Shown here: positions 1 to 47,916 of the stretch, in pieces
Numbering within the stretch: position 1 is the stretch's first letter
Layout: each line of letters begins with the position of its first letter
From: Pseudomonadota bacterium
Lineage (GTDB): Bacteria > Pseudomonadota > Gammaproteobacteria > Burkholderiales > JABEVD01
Assembly (NCBI GenBank): GCA_021802655.1
Contig: JAJZRP010000011.1
Coordinates: forward strand, 1 to 47,916
Reading direction: 5' to 3'
DNA: 47,916 nucleotides
Made by a program: the position numbers and the translations under genes
Notes under the pieces: generated by a model
Database searches by the model: none
What the model saw: the letters and a program-made list of their open reading frames with translations, nothing else
Told to the model about the DNA's origin: nothing

Positions 1-123
1 GAAAGGGCCAAGGCAAAAGGCATGCAGTTGCCCGACATGCCCCGCTCCGGCGGCGGCATGGGGCCTGGAGGCGGGATGGGAGGCGGCATGGGACCCGGAG
101 GGGGTATGGGCGGAGGACGCTAG
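1..123 (+). CDS. C-terminal end of an unidentified protein with a Gly/Met-rich tail (partial)
   Basis: The window opens inside this reading frame, which ends at TAG 121-123. The 40 visible residues begin ERAKAKGMQLPDMPRSG and continue as an imperfect tandem repeat of GGGM and GPGGGM units ending in GGGR. Such a tail is low-complexity and probably disordered. I do not recognise the protein: Gly/Met-rich tails occur on SRP-type RNA-binding proteins, chaperones and metal-binding exported proteins, and nothing here decides between them. It converges on the exonuclease gene, with only 7 bases between the two stops and no terminator hairpin visible. Confidence 0.6.
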   Translation, partial: ERAKAKGMQLPDMPRSGGGMGPGGGMGGGMGPGGGMGGGR

Positions 124-130
124 GGAACTC

Positions 131-886
131 CTAGGCCGAGGCGGGTTTCAGGCGCTCCAGAATCACGACGGGGAAGTCGCATTCCTGCTTCAGGGCTTCC
201 AGCTGGTCTTCGCGTATGATCCTGACCCAGCTTTTGGGAAATTTCGTTCCGGTCCTTCCCCCTGGGGTTTCCCAGTTGAAGCGCTTCGCCTTGGCTTTTT
301 CCCGTTCGCTGAAGCCGACTTCCGCCTTGACGATGAGGCGTGGATTGCTCGCGTTGGCGATCACCGATGCGATGTCGTAGCGCGACAGGACGGTCAGCAT
401 GGTCAGCACATCCGTCACGGCCCGGTGCGGGAAGCTGTTCAGGATGCCGTGGAAACCTGCGAGATAGGTGAGATTGCGGCTGGTGCAGTTTCTCGGGTAG
501 TCCACGTCGTACAGGGTGTCGATCCAGGGCTTGACCGGCATCCTGTGGCTTTGCCGGCTGAAGAAATCTTCCATCAGCGGGCGGTCGAAATCCCGCCCGT
601 TGTGGGCCACGATATAATCTGCCTTTTCCAGCAGCGCCTTGACCGGATTGAGCACCCTGATGTCGGGTTTCGATCCGTGCTTTTTCAGGAGCGCATCCGA
701 TATTCCGGTATACTCCGCAGCTTCCGGCGATATCGGGCGGTCGTTGTCGACGAGAACGGAAAAAATTTCGACGGGCTGGCCGAAATCCGTGTCCCACAAT
801 ACCATACCGATTTCGATGATGAAATTGCGGTCTCCGGAAGCATTGAATTCGCCGCCGGTTTCAAGGTCAAGGCCGAGCAGGAGCAT
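131..886 (-). CDS. DEDDh-family 3'-5' exonuclease (DnaQ/RNase T-like)
   Basis: This is a 251-residue protein of the DnaQ-like exonuclease fold, which removes nucleotides from 3' ends using two metal ions. Exo I is DLETGG with Asp7 and Glu9, Exo II is HNGRDFD around 95-101 with Asp101, and Exo III is HRAVTD with His154 and Asp159, so the catalytic set is complete. There is no polymerase, helicase or BRCT domain. The C-terminal 70 residues are Lys/Arg-rich and may bind nucleic acid. The ATG at 884-886 follows a good ribosome site (AAGGA, 6 nt spacing). The family includes the Pol III epsilon subunit, ExoX and RNase T; the sequence alone does not say whether DNA or RNA is the substrate. It is divergent from the P-type ATPase gene. 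Confidence 0.85.
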   Translation of the reverse strand: MLLLGLDLETGGEFNASGDRNFIIEIGMVLWDTDFGQPVEIFSVLVDNDRPISPEAAEYTGISDALLKKHGSKPDIRVLNPVKALLEKADYIVAHNGRDFDRPLMEDFFSRQSHRMPVKPWIDTLYDVDYPRNCTSRNLTYLAGFHGILNSFPHRAVTDVLTMLTVLSRYDIASVIANASNPRLIVKAEVGFSEREKAKAKRFNWETPGGRTGTKFPKSWVRIIREDQLEALKQECDFPVVILERLKPASA

Positions 887-962
887 GTTTATCCTTTTTC
901 AGAAAGCCGATTGTATACCGAATTGCCGTCCGCTTCATGCAATACGCATGCGCCTTGAAGGG

Positions 963-992
963 TTGCCTGCATCGACTCCTTTTTGTTATAAA
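963..992 (+). promoter_or_regulatory. Putative sigma-70 promoter of the P-type ATPase gene
   Basis: TTGCCT at 963-968 and TATAAA at 987-992 are separated by 18 nt. The expected transcription start is at about 998-999, on the ATG itself, so the mRNA may be leaderless. No Shine-Dalgarno sequence is seen. Confidence 0.5.
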
Positions 993-997
993 GCCTG

Positions 998-3385
998 ATG
1001 CGCAAAATTTCGGATATTCCCGCCGTGAAGGAAGGCGGCCTGACCCATGAAGAGGTCGCCCAAAGGGTACGCGACGGGCAGACGAACTGGGTCAAAAAGA
1101 CCACTTCCCGCCCGGTTTCAGGAATCCTCGGCAGCAATATCGTCACCCTGTTCAACGGCATTCTGGCAGGTTCGATCGCAGCGCTGCTTTCCATCAAATC
1201 CTACAGCGACGCCCTTTTCCTGTCCATGGTGACTTTGGGCAACATGCTTGTCGGGATAGCCGGCGAACTGCGCGCCAAATGGGCGCTGGACAGGATAGCC
1301 CTGCTGCGCAGGAAGACCGCGGTCGTGATCAGGGAAGGGCTGGAGATCGAAATCAGGAGCGAGGAGGTCGTCAGGGACGACCTGGTCGTTTTCGGCCCGG
1401 GCGACCAGATCGTCGCGGACGGCATCCTGGTCTCGTCCGTGCCGGCCTTCATGGACGAATCCCTGCTCACCGGAGAATCGCATGCCGTGGAGAAAAGGCG
1501 CGGGGAGGCGGTTTTCTCCGGAAGCTATTGCATGAGGGGATCGGGGCGTTACGTCGCAACCGGCGTGGGAACCGAATCCAGGGCCAACGCGCTTTCCGAG
1601 CAGGCGCGGAAATACAGGAACATGCGCTCCCCCCTTCAGCACGATGTCAATTCGATCATTCAGGTTCTGACTGCGGTGATGGTCCTTTTCGTGCTGCTCC
1701 TGCTGCTGGCGAATTTCATCAAGCAGGTGCCGGTCGCTGCCAATATCCTTTCCATCGTGACCGTGATCAAATCCCTGGTTCCAGAAGGGCTGGTGCTGAT
1801 CCTGACGCTCGCCTTCGCACTCGGCTCATTGCGCGCCGCAAAGCGCCATGTGCTGGTGCAGCGGCTTTGCGCCATCGAATCCATGAGCCACATCACCACC
1901 CTTTGCATGGACAAGACCGGAACCCTCGGCACCAACAGGCTGAATTTCGAGGAACTCGTCTTTCTGGATTCTTCCTACGACGAGACGGTGCGCAGGATAA
2001 GGCTTTTCACGGCATCCGTCGGGGAGAAGAACCAGACCCTGCTCGCCATCGAAGCGAAGTATCCCGGCATGCGCTGCGAAGTCCTCGATGAATTCCCCTT
2101 TTCTTCCGGGCAGAAGATGAGCGCCGTGCGGGTGAGGGATGAGGATGGAAGTGAAATTTCCTTGTGGCTCGGGGCGCCGGAAGCGCTTTGCGGGAGAAAC
2201 CTGAGCGCTTCGCAGGAATCGATGCTGACGGATTTCAGGCAGAAGGGATTTCGCGTGCTTGCATTCGGCGCGACATCGCAGCCCATTCCTCATAGGGAGG
2301 AACTTTCCCTTCTGGCCTTCATCGTGCTGCGCGACGAACTCAGGCCCGATGTCGCGGATGCGATCCGGTTCTACGAGTCGCGCGATGTCAGGCTCAAGAT
2401 TCTTTCCGGGGATCATCCGGAAACCGTTGCGGCTCTGGCCAGGGAAGCCGGAATGTCGGTGCACGGTGATCTTCTGAACGGCGAGGATTTGCCGCCCACG
2501 GGCTCCCCGGAATTTTCAGGAGCAATTGCGCGCGGCCAGTTTTTCGGGCGCCTCGATCCGCAGCAGAAAATGCAGATCGTCAAGTGCCTGCAGGAATCGG
2601 GAGAATTTGTCGGCATGGTGGGCGACGGGCTCAACGACATCCCTGCACTCAAGCAGGCCGATATCGGAGTCGCCATGAACAGCGGATCTGCCGCGGCGAG
2701 AGATGTCTCCGACATCATCCTCCTGAAGGATGCCTTCACCTATCTTCCCGCAGCTTCCGAGGAAGGCGACAGGATCATCTACAACATCAGGCGCGTCTCC
2801 CGGCTCTTCCTCACCAAGAACATTTACACGCTTTTCTTCATTCTGTTCTCCGGCTTCGTAGGGCTGGAATTCCCGCTGAGCCCGCGCTACATTACCTGGA
2901 TAGATATGCTCACCATAGGCATTCCCACGACGATCCTGACTTTCATGACTCCCGTGTTCAAGAGGCAGTCCCTCGAGCATTTCTTGTACGATACGACCAA
3001 GTTCGCCCTTGTCACCGGATTCGCCATCGCCTTTTTTTCCCTGTTCGTTTACGTCAATTTCTATTTTATGGACAGCGATCCCATGGAAGGGAGAACCGGC
3101 GCGGTTTCCGTCATTGTGTTCATGGCGCTCTATGCCGTGTTTCGCGTTTCCGTCATCGAAAGGGGGGCTTCTGCCACCTGGCGCCAGCGCTGGGGAGTAT
3201 GGGCGATTCTGGGGGGCGCTGTGCTTTTCCATATCGTTGCGGTTTACAGTTCGCTCATGGATGGCTTTTTCGGCCTGACATCAATGGGACCTTTCGAGTG
3301 GATTGTCGTGGTCGGGATTGCCTCTGTCGGGATGTGGGTGATTCACCGCCAGTTGCTGCGCGCGGGCGTTTCGGATGTCGGCTGA
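998..3385 (+). CDS. Cation-translocating P-type ATPase, CtpE-like (P2-type)
   Basis: This 795-residue membrane ATPase couples ATP hydrolysis to cation movement across the inner membrane. TGES (158-161, actuator domain), the PEGL motif in TM4 (262-265), DKTGT with phosphorylated Asp305, and GDGLND (542-547, hinge of the P domain) are all present. About four hydrophobic segments follow in the C-terminal third. There is no N-terminal CxxC heavy-metal domain and no CPC motif in TM4, which argues against a P1B copper/zinc pump. The compact form and the N-terminal GLTHEEVAQRV segment resemble the CtpE-type ATPases linked to calcium uptake in mycobacteria; that substrate is inference. The start at 998 leaves 13 residues before the conserved region. 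It heads a group with ClC and DUF1614 genes, which suggests a role in ion balance. Confidence 0.85.
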   Translation: MRKISDIPAVKEGGLTHEEVAQRVRDGQTNWVKKTTSRPVSGILGSNIVTLFNGILAGSIAALLSIKSYSDALFLSMVTLGNMLVGIAGELRAKWALDRIALLRRKTAVVIREGLEIEIRSEEVVRDDLVVFGPGDQIVADGILVSSVPAFMDESLLTGESHAVEKRRGEAVFSGSYCMRGSGRYVATGVGTESRANALSEQARKYRNMRSPLQHDVNSIIQVLTAVMVLFVLLLLLANFIKQVPVAANILSIVTVIKSLVPEGLVLILTLAFALGSLRAAKRHVLVQRLCAIESMSHITTLCMDKTGTLGTNRLNFEELVFLDSSYDETVRRIRLFTASVGEKNQTLLAIEAKYPGMRCEVLDEFPFSSGQKMSAVRVRDEDGSEISLWLGAPEALCGRNLSASQESMLTDFRQKGFRVLAFGATSQPIPHREELSLLAFIVLRDELRPDVADAIRFYESRDVRLKILSGDHPETVAALAREAGMSVHGDLLNGEDLPPTGSPEFSGAIARGQFFGRLDPQQKMQIVKCLQESGEFVGMVGDGLNDIPALKQADIGVAMNSGSAAARDVSDIILLKDAFTYLPAASEEGDRIIYNIRRVSRLFLTKNIYTLFFILFSGFVGLEFPLSPRYITWIDMLTIGIPTTILTFMTPVFKRQSLEHFLYDTTKFALVTGFAIAFFSLFVYVNFYFMDSDPMEGRTGAVSVIVFMALYAVFRVSVIERGASATWRQRWGVWAILGGAVLFHIVAVYSSLMDGFFGLTSMGPFEWIVVVGIASVGMWVIHRQLLRAGVSDVG

Positions 3386-3402
3386 GAAACTCGCGGGGGT
3401 TG

Positions 3403-3431
3403 TTCAGAGCTTCCTGAAACTCTGATATACT
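3403..3431 (+). promoter_or_regulatory. Putative promoter of the ClC gene
   Basis: TTCAGA at 3403-3408 and TATACT at 3426-3431 are 17 nt apart. The predicted +1 is base 3438, the A of the ATG, and no Shine-Dalgarno sequence lies between. The -35 match is weak (4 of 6). Confidence 0.4.
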
Positions 3432-3437
3432 TTTTCC

Positions 3438-4775
3438 ATGCAGAACCGCTTTTACCGCCGCTCGAAATACATCTGGTTTTCGACCAGCCACTGGAAGCGC
3501 AGGCTCATATTCTGGGGCGGAGCGGTTTGCGTCGGGATGGTCGCGGTGCTGTTCGCAGTCGCAAGCGCCTATGCCAACGACATATTCCACGATCTGATCA
3601 ACGTCTCTCCCTATCTGCCGCTGCTCGTCACCCCTTTGGGACTTGCCATGGTGGTTGCCATCACCCGCAAATACTTTCCCGGTTCTCAGGGGAGCGGCAT
3701 TCCGCAAACCATCGCCGCGCTCAAGATTGCGGACCCTGAAGCGCGCGAATCGGTGCTTTCCCTCAGAATCGCGGCGGGGAAGGTTTCCATGACCCTGCTC
3801 GCTCTTTTTTCGGGCGCATCCGCAGGGCGCGAAGGACCGACCGTTCAGATCGGCGCATCGATCATGCATGCCCTGGGACGCCTGGGTTTCTTTTCAAGAG
3901 TCGACGTCGAGCGCAGCCTGATTCTGGCAGGGGGAGCGGCAGGAGTCGCTGCCGCATTCAACACTCCGCTTGCGGGCATCGTTTTCGCCATCGAGGAAAT
4001 GAGCCGCTCCTTCGAGGAACGCACCAGCGGCGCGGTCCTGACGGCCATTATCGTGGCAGGGATGGCGTCCCTGGCGATGCTCGGCAACTACACTTATTTC
4101 GGCCATACCAACGACTCCCTGGGATTCAGCCAGGGCTGGATTTACGTTCTGATTTGCGGCGTCGCGGGAGGCATCATGGGCGGAATATTCAGCCTGACGC
4201 TGCTCAATGCGGACAGGATGATGCCGCAGAGAGTGGGCGTTTTCATGAAGGAATACCCCGTCCGGTTCGCCGCAGCCTGCGGCTTGGTTCTCGCACTCAT
4301 CGGAATTGTATCCGGCAGTTCCACCTACGGCACGGGCTACAGCGAAGCCAAGCATATCCTGGAAGGCACTTCCAGCATTCCGCAGGACTACGGCATACTC
4401 AAGATGCTCGCCACCATCGTTTCCTACCTGAGCGGCATACCCGGCGGGATATTCGCCCCCTCCCTTGCAGTGGGCGCGGGCTTCGGAGCCAACCTCGCCG
4501 ATGTGTTCGCCGATGCGCCTGCCGGTGCGCTGGCAACTCTCGGCATGGTCGCCTATTTTTCAGGCGTGGTCCAGGCGCCGATCACGGCTTTCGTCATCGT
4601 GATGGAAATGACCGACAACCATAACATGACCATCCCGTTGATGGCGGCTTCCATGATCGCCTACGCGGTTTCCCGCATCGTCTGCCCAACGCCCCTCTAC
4701 AAAACGATGGCGGCAAGTTTTCTCGCCCGCGCGAATTCGAACAGGGAAACGCAAGACAGGCTGGATCATCCCTGA
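3438..4775 (+). CDS. ClC-family chloride channel or Cl-/H+ antiporter
   Basis: This 445-residue polytopic membrane protein carries the three ClC selectivity motifs: GSGIPQ (85-90), GREGP (130-134, gating Glu132) and GGIFAP in the C-terminal third. FAIEE (183-187) supplies a glutamate at the place of the proton glutamate of E. coli ClcA (Glu203 there), so coupled 2Cl-/H+ exchange is more likely than a passive channel. The C terminus ends shortly after the last membrane segment, without CBS domains. The gene starts 52 bp after the P-type ATPase, and an anion antiporter could balance charge moved by that pump; this is inference. The ATG at 3438 has no ribosome site upstream. Confidence 0.92.
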   Translation: MQNRFYRRSKYIWFSTSHWKRRLIFWGGAVCVGMVAVLFAVASAYANDIFHDLINVSPYLPLLVTPLGLAMVVAITRKYFPGSQGSGIPQTIAALKIADPEARESVLSLRIAAGKVSMTLLALFSGASAGREGPTVQIGASIMHALGRLGFFSRVDVERSLILAGGAAGVAAAFNTPLAGIVFAIEEMSRSFEERTSGAVLTAIIVAGMASLAMLGNYTYFGHTNDSLGFSQGWIYVLICGVAGGIMGGIFSLTLLNADRMMPQRVGVFMKEYPVRFAAACGLVLALIGIVSGSSTYGTGYSEAKHILEGTSSIPQDYGILKMLATIVSYLSGIPGGIFAPSLAVGAGFGANLADVFADAPAGALATLGMVAYFSGVVQAPITAFVIVMEMTDNHNMTIPLMAASMIAYAVSRIVCPTPLYKTMAASFLARANSNRETQDRLDHP

Positions 4776-4816
4776 AAAATCGGGTTTAATGGAATAAACT
4801 GTTCAGGGATGGCATC

Positions 4817-5410
4817 ATGCCGATGCGCTTTTTGCTGCTCGTCGCAGCCTTCATGTTTTTTGTGGCATTCGTCCAGATCGGCATTCTGACGATCGCTTTC
4901 GACAAGCTCGGGCTTTCCGCCGAGTCCGCCTATCTCCTTTTCATGACCATCCTGTTCGGGAGCATGATCAATCTTCCGCTTTTCGACATGAAGGCGGAAG
5001 CGGAAGAAGGTGCGACCCGGATTACGGTCAATGTCGGGGGGTGCGTCGTTCCCGTTGCGTTCTGCATTTATCTCCTGAAGCATCATTCGTTCGAGCCCGC
5101 AGCCCTCCTGACCGCGGTTTCTGTTGTCACCCTCCTGAGCTGGAAGGTGAGCCGCCAGCTTCCTGGAATAGGCATAGGGATGCCTGTCTTTCTCGCGCCT
5201 GTCACTGCGGCAGCCATATCCTATCTGCTCGATGCCAGGCAGGCTGCGCCGCTTGCCTATATCAGCGGAACCCTGGGGGTGCTGATCGGTTCCGACCTGC
5301 TGCATCTGAAGGAGTTGAAGAAAATGGGCGCGCCCATCGCTTCCATAGGCGGGGCGGGAAGCTTCGACGGCATCTTCATTACAGGGATCGTGGCGGCGCT
5401 TCTCGCCTGA
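4817..5410 (+). CDS. DUF1614 family integral membrane protein
   Basis: This 197-residue protein has about six hydrophobic segments. The family-like blocks NVGGCVVP near the middle, GVLIGSDLLHL and the terminal GGAGSFDGIFITG are clear, and the length fits DUF1614 proteins. No function is established for the family. The conserved Gly-Asp motifs at membrane borders would suit a transporter or membrane enzyme, but that is speculation. It lies 41 bp after the ClC gene and 15 bp before the next gene. The ATG at 4817 has a weak purine-rich site (CAGGGATGG) upstream. Its placement beside two ion transporters makes a membrane-transport or ion-related role plausible. Confidence 0.75.
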   Translation: MPMRFLLLVAAFMFFVAFVQIGILTIAFDKLGLSAESAYLLFMTILFGSMINLPLFDMKAEAEEGATRITVNVGGCVVPVAFCIYLLKHHSFEPAALLTAVSVVTLLSWKVSRQLPGIGIGMPVFLAPVTAAAISYLLDARQAAPLAYISGTLGVLIGSDLLHLKELKKMGAPIASIGGAGSFDGIFITGIVAALLA

Positions 5411-5413
5411 TGC

Positions 5414-5419
5414 TATCAT
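5414..5419 (+). promoter_or_regulatory. Possible -10 element of the exported unknown gene
   Basis: TATCAT ends 7 nt before the ATG at 5426. No convincing -35 is seen at 16-18 nt. The CCGGGG run touching the ATG is too close to act as a Shine-Dalgarno sequence. Confidence 0.25.
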
Positions 5420-5425
5420 CCGGGG

Positions 5426-6052
5426 ATGAATTGGATCCGCATCGCGTTCTTTTTTTCGGCTCTGGTCTTTGGCGCGCAGGCTTTCGCAGGAGGCTCCCTT
5501 CTCGAGAAGATCGACGCCTTGAAGGCGCAGGGCAGGCTACCCGGGCTCGCCCGGGACGGCATCATCCTGCCGCGCGCGCTGCTGCTGGATGAACTGAAAA
5601 AATCCGTCGATTCGAAGAAAACCGAAGTGAAGGATCTGATCCTGACCCCCGAACAGGGAACCGTTGTCCTGGTTACTCGAAATTCAGTGGATACCGAACT
5701 CAGGGTGGATTTCAAATTTCTCGAGGTGGACTGGCCGAACCGCACTGTCTGGATGCAATATTCCGAGGAAGCCAGTTCGGCGAGCGACACCCTGCTCGGG
5801 CGGATTTTCGGCACCATTGCGATTGCCGCCTTCCAGGCGGCGTCGGGCTCGGATCGGGTCGAATCCGCCATCGAAGGAAAGCCCTACTTCAAATCCGAGG
5901 GGAATCGCATCGGGATCATGCTGGATAAAATTCCTTCCCTCGAAAAACCGCTTTCGACCACGGTGGGGCGCTTCAGGCTGTTCGACCTGATCGGGATCAG
6001 GCGGATCGATACCGAACAGGACGCGATACACGTCGCCCTCGGACTCGTTTGA
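5426..6052 (+). CDS. Exported protein of unknown family
   Basis: This is a 208-residue protein I cannot assign. Residues 1-21 form a Sec signal peptide with a hydrophobic core ending in AQAFA, so the mature protein should be periplasmic or outer-membrane associated. There is no lipobox cysteine and no further obvious membrane span, although a small-residue segment around residues 130-145 is mildly hydrophobic. The mature protein has alternating hydrophobic and charged stretches suggestive of beta strands (for example VVLVTRN and LRVDFKFLEVDW), and no cysteines. It follows the DUF1614 gene by 15 bp, and its stop overlaps the likely -35 of nadK. It may belong functionally with the preceding ion transporters, on position alone. 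Confidence 0.75.
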   Translation: MNWIRIAFFFSALVFGAQAFAGGSLLEKIDALKAQGRLPGLARDGIILPRALLLDELKKSVDSKKTEVKDLILTPEQGTVVLVTRNSVDTELRVDFKFLEVDWPNRTVWMQYSEEASSASDTLLGRIFGTIAIAAFQAASGSDRVESAIEGKPYFKSEGNRIGIMLDKIPSLEKPLSTTVGRFRLFDLIGIRRIDTEQDAIHVALGLV

Positions 6053-6077
6053 ATTTGTCCTGTACGCATGGTTTAAT
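6049..6077 (+). promoter_or_regulatory. Putative nadK promoter
   Basis: TTGAAT at 6049-6054 and TTTAAT at 6072-6077 are separated by exactly 17 nt. The predicted +1 is 6084-6085, at the ATG. The -35 overlaps the stop codon of the upstream gene. Confidence 0.5.
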
Positions 6078-6084
6078 CGCACCC

Positions 6085-6957
6085 ATGGAAAACCATTTCA
6101 AAACCGTCGCGCTGATCGGGAAATACAAGAGTCCGGAGATCGCAGAACCCCTCGCACGCCTCGGGAAATTTCTCGAAGGCCGGGGCATTTCCGTGATCCA
6201 GGACAAGCTGACCGCGGACAACGTCGCCGGGAGCGATTTCCCCGTCCTCGATCTCGACGAGATAGGCAGGGCCGCCGATCTTGCGATCGTTCTGGGGGGC
6301 GACGGCACCATGCTCAACATCGCGAGGACTCTCGCCCCTTACGGGGTCGCGCTGGTTGGCGTGAACCAGGGCAGGCTGGGGTTTCTCACCGACATTTCCA
6401 TCGATTCCATGCTGGAAACCATAGGCGCCATGCTCGACGGCAACTATGTCACCGAGAACAGGATGCTGCTGGAAGCCTGGGTCGTGCACAAGAATGAGAA
6501 AGTGTTCAGCGGACTCGCCTTCAACGACGTGGTCGTCCACCGCGGCATCACCGGAAGCATGATCGAATTCGAGGTCAGGATAAACGGGCTGTTCGTCTAT
6601 ACGCAAAGATCCGACGGGCTGATCGTCGCAACCCCGACAGGCTCGACCGCCTATGCACTCTCTTCCGGAGGGCCCATCCTCTATCCGGGGCTTCCCATGA
6701 TCGCGCTGGTTCCCGTCAATCCGCATACCCTGAGCAACAGGCCGATCGTGATCGGCGGGGATTCGCTTATCGAGATCATCATGAAGAAAAGCGGCGATTC
6801 GCGCGTGCATTTCGACAGCCACTCCCATTGCGACCTCAAGGAAGGGGACAGCGTTTTCGTGAGGCGGTACGAAAAAATGATACGCCTGCTCCATCCCCAG
6901 GGGCATAACTATTTCCATACGCTGAGGGAGAAGCTGCACTGGAGCGAGAGCTTCTGA
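6085..6957 (+). CDS. nadK: NAD kinase
   Basis: This 290-residue cytoplasmic enzyme phosphorylates NAD+ to NADP+ with ATP or polyphosphate. It has the signature GGDGT (71-75, catalytic Asp73), NQGRLGFLTD, the DGLIVATPTGSTAY nucleotide-binding block and NPHTLSNRP near the C terminus. The frame stays open upstream to a TTG at 6049, but family proteins begin close to ENHFKTVALIGKY and the ATG at 6085 fits. No Shine-Dalgarno sequence precedes it and the -10 ends 7 nt upstream, so a leaderless transcript is possible. The stop overlaps the recN ATG (TGATG at 6955-6959), so the two are translationally coupled. Confidence 0.95.
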   Translation: MENHFKTVALIGKYKSPEIAEPLARLGKFLEGRGISVIQDKLTADNVAGSDFPVLDLDEIGRAADLAIVLGGDGTMLNIARTLAPYGVALVGVNQGRLGFLTDISIDSMLETIGAMLDGNYVTENRMLLEAWVVHKNEKVFSGLAFNDVVVHRGITGSMIEFEVRINGLFVYTQRSDGLIVATPTGSTAYALSSGGPILYPGLPMIALVPVNPHTLSNRPIVIGGDSLIEIIMKKSGDSRVHFDSHSHCDLKEGDSVFVRRYEKMIRLLHPQGHNYFHTLREKLHWSESF

Positions 6958-8600
6958 TGCTGCAGCGGCTCGGAATCCTTGACTTCGCCATCGTGGAGAA
7001 GGTCGAGATCGATTTCAAATCGGGATTCACGGTTTTCACCGGGGAAACCGGGGCAGGGAAATCGATACTTGTCGATGCGCTCGCCTTCGCCCTGGGAGAG
7101 CGCGCGGATGCGGGCGTGGTGAGGGCGGGTGCCGAGCGCGCCGAAATCAACGCGGAGTTTTTTATCGAAGGCATTCCGGAATTTGCGAAATGGCTGGGGG
7201 AGCTCGACCTCGAAGGCGACGACGGGTTCTGCCTGCTGCGGCGCATCGTCGATGCTTCCGGGCGGTCGAGGGCCTACGTCAATGGCAGGAGCGTCACGTT
7301 GCAGCAATTGCGGGAGGCGGGCGAATATCTGGTCGACATCCACGGTCAGCATGCGCACCAGTCCTTGTTGAAACCCGCCATGCAGCGGGAAATGCTGGAC
7401 GGACTCGCCGGAGCTGAAAAGCTTGCAATGGAAGTTTCGGAAGCCTACAGGGCGTGGTCGCATCTCATGCAAGCCCGTCTCCGGTTCGAGGAAAACCGGC
7501 TTGAAGCCGATGCGCAAAGGGAGAGCCTCTCCTGGCAGGCGAACGAGCTTTCCCGCCTTGCTTTCGATTCCGATGAATGGGAAGAGACGCTTCGCGAGCA
7601 CGGCAGGCTGTCCCATGCGGTGAGCCTGCTGGAAGGGGCGAGATATGCCCTGGATGTTCTTTCCGAGTCGGACGAGGCGTGCTCTGCCGGGCTGAGTTCA
7701 GCCGATTCCCGCCTGGCTTCCATCGAATCGTTCGACCCCGAAATCGCGTCGATCCGGCCTTTCATCGATGCCGCGCAAATCCAGATAGCAGAGGCGGTTC
7801 ACGCGCTCAGGCATTATGTCGACAGGCTCGATCTGGACCCGGAAAGATTGCAGGCTTTGGATGCGAGGATCGATGCCGTGCATTCCATGGCGCGCAAGTA
7901 TCGTGTTTCTCCTCAAGAGCTGCCTGCCATGCTGGAAAAGGCGAAGTTGCGCCTCCTTGAACTGGAAAGCGCGGGCGACCTGGAGGCGATGCTGGAGAAG
8001 GAGAATTTGGCGAGAAAGCATTATCTGGAACTTGCCGGGAAACTGAGCGAAATAAGGCATGAAATGGCGCAGCAGCTTTCCGTCGGTGTGACCGAATCGA
8101 TGCGGCAACTGTCCATGGCAGGCGGCGTTTTCGAGGTACATCTGGAAGCGCTGGAGGAGGGCGATTCGCACGGCATGGAAAAGGTGGAATTCCTCGTTTC
8201 GGCGAATCCCGGGATGCCATTGAGATCCCTTTCGAAAGTCGCCTCCGGCGGCGAGCTTTCCAGGATCAGCCTCGCGATCCAGGTGATGGGAAGCCGTGCG
8301 CAAAAGGTTCAGACATTGATTTTCGACGAGGTGGATGTTGGGATAGGGGGGGGCGTTGCCGAAATCGTGGGGAGGCTGCTCTCGAAACTGGGGCGCGACA
8401 GGCAGGTGTTGTGCGTGACCCATCTGCCCCAGGTGGCCTCTCTTGCGGATTGGCAGTTTTCAATTTCCAAGGAAAACGGCAGAAGCCGCGCGCAGCTGCT
8501 CGATGCCGAAGGAAGGGTCGAGGAAATTGCAAGGATGCTGGGCGGCGTCGAGATCACGGATACGACGCGCACTCACGCGCGGGAAATGCTCAGGCTTTAG
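6957..8600 (+). CDS. recN: DNA repair protein RecN
   Basis: This 547-residue SMC-like ATPase acts in recombinational repair of double-strand breaks. The N-terminal Walker A is GETGAGKS (29-36). A long coiled-coil central part follows, with a short turn in the middle. The C-terminal lobe carries the ABC signature region around VASGGELSRIS and the Walker B-like LIFDEVDVGIGG. The length matches full RecN. It overlaps the nadK stop by one base, an arrangement common in betaproteobacteria. Its 3' end overlaps the fur stop by 11 bp in convergent orientation. No LexA-type operator can be recognised because the gene lacks its own upstream gap. Confidence 0.96.
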   Translation: MLQRLGILDFAIVEKVEIDFKSGFTVFTGETGAGKSILVDALAFALGERADAGVVRAGAERAEINAEFFIEGIPEFAKWLGELDLEGDDGFCLLRRIVDASGRSRAYVNGRSVTLQQLREAGEYLVDIHGQHAHQSLLKPAMQREMLDGLAGAEKLAMEVSEAYRAWSHLMQARLRFEENRLEADAQRESLSWQANELSRLAFDSDEWEETLREHGRLSHAVSLLEGARYALDVLSESDEACSAGLSSADSRLASIESFDPEIASIRPFIDAAQIQIAEAVHALRHYVDRLDLDPERLQALDARIDAVHSMARKYRVSPQELPAMLEKAKLRLLELESAGDLEAMLEKENLARKHYLELAGKLSEIRHEMAQQLSVGVTESMRQLSMAGGVFEVHLEALEEGDSHGMEKVEFLVSANPGMPLRSLSKVASGGELSRISLAIQVMGSRAQKVQTLIFDEVDVGIGGGVAEIVGRLLSKLGRDRQVLCVTHLPQVASLADWQFSISKENGRSRAQLLDAEGRVEEIARMLGGVEITDTTRTHAREMLRL

Positions 8601-9021
8601 GTTTGTGGGGGCAGTTCGGCTTGATGCAGTCGGCGTAAAGGTAGAGGGAATGATCCGAGACCTGGAACCCCTTTTCTTTCGCGATTTTGGTCTGCCTGCG
8701 TTCGATCTCGGCGTCGTAGAATTCTTCCACGCGTCCGCATTGCAGGCAGACGATATGGTCGTGATGGGTTCCCTTGTTGAGTTCGTAAACCGCCTTGCCG
8801 CCCTCGAAATGATGGCGCACCAGGAGCCCTGCCTGCTCGAATTGCGTGAGCACCCTGTAAACCGTGGCAAGGCCGGTGTCCATGCCTTCGTTGATCAAAA
8901 GCTTGTACACGTCTTCCGCAGTCAGGTGATGGACCGGGTTGTTCTCGAACAGGTCCAGGATCTTGATCCGGGGCAGCGTTGCCTTGAGGCCGATATTTTT
9001 GAGATCGCTCGCGTTGCTCAT
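8590..9021 (-). CDS. fur: Ferric uptake regulator Fur
   Basis: This 143-residue metal-dependent transcriptional repressor uses Fe2+ as corepressor. The N-terminal winged helix (about 1-80) includes the recognition-helix stretch GLATVYRVLTQFE. The metal-binding dimerisation half has HHDHI (86-90) and two cysteine pairs, CLQC (92-95) and Cys132/Cys137, as in classical Fur. The open frame extends 24 codons further upstream, but homologous Fur proteins begin at MSNASDLKNIGLK and an AAGG lies just before this ATG. It is divergent from bamE across 64 bp, a conserved beta/gammaproteobacterial arrangement. Confidence 0.96.
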   Translation of the reverse strand: MSNASDLKNIGLKATLPRIKILDLFENNPVHHLTAEDVYKLLINEGMDTGLATVYRVLTQFEQAGLLVRHHFEGGKAVYELNKGTHHDHIVCLQCGRVEEFYDAEIERRQTKIAKEKGFQVSDHSLYLYADCIKPNCPHKPKA

Positions 9022-9085
9022 AGCCTTATGCCAGGTAGTTTGTTTTCCTGTATGATATAGCGTTTGAACGCCTTTTGAAACAGCC
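9022..9085. promoter_or_regulatory. fur/bamE divergent promoter region
   Basis: The 64-bp gap contains an AT-rich core at 9051-9060 (TATGATATAG) that can supply a -10 in either direction: TATGAT for bamE and TATATC or TATCAT for fur. No -35 is convincing and no clear 19-bp Fur box is visible, so autoregulation cannot be claimed from sequence. Confidence 0.35.
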
Positions 9086-10288
<1,203 letters not shown>

Positions 10289-10358
10289 TGCCGTCTATAT
10301 GGTTCGGACCCGATTCAGCCATTCCTTCTATCATCCAGCATCCTAGGAGTCTTTAACA

Positions 10359-11486
10359 GTGCCACAGACTGCAATTCTTGCGCTCGCAGATGGCACAATC
10401 TTTCGCGGCAGATCCATCGGTGCGGCAGGGGCGAGCGCAGGCGAAATTGTTTTCAATACGTCGATGACGGGTTATCAGGAGATCCTGACAGACCCTTCCT
10501 ACTGCAGGCAGATCGTCACCCTGACCTATCCCCATATCGGCAATACCGGCGCCAATTCGGAGGATGTCGAATCGGGCAGCATCTACGCGAGCGGCCTCGT
10601 GATCCGGGATCTGCCCCTTGCCTCGTCCAACTGGCGGGAGAAGCAGGGACTTGCGGAATATCTCGCCGAAAACGGCGTGGTTGCGATAGCCGATATCGAC
10701 ACCCGAAAGCTCACCCGGATCCTGCGGGAAAAAGGCGCGCAAAATGCCTGCATCATGGCAGGCAATATCGACGAGGTAAAGGCGATTAGCCTTGCGCGCG
10801 AATTTCCGGGGCTCTCCGGAATGGATCTCGCCCAGGTGGTGAGTTGCGATGAGCCCTACGCATGGGACGAGTGCGAATGGCGTCTCGGCCATGGCTACGG
10901 CAAGCTGGAAAATCCGAAATATCATGTGGTGGCCTTCGATTACGGCATCAAGCGCAACATCCTGCGCATGCTCGCGAGCCGCGGTTGCAGGGTGACCGTT
11001 CTCCCCGCCAGGGCCACGAGCCGCGACGTGCTGGCGCTGAAGCCGGACGGCATCTTTCTTTCCAATGGCCCCGGAGACCCCGAGCCCTGCGATTACGCAG
11101 TTGTCGCGATCGGGGAACTTCTGGAGACGAAGATCCCGCTTTTCGGCATCTGTCTTGGGCATCAACTGCTCGCGCTCGCAGTAGGCGCCAAAACTCTCAA
11201 GATGAAATTCGGGCATCACGGCGCGAATCATCCCGTTCAGGACCTGGATACCGGAAAGGTGGTGATTTCCAGCCAGAATCACGGCTTCGCGGTCGATCCC
11301 GCCACCTTGCCGCAAAATGCCAAAATCACCCACATCTCCCTGTTCGACGGCAGCCTGCAGGGGTTTTCCCTGAAAGACAGGCCGGCTTTCTGTTTCCAGG
11401 GGCATCCCGAGGCGAGCCCGGGCCCGGGAGATGTGGATTATCTTTTCGACAGGTTCGTGTCGCAGATGGAAGGAGCGAGGACCTGA
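10359..11486 (+). CDS. carA: Carbamoyl-phosphate synthase small subunit
   Basis: This 375-residue glutaminase subunit supplies ammonia to CarB for carbamoyl phosphate, the precursor of arginine and pyrimidines. The N-terminal domain is followed by a class I amidotransferase with nucleophile Cys265 (FGICLGHQ) and the His349/Glu351 pair (GHPEA). The start is GTG at 10359 with TAGGAG about 10 nt upstream; homologues begin at the same point. carB follows after one base, so the heterodimer subunits are made together. Confidence 0.97.
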
Positions 11487-11487
11487 C

Positions 11488-14400
11488 ATGCCGAAGCGTA
11501 CAGACATCAAAAGCATACTGATCATCGGCTCCGGCCCGATCGTGATCGGACAGGCCTGCGAATTCGACTATTCCGGAGCGCAGGCCTGCAGGGCGCTGCG
11601 CGAGGAAGGCTATCGCGTGATCCTGGTCAATTCCAATCCCGCCACGATCATGACCGATCCCGAAATGGCGGATGCCACCTACATCGAGCCGATCACCTGG
11701 CAGATGGTGGAAAAGATCATCGAAATCGAAAAGCCCGATGCGCTGCTCCCCACCATGGGCGGGCAGACCGCGCTCAATTGCGCGCTCGATCTCGCCAAAC
11801 ACGGAGTCCTCGTGAAGCACGGCGTCGAAATGATAGGCGCAACCCGGGAAGCCATAGACAAGGCCGAGGATCGCGAGAAATTCAAGGCGGCGATGACCAG
11901 GATCGGGCTTTCCAGCGCACGCTCCATGATCGCCCACAGCCTGGAGGAGGCGCTCCAGGTCCAGGCATCCATCGGCTATCCCGTGATCATCCGGCCTTCC
12001 TTCACCATGGGGGGGAGCGGAGGGGGGATCGCCTACAACAAGGAAGAATTCGTCGCCATCTGCGAATCCGGTCTGGATGCTTCCCCTACCCGCGAACTCC
12101 TCATCGAGGAATCGGTGATCGGCTGGAAGGAATACGAGATGGAGGTCGTCCGTGACAGGAACGACAACTGCATCATCATTTGCTCGATCGAGAATCTCGA
12201 TCCCATGGGGGTGCATACCGGGGATTCGATCACGGTCGCTCCTGCCCAGACTTTGACGGACAAGGAATACCAGATCATGCGCGATGCATCGATCGCCGTG
12301 CTGCGCGAGATCGGCGTCGATACCGGCGGGTCCAACGTCCAGTTCGCGGTGAATCCCAGGGACGGCAAAATGCTGGTGATCGAAATGAATCCGCGTGTAT
12401 CGCGCTCTTCTGCGCTCGCTTCCAAGGCGACCGGATTTCCGATCGCGAAGGTCGCTGCCAAGCTCGCAGTGGGCTATACGCTGGACGAACTGAAGAACGA
12501 CATCACCGGTGGGGCCACCCCGGTTTCCTTCGAGCCTTCCATCGATTACGTGGTCACCAAGATACCGCGCTTCGCCTTCGAGAAATTTCCCCAGGCGAAT
12601 GACAGGCTCACCACCCAGATGAAATCCGTCGGGGAAGTGATGGCGATGGGGCGCACTTTCCAGGAATCCTTCCAGAAGGCTTTGAGGGGCCTCGAGACGG
12701 GAAAGGACGGGCTGGACGAAATCACCGAAGATACTGACGAGATCGAAGCCGAGCTTGGCGACCCGGGGCCGGAGCGGATCTGGTATGTGGCCGATGCCTT
12801 CAGGAGCGGATTTTCTTTCGACGAAATCAGGAAACTCTCCGATATCGATCCCTGGTTTCTCGCCCAGATCGAGGATCTGGTGCTGCAGGAAAAGGCATTG
12901 AAGGGCAGGCCTCTGGGGGAAATCGATCGCGATGCATTGAGGAAGCTCAAAAGAAGCGGATTTTCCGACAGGCGCCTGGCGAAGCTTCTGAATTGCAGCC
13001 AGGACGAAGTTCGCGCGAGACGCTGGGAAATGAACCTGCACCCCGTTTACAAGCGGGTCGACACCTGCGCGGGCGAATTCGACACCAAAACCGCCTACAT
13101 GTATTCGACCTACGAAGAAGAATGCGAATCGCGTCCATCTTCCAGGAAGAAAATCATGGTTCTGGGGGGAGGCCCGAACCGCATCGGGCAGGGGATAGAA
13201 TTCGACTACTGCTGCGTGCATGCGGCGCTCGCCATGCGCTCCGACGGCTTTGAAACGATCATGGTGAACTGCAATCCGGAAACCGTCTCGACCGACTACG
13301 ATATGTCCGACAGGCTCTATTTCGAGCCACTGACTCTGGAAGACGTGCTCGAAATCGTGGCGGTCGAGAAGCCGGTCGGAGTCATCGTCCAGTTCGGCGG
13401 GCAGACGCCGCTGAAACTTGCGGACGATCTCGCAGCCAACGGCGTCCCCGTCATCGGCACGAGCCCCGACATGATCGACTGCGCGGAAGACCGCGAACGC
13501 TTCCAGAAGATGATAGACGAGCTGGGGCTCAGGCAGCCGCCGAATCGCACTGCGAGGGACGAGAAGGAAGCCTTGCGGCTCGCCGGGGAAATCGGCTATC
13601 CGCTCGTGGTGCGTCCGAGCTATGTCCTGGGCGGGCGCGCGATGCGGATCATCCACAGGCAGGAGGATCTGGAGCGCTACATGAAGGAGGCGGTCAGCGT
13701 TTCGAACGACTCCCCCGTCCTGCTCGACAGGTTCCTCAACGATGCGCTGGAAGTCGACGTGGATGCCGTATGCGATGGAAAAAGGGTGTTGATCGGCGGC
13801 ATCATGGAGCATATCGAGGAAGCCGGAGTCCATTCCGGGGATTCTGCCTGCTCTCTCCCGCCTTTTTCCCTTTCGGATGACATACAGGCGGAATTGAGAA
13901 GGCAGACCGTGCTGCTGGCGCATGCCCTGAAAGTCGTCGGGCTCATGAACATCCAGTTCGCGATTCAGGGCCGGGACGTTTATGTGCTCGAAGTCAATCC
14001 GCGTGCATCCCGCACCGTGCCCTTCGTCTCCAAGGCGACGGGATTGCAGCTTGCCAAGATCGCGGCGCGCGCCATGGCCGGGAAAAGCCTGGACGAGCAG
14101 GGCGTGAAAGACGAAGTGATTCCTTCCCATTATTCGGTCAAGGAAGCCGTGTTCCCCTTCATCAAATTCCCCGGGGTCGATACGCTGCTCGGTCCGGAGA
14201 TGAAATCCACCGGTGAAGTCATGGGAGTGGGCATGAGCTTCCCGGAGGCTTTCGTGAAATCCCAGCTTGCCGCAGGGGTGAAATTGCCCACTTCGGGCAA
14301 TGCCTTTATCAGCGTGAAGCAGGTGGACAAGCCCAAGGCTGTTGAAATCGCGAGGATATTGTCTTCCCTGGGATTCGGGATCTATGCCACGCGAGGCACG

Positions 14401-14691
14401 GCCCTCGAACTCGCTCAGGCCGGAATTTCAGTATTTACGGTCAACAAGGTTGCGGAAGGCCGCCCCCATGTCGTCGACATGATCAAGAATCGCGAAATCG
14501 ACCTTATCGTCAATACGGTTGAGGAAAAGAAGGGGGCGATCAGGGATTCCTATTCGATCAGGAATGCCGCCCTGCACGGCAGGGTGACTTATTACACCAC
14601 GATGTCCGAGGCCAAGGCGGCCTGCATCGGCATACAGCACATGCAGGAACTCAATGCCTACAGCCTTCAGGGACTGCATCGGAATCAATAA
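11488..14691 (+). CDS. carB: Carbamoyl-phosphate synthase large subunit
   Basis: This 1067-residue protein has two homologous ATP-grasp halves. The first half makes carboxyphosphate and the second phosphorylates carbamate. Nucleotide-binding segments [19 protein letters not shown] near the N terminus and [17 protein letters not shown] in the second half show the internal duplication. The C-terminal MGS-like domain (about the last 130 residues, from [10 protein letters not shown]) carries allosteric control. The ATG at 11488 is one base after the carA stop; the frame is open further upstream inside carA, but the conserved start is [16 protein letters not shown]. greA follows after 12 bp. Confidence 0.97.
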
Positions 14692-14703
14692 CAGGGAAAC
14701 ACT

Positions 14704-15180
14704 ATGGTCAAAATTCCATTGACGGTCACGGGAGCGGAAATGCTGAGGGCCGAACTGCATCACTTGAAGACGGTCGAGAGGCCCAACGTGATTGCCGCGA
14801 TTGCAGAGGCGAGGTCGCACGGCGATCTTTCAGAAAATGCGGAATACGACGCGGCCAAGGACAGGCAGAGTTTCATCGAGGGCAGAATTGCGGAACTCGA
14901 GGCGAAGCTTTCCAATGCGCAGATCATCAATCCCGCGCTGCTCGACGCCGACGGGCGTTGCGTTTTCGGTGCGACGGTCGAACTCGAAGATTTATCCTCG
15001 GGGGACATCGTAACCTACCAGATCGTCGGCGACGACGAGGCCGATATCAAACTGGGCAAGATCTCTGTGAGTTCCCCCATCGCTCGTGCGCTGATCGGAA
15101 AATCCGAGGGCGATGTCGCCGAGGTGGTGGCTCCGGGCGGCCTGCGCGAACTCGAAATCCTGGACGTGAAATACGTCTGA
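14704..15180 (+). CDS. greA: Transcription elongation factor GreA
   Basis: This 158-residue factor enters the RNA polymerase secondary channel and stimulates cleavage of backtracked RNA. The N-terminal coiled coil has the acidic tip [10 protein letters not shown] with Asp41 and Glu44, the residues that position Mg2+. The C-terminal FKBP-like domain starts near residue 80. AGGGAAAC upstream of the ATG is the ribosome site. It lies in one transcript with carAB, a linkage common in this class, and overlaps the next gene by one base. Confidence 0.97.
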
Positions 15181-15635
15181 TGAAGAATCCGGCCGAGAGC
15201 CTGCAGGAAATCGCCGTTACCCTGTGGGTTGGCGGACTGTGGATCACCGGCTACATGGTGGCGCCGGTGCTTTTCGCCTCCCTTCCGGACAGGATGCTGG
15301 CCGGAATGCTGGCGGGAAAGATGTTCGCGGTGATTTCCTACATCGGGATGGTCTGCGGCAGCTATCTTCTCGTTTACCGGATTACCCGCCTGGGCGGGTC
15401 GGCATTGAAGGAAGGATTTTTCTGGGCGGTCCTGGCGATGCTGCTTCTCACGCTTGCCGCCCATTTCGGCATACAGCCGATCATCGAACATCTGAAGGAA
15501 GCAGCCCTTCCCAGGGACGTGATGCAAAGCGTCTTCAAGGACAGGTTCAGGGCATGGCACGGCATATCGAGCATCCTTTATCTGATCCAGAGCCTGCTCG
15601 GTCTTTTCCTCGTCTTGCCCGGGAGGAGGGTTTAG
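15180..15635 (+). CDS. DUF4149 family membrane protein
   Basis: This 151-residue protein has four hydrophobic segments (about residues 12-30, 45-66, 78-98 and 128-147) and the family pattern of an N-terminal LWVGGLW helix and a conserved FRAWHGIS before the last helix. The function of DUF4149 is not known. The ATG overlaps the greA stop by one base (TGATG), so it should be translated with greA. The 3' end overlaps yhbY by 4 bp in convergent orientation. The greA-DUF4149-yhbY order recurs in betaproteobacteria. Confidence 0.8.
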   Translation: MKNPAESLQEIAVTLWVGGLWITGYMVAPVLFASLPDRMLAGMLAGKMFAVISYIGMVCGSYLLVYRITRLGGSALKEGFFWAVLAMLLLTLAAHFGIQPIIEHLKEAALPRDVMQSVFKDRFRAWHGISSILYLIQSLLGLFLVLPGRRV

Positions 15636-15919
15636 GGCAGGATCAGCCCGGGCTTTTCGGCCTGCCTGTAGATGACCAGGATTTTTCCGATATGCTTGAC
15701 CGGATGGGCGGAAAGTTCCCCGCAGATGGATTCGAGCGCAGCTTCCCGTTCTTCCTTTTCGCCTGAGAGGAACCTGATCTTGATGAGCTCGTGGCTCTTC
15801 AGGGCGGAATCGATCTCGTCGAGAACGGATTTCGACAGGCCGTTCTTGCCGACGATGACGACGGGATTGACGAGATGGGCCTTGCCGCTGAGAAAGCGCT
15901 TTTGGGCGGGACTGAGCAT
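15632..15919 (-). CDS. yhbY: YhbY, CRM-domain RNA-binding protein
   Basis: This 95-residue single-domain CRM protein associates with the pre-50S ribosomal subunit in E. coli. The domain fills the chain, and the GxxG-type loop is seen as GKNGLS, followed by helix VLDEIDSALKSHELIKIRF. It is divergent from rlmE across 28 bp, as in E. coli, where both neighbours act on the large subunit. The shared gap is too short to resolve separate promoters with confidence. Confidence 0.93.
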   Translation of the reverse strand: MLSPAQKRFLSGKAHLVNPVVIVGKNGLSKSVLDEIDSALKSHELIKIRFLSGEKEEREAALESICGELSAHPVKHIGKILVIYRQAEKPGLILP

Positions 15920-15947
15920 GTTGTTTCCAAATAAATCATTTTAACCG

Positions 15948-16565
15948 ATGAAACGCAGCAAAACCAGCCGCGCATGGATGCGCGAGCATGTCACCGATTT
16001 TTACGTCAAGCGCGCCAGGAGCGAGGGATACCGCTCGCGTTCGGCATTCAAGCTGATGGAAATCATCGAAAAGGACAAACTCGTCAAGCCCGGGATGACC
16101 CTGGTCGACTTGGGATCGACTCCGGGGGGCTGGTCGCAGGTTGCGGTCGAAAAGGGGGCCAGGGTGATCGCCCTCGACATCCTGCCGATGATGCCGATCG
16201 AAGGGGTGACATTCATCCTGGGCGACTTCAGGGAAGAAGAAGCGCTCGCGAGACTGGAAAAAAGCCTGGAAGGGCGCGAAATCGATCTTGTAATTTCGGA
16301 TATGGCCCCCAACATAACGGGTGTGGACGTGACAGATCAGGCGAGGAGCATGCATCTGGCGGAACTTGCCCTGGATTTTTGCATAACCCATCTGAAACCT
16401 GGCGGGAATTTTCTGGTCAAAATTTTTCAGGGTTCGGGATACGAAGACTACCTGAAAGCCATGAAGGCGAATTTCGGGAAGGTCTCCACGCGCAAGCCGA
16501 AAGCTTCGCGCGACAGGAGCAGCGAAGTTTACCTGCTGGGAATGGGAAAAATTGTTACACATTGA
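15948..16565 (+). CDS. rlmE: 23S rRNA 2'-O-ribose uridine methyltransferase RlmE (FtsJ/RrmJ)
   Basis: This 205-residue SAM-dependent enzyme methylates U2552 of 23S rRNA in the 50S subunit. The SAM site is [11 protein letters not shown] (53-63). The K-D-K-E catalytic tetrad is complete at Lys35, Asp118, Lys158 and Glu193, each shifted by about the same amount from the E. coli numbers. It is followed by ftsH after a 50-bp gap, the conserved heat-shock pair of proteobacteria. No Shine-Dalgarno sequence is visible before the ATG and no sigma-32 promoter was recognised in the short gap to yhbY. Confidence 0.96.
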
Positions 16566-16600
16566 ATAAAATCGGTTTAGAATTGAATTTGAACAGGGCG
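16546..16600 (+). promoter_or_regulatory. Weak promoter-like region before ftsH
   Basis: An AT-rich stretch between rlmE and ftsH contains TAGAAT with TACACA 17 nt upstream. The matches are moderate (5 of 6 and 4 of 6). It could allow ftsH expression apart from rlmE. Confidence 0.3.
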
Positions 16601-16615
16601 ACCTAAGGAGAGAAG

Positions 16616-18505
16616 TTGAACAGTCTGCTGAAAAACATTGTCATTTGGCTCGTCATTGCGCTCGTGCTGATGTCGGTTTTCAACCAGTTCAGTGCGCGGC
16701 ATGCGACCCAGGGACAGCTGGAATATTCCCAGTTCATCGGCGAGGTGAAGCAGGGGCAGGTCGCGAAAGTGACGATCGAGGGACATCTCCTGAAAGGCGT
16801 CAAGACGGATGGAAAGCACTTCGTCACCTATTCCCCGTCGGATCCGTGGCTGGTCAGCGATCTCCTGAAATACGGCGTGCTGATCGAAGCCAAGCCGGAA
16901 GAAGAGCCTTCCATGCTGATGAACATTTTCGTTTCCTGGTTCCCGATGCTGCTCCTGATCGGCGTCTGGGTATTCTTCATGCGCCAGATGCAGGGCGGGG
17001 GCAAGGGCGGAGCCTTTTCCTTCGGAAAGAGCAAGGCGAGACTGCTTGACGAGAGTTCGAATCCGATCACTTTTGCCGATGTGGCGGGTTGCGAGGAAGC
17101 CAAGGAGGAAGTGAGCGAACTCGTCGATTTCCTCAGGGATCCTTCCAAATTCCAGAAGCTGGGCGGGCGCATCCCGCGCGGCGTGCTGCTCGTCGGCAGT
17201 CCGGGCACGGGCAAGACTCTGCTCGCCCGTGCGATCGCGGGGGAGGCCAAGGTGCCTTTCTTCAGCATTTCGGGTTCGGATTTCGTCGAAATGTTCGTCG
17301 GCGTTGGCGCATCCCGTGTGCGTGACATGTTCGACCAGGCGAAGAAGCACGCGCCCTGCATCGTTTTCATCGACGAGATCGATGCTGTGGGCAGGCAGCG
17401 CGGGGCGGGACTCGGCGGCGGCAACGACGAGCGCGAGCAGACGCTGAACCAGCTTCTGGTTGAAATGGACGGCTTCGAAGGGGTCTCCGGGGTGATCGTG
17501 ATCGCTGCGACGAACCGCCCCGACGTGCTCGATCCCGCATTGCTCCGCCCGGGGCGCTTCGACAGACAGGTTGTGGTGCCATTGCCCGACATACGCGGGC
17601 GCGAGCAGGTTCTGCTCGTGCACATGAGGAAAGTGCCGATCGCCCCGGACGTTTCCGCTTCCGTTCTTGCGCGGGGCACGCCCGGGTTTTCCGGGGCCGA
17701 TCTCGCCAACCTGGTGAACGAGGCTGCGCTTTTCGCCGCCAGAACCAACAAGCGCCTGGTCGATATGGAAGATTTCGAGCGCGCCAAGGACAAGATCATG
17801 ATGGGTGCGGAGCGCCGCTCCATGGTGATGCCGGAAGAGGAGCGCAGGAATACCGCCTATCACGAGGCGGGGCATGCGATCGTGGCGAGGCTCCTGCCGG
17901 GCACGGATCCCGTGCACAAGGTCACCATCATCCCGAGGGGGCGAGCGCTCGGCGTCACGATGCAGCTTCCCTCCGAGGATCGCTACAGCATGAACCGGGA
18001 CCGCATTCTGGAAAATATCGCCGTGCTGATGGGCGGCAGGATCGCGGAAGAAGTGTTCATGAAGCAGATGACGACAGGTGCCGGCAACGATATCGAACGC
18101 GCCACCGACCTTGCTCGCCGCATGGTGACGCAATGGGGCATGAGCGACTCGCTCGGCCCCATGGTGTACGGCGAGAACGAGGGCGAGGTGTTCCTCGGGC
18201 GCTCGGTCACCACGCACAAGAACCTGTCGGAAGCGACCATGCAGAAGGTCGACAGCGAGATCCACAGCATCATAGAGAACCAGTACAGGCTTGCGCGCAG
18301 GCTGATCGAGGAAAATGCCGACAAGGTCGAGCTGATGGCCAAAACGCTCCTGGAGTGGGAGACGATCGATTCGGATCAGATCAACGACATCATGGAAGGC
18401 AGGGAACCGAGACCCCCCAAACCGACCCAGCCGCCGGTCTCGCCTTCCACTCCGCCCCAGGATGGCAGCAGCGCAAGCAGCGCGAAGCCGGCAGCGGCAG
18501 TCTGA
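16616..18505 (+). CDS. ftsH: ATP-dependent zinc metalloprotease FtsH
   Basis: This 629-residue inner-membrane AAA+ protease degrades sigma-32, LpxC and misassembled membrane proteins. Two membrane segments (about 8-24 and 101-121) flank a periplasmic domain. The AAA module follows with Walker A GSPGTGKT near 195 and Walker B IVFIDEID, and the zinc site is HEAGH near 415-419. The C-terminal tail is Pro/Ser-rich. The start is TTG at 16616: a perfect AAGGAG lies 5 nt upstream and the protein then begins [13 protein letters not shown] as in homologues. A Rho-independent terminator directly follows the stop. Confidence 0.97.
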
Positions 18506-18509
18506 TCCG

Positions 18510-18530
18510 GGGCGCTCTGGCGCCCTTTTT
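18510..18530 (+). terminator. Rho-independent terminator after ftsH
   Basis: The stem GGGCGC/GCGCCC (18510-18515 with 18520-18525) has a TCTG loop and is followed by five T. It begins 4 nt after the ftsH stop and its T-run ends 2 nt before the folP ATG. Confidence 0.75.
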
Positions 18531-18532
18531 CC

Positions 18533-19357
18533 ATGCTGATCTGCGGCAAATTCCGTTTCTCCCTTTCCCGTCCCCTCATCATGGGGATAGTCAATGTCAC
18601 ACCCGATTCCTTCTCGGACGGCGGGAAATTCGCATCAAGCAATGCAGCGGTCGAATATGGCATGCGCCTTGTCGAGCAGGGTGCCGATATTCTCGACATC
18701 GGCGGTGAATCAAGCCGTCCCGGCGCACAAGCCGTGCCGCTCGAAGAAGAACTCGATCGGGTGATCCCTGTCGTCGAGGCGCTTGCCAAAATGGATGTTC
18801 CGGTTTCCGTCGATACCGTCAAGGTCGAGGTGATGAAGGAAGCGGTAGGCGCTGGCGCTTCCCTGATCAACGACATCAATGCGTTGCAGGGCGTCGATCC
18901 CGATTTTCTGGTCAATTCGGATGTTGCCATCTGCCTGATGCACAAGCAGGGCGAGCCCATGACCATGCAGCTTGCGCCGAGCTATAATGACGTCCTTGCG
19001 GATGTCATCCAGTTTCTGGAGAGGCGAGTCGAAGCAGTTGTGGCGAAGGGGATTTCGCGGGAGCGCATGGTGATCGATCCTGGCTTCGGATTCGGCAAGA
19101 CTTTGGAGCAGAATCTGGAGCTTTTGAGGCATCTGGAAAGTTTCAAAACACTTGGATTGCCGATTCTCGCAGGACTATCCAGGAAGTCCATGCTGGGGGA
19201 GATCACCGGAAAACCGGTGGACGAAAGAATCCACGCCAGCATTGCCGCATCCCTCATGGCGGTCGAGAGGGGGGCTTCCATCGTGCGGGTTCACGATGCC
19301 GGGGCGATGAAGGATGCGCTTTCGGTATTCAACAGGGTAGAGGGAAAAGCAGCATGA
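18533..19357 (+). CDS. folP: Dihydropteroate synthase
   Basis: This 274-residue TIM-barrel enzyme of folate synthesis joins 4-aminobenzoate to the pterin diphosphate and is the sulfonamide target. The pterin and phosphate motifs [14 protein letters not shown] (about 18-31) and [11 protein letters not shown] are intact, with the C-terminal SIVRVHD block. The ATG at 18533 matches homologues that start just before CGKF, yet it has no Shine-Dalgarno sequence and sits directly behind the ftsH terminator, so expression may depend on read-through. The 3' end overlaps glmM by 4 bp (ATGA). Confidence 0.96.
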
Positions 19358-20712
19358 TCAGAAAGTATTTTGGCACGGATGGGGTGAGGGGGCGCGTCGG
19401 GGAAATGCCGATCACCCCGGAATTCGTGATGCATCTTGGGTATTCCGCAGGAAAGAGGCTGGCGTCCCGCGACTGGCATCTGGCGAAGGGGGAGAGGCCT
19501 GCAGTGCTGATAGGCAAGGATACGCGCGTTTCGGGCTATCTTCTGGAATCCGCCCTGCAGGCGGGATTGTCAGCTGCAGGAGTGGATGTTTTTCTCGCAG
19601 GTCCTGTCCCGACCCCTGCGGTGGCCTATCTGACGCGCGCATTGCGCCTCCAGGCGGGCATTGTGATCAGCGCTTCCCACAATCCTTTCGAGGACAACGG
19701 CATCAAGTTCTTTTCGGACTCGGGCAGCAAGCTGCCGGACGAGACGGAAAGGGCGATCGAGGCCGGGCTCGATGAACCGATCAGGACCATGCCTTCTGCG
19801 CAACTCGGACGTGCCAAGAGGATCAACGATGCTGCGGGGAGATACATCGAATTTTGCAAAAGCACTTTCCCCTTCGATCTCGACCTGAGGGGCATGCGCA
19901 TCGTCGTCGATTGCGCGCATGGCGCGACCTATCACATCGCGCAGCCCGTCTTCCACGAACTCGGGGCGGATGTGAGCGCGATCGGTGCTTCCCCTGACGG
20001 CCTGAACATCAACCGGGAATGCGGCGCAACCGAGCCGAAAGCGCTGCAGCAGGCCGTGCTCGAGCAAAAGGCCGACCTCGGCATTGCTTTCGACGGGGAT
20101 GGGGATCGTGTGGTCATGATCGACAGCCAGGGGACGATCTATGACGGAGACCAGCTTCTTTACGTGCTCGCCCACCACAGGATGAAAAGCGGCGCGTTGA
20201 AGGGCGGCATAATCGGGACCTTGATGACCAATCTCGCCGTCGAGCATGCCTTCGCAAAATCCGGAATTCCTTTCGAGCGGGCGAGAGTAGGGGATCGCTA
20301 TGTTCTGGAGTTGCTGCAGAAAAAAGATTGGCAAATCGGAGGCGAAGGCTCGGGGCACATCATCTGCCTCGACAGGCATTCCACCGGAGACGGGATCGTT
20401 TCGGCTTTGCAGGTGCTTACCGCCATGCGGCAGGAAAATGCGACGCTTGCCGAACTGACGAAGGATCTGGTGCTTTATCCCCAGATTCTGGTGAACGTCA
20501 GGGTGGCAAAGCAGTTCGAGTTCGAAAGAAGCGAGCCGGTGCTCGAAGCGAAGCGTGCGGCGGAGCGGGATCTGGAGGATAGTGGAAGGGTGCTGCTGAG
20601 GGCTTCAGGAACCGAACCTCTGATCCGCGTCATGGTCGAGGGGAAATCCCGCGACCGCGTCAGTTACTGGGCAGATTCGATTGCGGAAGCCGTGCGTCAT
20701 GCTGCAGTTTGA
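19354..20712 (+). CDS. glmM: Phosphoglucosamine mutase
   Basis: This 452-residue cytoplasmic enzyme converts glucosamine-6-phosphate to glucosamine-1-phosphate for peptidoglycan and LPS precursors. The phosphoserine loop is ISASHNPF with Ser108 as the residue to be phosphorylated. The metal loop is DGDGDR, the sugar loop is GEGSGH, and the phosphate-binding C-terminal motif is [15 protein letters not shown]. It is coupled to folP by a 4-bp overlap, the canonical folP-glmM arrangement. The EAL remnant begins 26 bp after its stop. Confidence 0.97.
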
Positions 20713-20737
20713 TTGCCCGCCGAATTTGGGTTAATAG

Positions 20738-21033
20738 GGGATCTCGCTTGCCATAGACGACTTCGGGACGGGCTATTCCAGTTTGGATTATTTGAGGTAT
20801 TTCCCGGTACAAGCTGAAGATTGATCGCTCCTTATGTCCGCGACATCACGGGAACCATCATCAGCATGGGCCACAGCCTGAAAATTAAAGTGGTAGCAGA
20901 GGGCGTGGAGACCGAAGAGCAACTTGCCCTGCTGAAGTCGCAGGGGTGCGACGAAGTTCAAGGGTACTATTACAGCAAGCCATGGCCGCCAGAGAAACTG
21001 GTCGGCTATCTGGCTAGCCGAATCTTCCCGTGA
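20738..21033 (+). pseudogene. Decayed EAL-domain (c-di-GMP phosphodiesterase) remnant
   Basis: Only the C-terminal third or so of an EAL domain remains. Three reading frames together give GISLAIDDFGTGYSSL (frame from 20738), KLKIDRS (frame from 20811) and YVRDITGTIISMGHSLKI through VVAEGVETEEQL and CDEVQGYYYSKP (frame from 20833), ending at TGA 21031-21033. Frameshifts fall at about 20810 and 20832, and roughly eight residues normally present after RDI are missing. The EAL motif and the first catalytic half are absent, so it cannot be active. The last 20 bp overlap the 3' end of pstB. It sits where pstB would normally be followed by phoU. Confidence 0.85.
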
Positions 21034-21787
21034 TGTAGTCTTCTGTGGCCTTCTGCTTCGGGGTGGTAAAGATCGAAGTGGTCTCGCCGAATTCGATCAA
21101 TTCCCCGAGATAGAGATAGGCGGTGAAATCGGAGACGCGCGCCGCCTGCTGCATGTTGTGGGTCACGATGACGATCGTGTAGTCTTCCTTCAGTTCGGTG
21201 ATGAGTTCCTCGATCCTGGCGGTCGAAATGGGATCGAGCGCGGAAGCGGGTTCGTCGAGCAGCAATACCTCTGGTTTGACAGCGATGCCGCGTGCGATGC
21301 AAAGACGCTGCTGCTGTCCACCCGAAAGGCTGTTTCCGCTCTGCTTGAGCTTGTCTTTCACTTCATCCCAAAGCGCTGCCTTCTTGAGTGCCCATTCGAC
21401 GCGGTCGTCCATGTCCCCCCGGCCCAGTTTCTCATGGAGTTTGACGCCGAATGCGATATTGTCGTAGATCGACATCGGGAAAGGGGTTGGCTTCTGGAAG
21501 ACCATGCCGATTTTCGCCCTGAGGCTGTTGAGGTCGCGCTTGCCGTCCAGGATGTTTTCCTCGTCGATCAGGATTTCGCCCACGGCCTTCTGGTTCGGAT
21601 AGAGGGCGTACATGCAGTTCATGGTTCTGAGCAGCGTCGATTTTCCGCATCCGGAAGGCCCGATGAAAGCCGTGACCTTTTTCTCCGGCATGGTAAGATT
21701 GATCGAACGCAGCGCATGGTACTTGCCGTAATAAAAGTTGAGGTTGCGGACCTCGATTTTGGGCTTGAGCGTTTTCAGAGCTTCCAT
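21014..21787 (-). CDS. pstB: Phosphate ABC transporter ATP-binding protein
   Basis: This 257-residue ABC ATPase powers high-affinity phosphate import. Walker A is GPSGCGKST (43-51), the signature is LSGGQQQR, Walker B is VLLLDEP followed by ASALD, and the switch histidine is in IVIVTHNM. The chain ends DYITGRFG, like other PstB proteins, so it is complete despite the overlap with the EAL remnant. It is the last gene of pstSCAB. No phoU follows. Confidence 0.97.
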
Positions 21788-21796
21788 AGTCGTATC

Positions 21797-22639
21797 TTAA
21801 TGTAAGGTTGTTTTGCTTCGGAAGACGAACCGGGTCAGGATATTGAGCCCGAGCACCCCGAAGGTGATCAGAAGCGCGCCAGCCCAGGCGAGCTTGTGCC
21901 AGTCGTCGTAAGGACTCATCGCAAACTGGAAAATCACCACGGGAAGGTTGGCCATCGGCGCATTCATGTTGGCGTTCCAGAAGGAATTGTTGAGCGCGGT
22001 GAAGAGCAGCGGTGCAGTTTCACCGCTGATGCGCGAAAGCGCCAGCAGAATTCCGGTGATGATACCGGCTTTCGATGCGCGCAGGGTCACCAGGACGATG
22101 ACTTTCCACTGGGGAGCGCCCAGTGCCGCTGCGGCCTCCCTCAAACCGTTCGGAACCAGTTTGAGCATGTTCTCGGTAGTGCGCACCACGACCGGGATCA
22201 CGATCAATGCGAGCGCAAATGCGCCTGCCCAGCCTGAAAAGTGATGGGTCGATGCGACATAGACTTCGTAGACGAAAAGGCCGATCACGATCGATGGCGC
22301 TGAAAGCAGGATGTCGTTGATGAAGCGCGTGGCAGGGGCAAGCCAGCCTTTCTGTCCGTATTCGGCGAGATAGGTTCCTGCGAGCACTCCGACCGGCGTG
22401 CCGATTGCAACTCCTGCCAGGGTCATCGCAATGCTCCCGGCCATGGCATTCAAAAGGCCGCCGTTGCTTCCCGGGGCTGGCGTCATTTTGGTAAAAACGT
22501 CAAGAGAGATGCTGGAGAGTCCCCTGTCGATCAGGGTCCAGAGAATCCAGCCGAGCCAGAACAGGCCGAATGCCATGGCCACCATGGAAAGCGTCAGGTT
22601 GAGCCCATTGATGAGTCGGCGTTTGCGGTACAGATTCAT
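21797..22639 (-). CDS. pstA: Phosphate ABC transporter permease PstA
   Basis: This 280-residue permease has six membrane segments and the conserved cytoplasmic coupling loop [15 protein letters not shown] that docks on PstB. It forms the membrane channel with PstC. The ATG overlaps the pstC stop by 4 bp (ATGA) and pstB follows after 9 bp, so the genes are tightly coupled. Confidence 0.96.
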
Positions 22640-23598
22640 GTTTTTTCGCCTTCGCGTTTACCCAGTTGGAACAGGAGCAGTTTCGACAGGGCCAGTACGA
22701 CGAACGTGATCACGAACATGATCAGCCCGAGTTCGATCAGGGCGGAAGTATACACGTCTCCATAAGCCTCGTTGAATTCGTTGGCGAGGGTGGATGCGAT
22801 GCTGCTTCCCGGGTCGAGCAGGGAATAGCTGAAATTCTGGGCATTGCCGATGACGAAGGTCACTGCCATCGTTTCACCGAGCGCGCGGCCAAGACCGAGC
22901 ATGATGCCGCCCACGACGCCGATCTTGGTATAGGGCAGGACGACGTTCCATACCACTTCCCAGGTTGTGCAGCCTACTGCATAGGCGGACTCCTTCAGAG
23001 TGGGGGGGACGATTTCGAAAACGTCGCGCATGACCGAAGCGATGAAAGGAATGATCATGATGCCGAGGATGATGCCTGCGGTGAGCATGCCTATGCCCAT
23101 GGGTGCGCCCTGGAAGAGCATGCCAATCCCGGGAATCGGGCCGAGATGATCGATCAGCCAAGGCTGGAAATGGTCTGCGAGATGAGGCGCGAAAACAAAA
23201 AGACCCCACATGCCGTAAATGATGCTAGGTATGCCGGCCAGCAGTTCGATGGCGATGCCCAGCGGGCGCTTGAGCCATTTCGGAGAGAGTTCGGTAAGAT
23301 AGAGTGCAACGCCGAAGCTGACGGGGATGCCGATCAGCAGTGCGATGAGGGAAGTGACCAGCGTGCCGTAGACCTGGATAACGGAGCCGAACTTTACATT
23401 GACCGGATCCCAGTCCGTGCTTGTAAAAAACTTCCAGCCGAATGCCTTGATCGATGGCATGGCGCCGATGAAAAGCTCGATGATGATTCCCGCGAGCAGC
23501 GCGAGGACGGCGAAAGCGAAAAACCTCGTGGTCAGTTTGAAAGCAAGGTCGAGAAATGCCTGGAATTTTTCCCGAGATGCTGTGTTTAGTTTTGTCAT
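22636..23598 (-). CDS. pstC: Phosphate ABC transporter permease PstC
   Basis: This 320-residue permease has an N-terminal membrane segment (about 17-40), five further spans, and the coupling loop [15 protein letters not shown]. The frame stays open 17 codons upstream through the intergenic hairpin, but the start at [12 protein letters not shown] (ATG 23596-23598) lies beyond that hairpin and is preferred. No strong ribosome site is seen. The hairpin between pstS and pstC suggests lower expression of pstCAB than of pstS. Confidence 0.95.
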
Positions 23599-23615
23599 TA
23601 GGCGTTCTGAATTAA

Positions 23616-23637
23616 AAGGGGCCGAAGAAGGCCCCTT
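23616..23637 (-). terminator. Attenuator-type hairpin between pstS and pstC
   Basis: Read on the minus strand, AAGGGGCC and GGCCCCTT form a perfect 8-bp stem around a TTCTTC loop, with two more T directly after the stem. It lies 27 bp after the pstS stop and 17 bp before the pstC ATG. It probably ends part of the transcripts or protects the pstS 3' end. Confidence 0.7.
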
Positions 23638-23664
23638 ATTATAGATCAAATCATGTTTCAGATT

Positions 23665-24717
23665 TTAGTTCCAGACGGAATTTCCTGCCGTGTCCTTGAT
23701 CTTTTCCTTCCAGGATTCCCTGATCAGCTTCACGACAGACGCGGGCATCGGGACATAAACCAATTCTTCGGCCATTTTTGCCCCGTTGTCGTAGGCCCAG
23801 GAATAGAATTTCAGCACTTCCTTGGCATTGGCGGGCTTTTCCTGAACGGTATGCATCAGGATGAAGGTGGCGCCGGTGATCGGCCAGGAATCCTTGCCTT
23901 CCTCGTTGGTCAGGATTTCGTAGAATCCGGGGGCGTGCTCCCAGTCTGCACCGGCAGCGGCTGCCTGGAAGGTCTTCATGGTCGGCATCAGGAAGGTGCC
24001 GTCGCGGCTTTCCAGCTGGGTGTAGACCATGTTGTTTTGCAGGGCATAGGCGTATTCTACATAGCCAATGGAGCCCTTGATGCGCTGGACATAGGAAGCG
24101 ACGCCTTCGTTACCTTTGCCACCCACCCCGACCGGGAAATTCACCGAAGTGCCCATTCCGGGTTTGATCTTCCATTCGGGGCTGACTTTGGAGAGGTAGT
24201 TGGTGAAGATGAAGGTTGTTCCGGAACCGTCGGAGCGGTGGACGACAGTGATCTTTGTGTCGGGAAGCTTGATTCCCTGATTCAGCGCCTTGATCGCGGG
24301 ATCATCCCAGTTCTTGATCTTGCCCAGATAGATGTCGGCGATGACCTTGCCGCTCAGCTTGATTTCGCCTTTCTTGATGCCGGGCAGGTTGACTGCCAGC
24401 ACTTCGCCGCCCATGACGGCAGGGAATTGCATCAGGCCGCTCTTCTGGAGATCTTCAGCCGTGAGCGGCATGTCGGATGCGCCGAAATCGACGGTCTTGG
24501 CATTGATCTGCTTGATGCCGCCGCCGGAACCGATCGATTGGTAGTTCAGGCCCACACCGGTCTTGGCCTTGTAGGCTTCTGCCCACTTGGAATAGATAGG
24601 ATACGGGAAGGTGGCGCCAGCGCCGGTGATATCGGTTGCGAAAGCGGCCGTTGCGACGGTCATGCCATAGGCCATTGCGGAAGCAATGATCAGGTTGCGG
24701 CTTTTAAAAACGGACAT
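23665..24717 (-). CDS. pstS: Periplasmic phosphate-binding protein PstS
   Basis: This 350-residue binding protein delivers phosphate to PstCAB. The Sec signal peptide covers residues 1-27 and ends AAFA before TDITGAG. Ligand-binding stretches are TGAGATFPYPIYSKW, GSGGGI and RSDGSGTTF. The ATG at 24717 is chosen because AAGGAGT lies 5 nt upstream and the signal peptide begins there; the longer frame adds 17 residues of no value. The promoter carries a Pho box. Confidence 0.97.
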   Translation of the reverse strand: MSVFKSRNLIIASAMAYGMTVATAAFATDITGAGATFPYPIYSKWAEAYKAKTGVGLNYQSIGSGGGIKQINAKTVDFGASDMPLTAEDLQKSGLMQFPAVMGGEVLAVNLPGIKKGEIKLSGKVIADIYLGKIKNWDDPAIKALNQGIKLPDTKITVVHRSDGSGTTFIFTNYLSKVSPEWKIKPGMGTSVNFPVGVGGKGNEGVASYVQRIKGSIGYVEYAYALQNNMVYTQLESRDGTFLMPTMKTFQAAAAGADWEHAPGFYEILTNEEGKDSWPITGATFILMHTVQEKPANAKEVLKFYSWAYDNGAKMAEELVYVPMPASVVKLIRESWKEKIKDTAGNSVWN

Positions 24718-24803
24718 ATGTACTCCTTTTTGACATAAATAAAGCAACAGGTTACGTGGAATTGGCAAGTGTCGCCGGATCTTTCTTGTAAATTTGCCTG
24801 AGA

Positions 24804-24836
24804 ATCATAGCTGACGGATGTTTCACTATTGTTACA
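24804..24836 (-). promoter_or_regulatory. Pho box and PhoB-dependent promoter of pstS
   Basis: On the minus strand, the direct repeats TGTAACA and TGAAACA are separated by four bases (24819-24836), giving the 11-bp period of Pho boxes. Nine nt further lies TATGAT (-10, 24804-24809), the spacing known for PhoB-activated promoters where the second repeat replaces the -35. The expected start is near 24797, with a leader of about 80 nt. Confidence 0.65.
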
Positions 24837-24856
24837 TTGTGGGAGAACGGGAGCGG

Positions 24857-24882
24857 AATGTAATCGGCACGCCGATTACATT
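24857..24882. repeat. 26-bp perfect palindrome in the pstS/tpiA divergent gap
   Basis: Arms AATGTAATCGGC and GCCGATTACATT flank a 2-bp centre (AC). No T-run follows on either strand, so it reads as a protein-binding site rather than a terminator. A further copy of AATCGG lies just downstream at 24883-24888. The centre is about 62 bp upstream of the predicted tpiA start site and 20 bp beyond the Pho box. Confidence 0.7.
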
Positions 24883-24896
24883 AATCGGATTGGGAA

Positions 24897-24925
24897 TTGA
24901 CCACCCTGGTTTTCGAGGGTAACAT
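24897..24925 (+). promoter_or_regulatory. tpiA sigma-70 promoter
   Basis: TTGACC at 24897-24902 and TAACAT at 24920-24925 are 17 nt apart, each matching 5 of 6 consensus bases. The start site would be near 24932, leaving a leader of about 20 nt. Confidence 0.6.
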
Positions 24926-24951
24926 TGGAACGTTTTTTGCTGGGGGTATCG

Positions 24952-25698
24952 ATGCGTCAAAAATTGGTCGCGGGCAACTGGAAGATGAACGGAAGCCTCG
25001 CAGAGAACGAGGCGTTGCTCGATGGAGTTGTCGCGGGGACGCGTGAATTCCCGGGGGTTGTTTGCTGTGCACCTTACCCTTACCTGTTCCAGCTGCAAAA
25101 AAGGCTTCAGGGTACGCATGTGGCGTGGGGGGCGCAGAATCTCTCTCAGTATGAGAGGGGGGCCTATACCGGAGAAGTTTCGGCTGCCATGCTGAAAGAT
25201 TTCGGCTGCAGCTATGTTATTATCGGGCACTCGGAGCGGCGCGCCATTTTTGGCGAAACGAGCATGACTGTTGCGGAGAAGTTCAAGGCTGCGCAGGATG
25301 CAGGGCTTGTTCCCATACTCTGCGTGGGCGAGACCCTTTCCGAGCGCGAGGCGGGGTCGACCTTTGCCGCGATCGGCGAACAGCTCGATGCGGTGGCGGG
25401 ATTCGTGGGTGCGGCTGCACTGGAAAATGCCGTTTTGGCGTACGAACCCGTTTGGGCGATAGGTACGGGCAAAACGGCAACGCCGCAGCAGGCGCAGGAT
25501 GTGCACCGGCATTTACGGGAGCGCATCGCCCTGATGGATGCGGAAGTGGCCGGAAAGGTGCGCATTCTTTACGGGGGCAGCGTGAAGTCTTCCAATGCGG
25601 CAGAGCTCTTTGCGATGCCTGACATTGACGGTGGCCTGATCGGAGGGGCGTCTCTCGTGGCGTCCGATTTTTGTGATATTTGCCGCGCAGCGGTTTGA
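24952..25698 (+). CDS. tpiA: Triosephosphate isomerase
   Basis: This 248-residue TIM-barrel enzyme interconverts dihydroxyacetone phosphate and glyceraldehyde-3-phosphate. Catalytic Lys11 (GNWKMN), His93 (IGHSERR) and Glu165 ([11 protein letters not shown]) are present, with phosphate-binding YGGSVKSSN near the C terminus. The frame also opens at TTG 24925, but that codon overlaps the -10 and the ATG at 24952 follows a GGGGGT ribosome site. secG follows after 6 bp, a conserved betaproteobacterial order. Confidence 0.97.
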
Positions 25699-25704
25699 AT
25701 CGAT

Positions 25705-26013
25705 ATGGATACGCTTATTCTTGTTTTTCATGCTTTGGCCGCCATTGGCGTCATCACCCTTGTGCTTTTGCAGCATGGCAAGGGCGCGGATATGGGTGCG
25801 GCTTTCGGCAGTGGTTCGGCCGGCAGCCTTTTCGGATCGAGCGGTTCGGCGAGTTTCCTGAGCCGGACGACGGCTGTTCTGGCTGCGGTTTTTTTTGCGA
25901 CGAGCCTGGCATTGACTTATGTTTCAAGCCACAAGTCTGCATCCAAGGGCGTGATGGCAAGCGTCGTTGCCAAGCCCGCTCAGGCGCCGAAATCCGGCGA
26001 GATTCCGAAATAA
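25705..26013 (+). CDS. secG: Protein translocase subunit SecG
   Basis: This 102-residue inner-membrane protein has two membrane segments (about 4-22 and 52-72) joined by the family loop GKGADMGAAFGSGSAGSLFGSSG. SecG assists SecYEA-dependent export. The C-terminal 28 residues are a charged, Lys/Pro-rich tail of variable type. It is cotranscribed with tpiA (6-bp gap), and the tRNA-Leu promoter follows directly. Confidence 0.95.
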   Translation: MDTLILVFHALAAIGVITLVLLQHGKGADMGAAFGSGSAGSLFGSSGSASFLSRTTAVLAAVFFATSLALTYVSSHKSASKGVMASVVAKPAQAPKSGEIPK

Positions 26014-26016
26014 TAT

Positions 26017-26045
26017 TTGCCGGAAGAGGCGGGTTAAATTAGAAT
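26017..26045 (+). promoter_or_regulatory. Putative tRNA-Leu promoter
   Basis: TTGCCG at 26017-26022 and TAGAAT at 26040-26045 are separated by 17 nt. The start would be near 26052, 17 nt upstream of the mature tRNA 5' end. Confidence 0.5.
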
Positions 26046-26068
26046 TGGGGGTTGAATGTCTCTCAAAT

Positions 26069-26153
26069 GCCGATGTGGTGAAATTGGTAGACACGCCGTC
26101 TTGAGGGGGCGGTGGCGAAAGCTGTGCCAGTTCGAGTCTGGCCATCGGCACCA
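26069..26153 (+). tRNA. tRNA-Leu (anticodon GAG)
   Basis: The sequence folds as an 85-nt class II tRNA. The acceptor stem pairs GCCGATG with CATCGGC, with the discriminator A and an encoded CCA at 26151-26153. The anticodon loop is TTGAGGG with GAG at 26103-26105, reading CUC/CUU. The variable arm TGGCGAAAGCTGT is long, as in leucine tRNAs, and the T arm is GCCAG-TTCGAGT-CTGGC. It lies between secG and nuoA, a conserved position in betaproteobacteria. Confidence 0.96.
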
Positions 26154-26246
26154 AATTTGGAATATAAGCATCTTTTGATGAGAATGATAACCGGTAAACG
26201 ATAAGCCGGTCCCGGGCTTCGCCCGAGTAATGTTTGGAGGGGCATT
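26154..26246 (+). promoter_or_regulatory. Leader region between tRNA-Leu and nuoA
   Basis: The 93-bp gap holds a small GC hairpin (CGGGC-TTC-GCCCG, 26213-26225) and the nuoA ribosome site GGAGGGG. A TTGATG at 26175 could be a -35, but no good -10 follows at the right distance. The nuo promoter is therefore not settled. Confidence 0.35.
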
Positions 26247-26603
26247 ATGCTGGAAGGCTATTTTCCTGTTCTGCTATTCATTTTTGTCGGCATCGCCATG
26301 GGAGTTGCGCCCATGCTGGCAGGTGCGATTCTGGCTCCGCACCGTCCCGACAGCGAAAAGCTTTCTTCCTATGAGTGCGGTTTCGAGGCATTCGAGGATG
26401 CCAGGATGAAATTCGACGTGCGCTATTACCTCGTCGCAATCCTCTTCATTCTTTTCGATCTCGAGATTGCTTTCCTGTTTCCCTGGGCCATTGTGCTGAA
26501 GGAGATCGGCATGTTCGGTTTCGTTGCGATGCTGGTATTTCTCGGCATACTGACCGTTGGCTTTGCTTATGAATGGATGAAGGGGGCGCTGGAATGGGAA
26601 TAG
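26247..26603 (+). CDS. nuoA: NADH-quinone oxidoreductase subunit A
   Basis: This 118-residue membrane subunit of complex I has three membrane segments. The family loop [21 protein letters not shown] between the first two spans carries the conserved Cys and acidic residues at the quinone-channel side. It is the first of 14 nuo genes in one run on the plus strand. nuoB starts inside its last codons (10-bp overlap). GGAGGGG before the ATG is the ribosome site. Confidence 0.96.
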
Positions 26604-27076
26604 AAGGCGTCCTGGAAAAAGGATTTGCTACAACGCAGATCGACCATGTCGTCAATTGGGCGCGCACCGGATCCCTTTGGCCGATGACCTTCGGCCTTGC
26701 CTGTTGCGCCGTGGAGATGATGCATGCAGGTGCTTCCCGCTACGACCTTGACCGCTTCGGCGTGGTGTTCAGGGCGAGCCCGAGGCAGGCCGATGTGATG
26801 ATCGTGGCCGGTACGCTCTGCAACAAGATGGCTCCTGCGCTCAGAAAGGTTTACGACCAGATGGCGGAACCGCGCTGGGTCATTTCCATGGGTTCCTGCG
26901 CCAACGGCGGCGGCTATTACCACTATTCCTATTCCGTTGTCAGAGGGTGCGATCGCATCGTTCCCGTCGACATCTACGTTCCGGGGTGCCCGCCGACGGC
27001 TGAAGCGCTGCTCTACGGCATCATTCAGCTCCAGAACAAGATCAAGCGCACCAACACCATCGCCAGGCAACCATGA
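26594..27076 (+). CDS. nuoB: NADH-quinone oxidoreductase subunit B
   Basis: This 160-residue peripheral subunit holds cluster N2, the last iron-sulfur centre before quinone. The ligands Cys37, Cys38, Cys102 and Cys132 ([26 protein letters not shown]) are all present. The ATG at 26594 is preferred over the open frame at 26573 because homologues begin at [11 protein letters not shown]. It overlaps nuoA by 10 bp and nuoC by 4 bp. Confidence 0.96.
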
Positions 27077-27645
27077 TCGACAAGACGCAACTTGAGTCCC
27101 TGCTCGGCGATTCCCTGTCGAGCTTTACGGAAAGATTGGGTGAAACCACGATAGAAGTCGCCTCCAATGGCATGATCGATTCCCTGACGCTTCTCAAAAA
27201 TGCCGGTTTCGAGCAGCTCATCGATCTTTGCGGCGTGGATTATTCGGCCTATGGCAACGGAGAACGGGAGGGCCCTCGCTTTGCTGCCGTTTATCACCTG
27301 CTTTCAGTCAGAAACAACGAGAGGCTGAGGGTGAGAATATTCGTTTTGGACGACGATTTTCCCGTTCTGGATTCCTGCATCGGCGTGTGGGCGTCGGCCA
27401 ACTGGTACGAGCGGGAGGCATTCGATCTTTTCGGAATCGTATTCTCCGGCCACCCCGACCTGAGAAGGATACTGACCGACTACGGTTTCATTGGAAACCC
27501 GTTTCGCAAGGATTTCCCCCTTTCCGGCAACGTCGAGATGCGTTACGACGAGCATCTCGGGCGGGTCGTATACCAGCCGGTCAGTATCACGCCAAGGGAA
27601 ATCACCCCGCGCATCGTGCGCGAAGAGAACTACGGCAAGGCTTGA
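27073..27645 (+). CDS. nuoC: NADH-quinone oxidoreductase subunit C
   Basis: This 190-residue 30-kDa-type subunit of the peripheral arm is separate from NuoD here (they are fused in E. coli). The conserved block is [42 protein letters not shown] (residues about 113-154). Its ATG overlaps the nuoB stop by 4 bp and nuoD follows after 3 bp. Confidence 0.95.
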
Positions 27646-27648
27646 GAC

Positions 27649-28902
27649 ATGGCTGAAATCAGGAATTACACGCTCAATTTCGGACCGCAGCATCCTGCCG
27701 CTCACGGCGTGCTGCGTCTCGTGCTCGAACTCGACGGAGAAGTCATCGAGCGTGCTGACCCGCATATCGGCCTGTTGCACAGGGCGACCGAGAAGCTCGC
27801 CGAAAACAAGACCTTTCTCCAGTCCGTTCCCTACATGGATCGTCTCGACTACGTGTCGATGATGTGCAACGAACATGCCTATGTGATGGCGATCGAGAAG
27901 CTGCTGCAGATCGAGGTGCCGCTGCGCGCTCAGTACATCCGCGTGATGTTCGACGAAATCACGCGGCTTCTCAATCACCTGCTCTGGCTTGGGGCGCACG
28001 CGCTTGACATCGGTGCGATGACGGTATTTCTCTATGCCTTCCGCGAGCGCGAGGACCTGCTGGACTGTTACGAGGCGGCTTCGGGTGCCAGGATGCACGC
28101 CGCCTATTATCGTCCGGGAGGCGTTTATCGCGATCTTCCGGATGTCATGCCGCAGTATCAGGCGTCCAGGGTGCACAATGCCGCCGCAGTGAAATCGATG
28201 AACGAGAACCGCCAGGGTTCGCTTCTCGACTTCATAGAGGATTTCACCCGGCGTTTCCCCAGATATGTCGACGAATACGAGACTCTGCTTACCGAGAACC
28301 GCATCTGGAAGATGCGCACGGTCGGTATCGGCGTGGTTTCCCCGGAGCGTGCGCTTCAGCTCGGCTTCACCGGCCCCATGCTGAGAGGCTCTGGCATTGA
28401 ATGGGATCTGCGCAAGAAACAGCCTTACGAGGTTTACGACAGGCTCGATTTCGACATTCCAGTGGGTGTCAACGGCGACTGCTATGACCGGTATCTCGTG
28501 AGAGTGGAAGAAATGCGCCAGTCGAATCGCATCATCAAGCAATGCGTGGACTGGCTGCGCGCCAACCCGGGTCCAGTGATCACCGACAATCACAAGGTTG
28601 CGCCCCCCTCCCGTGCGTCGATGAAGGACAAGATGGAAGACCTGATCCATCACTTCAAGCTCTTCACGGAAGGAATGCATGTTCCGGAAGGGGAGGCCTA
28701 TGCTGCAGTCGAGCATCCCAAGGGTGAATTCGGGATTTATCTGGTTTCGGACGGTGCCAACAAGCCCTACCGGCTGAAGATACGGGCGCCAGGATTCGCT
28801 CATCTCGCAGCGCTGGACGAAATGTCGAAAGGACACATGATTGCCGACGTCGTCGCCATCATCGGCACTCAGGATATCGTTTTCGGGGAGGTCGACAGGT
28901 GA
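27649..28902 (+). CDS. nuoD: NADH-quinone oxidoreductase subunit D
   Basis: This 417-residue 49-kDa-type subunit forms the quinone pocket with NuoB. The N-terminal [13 protein letters not shown] contains the conserved quinone-site histidines, followed by [12 protein letters not shown]. The C terminus ends DIVFGEVDR, as in most NuoD proteins. Only the structural relic of a hydrogenase large subunit remains: the C-terminal metal-binding cysteines are absent, as expected. The ATG of nuoE overlaps its stop. Confidence 0.96.
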
Positions 28903-29375
28903 TGCTAGGCTCCGAATCGCTCAAGAAAATCGACAAGGAAGTCGCCAAATACCCTCCGGACCAGAAACAGTCTGCCGTGATGGCGGCGCTCAGGATCGCA
29001 CAGGAGGAGAAGGGGTGGCTTTCTCCAGAGACCATGGGCTTCGTCGCGGATTATCTCGACATGGAACCGATCGCCGTCTTTGAAGTTGCGAGCTTCTACA
29101 ACATGTACAACCTGGAGCCGGTCGGGAAATACAAGATCACCCTGTGCACCAACCTGCCCTGTGCATTGTCCGGGGCGAACGATGTCGCAAGCTACCTCAA
29201 GGAGAAGCTGGGAATCGGGTTCAATGAGACGACTGCCGACGGGAAAATCACCCTCAAGGAAGGAGAATGCTTCGGTTCCTGCGGGTATGCGCCGGTGTTC
29301 CTTCTGAACAACCGGAAGATGTGCGGATCGCTTTCTTTTGCCGAAGTCGACAGAATCCTGGCGGAGCTCGAATAA
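28902..29375 (+). CDS. nuoE: NADH-quinone oxidoreductase subunit E
   Basis: This 157-residue thioredoxin-like subunit binds the [2Fe-2S] cluster N1a. The ligands Cys82, Cys87, Cys123 and Cys127 are in LCTNLPC and ECFGSC. The start is ATG 28902 or the GTG one codon earlier; both fit the GGGGAGG ribosome site and overlap the nuoD stop. It pairs with NuoF in the NADH-dehydrogenase module. Confidence 0.95.
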
Positions 29376-29376
29376 C

Positions 29377-30645
29377 ATGGAACAGATTCTTCTCAAGGGA
29401 CTCGAAGGCGGCAAGACGTGGCGTCTTGCGGATTATGTGAAGCGCGACGGCTATGCCGCGCTGAAGAAGATATTCGCCGAAAAGATGACGCCCGAGCAGG
29501 TGATCGACGAGGTCAAGAAGTCGGCATTGCGTGGGCGAGGCGGTGCGGGATTTCCGACTGGGCTCAAATGGAGCTTCATGCCCAGGAATTACGAAGGGGA
29601 CAAGTACCTCGTCTGCAATTCCGACGAGGGCGAACCCGGAACCTTCAAGGATCGCGATATTCTCTATCACAACCCGCATCAATTGATCGAGGGGATGATC
29701 ATCGCGGCTTATGCCATGGGGATCAAAACCGGCTACAACTATATCCACGGCGAGATTTTCGAGGTTTACGAAAGGGTGGACGAGGCCCTGGAAGAAGCGC
29801 GTGCCGCGGGATTTCTCGGCGAGAACATTCTTGGCAGCGGATTTTCCTTTCAGCTCCACAACCACATGGGCTACGGCGCCTACATTTGCGGAGAGGAAAC
29901 CGCGCTGCTGGAATCGATAGAAGGTAAAAAGGGGCAGCCCCGTTTCAAGCCGCCTTTTCCTGCGAGTTTCGGCCTTTACGGCAAACCGACCACCATCAAC
30001 AATACCGAGACTTTCGCCTCCGTACCCTGGATCATTTTGCACGGCGGAGAGAAGTATCTCGAACTGGGGCGGCCAAACAACGGCGGAACGAAGCTCTTTT
30101 CGGTTTCAGGACATGTCAACAGGCCCGGAAATTACGAAGTGCCGCTCGGCACGCCTTTTGCCAAACTACTGGAATTGGCCGGCGGCATGAGGGGGGGGCG
30201 GAAGCTGAAGGCCTGCATCCCGGGCGGATCCTCGATGCCGGTACTGCCTGGCGAAGTCATGATGGAACTCGACATGGACTACGATTCGATCGCCAAGGCA
30301 GGCTCCTATCTGGGCTCCGGGGCGGTGATCATCATGGATGACACGGTCTGCATGGTGAACGCCTTACGACGCCTTTCCTACTTCTATTACGAGGAGTCCT
30401 GCGGGCAATGCACGCCCTGCCGCGAGGGAACCGGCTGGCTGTATCGGGTGGTGGACAGGATAGAGAACGGGAAGGGGCGGAACGAGGATCTTGACCTTCT
30501 GCTCAATATGACCGACAACATCCAGGGACGGACCATCTGTGCGCTGGGCGATGCTGCAGCGATGCCCGTGAGGAGCTTCGTCAAGCACTTCAGGGACGAG
30601 TTCCAGTACCACATCGATCATCAGAAATGCATCGTATCCTCTTGA
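29377..30645 (+). CDS. nuoF: NADH-quinone oxidoreductase subunit F
   Basis: This 422-residue flavoprotein subunit oxidises NADH. The NADH/FMN site [13 protein letters not shown] lies near residues 52-64, the FMN motif is [15 protein letters not shown], and cluster N3 is bound through [12 protein letters not shown] and a later Cys in TICALGD. The ATG at 29377 is one base after the nuoE stop; the frame is open further upstream within nuoE, but homologues begin near [10 protein letters not shown]. Confidence 0.96.
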
Positions 30646-30655
30646 ACGGCAAGAT

Positions 30656-32926
30656 ATGCTTGAAATCGAAATAGACGGAAAGACAGTCAGCGTACCGGCG
30701 GGCAGCACGGTGATGGATGCCGCGAACCGGCTCGGCATTTACGTGCCGCATTTTTGCTACCACAAGAAGCTTTCGATCGCTGCGAACTGCCGCATGTGCC
30801 TTGTGGAGGTGGAAAAGGCGCCCAAGCCCCTGCCCGCCTGCGCCACTCCTGCAGCGAACGGGATGAAGGTCAGAACCCATTCCGATCCCGCAGTGGCTGC
30901 GCAAAAGGCAGTGATGGAGTTTCTCCTGATCAACCATCCGCTCGATTGCCCGATCTGCGATCAGGGCGGGGAATGCCAGCTTCAGGACCTTTCCGTCGGA
31001 TACGGCGGGGGCGATTCGCGCTATGGCGAGGAAAAACGGGTCGTGCCCAACAAGAATCTCGGTGCGCTGATTTCCACCGACATGACGCGCTGCATCCATT
31101 GCACGCGCTGCGTGCGTTTCGGCCAGGAAATCGCCGGGGTCATGGAACTCGGCATGGCAGGGCGCGGCGAACATTCCGAGATCATGCCCTTCGTGTCCAA
31201 AACCGTGGATTCGGAGCTTTCCGGCAACATGATCGATCTGTGCCCGGTCGGTGCGCTCACCAGCAAGCCTTTCCGCTACAAGGCGAGGGGGTGGGAGCTT
31301 TCGCGCCGTAAAATGGTGAGTCCGCATTGCGGTCTGGGCAGCAACCTGACGGTTCAGATCAAGAACAACAAGGTGTTGCGTGTACTGCCTTTCGAGAATG
31401 AGGAAATCAACGAATGCTGGCTTTCCGACAAGGACAGGTTCTCCTACGAAGGATTGAATTCGCCCGACAGGCTGGAAAAACCCATGATCAAGCAGGGCGG
31501 AGAATGGCGTGAAGTCGAATGGAAGGTCGCCCTCGAATATGTCGCGAGGGGGCTGAAGGATATTTCATCCAGCCACGGCGCATCGGCAATCGGTGCGCTC
31601 GCCACGCCGCATTCGACCCTTGAGGAACTTCATCTGCTGCAGAAACTGATGCGTGGCATCGGCTCCGAAAATATCGATTTCAGGCTGAGGCGTTCGGATT
31701 TCAGGGAGGCCCCCAAATTGCCCTGGCTCGGCATGAAGATTTCAGAAATTGCCTCGCTCGACAGGGTATTGGTAGTCGGCAGTATGCTTAACCAGGACCA
31801 TCCGCTCATTGCCAACAGAATCAGGCAGGCGGCCAAATCCGGACTCGAAGTGAATACCGTCAACCCGACTTCAGACAATTTCAGGATCAAGGTCGCGAAC
31901 CGCGCCGTAGTTTCCCCATCGGAAATGGCGGGTACGCTGGAAGCGATCCTGAATGCGCTTTCCGGAAAAGGCAAGGGGGAAGCCAGGGATATTGCGCAAA
32001 GCCTGAAATCTGGAAAAAGTGTTGCGATTTTGCTCGGCAATCTCGCCGAGCAGCATCCTGAAGCGGCAAGACTGCATTATCTTGCATCAAGAATCGCCGA
32101 GAAGCTCGGCGCGAAATTCGGCTTCCTCGGGGAGGCGGCGAACAGCGTCGGCGGGCATCTCGTCAAGGCCATTCCCGGGCAGGGTGGCATGAATGCGGCT
32201 GAGATGATCGAAAATCCGAGGAAAGGCTACCTTCTCTGGAATGCCGAAGTCGAACTCGATATGGCGAACTCCGGGGCGGCTCTGGCAGCCATGGAAAGGG
32301 CGGAAATGGTGGTGGCCTTCTCGCCTTTCCGCCACAGGGCTTATGAATATGCCGACGTGATGCTGCCGATTGCGCCTTTCACCGAGACTTCAGGCACTTT
32401 CGTCAATACCGAGGGACGGGTGCAGAGCTTCAGGGGCGCGGTTGCGCCGAGAGGGGAAACCCGTCCCGGTTGGAAGGTATTGCGCGTTCTCGGCAATCTG
32501 CTTGATGTCGCGGGATTCGATTACGAGGATTCCGACTCTGTCATGAAGGAGATCGGCATTTCCGGTTTCGCATCCTGCGACAACGGCATGCAAAATGAGC
32601 CTGCAGCGTTGCCCATAATCGACGGGCTGCAAAGGGTGGGGTATGTGCCGATCCATTTCGCCGATGGCATTGCAAGGCGCGCCGAAGCGCTACAGAAAAC
32701 CGCGCTGTCGAGTGTTCCCTGTGCTTTCATGAATGCGGCCCTCATGAAGAAACTTGGAATCGGTGAGGGGGAGCCTGTGCTTCTCAGGCAGAACGGCGGC
32801 GAGGCAAGGATCAATGCCGCACTGGACAACGGACTTGCCGATAATTGCGTGCGCGTAGCTTCAGGCCATCCCCTGACCGCAAGTCTCGGCGCAATGTTCG
32901 GACCGATCAGCGTGGAGCGCTTATGA
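30656..32926 (+). CDS. nuoG: NADH-quinone oxidoreductase subunit G
   Basis: This 756-residue iron-sulfur subunit of the NADH module starts with a plant-type [2Fe-2S] domain (Cys in HFCYHKK, ANCRMC, ACATP). A His-Cys3 cluster ([14 protein letters not shown]) and two 4Fe-4S sites ([10 protein letters not shown] and later DLCPVGA) follow. The molybdopterin-oxidoreductase-like remainder (about 220-680) holds no cofactor in this family. I did not find the extra CxxCxxxC motif of cluster N7 in the linker, where the sequence reads [10 protein letters not shown], consistent with loss of N7. It overlaps nuoH. Confidence 0.95.
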
Positions 32927-33951
32927 TGGCATATTTTCAGGGTCTTTTCGGGGAAAGCTGGCCGCTCGTCTGGACGCTGGTCAAGATCGTGGTGCTCACC
33001 CTGCCCATCATGGGCACTGTGGCCTATCTCACCTTGGCCGAGCGCAAGGTTATCGGCTATATCCAGGTCAGGATAGGCCCGAACAGGGTGGGGCCAAGAG
33101 GATTGCTGCAGCCGATCGCGGATGCGGTCAAGATCTTGCTGAAGGAAATCATCATCCCGTCGAGTGCGAACAAGTTCCTCTTCATACTCGCGCCGGTGCT
33201 CGCCATTGCACCAGCCCTGGTCGCCTGGGCGGTCGTTCCCTTCTCTCCGGAACTCGTGCTCTCCAATATCGATGCGGGGCTGCTTTTCATCCTTGCCGCA
33301 ACTTCCATGGGAGTTTACGGCGTCATCGTGGCGGGCTGGGCGTCGAATTCGAAATACGCCTTTCTCGGCGCGATACGCTCTTCAGCGCAGATCGTTTCCT
33401 ACGAGATCGCGATGGGTTTTGCTCTGGTCGGAGTGCTCATGGTCTCTCACAGCCTGAATCTGGGTGAGATCGTCAAGGGACAGGCGGGAGGAGGATTCTG
33501 GAACTGGTATTTCATTCCGCTGTTCCCCCTCTTTCTCGTATACCTGATCTCCGGCGTGGCCGAGACCAACCGCGCGCCTTTCGACGTTGCTGAAGGCGAA
33601 ACGGAAATCGTCGCTGGCTTCCATGTCGAATATTCCGGAATGACCTTTTCGGTGTTTTATCTTGCCGAATATGCCAACATGATCCTGGTATCTGCGCTTT
33701 GTGCCCTGATGTTCCTGGGCGGATGGCTGCCTCCGTTCAATTTCGCGCCTTTCACCTGGATACCGGGCTTCCTTTGGCTGCTCCTCAAGATCGCTTTCAT
33801 CCTGTTCCTGTTCCTGTGGTTTCGTGCGACCTTTCCACGCTATCGTTACGACCAGATCATGCGCCTGGGCTGGAAAGTATTTATTCCCGTGACCCTCGTC
33901 TGGATCGTCGTTGTCGGCGCCTGGATGCAGACGCCACTTTGGCTGTGGTGA
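32923..33951 (+). CDS. nuoH: NADH-quinone oxidoreductase subunit H
   Basis: This 342-residue membrane subunit has eight spans and connects the peripheral arm to the proton-pumping arm. Conserved segments are [19 protein letters not shown] at the first loop and the quinone-site loop [18 protein letters not shown]. The start is ATG 32923, overlapping the nuoG stop (ATGATG); the next ATG, 32926, is equally possible. The frame is open further upstream only as a shadow of nuoG. Confidence 0.95.
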
Positions 33952-33963
33952 GGAGGACATGAC

Positions 33964-34452
33964 ATGAAATGGTTGAAGGATTTTTTCAGGACTTTCCTGC
34001 TGGTGGAACTGGTGCAGGGAATGGTGCTCACCGGGCGCTATCTTTTTGCGAGGAAAATCACGGTCCAGTTTCCCGAGGAAAAGACGCCGCAGTCGAACCG
34101 GTTCAGGGGACTGCACGCACTGCGCCGCTATCCCAACGGAGAAGAACGCTGCATCGCCTGCAAGCTTTGCGAAGCGGTTTGCCCCGCGCTTGCGATCACC
34201 ATCGAATCCGAGCAGCGCGAGGACGGGACCAGAAGAACGACGCGCTACGACATCGACCTTTCGAAATGCATCTTCTGTGGATTCTGCGAAGAATCCTGCC
34301 CGGTCGATTCGATCGTGGAAACGAGGATACTGGAATACCACGCCGAGAAGCGCAGCGAACTGCTTTACACGAAACAGATGCTGCTTGCCATTGGAGACAA
34401 ACATGAATCGCAGATTGCAGCAGACCGGGCGCAGGACGCGCGTTACCGCTAG
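33964..34452 (+). CDS. nuoI: NADH-quinone oxidoreductase subunit I
   Basis: This 162-residue ferredoxin-like subunit holds clusters N6a and N6b. Two 4Fe-4S motifs are complete: [12 protein letters not shown] (Cys63, 66, 69, 73) and [12 protein letters not shown] (Cys102, 105, 108, 112). The N-terminal amphipathic helix [10 protein letters not shown] lies against the membrane. The gap to nuoH is 12 bp and to nuoJ 9 bp. Confidence 0.96.
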
Positions 34453-34461
34453 GCAGAGAAC

Positions 34462-35061
34462 ATGATAGAGGCCCTGGTTTTTTATTTCTTCTCCGCCGTG
34501 CTCGTCGCATCGTCCCTTGCCGTGATCACGGTGAGAAACCCGGTGCATGCGGCGCTTTTCCTGGTGCTCGCCTTTTTCACCGCAGCCGGGATCTGGATAC
34601 TGCTCGAAGCCGAATTCCTGGCGATCGTCCTGGTTCTGGTTTACGTGGGTGCGGTGATGGTGCTTTTCCTGTTTGTCGTGATGATGCTGGACATCAATAT
34701 CGCGAAACTCAGGGAAGGAATATGGGCATGGCTTCCTTTCGGGGCACTGCTCGCGATCGTCATGGTGATCGAGATGTGGGTCGTCCTGGGCAGCGAGCGT
34801 TTCGGCCTCGCGGGCACCATCGCGCCCGAGGGGCACCCCGCCGGCTACAGCAATACCAGGGAACTGGGCAGGCTGATTTATACCCATTACGTTTATCCTT
34901 TCGAAATTGCAGCGGTGATCCTGCTGGTTGCGATCGTTTCCGCGATCGCTCTGACACTGCGCAGGAGGAAGGGAACGAAGTCTCAAATCGCCTCCGAGCA
35001 ACTCGCCGCTCGCAGGGAAAAAAGGGTGCGCCTGGTGTCGATGACGTCGGGCAAGGAATAA
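34462..35061 (+). CDS. nuoJ: NADH-quinone oxidoreductase subunit J
   Basis: This 199-residue membrane subunit has five spans. The third span carries the family pattern [17 protein letters not shown], a pi-bulge helix near the quinone channel. The last 35 residues form a basic tail. It lies between nuoI and nuoK with short gaps (9 and 22 bp). Confidence 0.95.
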
Positions 35062-35083
35062 AGAACCAAAAAGGGGAATTCGG

Positions 35084-35389
35084 GTGTTGTCACTATCGCA
35101 TTATCTGGTGCTCGGCGCGATCCTGTTCGCGATCGGCATCGTCGGCATCTTCCTGAACAGAAAGAATCTGATCATCATCCTGATGGCGATCGAATTGATG
35201 CTGCTCGCGGTGAACATGAATTTCGTCGCCTTCTCCCATTATCTCGGTGATACCGCCGGGCAGATCATCGTTTTCTTCATATTGACCGTTGCCGCAGCTG
35301 AATCTGCAATCGGGCTTGCGATACTGGTGGTACTGTTCCGCAACCTGAAAACGATCAACGTGGACGATCTCGACAGCCTCAAAGGATAA
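35084..35389 (+). CDS. nuoK: NADH-quinone oxidoreductase subunit K
   Basis: This 101-residue membrane subunit has three spans. Conserved Glu residues in the second and third spans ([12 protein letters not shown] and [10 protein letters not shown]) are part of the proton path. The start is GTG at 35084 (the TTG one codon later is possible) behind AAGGGGAA. The gap to nuoL is 2 bp. Confidence 0.95.
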
Positions 35390-35391
35390 GC

Positions 35392-37365
35392 ATGACCGAT
35401 ATGCAAAAACTGTATCTGCTCGTGCCGTTGGCGCCTCTGGTCGGCGCGGTGGTGACCGGGCTGTTCGGCAGGAAGCTGGGGAGAAGCGCCTCTCACTGGA
35501 TTACCATCCTGGGCGTTGCCATAGCCTTCTTCGCCTCCGTCCTGATCTTCCAGGATGTGAGTCGTGGTCATTATTATAATGGCGCGGTCTACACTTGGCT
35601 GACCACGGGCGATATTCGCTTCGAGGTGGGCTTCCTGATAGACAGGCTGACCGTTCTCATGATGCTTGTCGTGACCTTCGTCTCGCTCATGGTGCACATT
35701 TACACCATAGGCTACATGCACGATGATGACGGCTATCAGCGCTTCTTCAGCTACATTTCGCTGTTCACCTTTTCGATGCTGATGCTGGTGATGGCGAACA
35801 ATTTTCTCCAGCTTTTTTTCGGATGGGAAGCGGTAGGGCTGGTTTCCTACCTCCTGATCGGGTTCTGGTTCACCCGCCCCACAGCGATTTACGCCAACCT
35901 CAAGGCTTTTCTCGTCAACAGGGTGGGGGACTTTGGCTTCTTGCTCGGCATCGGCATGATTCTGGCGCATTTCGGCACGCTCGACTATGCTTCCGTTTTC
36001 GCCAGGGCGCCCGCGATCGCGGCAGATTCCGTGGAACTGATACCGGGTTCTCCCTGGCTCGTCATCAGCGTCATCTGCATCCTGCTGTTCGTGGGAGCGA
36101 TGGGTAAGTCCGCCCAGTTTCCGCTCCATGTCTGGCTGCCTGATTCGATGGAAGGCCCGACCCCGATCTCGGCATTGATCCATGCTGCAACCATGGTCAC
36201 CGCAGGCATATTCATGGTGGCAAGGATGTCACCGCTCTTCGAGCTTTCGGAAACTGCGCTTTCGGTGATTTTGGTCATCGGCGGCATCACCGCGCTCTTT
36301 ATGGCTTTTCTCGGAGTGGTGCAGAACGACATCAAGCGCGTCGTCGCCTATTCCACCCTGTCCCAGCTCGGCTACATGACCGTCGCTTTGGGCGCATCCG
36401 CCTATTCAGCAGCGATATTCCACCTCATGACCCATGCCTTCTTCAAGGCGCTGCTTTTCCTCGGAGCGGGCTCGGTGATCATCGCCATGCATCACGAGCA
36501 GGACATGAGGAAAATGGGGGGGCTCCGGAAATACATGCCCATCACCTACTGGTGCGTCGTGATCGGTTCGCTTGCGCTTTCCGGGATTCCGCCATTCGCC
36601 GGATTCTTCTCCAAGGACATGATCATCGACGCGGTCAGGGATTCGCAGATTCCAGGAGCCGGCTTTGCCTATTTCGCCGTGCTTGCCGGCGTTTTCGTGA
36701 CCGCGTTTTATACCTTCAGGCTGCTATTCATGACTTTTCACGGCAAGCCCAGGATGGACCATCATACCGAATCGCATCTGCACGAGTCACCCTGGACGGT
36801 GACAGTTCCGCTCATCCTGCTCGCCATCCCTTCCGCCTATGCGGGCTGGGCCTACATCAATCCGCTGCTTTTCGGAAACTATTTCGGCAATGCCATATAC
36901 GTGACCGAGTCCCATGACGTCATTCGGCACCTTCGGGAGGATGTCAGTTCGGGCCAGATCGTGCTGCAAAACATCACCGGCATGCCATTCATTCTCGCGC
37001 TTTGCGGAATTGCGACGGCCTGGTTCTTCTACATTCTGCGTCCCGATTTCCCGGGCAGGATCGCCGAGCGCTTCAGGGCGATCTATGTGGTGCTCGACAA
37101 CAAGTACTACTTCGACCAGTTCAACGACTGGTTCTTCGCAGGCGGAGCGAGGAAGGTCGGGAACTTTTTCTGGCGTCTCGGGGACGTCAAAATCATCGAC
37201 GGCTTTTTCGTGAACGGCTCGGCAAAAGTGATTGCGGGGGTTTCTAGGCTGATCCGGGAATTGCAGTCCGGCTACGTCTATCATTATGCCTTTGCAATGA
37301 TCTTCGGCCTTTTCGTGCTGCTGAGCCTGAGCGGGATTCTCGATGCCTGGTTCGTCAAGCCATGA
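35392..37365 (+). CDS. nuoL: NADH-quinone oxidoreductase subunit L
   Basis: This 657-residue antiporter-like pump subunit belongs to the membrane arm of complex I. The proton-path residues Glu146 (FGWEAVGLVSYLLIGFW) and Lys239 (MGKSAQFPLHVWLPD) are in place. The extended C-terminal part, with the long lateral amphipathic helix and a last span near 640, is present, which distinguishes it from NuoM and NuoN. It is followed by nuoM after 21 bp. Confidence 0.96.
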   Translation: MTDMQKLYLLVPLAPLVGAVVTGLFGRKLGRSASHWITILGVAIAFFASVLIFQDVSRGHYYNGAVYTWLTTGDIRFEVGFLIDRLTVLMMLVVTFVSLMVHIYTIGYMHDDDGYQRFFSYISLFTFSMLMLVMANNFLQLFFGWEAVGLVSYLLIGFWFTRPTAIYANLKAFLVNRVGDFGFLLGIGMILAHFGTLDYASVFARAPAIAADSVELIPGSPWLVISVICILLFVGAMGKSAQFPLHVWLPDSMEGPTPISALIHAATMVTAGIFMVARMSPLFELSETALSVILVIGGITALFMAFLGVVQNDIKRVVAYSTLSQLGYMTVALGASAYSAAIFHLMTHAFFKALLFLGAGSVIIAMHHEQDMRKMGGLRKYMPITYWCVVIGSLALSGIPPFAGFFSKDMIIDAVRDSQIPGAGFAYFAVLAGVFVTAFYTFRLLFMTFHGKPRMDHHTESHLHESPWTVTVPLILLAIPSAYAGWAYINPLLFGNYFGNAIYVTESHDVIRHLREDVSSGQIVLQNITGMPFILALCGIATAWFFYILRPDFPGRIAERFRAIYVVLDNKYYFDQFNDWFFAGGARKVGNFFWRLGDVKIIDGFFVNGSAKVIAGVSRLIRELQSGYVYHYAFAMIFGLFVLLSLSGILDAWFVKP

Positions 37366-37386
37366 CCATTTTGAAATAGGATTGCT

Positions 37387-38871
37387 ATGATTCTCGGATT
37401 TCCGCTTCTTTCACTGGTGATCTGGCTGCCGATCGCGGCAGGCGTTGCCGTGCTCGCGACCGGCGGCGACCGGAATGCGAATCTGGCCAGAATGATCGCG
37501 CTTATCGGGTCGATACTGGGATTTCTGGTTGCGATCCCCCTCTATACCGGGTTCAATGTACTCCAGGGCGGCATGCAGTTCACCGAGATGGCCCCCTGGG
37601 TGGAGCGCTTCCATGTCAACTACCATCTCGGCGTGGACGGCATCTCGCTCTGGCTGGTTCTGCTCAACTGCTTCACCACGCCGCTCGTCGTCATCGCTGG
37701 ATGGAAGGTGATCGAGAAGAAAGTCGCGCAATACATGGCGGCATTTCTCATCATGTCGGGCATCGTCAACGGGGTTTTCATGGCGCTCGATGCGCTGCTT
37801 TTCTACGTGTTCTGGGAAGCAATGCTGATCCCGATGTTCATCATCATCGGCGTCTGGGGCGGACCCAACCGGGTTTACGCAGCAATCAAGTTCTTCCTCT
37901 ACACGCTGCTCGGTTCGCTCCTGATGCTGGTCGCGCTGATCTATATGTATAACCTGTCGGGAAGCTTCAATATCCTCGACTACTACAAGCTGCCGCTCAC
38001 CATGACTGCGCAGATTTTCATCTTCATCGCCTTCTTCGTCGCATTCGCCGTCAAGGTGCCGATGTGGCCGGTGCATACCTGGCTCCCCGATGCCCACGTG
38101 GAAGCCCCGACCGGAGGCTCCGTGGTGCTGGCTGCGATCATGCTGAAAGTGGGGGCCTACGGATTCCTGCGCTTCTCCCTTCCGATTGCGCCGGACGCCA
38201 GCCATGCCCTGTCGGGCTTCATGATCACGCTCTCCCTGGTCGCCGTGGTTTATATCGGACTCGTCGCTCTGGTGCAGTCCGACATGAAGAAGCTGATCGC
38301 CTATTCATCGATTTCGCATATGGGATTCGTCACCCTGGGGATCTTCATTTTCAATTCCATAGGCACCGAAGGGGCGCTGATCCAGATGATTTCCCACGGC
38401 TTCATTTCGGGCGCGATGTTCCTTTGCGTCGGCGTGCTTTACGACAGGATGCATTCGCGACAGATCGCCGATTATGGCGGCGTGGCCAACAAGATGCCCA
38501 TGTTTGCTGCCTTCTTCATGCTGTTTTCGATGGCGAATTCCGGGCTTCCCGGAACGAGCGGTTTCGCGGGCGAATTCATGGTCATTCTGGGCGCGATGAA
38601 AGCCGATTTCTGGCTCGCCTTCCTGGCTGCGACCACTCTGGTTTTCGGGGCAGCTTACACCCTCTGGATGTACAAGCGCGTGATATTCGGTGCAGTGTCG
38701 AACAGCCATGTGGCGGAACTGATGGACATCACGCCGCGCGAATTCCTTTTCCTCGCCCTCTTGGCGGTTGGCGTCCTGGGCATGGGAATCTATCCCCTGC
38801 CATTTGCCGAGGTCATGCATGCATCGGTGAATGATCTCCTGATGCATGTCGCCCAAACCAAATTACAATAG
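37387..38871 (+). CDS. nuoM: NADH-quinone oxidoreductase subunit M
   Basis: This 494-residue antiporter-like pump subunit has about 14 spans. The conserved Glu lies in LFYVFWEAMLIPMF and the conserved Lys in FAVKVPMWPVHTWLPDAHVEAPTGGSV. The length and motifs match NuoM rather than an Mrp antiporter. The gap to nuoN is 9 bp. Confidence 0.96.
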   Translation: MILGFPLLSLVIWLPIAAGVAVLATGGDRNANLARMIALIGSILGFLVAIPLYTGFNVLQGGMQFTEMAPWVERFHVNYHLGVDGISLWLVLLNCFTTPLVVIAGWKVIEKKVAQYMAAFLIMSGIVNGVFMALDALLFYVFWEAMLIPMFIIIGVWGGPNRVYAAIKFFLYTLLGSLLMLVALIYMYNLSGSFNILDYYKLPLTMTAQIFIFIAFFVAFAVKVPMWPVHTWLPDAHVEAPTGGSVVLAAIMLKVGAYGFLRFSLPIAPDASHALSGFMITLSLVAVVYIGLVALVQSDMKKLIAYSSISHMGFVTLGIFIFNSIGTEGALIQMISHGFISGAMFLCVGVLYDRMHSRQIADYGGVANKMPMFAAFFMLFSMANSGLPGTSGFAGEFMVILGAMKADFWLAFLAATTLVFGAAYTLWMYKRVIFGAVSNSHVAELMDITPREFLFLALLAVGVLGMGIYPLPFAEVMHASVNDLLMHVAQTKLQ

Positions 38872-38880
38872 GGACAATGA

Positions 38881-40335
38881 ATGAATTTCACCATGCCTGA
38901 ATTGACTCCTGCACTCCCCGAGATATTCCTGCTGGGGGCGCTTTCGGTGATCCTGATCCTGGATCTCATGGTCGACGATCCGAAGCGCGTTCTCACGTTC
39001 ATGCTGACCCAGGCGGCACTTGCCGTTTGCGCAGTCATCACGATTCTCACTTCGAGCAGTTCGGTGGTGCATACTTTCGACAACATGTACGTCAGCGACA
39101 TGATGACCGCCGTGCTCAAGGTCGGGGTGTATGTTTGCGTCGCAGTCCTGCTGATCTATTCGAGAAGCTATATTGCCTCGCGCGGGCTGTGCAAGGGGGA
39201 ATTTTATACGCTCTCCCTGTTTGCCGTTCTGGGCATGATGGTGATGATTTCCGCCAGCAGTTTCCTCACCCTTTATCTCGGCCTGGAACTGATGTCGCTG
39301 AGCCTTTATGCGATGGTCGCCCTGCAGCGCGATTCTCATGTCGCGACCGAGGCTGCGATGAAATATTTCGTCCTCGGGGCGCTCGCCTCAGGACTCTTGC
39401 TGTACGGCATGTCCATGCTTTATGGCGCGACAGGTTCGCTCGATATTGACAGGGTTCTTGAAGCGATCAGGAGCGGACAGGCGAACCCCAATGTGCTGGT
39501 GTTCGGCATCGTCTTCGTGGTTGCAGGTTTGGGTTTCAAGCTCGGTGCAGTTCCCTTCCACATGTGGGTACCCGACGTCTATCACGGCGCACCGACCGCG
39601 GTCACGCTATTCATCGGCTCGGCCCCGAAACTCGCGGCATTTGCTTTCGTGCTCAGGCTGCTTTCCGGCGGACTTCAGCCCATGCTTCACGACTGGTCGC
39701 AGATGCTCGCCATCCTTGCCGTGCTGTCCATGGGACTAGGCAACATCACTGCGATTGCGCAGGCGAACATCAAGCGCATGCTCGCTTATTCCACGATTTC
39801 CCACATGGGCTTCCTGCTGCTCGGCATATTGAGCGGCAACGTCAACGGCTACAGTTCGGCGATGTTCTATGTCCTCGTCTATGCCCTGATGACGCTAGGC
39901 GGATTCGGCATGATCATGCTGATGTCGCGCGAAGGATTCGAGGCCGACAAACTTGACGATTTCAGGGGCTTGAATGCGAGGAGTCCCTGGCATGCATTCA
40001 TCATGCTGTTGCTGATGTTTTCCATGGCGGGAATCCCGCCGACTGTCGGTTTTTACGCCAAATTTTCGGTGTTGCAGGCAGCACTCCATTCCGGGCATCT
40101 TGGACTCGTCATCGCCGCAGTGCTGTTTTCCCTGATCGGCGCTTTCTATTACCTGCGCATCGTGAAACTCATGTATTTCGACGCTCCTGTCGACAATGAA
40201 CCGATAGCAGGCGGCCAGGATGCCAGAATACTGCTCGGCATCAATGGCCTTGCGATGCTGGTGCTCGGCATCCTTCCGCAATCCCTGATGGCGCTTTGCG
40301 CCCGATCCATCCAGAGTTCCATGCTGGGATTCTAG
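38881..40335 (+). CDS. nuoN: NADH-quinone oxidoreductase subunit N
   Basis: This 484-residue antiporter-like subunit is the last of the 14 complex I genes. Conserved residues are in [17 protein letters not shown] (Glu) and [24 protein letters not shown] (Lys). About 14 spans are predicted. The stop TAG at 40333-40335 directly abuts the GTG of the Nudix gene. Confidence 0.96.
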
Positions 40336-40887
40336 GTGCCCCGCGATCTATTCGAGGAAACGCTGGATTCGGACTTCGTCTATGATGGCGTACTGCTGAA
40401 AGTGAAGCGGGATCGTGTGCGCCTTCCCGACGGCAAGAAATCCGTACGCGAATACATCACTCATCCCGGTGCCGTGGTTGTCATCGCCTTCCTGCCCAAC
40501 GGGAACCTGCTGCTGGAGCGCCAATTCCGCTATCCCTTGGGCCGCACCTTCATCGAAATGCCGGCCGGCAAGATCGATTCTGGAGAAGAGCCGCTGGCAT
40601 GCGCGAGACGCGAGCTTCTTGAAGAGACGGGTTACGGAGCCGAAAACTGGAGGGAGATCGCGACCATCCATCCCTGCATCGGCTATTCGGACGAGAAACT
40701 GATTTACTTTCTTGCCGAAAATCTGAGCTTCTCCGAAAAGAACCTCGACGAGGAAGAGTTCATCGAGCATATGGAGCTGCCGCTTGCCTCAGCCCTGGAT
40801 CTCGTGAGGTATGGAGAAATCACCGACGTGAAAACCGTTGTCGGATTATTCTGGGCGGAAAAAATTGCCCGAGGAGAATGGAAATAA
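40336..40887 (+). CDS. Nudix hydrolase, ADP-ribose pyrophosphatase type
   Basis: This 183-residue cytoplasmic hydrolase has a perfect Nudix box from Gly78 to Tyr100 (Glu84, then Arg92-Glu93, Glu96-Glu97 and Gly99), which binds Mg2+ for cleavage of a nucleoside diphosphate linked to X. The upstream EMPAGK and the overall fold resemble ADP-ribose pyrophosphatases of the NudF type. The GTG start directly follows the nuoN stop with no gap, so it is probably translated by coupling at the end of the nuo transcript. A role in clearing ADP-ribose from NAD turnover is plausible inference. Confidence 0.9.
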   Translation: MPRDLFEETLDSDFVYDGVLLKVKRDRVRLPDGKKSVREYITHPGAVVVIAFLPNGNLLLERQFRYPLGRTFIEMPAGKIDSGEEPLACARRELLEETGYGAENWREIATIHPCIGYSDEKLIYFLAENLSFSEKNLDEEEFIEHMELPLASALDLVRYGEITDVKTVVGLFWAEKIARGEWK

Positions 40888-40975
40888 CCTGATTTTTTCT
40901 TCTGCGCCGGCGTATAGTGAAAAGTTGAAGAACTTGTGCTATACAATTTCTGTAGGGTGTGCGAGGAGAGCTGCG

Positions 40976-41152
40976 TTGGAAAGATCAGGTGCTGCAAGGG
41001 AAATGATTTCGCCGCAGGAGCGCTATGCGATGATTTCCGAGAAAGCCTATTATCTCGGCGAGGAGAGGCGAAAAAACCAGCAGCCTGCAGATCCGGCCTC
41101 GGACTGGCTCGTGGCCGAAGCCGAAATCGACCGTCGCATATCGGACTTTTGA
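40976..41152 (+). CDS. Small DUF2934 family protein
   Basis: This is a small protein of 49 to 58 residues. ISPQERYAMISEKAYYLGEER and SDWLVAEAEIDRRI match the helical DUF2934 pattern, whose function is unknown. Two starts are possible: TTG 40976 with GAGGAG upstream (58 residues) or ATG 41003 with CAAGGG upstream (49 residues). The frame extends further upstream but without domain content. It lies about 90 bp after the Nudix gene and ends one base before the dnaJ stop, in convergent orientation. Confidence 0.65.
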   Translation: MERSGAAREMISPQERYAMISEKAYYLGEERRKNQQPADPASDWLVAEAEIDRRISDF

Positions 41153-41153
41153 G

Positions 41154-42272
41154 CTACTGTGCAAAGAAAGACTTTACCTTGTCCATCCAGGATTCTGACT
41201 TCGGGCTGTGTCTGGATTTGTCCTGCTGGCTGATGGCGTCGAATTCCGTCAAAAGTTCCCTTTGACGATCGGTCAGGTTCAACGGGGTTTCGACGACGAG
41301 GTGACACAATATATCGCCGTGACCGCTGCTTCTAACGCCCTTGATCCCTTTTCCCCTGAGGCGCATCACCTTCCCGGACTGCGTTTCAGCCGGAATTTTC
41401 AATTTGACATAGCCGTCGAGGGTGGGCACCTCGATTTCGCCGCCCAAGGCCGCAGTGCCGAAACTGATCGGCATTTCGCAGTGCAGGTCGTTGTGTTCCC
41501 GATGAAAAATGGGGTGGGGTTTCAAGCGGATCACGACATACAGGTCGCCGGAAGGTCCGCCGTTGACGCCGGCTTCTCCTTCGCCTGAAAGGCGTATCCT
41601 GTCGCCTTCGTCGACCCCGACCGGAATCTTGACGGAAAGTGTTTTGTGGCGCTTGACGCGGCCTGAACCGCTGCAGTCAGTGCAAGGGGAGGCGATTACC
41701 TTGCCGCTGCCATGGCATTTGGGGCAGGTCTGCTGGATGGAGAAAAAGCCTTGTTGTATCCTGACCTGCCCGTGCCCGCCGCAGGTTTGGCAAGTGGCGG
41801 GTTGAGTGCCTGGCTTGGCTCCGCTCCCCTTGCAGGTCTCGCAGGATTCCTGAGTCGGAATCCTGAGCTTGGTTTCGGTTCCACGGGCAGCTTCTTCCAG
41901 CGAGATTTCGAGATTGTACTGCAGGTCTGCGCCGCGATAGACATTGGATCTTCCGCGCATGCCGCCGCCGAGGATATCGCCGAAGATGTCCCCGAATGCA
42001 TCGGCGAAGCCACCGGAGAATCCGCCGCCGAAACCGCCGGCCCCTGCATCGAAACCGGCATGACCATACTGGTCGTAGGCTGCTCTTTTCTGGGGATCGG
42101 AAAGTGTTTCGTAGGCTTCCTTGGCTTCCTTGAAGAGCTCCTCTGCTTTGGGGTTGTCAGGATTCCTGTCGGGGTGGTGCCTCATCGCCAGTTTGCGGTA
42201 GGACTTCTTGATATCTTCGTCCGACGCATCCCTGGCCACTCCCAGGACTTCGTAATAATCTCTTTTGCTCAT
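41154..42272 (-). CDS. dnaJ: Chaperone protein DnaJ
   Basis: This 372-residue type I J-protein stimulates the DnaK ATPase and delivers substrates. The J domain (1-70) has the HPD motif at 33-35 and a short Gly/Phe region follows. The zinc domain has four CxxCxGxG-type repeats ([32 protein letters not shown]), and the C-terminal substrate domains follow. The start is ATG 42272 at [11 protein letters not shown]; the open frame upstream runs through the hairpin and is not used. No Shine-Dalgarno sequence precedes the start. Confidence 0.97.
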
Positions 42273-42289
42273 ATTGTCAGAAAACATGA

Positions 42290-42325
42290 GGGGGTTCGGG
42301 ATGCACATGCGCATCCCGAACCCCC
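42290..42325 (-). repeat. 15-bp perfect hairpin between dnaK and dnaJ
   Basis: Arms GGGGGTTCGGGATGC and GCATCCCGAACCCCC enclose a 6-nt loop. On the minus strand it begins 10 nt after the dnaK stop and ends 17 nt before the dnaJ ATG. The sequence after it has only TTTT within a mixed stretch, so it looks like a processing or partial termination signal rather than a full terminator. Confidence 0.8.
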
Positions 42326-42335
42326 GGTTCAAATA

Positions 42336-44237
42336 TTATTTTTTGTCGTGGATTTCCTCGAACTCGGCATCGACGACATCGGCATCCGCAGCACCAGTCG
42401 ATTCCGCACCACCCTGCTGCTGGGCCTGCTGCATCGCCTCTCCCAGCTTCTGGGAAGCCTTGCTGAGCTCTTCCATCCTGGCGTGAATCGCATCCTTGTC
42501 ATTGCCCTTGACGGCTTCTTCTGCGGCCCGGATCGCCTGTTCGATTTTGGACTTTTCATCACCGGAAATCTTCGAGCCATGCTCTTCGAGCAGTTTCCTG
42601 ACGGAATGGATCACGGCGTCGCACTGGTTCCTGGCTTCGACAAGTTCGAGCGCCTGGCGGTCCTCAGCGGCATGCGCTTCGGCATCCTTGACCATGCGGT
42701 CGATCTCGTCATCGCTCAGGCCGGAGCTTGCCTGGATCTTGATCTTGTTTTCCTTGCCGGTGGCCTTGTCTTTTGCCGAGACATGCAGGATACCGTTCGC
42801 ATCGATGTCGAAAGTGACCTCGATCTGGGGCATGCCGCGCTGCGAAGGCGGAATGTCGGTCAGATTGAACTGGCCGAGGCTCTTGTTGCCGGAGGCGATC
42901 TCGCGCTCGCCCTGAAGCACGTGGATCGTCACGGCTGTCTGGTTGTCTTCCGCAGTCGAGAATACCTGAGTCGCCTTGGTCGGTATCGTGGTGTTTTTCT
43001 GGATCAACTTGGTCATCACGCCGCCCAGAGTTTCGATGCCGAGCGAGAGCGGAGTGACGTCGAGGAGCAGCACGTCTTTCACTTCACCCTGGAGCACGCC
43101 ACCCTGGATCGCGGCACCGACTGCGACTGCCTCGTCAGGATTGACGTCCTTGCGAGGCTCCTTGCCGAAAAAGGCGCGCACCTTCTCCTGAACCTTCGGC
43201 ATGCGGGTTTGCCCGCCGACCAGGATGACGTCCTCGATGTCGGAAATGCTGACGCCCGCATCCTTGATTGCGATCTTGCAGGGTTCGACAGTGCGCTCGA
43301 TGAGGTCGTCCACCAGGCTTTCGAATTTCGCGCGGGTGATCTTGATGGCGAGGTGCTTGGGTCCCGTCGCATCTGCAGTGATGTAGGGCAGGTTGATCTC
43401 GGTCTGCTGGGACGAGGAAAGTTCGATCTTCGCTTTCTCCGCAGCCTCCTTCAGGCGCTGCAGGGCGAGCTTGTCGTTCTTGAGATCGATACCCTGCTCC
43501 TTTTTGAATTCGTCAGCCAGATAGTCGACCAGTCTCTGGTCAAAGTCTTCGCCGCCCAGAAAAGTGTCGCCGTTGGTCGAGAGCACTTCGAACTGGTGTT
43601 CGCCGTCGATTTCGGCGATTTCGATGATTGAGATGTCGAAGGTGCCTCCGCCCAGATCGTACACCGCAATTTTCCTGTCGCCTTCCTTCTTGTCCATGCC
43701 GAAAGCGAGCGCTGCAGCGGTCGGCTCGTTGATGATGCGCTTGACCTCGAGTCCGGCGATGCGGCCTGCATCCTTGGTCGCCTGACGCTGGGAATCGTTG
43801 AAATAGGCGGGTACGGTGATCACGGCTTCAGTCACCGGCTCTCCGAGATAATCCTCGGCGGTTTTTTTCATTTTCATCAGCACCTGGGCGGAAACCTCGG
43901 GCGGTGCAATCTTTCTGCCGCGCACGTCGACCCAGGCGTCCCCGTTGTCGGCCTTGATGATCTTGTACGGCATCAGCTTGACATCCTTCTGCACGGCATC
44001 TTCAGCGAAACGGCGACCGATGAGCCTTTTCACTGCGAAAAGGGTGTTGTGCGGATTGGTCACAGCCTGCCTTTTCGCAGGGGCGCCAACAAGGACTTCC
44101 CCTTCATCCGTATAGGCGATGATGGAAGGCGTTGTTCTTGCGCCTTCGGCATTTTCGATGACCTTAGGCTTGCCGTTTTCCATGATCGCAACACAGGAGT
44201 TGGTGGTGCCCAGGTCGATTCCGATGATTTTTCCCAT
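42336..44237 (-). CDS. dnaK: Chaperone protein DnaK (Hsp70)
   Basis: This 633-residue Hsp70 has its nucleotide-binding domain at about 1-385: [12 protein letters not shown] at the N terminus, [13 protein letters not shown], and [11 protein letters not shown] for phosphate binding. The linker is near [14 protein letters not shown], and a substrate-binding domain and helical lid follow. The C terminus ends in the acidic [13 protein letters not shown]. The gene has its own sigma-32 promoter overlapping the end of grpE. dnaJ follows after a strong hairpin. Confidence 0.98.
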
Positions 44238-44271
44238 GGTGGTTCCTTTAGCAAATTAGAGAGTTGTTCCG

Positions 44272-44300
44272 TATATGCGGACGCGTGTCGAAATTTCAAG
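44272..44300 (-). promoter_or_regulatory. Sigma-32 (heat-shock) promoter of dnaK
   Basis: On the minus strand, CTTGAAA (44294-44300) is followed after exactly 13 nt by CCGCATATA (44272-44280), close to the consensus CTTGAAA / CCCCATNTA. The -35 overlaps the grpE stop region. The start site would be near 44265, 28 nt before the dnaK ATG. Confidence 0.7.
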
Positions 44301-44796
44301 CACTCCTGGAAACAATGACAAGAGCGGGGCGGATTACCCTGTCGTTGAGCTGGTAGCCTTTTTGCAGTACCTGAATGACCGTGTTGGGCGCCTCTTTCGA
44401 TTCAATGGCGCTGATTGCCTGGTGCTGATGGGGATCGAATTTATCCCCGATAGGATTGATTTCGTCGATGTGGAATTTCGAGAAAACCGAACTCAGTTGC
44501 TTCAGCGTCAGTTCCACGCCGTCCCGCAGATTTTCGATCGAGGCATTCTCGACGGCAAGCGCCGTCTCCAAACTGTCCTTGACTGCGAGAAGTTCTGTCG
44601 TGAAATTTTCGATGGCGTATTTGTGCGCGTTCGCGATGTCGATCTGGGCACGTTTCCGGATGTTGTCGGTCTCGGCCCTTGCGCGCAGCCAGGCATCGTG
44701 ATGTTCCTGTGCAGCGAGTTCTGCCTGCTTCAGGAGTTCTTCCGTGCTGGGGATCGATTCGGTCTGGGTTTCATTGGTATTCTGTTCGTCTTGCAT
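44296..44796 (-). CDS. grpE: Nucleotide exchange factor GrpE
   Basis: This 166-residue dimeric factor releases ADP from DnaK. The N-terminal part is an acidic, disordered tail, followed by a long coiled coil (about 25-80, with RARAETDNIRKRAQ) and the C-terminal beta domain with NPIGDKFDPHQHQAIS and VLQKGYQLNDRVIRPALV. The start at 44796 is preferred over 44820 because GGAGG lies 8 nt upstream and the predicted heat-shock start site (about 44817) falls downstream of the earlier ATG. The gene lies between hemH and dnaK. Confidence 0.95.
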   Translation of the reverse strand: MQDEQNTNETQTESIPSTEELLKQAELAAQEHHDAWLRARAETDNIRKRAQIDIANAHKYAIENFTTELLAVKDSLETALAVENASIENLRDGVELTLKQLSSVFSKFHIDEINPIGDKFDPHQHQAISAIESKEAPNTVIQVLQKGYQLNDRVIRPALVIVSRSA

Positions 44797-44823
44797 CTTG
44801 TTGTCCTCCGAGGTTCTCATTCT

Positions 44824-44852
44824 TATATGGCGCTGCCGATGCGAATTTCAAG
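44824..44852 (-). promoter_or_regulatory. Sigma-32 (heat-shock) promoter of grpE
   Basis: On the minus strand, a perfect CTTGAAA (44846-44852) and CGCCATATA (44824-44832) are 13 nt apart. The start would be near 44817, just outside the hemH coding end, leaving a leader of about 20 nt that contains the GGAGG site. Confidence 0.75.
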
Positions 44853-44854
44853 GG

Positions 44855-45940
44855 TCAGTTCTTCGCGCCCTTTTTCAAAGCAAGTTGCCTGCTTTTTTCT
44901 GCTTCGGCCTGGTCTGGTACTGTCATCCAGCCCTGGAGGTTTTCCAGTGCGATGTTGGAAAGCGCGTGCATCCATTTATCGCTCTCGTTGAGCGCTGGAA
45001 TGTAGTTGAATTCCCCGCCCCCTGCATTGAGGAAAGCCTGCTTTACTTCCATGGCGATTTCTTCCAGTGTTTCCAGGCAGTCGCTGACAAACCCGGGGCA
45101 GACGACATCCACTCTCGAGAGCCGCTGTTTTCCCGTTTTCTCAATAACTTCCAAGGTATAGGGTTTGAGCCACTCGGCGCGTCCGAAACGGGACTGGAAA
45201 GTGATGATATATTGATCTTCGAGAAGACCCAGGGCTTCCCCGAGCAGCCTCCCGGTTTTCAGGCATTCGCAATGATAGGGGTCTCCCAGGTCGAGCGTGC
45301 GCTTAGGGACGCCGTGAAAGCTCATCACCAGTTTTTCGGGTTTGCCGTGTTGATTCCAGAAGGTGGAGATGTTGCTAGCGAGCGCTTCGATGTAGCCCGG
45401 ATGGTCGTGAAAATGCTTGATGATGCGCAATTCGGGCGGGTTCCGCATGGATTTTAGGGCCTCGAAAACGGAATCGAATACCGTGCCCGAAGAGCTTGCC
45501 GCATACTGGGGGTAGAGCGGGATGACGAGTATTCCGTCGCACCCTTTTCCCTTCATGCCATTCAGGACGCTCTTTATGGAAGGGTTCCCGTAGCGCATCG
45601 CGTATTCGACCAGGAGTGGTGCGTCTGTTTTTTGTGCGAGATACGCTCTCAACAGATTCGCCTGTTTTTCCGTGTGGAATTTCAGCGGCGATCCTTCGTT
45701 TGTCCAGATCGACGCATATTTTTTTGCCGATTGGGCTGAGCGGGTATTGAGGATGATGCTGTTCAGGATCAGCCACCATAGCGGTTTTGGAATCTCGACC
45801 ACCCTGGGGTCGGAAAGGAATTCCCGGAGATAGGGTTTCAATGCCGCCTTCGTGGGGGCATCGGGCGTGCCGAGATTGACGATCAGTATGCCGGTCTTTT
45901 TGGTTTGGCCGTGCCGATAAGCGGGTTCTGTTTTTGACAT
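44855..45940 (-). CDS. hemH: Ferrochelatase
   Basis: This 361-residue enzyme inserts Fe2+ into protoporphyrin IX in the last step of protoheme synthesis. The catalytic His209 is in [10 protein letters not shown] and the second active-site residue Glu319 is in LNES. Cys residues in YHCEC and [10 protein letters not shown] are present, but assigning a [2Fe-2S] cluster from them would be speculative. The start ATG 45940 overlaps the hrcA stop (TGATG), so translation is coupled. A longer frame to 46090 is only the shadow of hrcA. Confidence 0.96.
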
Positions 45941-46953
45941 CAGTGTTGGGAAAGTGCGCCGCTCAGAAGTTTGGCCGTGATGTCGACGATGGGGATGATG
46001 CGTTCGTAAGCCATGCGTTTGGGGCCGACGACTGCCAGCGTGCCGACGATGCGGCCTTCGGCGCCATAAGGGGCGGTAACGATGCTGCATTCATCGAGTT
46101 GTCCAACGCCGGACTCTGCCCCGATGAAGATTTGCACGCCCTGGGCGTTTCGGCTCGCATCAAGAAGCTGCAGCAGGGCTGTTTTCTTTTCGAAAAGATC
46201 GAAGAGCCCCTTCAGGCTCGATAGGTCTGAAGAAAGATCCTGAACCTGGAGCAGGTTATGCTCGCCGGAAATGATGCATTCTTCCTCCAGATCTGCCCGC
46301 GTGGAAGTCTCTATTGCCGCAGACATCAGTTCGCTGACGTTGTGCTGGAGCTGGTGGAGCTCTTCTTTTACCCGTCTGTGGATTTCATTCAGCGTGAGTC
46401 CGGCATAATTCCGGTTCAGGTAGTTCGAAGTTTCGGTCAATTCCGATGGCGTATAGGTTTTTTCGGTGAAAATGACCCTGTTTTGAACATCGCCATTCGA
46501 GGTGATGATGATCAGGAGGATGCGTTTTTCGGAGAGCTTCAGAAATTCGATCTGGCGGAAGGCCAGTGCTTCCCGTTTCGGCGCAATCACCACGCCCGCG
46601 AAACGGGTCAACTCGGATAATAGATGGGATGCGGAGCTGATGAGGCGAGAAGGATTGTCGGGAAGCAGGTTTTCGCCGAGCTGTTCGATTTCCATCTGCT
46701 CCAGGGGCTTGACCACGAGCAGGCTGTCGACGAAGAAACGGTAACCCTTCGCGGTTGGAACTCTTCCTGCGGAGGTGTGGGGGCTTTCGACGAATCCGAG
46801 CGCTTCGAGGTCGGCCATCACGTTGCGTATGGATGCCGAACTCAGTTCGAGCCCGGAATAGTGCGAAAGCGCGCGCGAGCCTACAGGCTGGCCTTCCTCG
46901 ATGTATCTTTCGATCAGGGTCTTGAGCAGGACTTGGGCGCGGTCATTCAGCAT
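45940..46953 (-). CDS. hrcA: Heat-inducible transcription repressor HrcA
   Basis: This 337-residue repressor binds CIRCE operators and is folded by GroEL. The N-terminal winged helix (about 1-75) contains the family block [26 protein letters not shown], followed by [20 protein letters not shown]; the GAF-like dimerisation part follows. No CIRCE inverted repeat is seen before hrcA, grpE, dnaK or dnaJ, so its targets must lie elsewhere. The ATG at 46953 has no Shine-Dalgarno sequence, and TAAAAT ends 7 nt upstream. Confidence 0.96.
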
Positions 46954-46959
46954 GGTTCG

Positions 46960-46965
46960 ATTTTA
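46960..46965 (-). promoter_or_regulatory. Possible -10 element of hrcA
   Basis: TAAAAT on the minus strand places the predicted +1 exactly on the A of the hrcA ATG (46953). The best -35 candidate, TTAACC, is only 15 nt away, so this assignment is weak. Confidence 0.35.
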
Positions 46966-46982
46966 CACGAAAATGGCTCTGG

Positions 46983-47471
46983 TTAAGCTGTTCCGCTTCT
47001 GATGACATCCCGCAGTTCCCTGAAGAAGGCACGGAACTGCTTGGGAGGCTTTTCTGCCAGCCTGTCCTTCTGGATGCTGCGCACGAGATTCCTGATATGG
47101 GTCATGTCCGCATGAGGGTAGGTTCTCGCGAATTCCTCGAAGGCATTGGCTTCGTCGAGGAGCCGGGTTCTCCACCGCTCCACCAGATGAAGCTCGGTTG
47201 CATTTTCTTTCGATTGTGCATCCCAAAGGGCGAGCTTTGCCCTGATTTCGTCCACTTCGATTTCGCGCATCAGCTTGCCGATGTACTGCATCTGGCGCCT
47301 GATCGCGCCGAACTGGGTGAGGCGTTTGGCTTCCCTGACCGCATCCAGCAGGCTTTCCGGCAAGCCGAGTTCCTGAAGGCGTTGTGGGGAAAGTTCCACG
47401 AGCAGTTCGCCGGTGACCTGGAGAGCCTGCATTTCTTTCTTGCGGCTGGTCTTGCTCTGTTCTTCTTGCAT
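46983..47471 (-). CDS. yjgA: Ribosome-associated protein YjgA/DarP (DUF615)
   Basis: This 162-residue, highly charged, mostly helical protein has the family pattern SRKKEMQALQ near the N terminus, then RLTQFGAIRRQMQYIGKLMRE and the C-terminal AFFRELRDVI. Its E. coli counterpart associates with pre-50S particles and aids peptidyl-transferase centre maturation. The ATG at 47471 is preferred; an in-frame ATG at 47492 lies in the middle of a 24-bp palindrome. No clear ribosome site precedes either. It follows dksA and precedes hrcA by 29 bp. Confidence 0.9.
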   Translation of the reverse strand: MQEEQSKTSRKKEMQALQVTGELLVELSPQRLQELGLPESLLDAVREAKRLTQFGAIRRQMQYIGKLMREIEVDEIRAKLALWDAQSKENATELHLVERWRTRLLDEANAFEEFARTYPHADMTHIRNLVRSIQKDRLAEKPPKQFRAFFRELRDVIRSGTA

Positions 47472-47480
47472 GATCGGGGG

Positions 47481-47504
47481 CGGCAAAGCCATATGGCTTT
47501 GCCG
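47481..47504. repeat. 24-bp perfect palindrome between dksA and yjgA
   Basis: Arms CGGCAAAGCCAT and ATGGCTTTGCCG meet with no spacer. It begins 8 nt after the dksA stop on the minus strand. There is no T-run behind it, so it is not a standard terminator. As RNA it would form a 10-bp stem with an AUAU loop just upstream of the preferred yjgA start. Confidence 0.75.
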
Positions 47505-47512
47505 GCGTGGGA

Positions 47513-47914
47513 TTATTTTGCGATCTGTTTTTCTCGGATTTCGTCGAGGGTTTTGCAGTCGATGCAGAGGGTTGCAGTCGGTCTGACTTCGAGACGACCG
47601 AGGCCGATTTCGACGCCGCAGCTTTCACAATAGCCGTATTCTCCGGAATCGATCTTGGCGATGATTTCGTCGATCTTTTTAATCAGCTTGCGTTCGCGGT
47701 CGCGGCTCCTCAGCTCCAAGGCCATGTCCGATTCCTGGCTTGCACGGTCATTGGGGTCCGCAAATACGGTAGCCTCATCCTGCATGGTGTGGACGGTTCT
47801 GTCGATATCCTGGCCGAGCTCGACTTTCATGCCTTCGAGAATTTTCCGGAAATGCATGAGCTGCTTCGGGTTCATGTATTCCTCGCCTTCTTCCGGAACG
47901 TAGGGAATTTTCAC
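47513..47914 (-). CDS. dksA: RNA polymerase-binding transcription factor DksA (5' end uncertain)
   Basis: This protein of at least 133 residues binds the polymerase secondary channel and with ppGpp controls rRNA and amino-acid promoters. The coiled-coil tip motif DxxDxA is present (Asp53, Asp56, Ala58 in FADPNDRASQ), and the zinc site has Cys96, Cys99, Cys117 and Cys120. The frame opens with GTG at 47914, two bases from the window edge. Related proteins often carry extra residues before GEEYMNPKQL, so the true start may lie outside the window. Confidence 0.93.
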   Translation of the reverse strand: MKIPYVPEEGEEYMNPKQLMHFRKILEGMKVELGQDIDRTVHTMQDEATVFADPNDRASQESDMALELRSRDRERKLIKKIDEIIAKIDSGEYGYCESCGVEIGLGRLEVRPTATLCIDCKTLDEIREKQIAK

Positions 47915-47916
47915 TT

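Follow-up and report, generated by a model that had tools for sequence, protein, structure and literature searches.

Leaderless genes in Proteobacteria are generally presented as a scattered minority. Within the Betaproteobacteria they are already established, both by prediction (PMC3160421) and by mapped transcription starts (PMC4603805, PMC7563307). According to the main text of Zheng et al. 2011 (PMC3160421), the so-called TA-led genes, in which the Shine-Dalgarno (SD) sequence gives way to a -10 signal of the TANNNT type some 12 bp ahead of the start, are found in 9 of 71 beta-proteobacterial genomes, where they make up a mean of 6.8% of genes. For Burkholderia cenocepacia J2315, the main text on the mapped starts (PMC4603805) gives 72 genes whose transcription start coincides with the start codon and a further 42 in which the two are no more than 10 nt apart; a TA-rich motif lies immediately upstream, and transcription regulators are over-represented. 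The main text for Cupriavidus metallidurans CH34 (PMC7563307) assigns leaderless mRNA to 4.67% of primary starts, with a -10 consensus of TAnAAT and with transcription and repair as the enriched classes.

The window analyzed here (the whole stretch of DNA, 47,916 nucleotides) corresponds to contig C7 in a draft genome of 2.01 Mb that is 88% complete. The order is taken to be Burkholderiales, by way of betaproteobacterial metagenome genomes as the nearest named relatives, and the class, likewise, to be Gammaproteobacteria in the GTDB sense. The features that bear on leaderless initiation are as follows.

963-968, forward strand: -35-like TTGCCT of the P-type ATPase gene (spacer 18 nt, read by hand)
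987-992, forward strand: -10 TATAAA of the P-type ATPase gene (gap of 5 nt to the ATG at 998)
998-3385, forward strand: P-type ATPase gene, predicted leaderless (Pfam E1-E2_ATPase, 4.6e-42; no NCBIfam equivalog above its cutoff in the profile search)
3403-3408, forward strand: -35-like TTCAGA of the ClC gene (spacer 17 nt, 4/6 match, read by hand)
3426-3431, forward strand: -10 TATACT of the ClC gene (gap of 6 nt to the ATG at 3438)
3438-4775, forward strand: ClC-type chloride channel gene, predicted leaderless (Pfam Voltage_CLC, 4.8e-95)
5414-5419, forward strand: -10 TATCAT of the exported-protein gene (gap of 6 nt to the ATG at 5426; no obvious -35-like hexamer when read by hand)
5426-6052, forward strand: exported protein gene, predicted leaderless (no family in Pfam and NCBIfam searches)
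6049-6054, forward strand: -35-like TTGAAT of nadK (spacer 17 nt, read by hand), overlapping the stop codon of the upstream gene
6069-6077, forward strand: extended -10 of nadK (TGG TTTAAT; hexamer TTTAAT at 6072-6077, gap of 7 nt to the ATG at 6085)
6085-6957, forward strand: nadK (NAD kinase), predicted leaderless (NCBIfam NF002561, 1.1e-128)
45940-46953, reverse strand: hrcA (heat-inducible repressor), predicted leaderless (NCBIfam TIGR00331, 3.7e-97)
46960-46965, reverse strand: -10 TAAAAT of hrcA (gap of 6 nt to the ATG at 46953)
46983-47471, reverse strand: yjgA (NF003593, 3.1e-50), with hrcA directly downstream, 29 nt away

At all five predicted leaderless starts the hexamer matches TATAAT at five of six positions and lies 5-7 nt before the ATG, and the longest match to the anti-SD sequence is 3 nt. 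A preliminary description of this DNA had reported such hexamers at a distance of 6-8 nt, which the measured gaps correct, and had reported the SD sequence as missing from these genes, which the anti-SD matches bear out. Its -35-like hexamers at 17-18 nt in three genes are found at the P-type ATPase (18), ClC (17) and nadK (17), and the similar spacing that it noted for hrcA is also found there. The genes do not form the unbroken run described, as the DUF1614 gene (ATG 4817) interrupts it between ClC and the exported-protein gene and has no -10 hexamer near its start, and the claim of clear ribosome sites for most of the other genes was too strong (SD of at least 4 nt at 196 of 441 starts).

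The explanation favored here is that a housekeeping sigma70-type polymerase would transcribe these genes from the near -10 (an extended -10 for nadK), whose placement would set the transcription start at, or about 1 base from, the A of the ATG, and that the resulting mRNA, with neither leader nor SD sequence, would be translated by the leaderless route. The layout of hrcA and nadK would be old in the order and held by selection; that of the P-type ATPase, ClC and exported-protein genes would be younger, coming and going among close relatives. The hrcA layout accompanies the absence of the CIRCE element from hrcA, so that HrcA production would probably no longer be self-repressed. This account as a whole (leaderless genes transcribed with sigma70, an ancient state in hrcA and nadK and a labile one in the other three, and hrcA probably not self-repressed) is considered highly probable on the strength of sequence comparison.

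The distribution of the layout was surveyed across 100 evenly sampled genomes of the order; 90 of them contain an hrcA match, and 89 hrcA starts were read from these (the fragmentary matches in G197 were dropped). Because starts were set by homology together with the hexamer itself, hits are favored in these counts, with shuffles and controls handled alike. A hexamer at gaps of 5-8 nt precedes hrcA at 61 of the 89 loci (37/47 by family), against a shuffled mean of 2.9 (maximum 7 of 300), and its spacing is sharply defined (gap 6 at 36 loci and gap 7 at 21, with no more than two loci at any single gap from 0 to 5 or from 12 to 26). The nadK gene is readable in 67 of the 89 hrcA stretches, and 45 of these loci (25/38 by family) have the hexamer at the same range of gaps, against a shuffled mean of 2.2 (maximum 7 of 300); a wider start window gives 48 hits among 68 loci. 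In a set of 80 named loci, the hexamer occurs at gaps of 4-8 nt in 62 of the 70 readable for hrcA and in 51/80 for nadK. The 5-of-6 hexamer is lacking at 28/89 hrcA loci and 22/67 nadK loci, some of which have weaker hexamers in place (TTAAAT, TAAACT) and some none. SD matches of at least 5 are found at 1/89 hrcA starts and 2/67 nadK starts in the order, versus 7/47 nadK starts outside it.

Outside the order the layout is rare for both genes. Besides E. coli K-12, the outside set took in 49 further genomes of the class. Among the best 29 of 64 for hrcA, the hexamer was seen in 2/29 (2/26 in a stricter test), and among the best 49 of 85 genomes with nadK it was seen in 0/30 and 2/20, both at alternative upstream starts (2/47 in a stricter test); the nadK gene of E. 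coli K-12 has no such hexamer. Within the order sample, the neighboring gene recN, used as a control, gave 0/78.

The position of the hexamer also follows the start codon. In many relatives the N-terminus of HrcA is 3-12 residues longer, and the hexamer then lies 6-7 nt before the new ATG and not at the old place. Across the 62 hits in named loci, the distance from the hrcA start used to the homologous Met downstream of it is 0, 9, 15, 18, 21, 27 or 36 nt, and the hexamer is almost always 6 or 7 nt before whichever start is used. Where hrcA and nadK are divergent, 11 loci have fewer than 60 nt between the start codons; in seven of them 28-38 nt separate the ATGs, and all seven have the nadK -10 at gap 6 or 7 while 5/7 have the hrcA -10 in place as well, which leaves almost no room for leaders. 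At one locus (L158), 28 nt between the ATGs hold two back-to-back -10 boxes, 6 nt from each ATG. Compaction alone is not what maintains the layout, since the two genes both keep it when unlinked, as they apparently are in the window's own relatives (each of ten loci checked holds one of them). These observations weigh against an explanation in which the -10 sequences are real but minor, the main transcripts come from upstream promoters or read-through, and an SD-free leader is translated: promoters further upstream would require neither a hexamer that shifts with the start codon nor a conserved spacing, and the shortest divergent spacers offer no room. Some read-through RNA is nevertheless likely, as ClC, the exported-protein gene and nadK lie near same-strand genes and hrcA lies closely behind yjgA, and in one close relative (L022) ClC retains its TATACT with the ATG further downstream, as this explanation would allow. 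Overall, it is regarded as unlikely, although it is the best of the alternatives.

The bases around the hexamers resemble those of a promoter. In a logo of 83 non-redundant loci, the nadK hexamer is preceded by an extended -10 (T at 0.75 at -15, G at 0.86 at -14); the T-R-T-G-G sequence before it is conserved though absent from the selection criteria. No -35 of nadK is conserved across the order in the same logo; TTGAAA or TTGAAT occurs at the same place in eight close relatives. A conserved T-R-T-G-G without a conserved -35 would be the anatomy of a sigma70 extended -10 promoter. At hrcA, the TAGAAT form of the hexamer is preceded directly by TGTG (G 0.72 at -13, T 0.54 at -14, G 0.53 at -15, T 0.60 at -16), outside the usual T-G-n register. 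An A/T-rich block acting as a translation element (e.g., an S1-binding or unstructured region) and not as a promoter would be in keeping with the A/T-rich blocks that the main text of PMC3160421 describes before SD-less starts in some groups. However, it would account poorly for a specific hexamer with fixed bases, for the T-R-T-G-n extended -10 before the nadK hexamer, and for the fact that nadK (TTTAAT) and hrcA (TAGAAT) differ in their -10 variant while sharing the spacing, and it is therefore judged very improbable.

The other three genes of the window present a different pattern among close relatives. For the P-type ATPase gene, three of four readable relatives (L022, L023 and L025) preserve TATAAA at its distance from the ATG, and L026 has lost it; a -35 at the same spacing is likewise kept as TTGCCT, TTGTCT and TTGCTT in L023, L025 and L022, respectively, and changed in L026. 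For ClC, TATACT is found at the same gap in L023 alone of four relatives; beside the displaced ATG of L022, SD-type starts are used instead in L026 and L027. In five of the seven relatives that could be read (L038, L021, L025, L026 and L027), the exported-protein gene has TATCAT or TATGAT at gap 6; it is without this hexamer in L022 and L024, and it could not be read in L023, which was left out of the comparison. The leaderless layout of these three genes thus looks young and reversible, varying among close relatives.

The frequency of the layout in the window's own genome was assessed from genes called in 903,416 bases, made up of the window and 60 other stretches, by a simple caller based on codon usage that chooses starts without regard to upstream motifs, and chance levels were taken from dinucleotide shuffles (n=200). 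Hexamers at a gap of exactly 6 nt precede 10 of 706 starts, versus 2.2 in shuffles (maximum 8 among 200), while gaps 0-5 and 7-10 hold 0-2 hexamers each. At gaps 5-7 there are 14/706, some of them false (e.g., kamA, which has an SD sequence), and ATG starts without SD account for 11/267 versus 3.1, a count reached by 0/200 shuffles. With the window excluded, gap 6 yields 7/493 versus 1.8 for ATG starts only (shuffle maximum 5) and 7/662 versus 2.0 for all starts (shuffle maximum 10); gaps 5-7 yield 6/246 versus 2.8 for ATG starts without SD (reached by 13/200 shuffles) and, for all starts, 9/662 versus 5.9, which is not significant (reached by 24/200). The genome-wide enrichment is therefore modest and, outside the window, clear just at gap 6 among ATG starts. 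The motif check against shuffles suggested in the preliminary description is thus convincing only at the exact spacing; its proposal that some genes are initiated without a leader is well supported by sequence, chiefly by the conserved spacing, the layout is not confined to this organism, and the subset is small, perhaps ~1-2% of genes. Its further suggestion, that translation of these genes would respond differently to stress or to initiation-factor levels, may hold on the basis of the general literature on leaderless mRNAs.

Further candidates from the motif are mltB, radA, pepP, queA, nfi, trmB, hisD and a diguanylate-cyclase gene. Among the best 30 matches from 60 genomes searched, radA is leaderless-like in 2/30, trmB in 4/28 (two at GTG, with the hexamer 7-8 nt off), pepP in 4/30 and queA in 7/30, with radA and trmB so mainly within the window's own genus; these four genes appear to be without the deep conservation of hrcA and nadK. 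The idea that every gap-6 hexamer marks a leaderless gene was rejected: homology removed folE2, for which relatives show an SD start with the promoter lying further upstream and whose likely start in the window's own genome, with SD, lies 24 nt downstream; kamA was removed by its 5-nt SD. A whole-genome search by spacing returned 168 matches over gaps 0-24, 33 of them at gaps 5-7. A class-wide scan for TGGTTTAAT-N6-ATG gave matches in 35/114 genomes and is little informative, as the order was represented in its sample by a single other genome and the window's own genome has gap 7. The clustering of five such genes in the window (P 0.0007) was not counted as evidence because the window was picked for these genes. 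That the hexamers are chance matches singled out in A/T-rich spacers is the least probable explanation of all, for although the all-start count at gaps 5-7 outside the window is compatible with chance and folE2 and kamA are examples of such matches, the conservation of hrcA and nadK is far above shuffles and controls and the P-type ATPase and exported-gene hexamers are conserved in relatives.

An hrcA gene with a CIRCE element is autoregulated, and older comparative work has HrcA/CIRCE controlling rpoH in Betaproteobacteria. With CIRCE defined by at most 3 mismatches of 18 within 200 nt upstream of hrcA, the element is found at hrcA in 0/89 loci of the order (two loci have 4 mismatches), and the best candidate upstream of hrcA in the window has 8 mismatches; outside the order it is found upstream of hrcA in 21/29 genomes. 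Elsewhere in the genome, CIRCE is present in 89/100 genomes of the order, mostly as two sites, and its presence agrees with that of an hrcA match in 97/100 (88 both, 9 neither; the exceptions are G143, G185 and G164). The window's own genome has two sites, upstream of groES-groEL and of rpoH. Since CIRCE is absent at hrcA and present elsewhere, HrcA would still have targets in the order, and the self-repression of its own gene has probably been lost. It is possible, if rather doubtful, that a divergent hrcA-nadK region was rebuilt early, losing CIRCE and gaining promoters fused to the start codons, and that leaderlessness has since been selected, even after the genes separated, because it would keep HrcA and NAD kinase supplied at a low but steady level while SD-dependent initiation is impaired (e.g., under heat or ribosome stress).

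More telling than the coordinates in the preliminary description is the prospect that the order has long had leaderless hrcA and nadK. Two core genes that would be leaderless through most sampled families offer a natural test set for the value, if any, of leaderless initiation in cultured Burkholderiales with good genetics. There are also consequences for annotation, as HrcA start codons in the order differ in position by as much as 36 nt and SD-based callers cannot find them. Deep conservation of leaderless hrcA-nadK was not found in print in the open-licence literature, a weak negative. Compared with the CIRCE-autoregulated hrcA genes, the repressor family is the same and CIRCE is still in the genomes, but none is found at hrcA in this order. 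The mapped-start studies of B. cenocepacia J2315 (PMC4603805) and C. metallidurans CH34 (PMC7563307) name neither hrcA nor nadK in their main text, and the main text of PMC3160421 is likewise without 'hrcA', whereas here the single genes hrcA and nadK are traced through an order.

Across the order to which the window belongs (inferred to be Burkholderiales), the gene for the heat-inducible repressor HrcA and its operator CIRCE were either both present or both absent in 97 of the 100 genomes evenly sampled. The draft genome holding the window contains two CIRCE sites, with groES-groEL and rpoH as the downstream genes:

L016:2294-2318, CIRCE site 1, contig C17
L016:10928-10952, CIRCE site 2, contig C17

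Among the hrcA starts compared within the order (L030-L100), the HrcA N-termini of different lineages are separated by an upstream extension of 0-36 nt. The true hrcA start is probably the one indicated by the -10 hexamer, and annotation based on Shine-Dalgarno sequences may therefore misplace it. In the same draft genome, the start region of hisD (L425:8710, minus strand) is almost the same as that of hrcA, reading TTTCGTGTAAAATCGAA with the ATG 2 nt further, and is possibly a promoter that was copied or that arose by convergence.

At four loci (L158, L206, L166, and L179), just 28-37 nt lie between the start codons of hrcA and nadK (NAD kinase), and this spacer, containing two back-to-back divergent -10 boxes, is a predicted, very compact divergent promoter pair. 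The exported protein encoded beside nadK (window 5426-6052) had no match in Pfam or NCBIfam, and is kept in eight close relatives (53-91% identity), where the neighbors of its gene are DUF1614 and nadK. Outside the order, a TGCTAA(G/C)TTT-like block recurs ~20-40 nt upstream of nadK (e.g., L302, L310, L311, L313, and further loci), and its sequence looks like a leadered counterpart of the nadK promoter in other Gammaproteobacteria.
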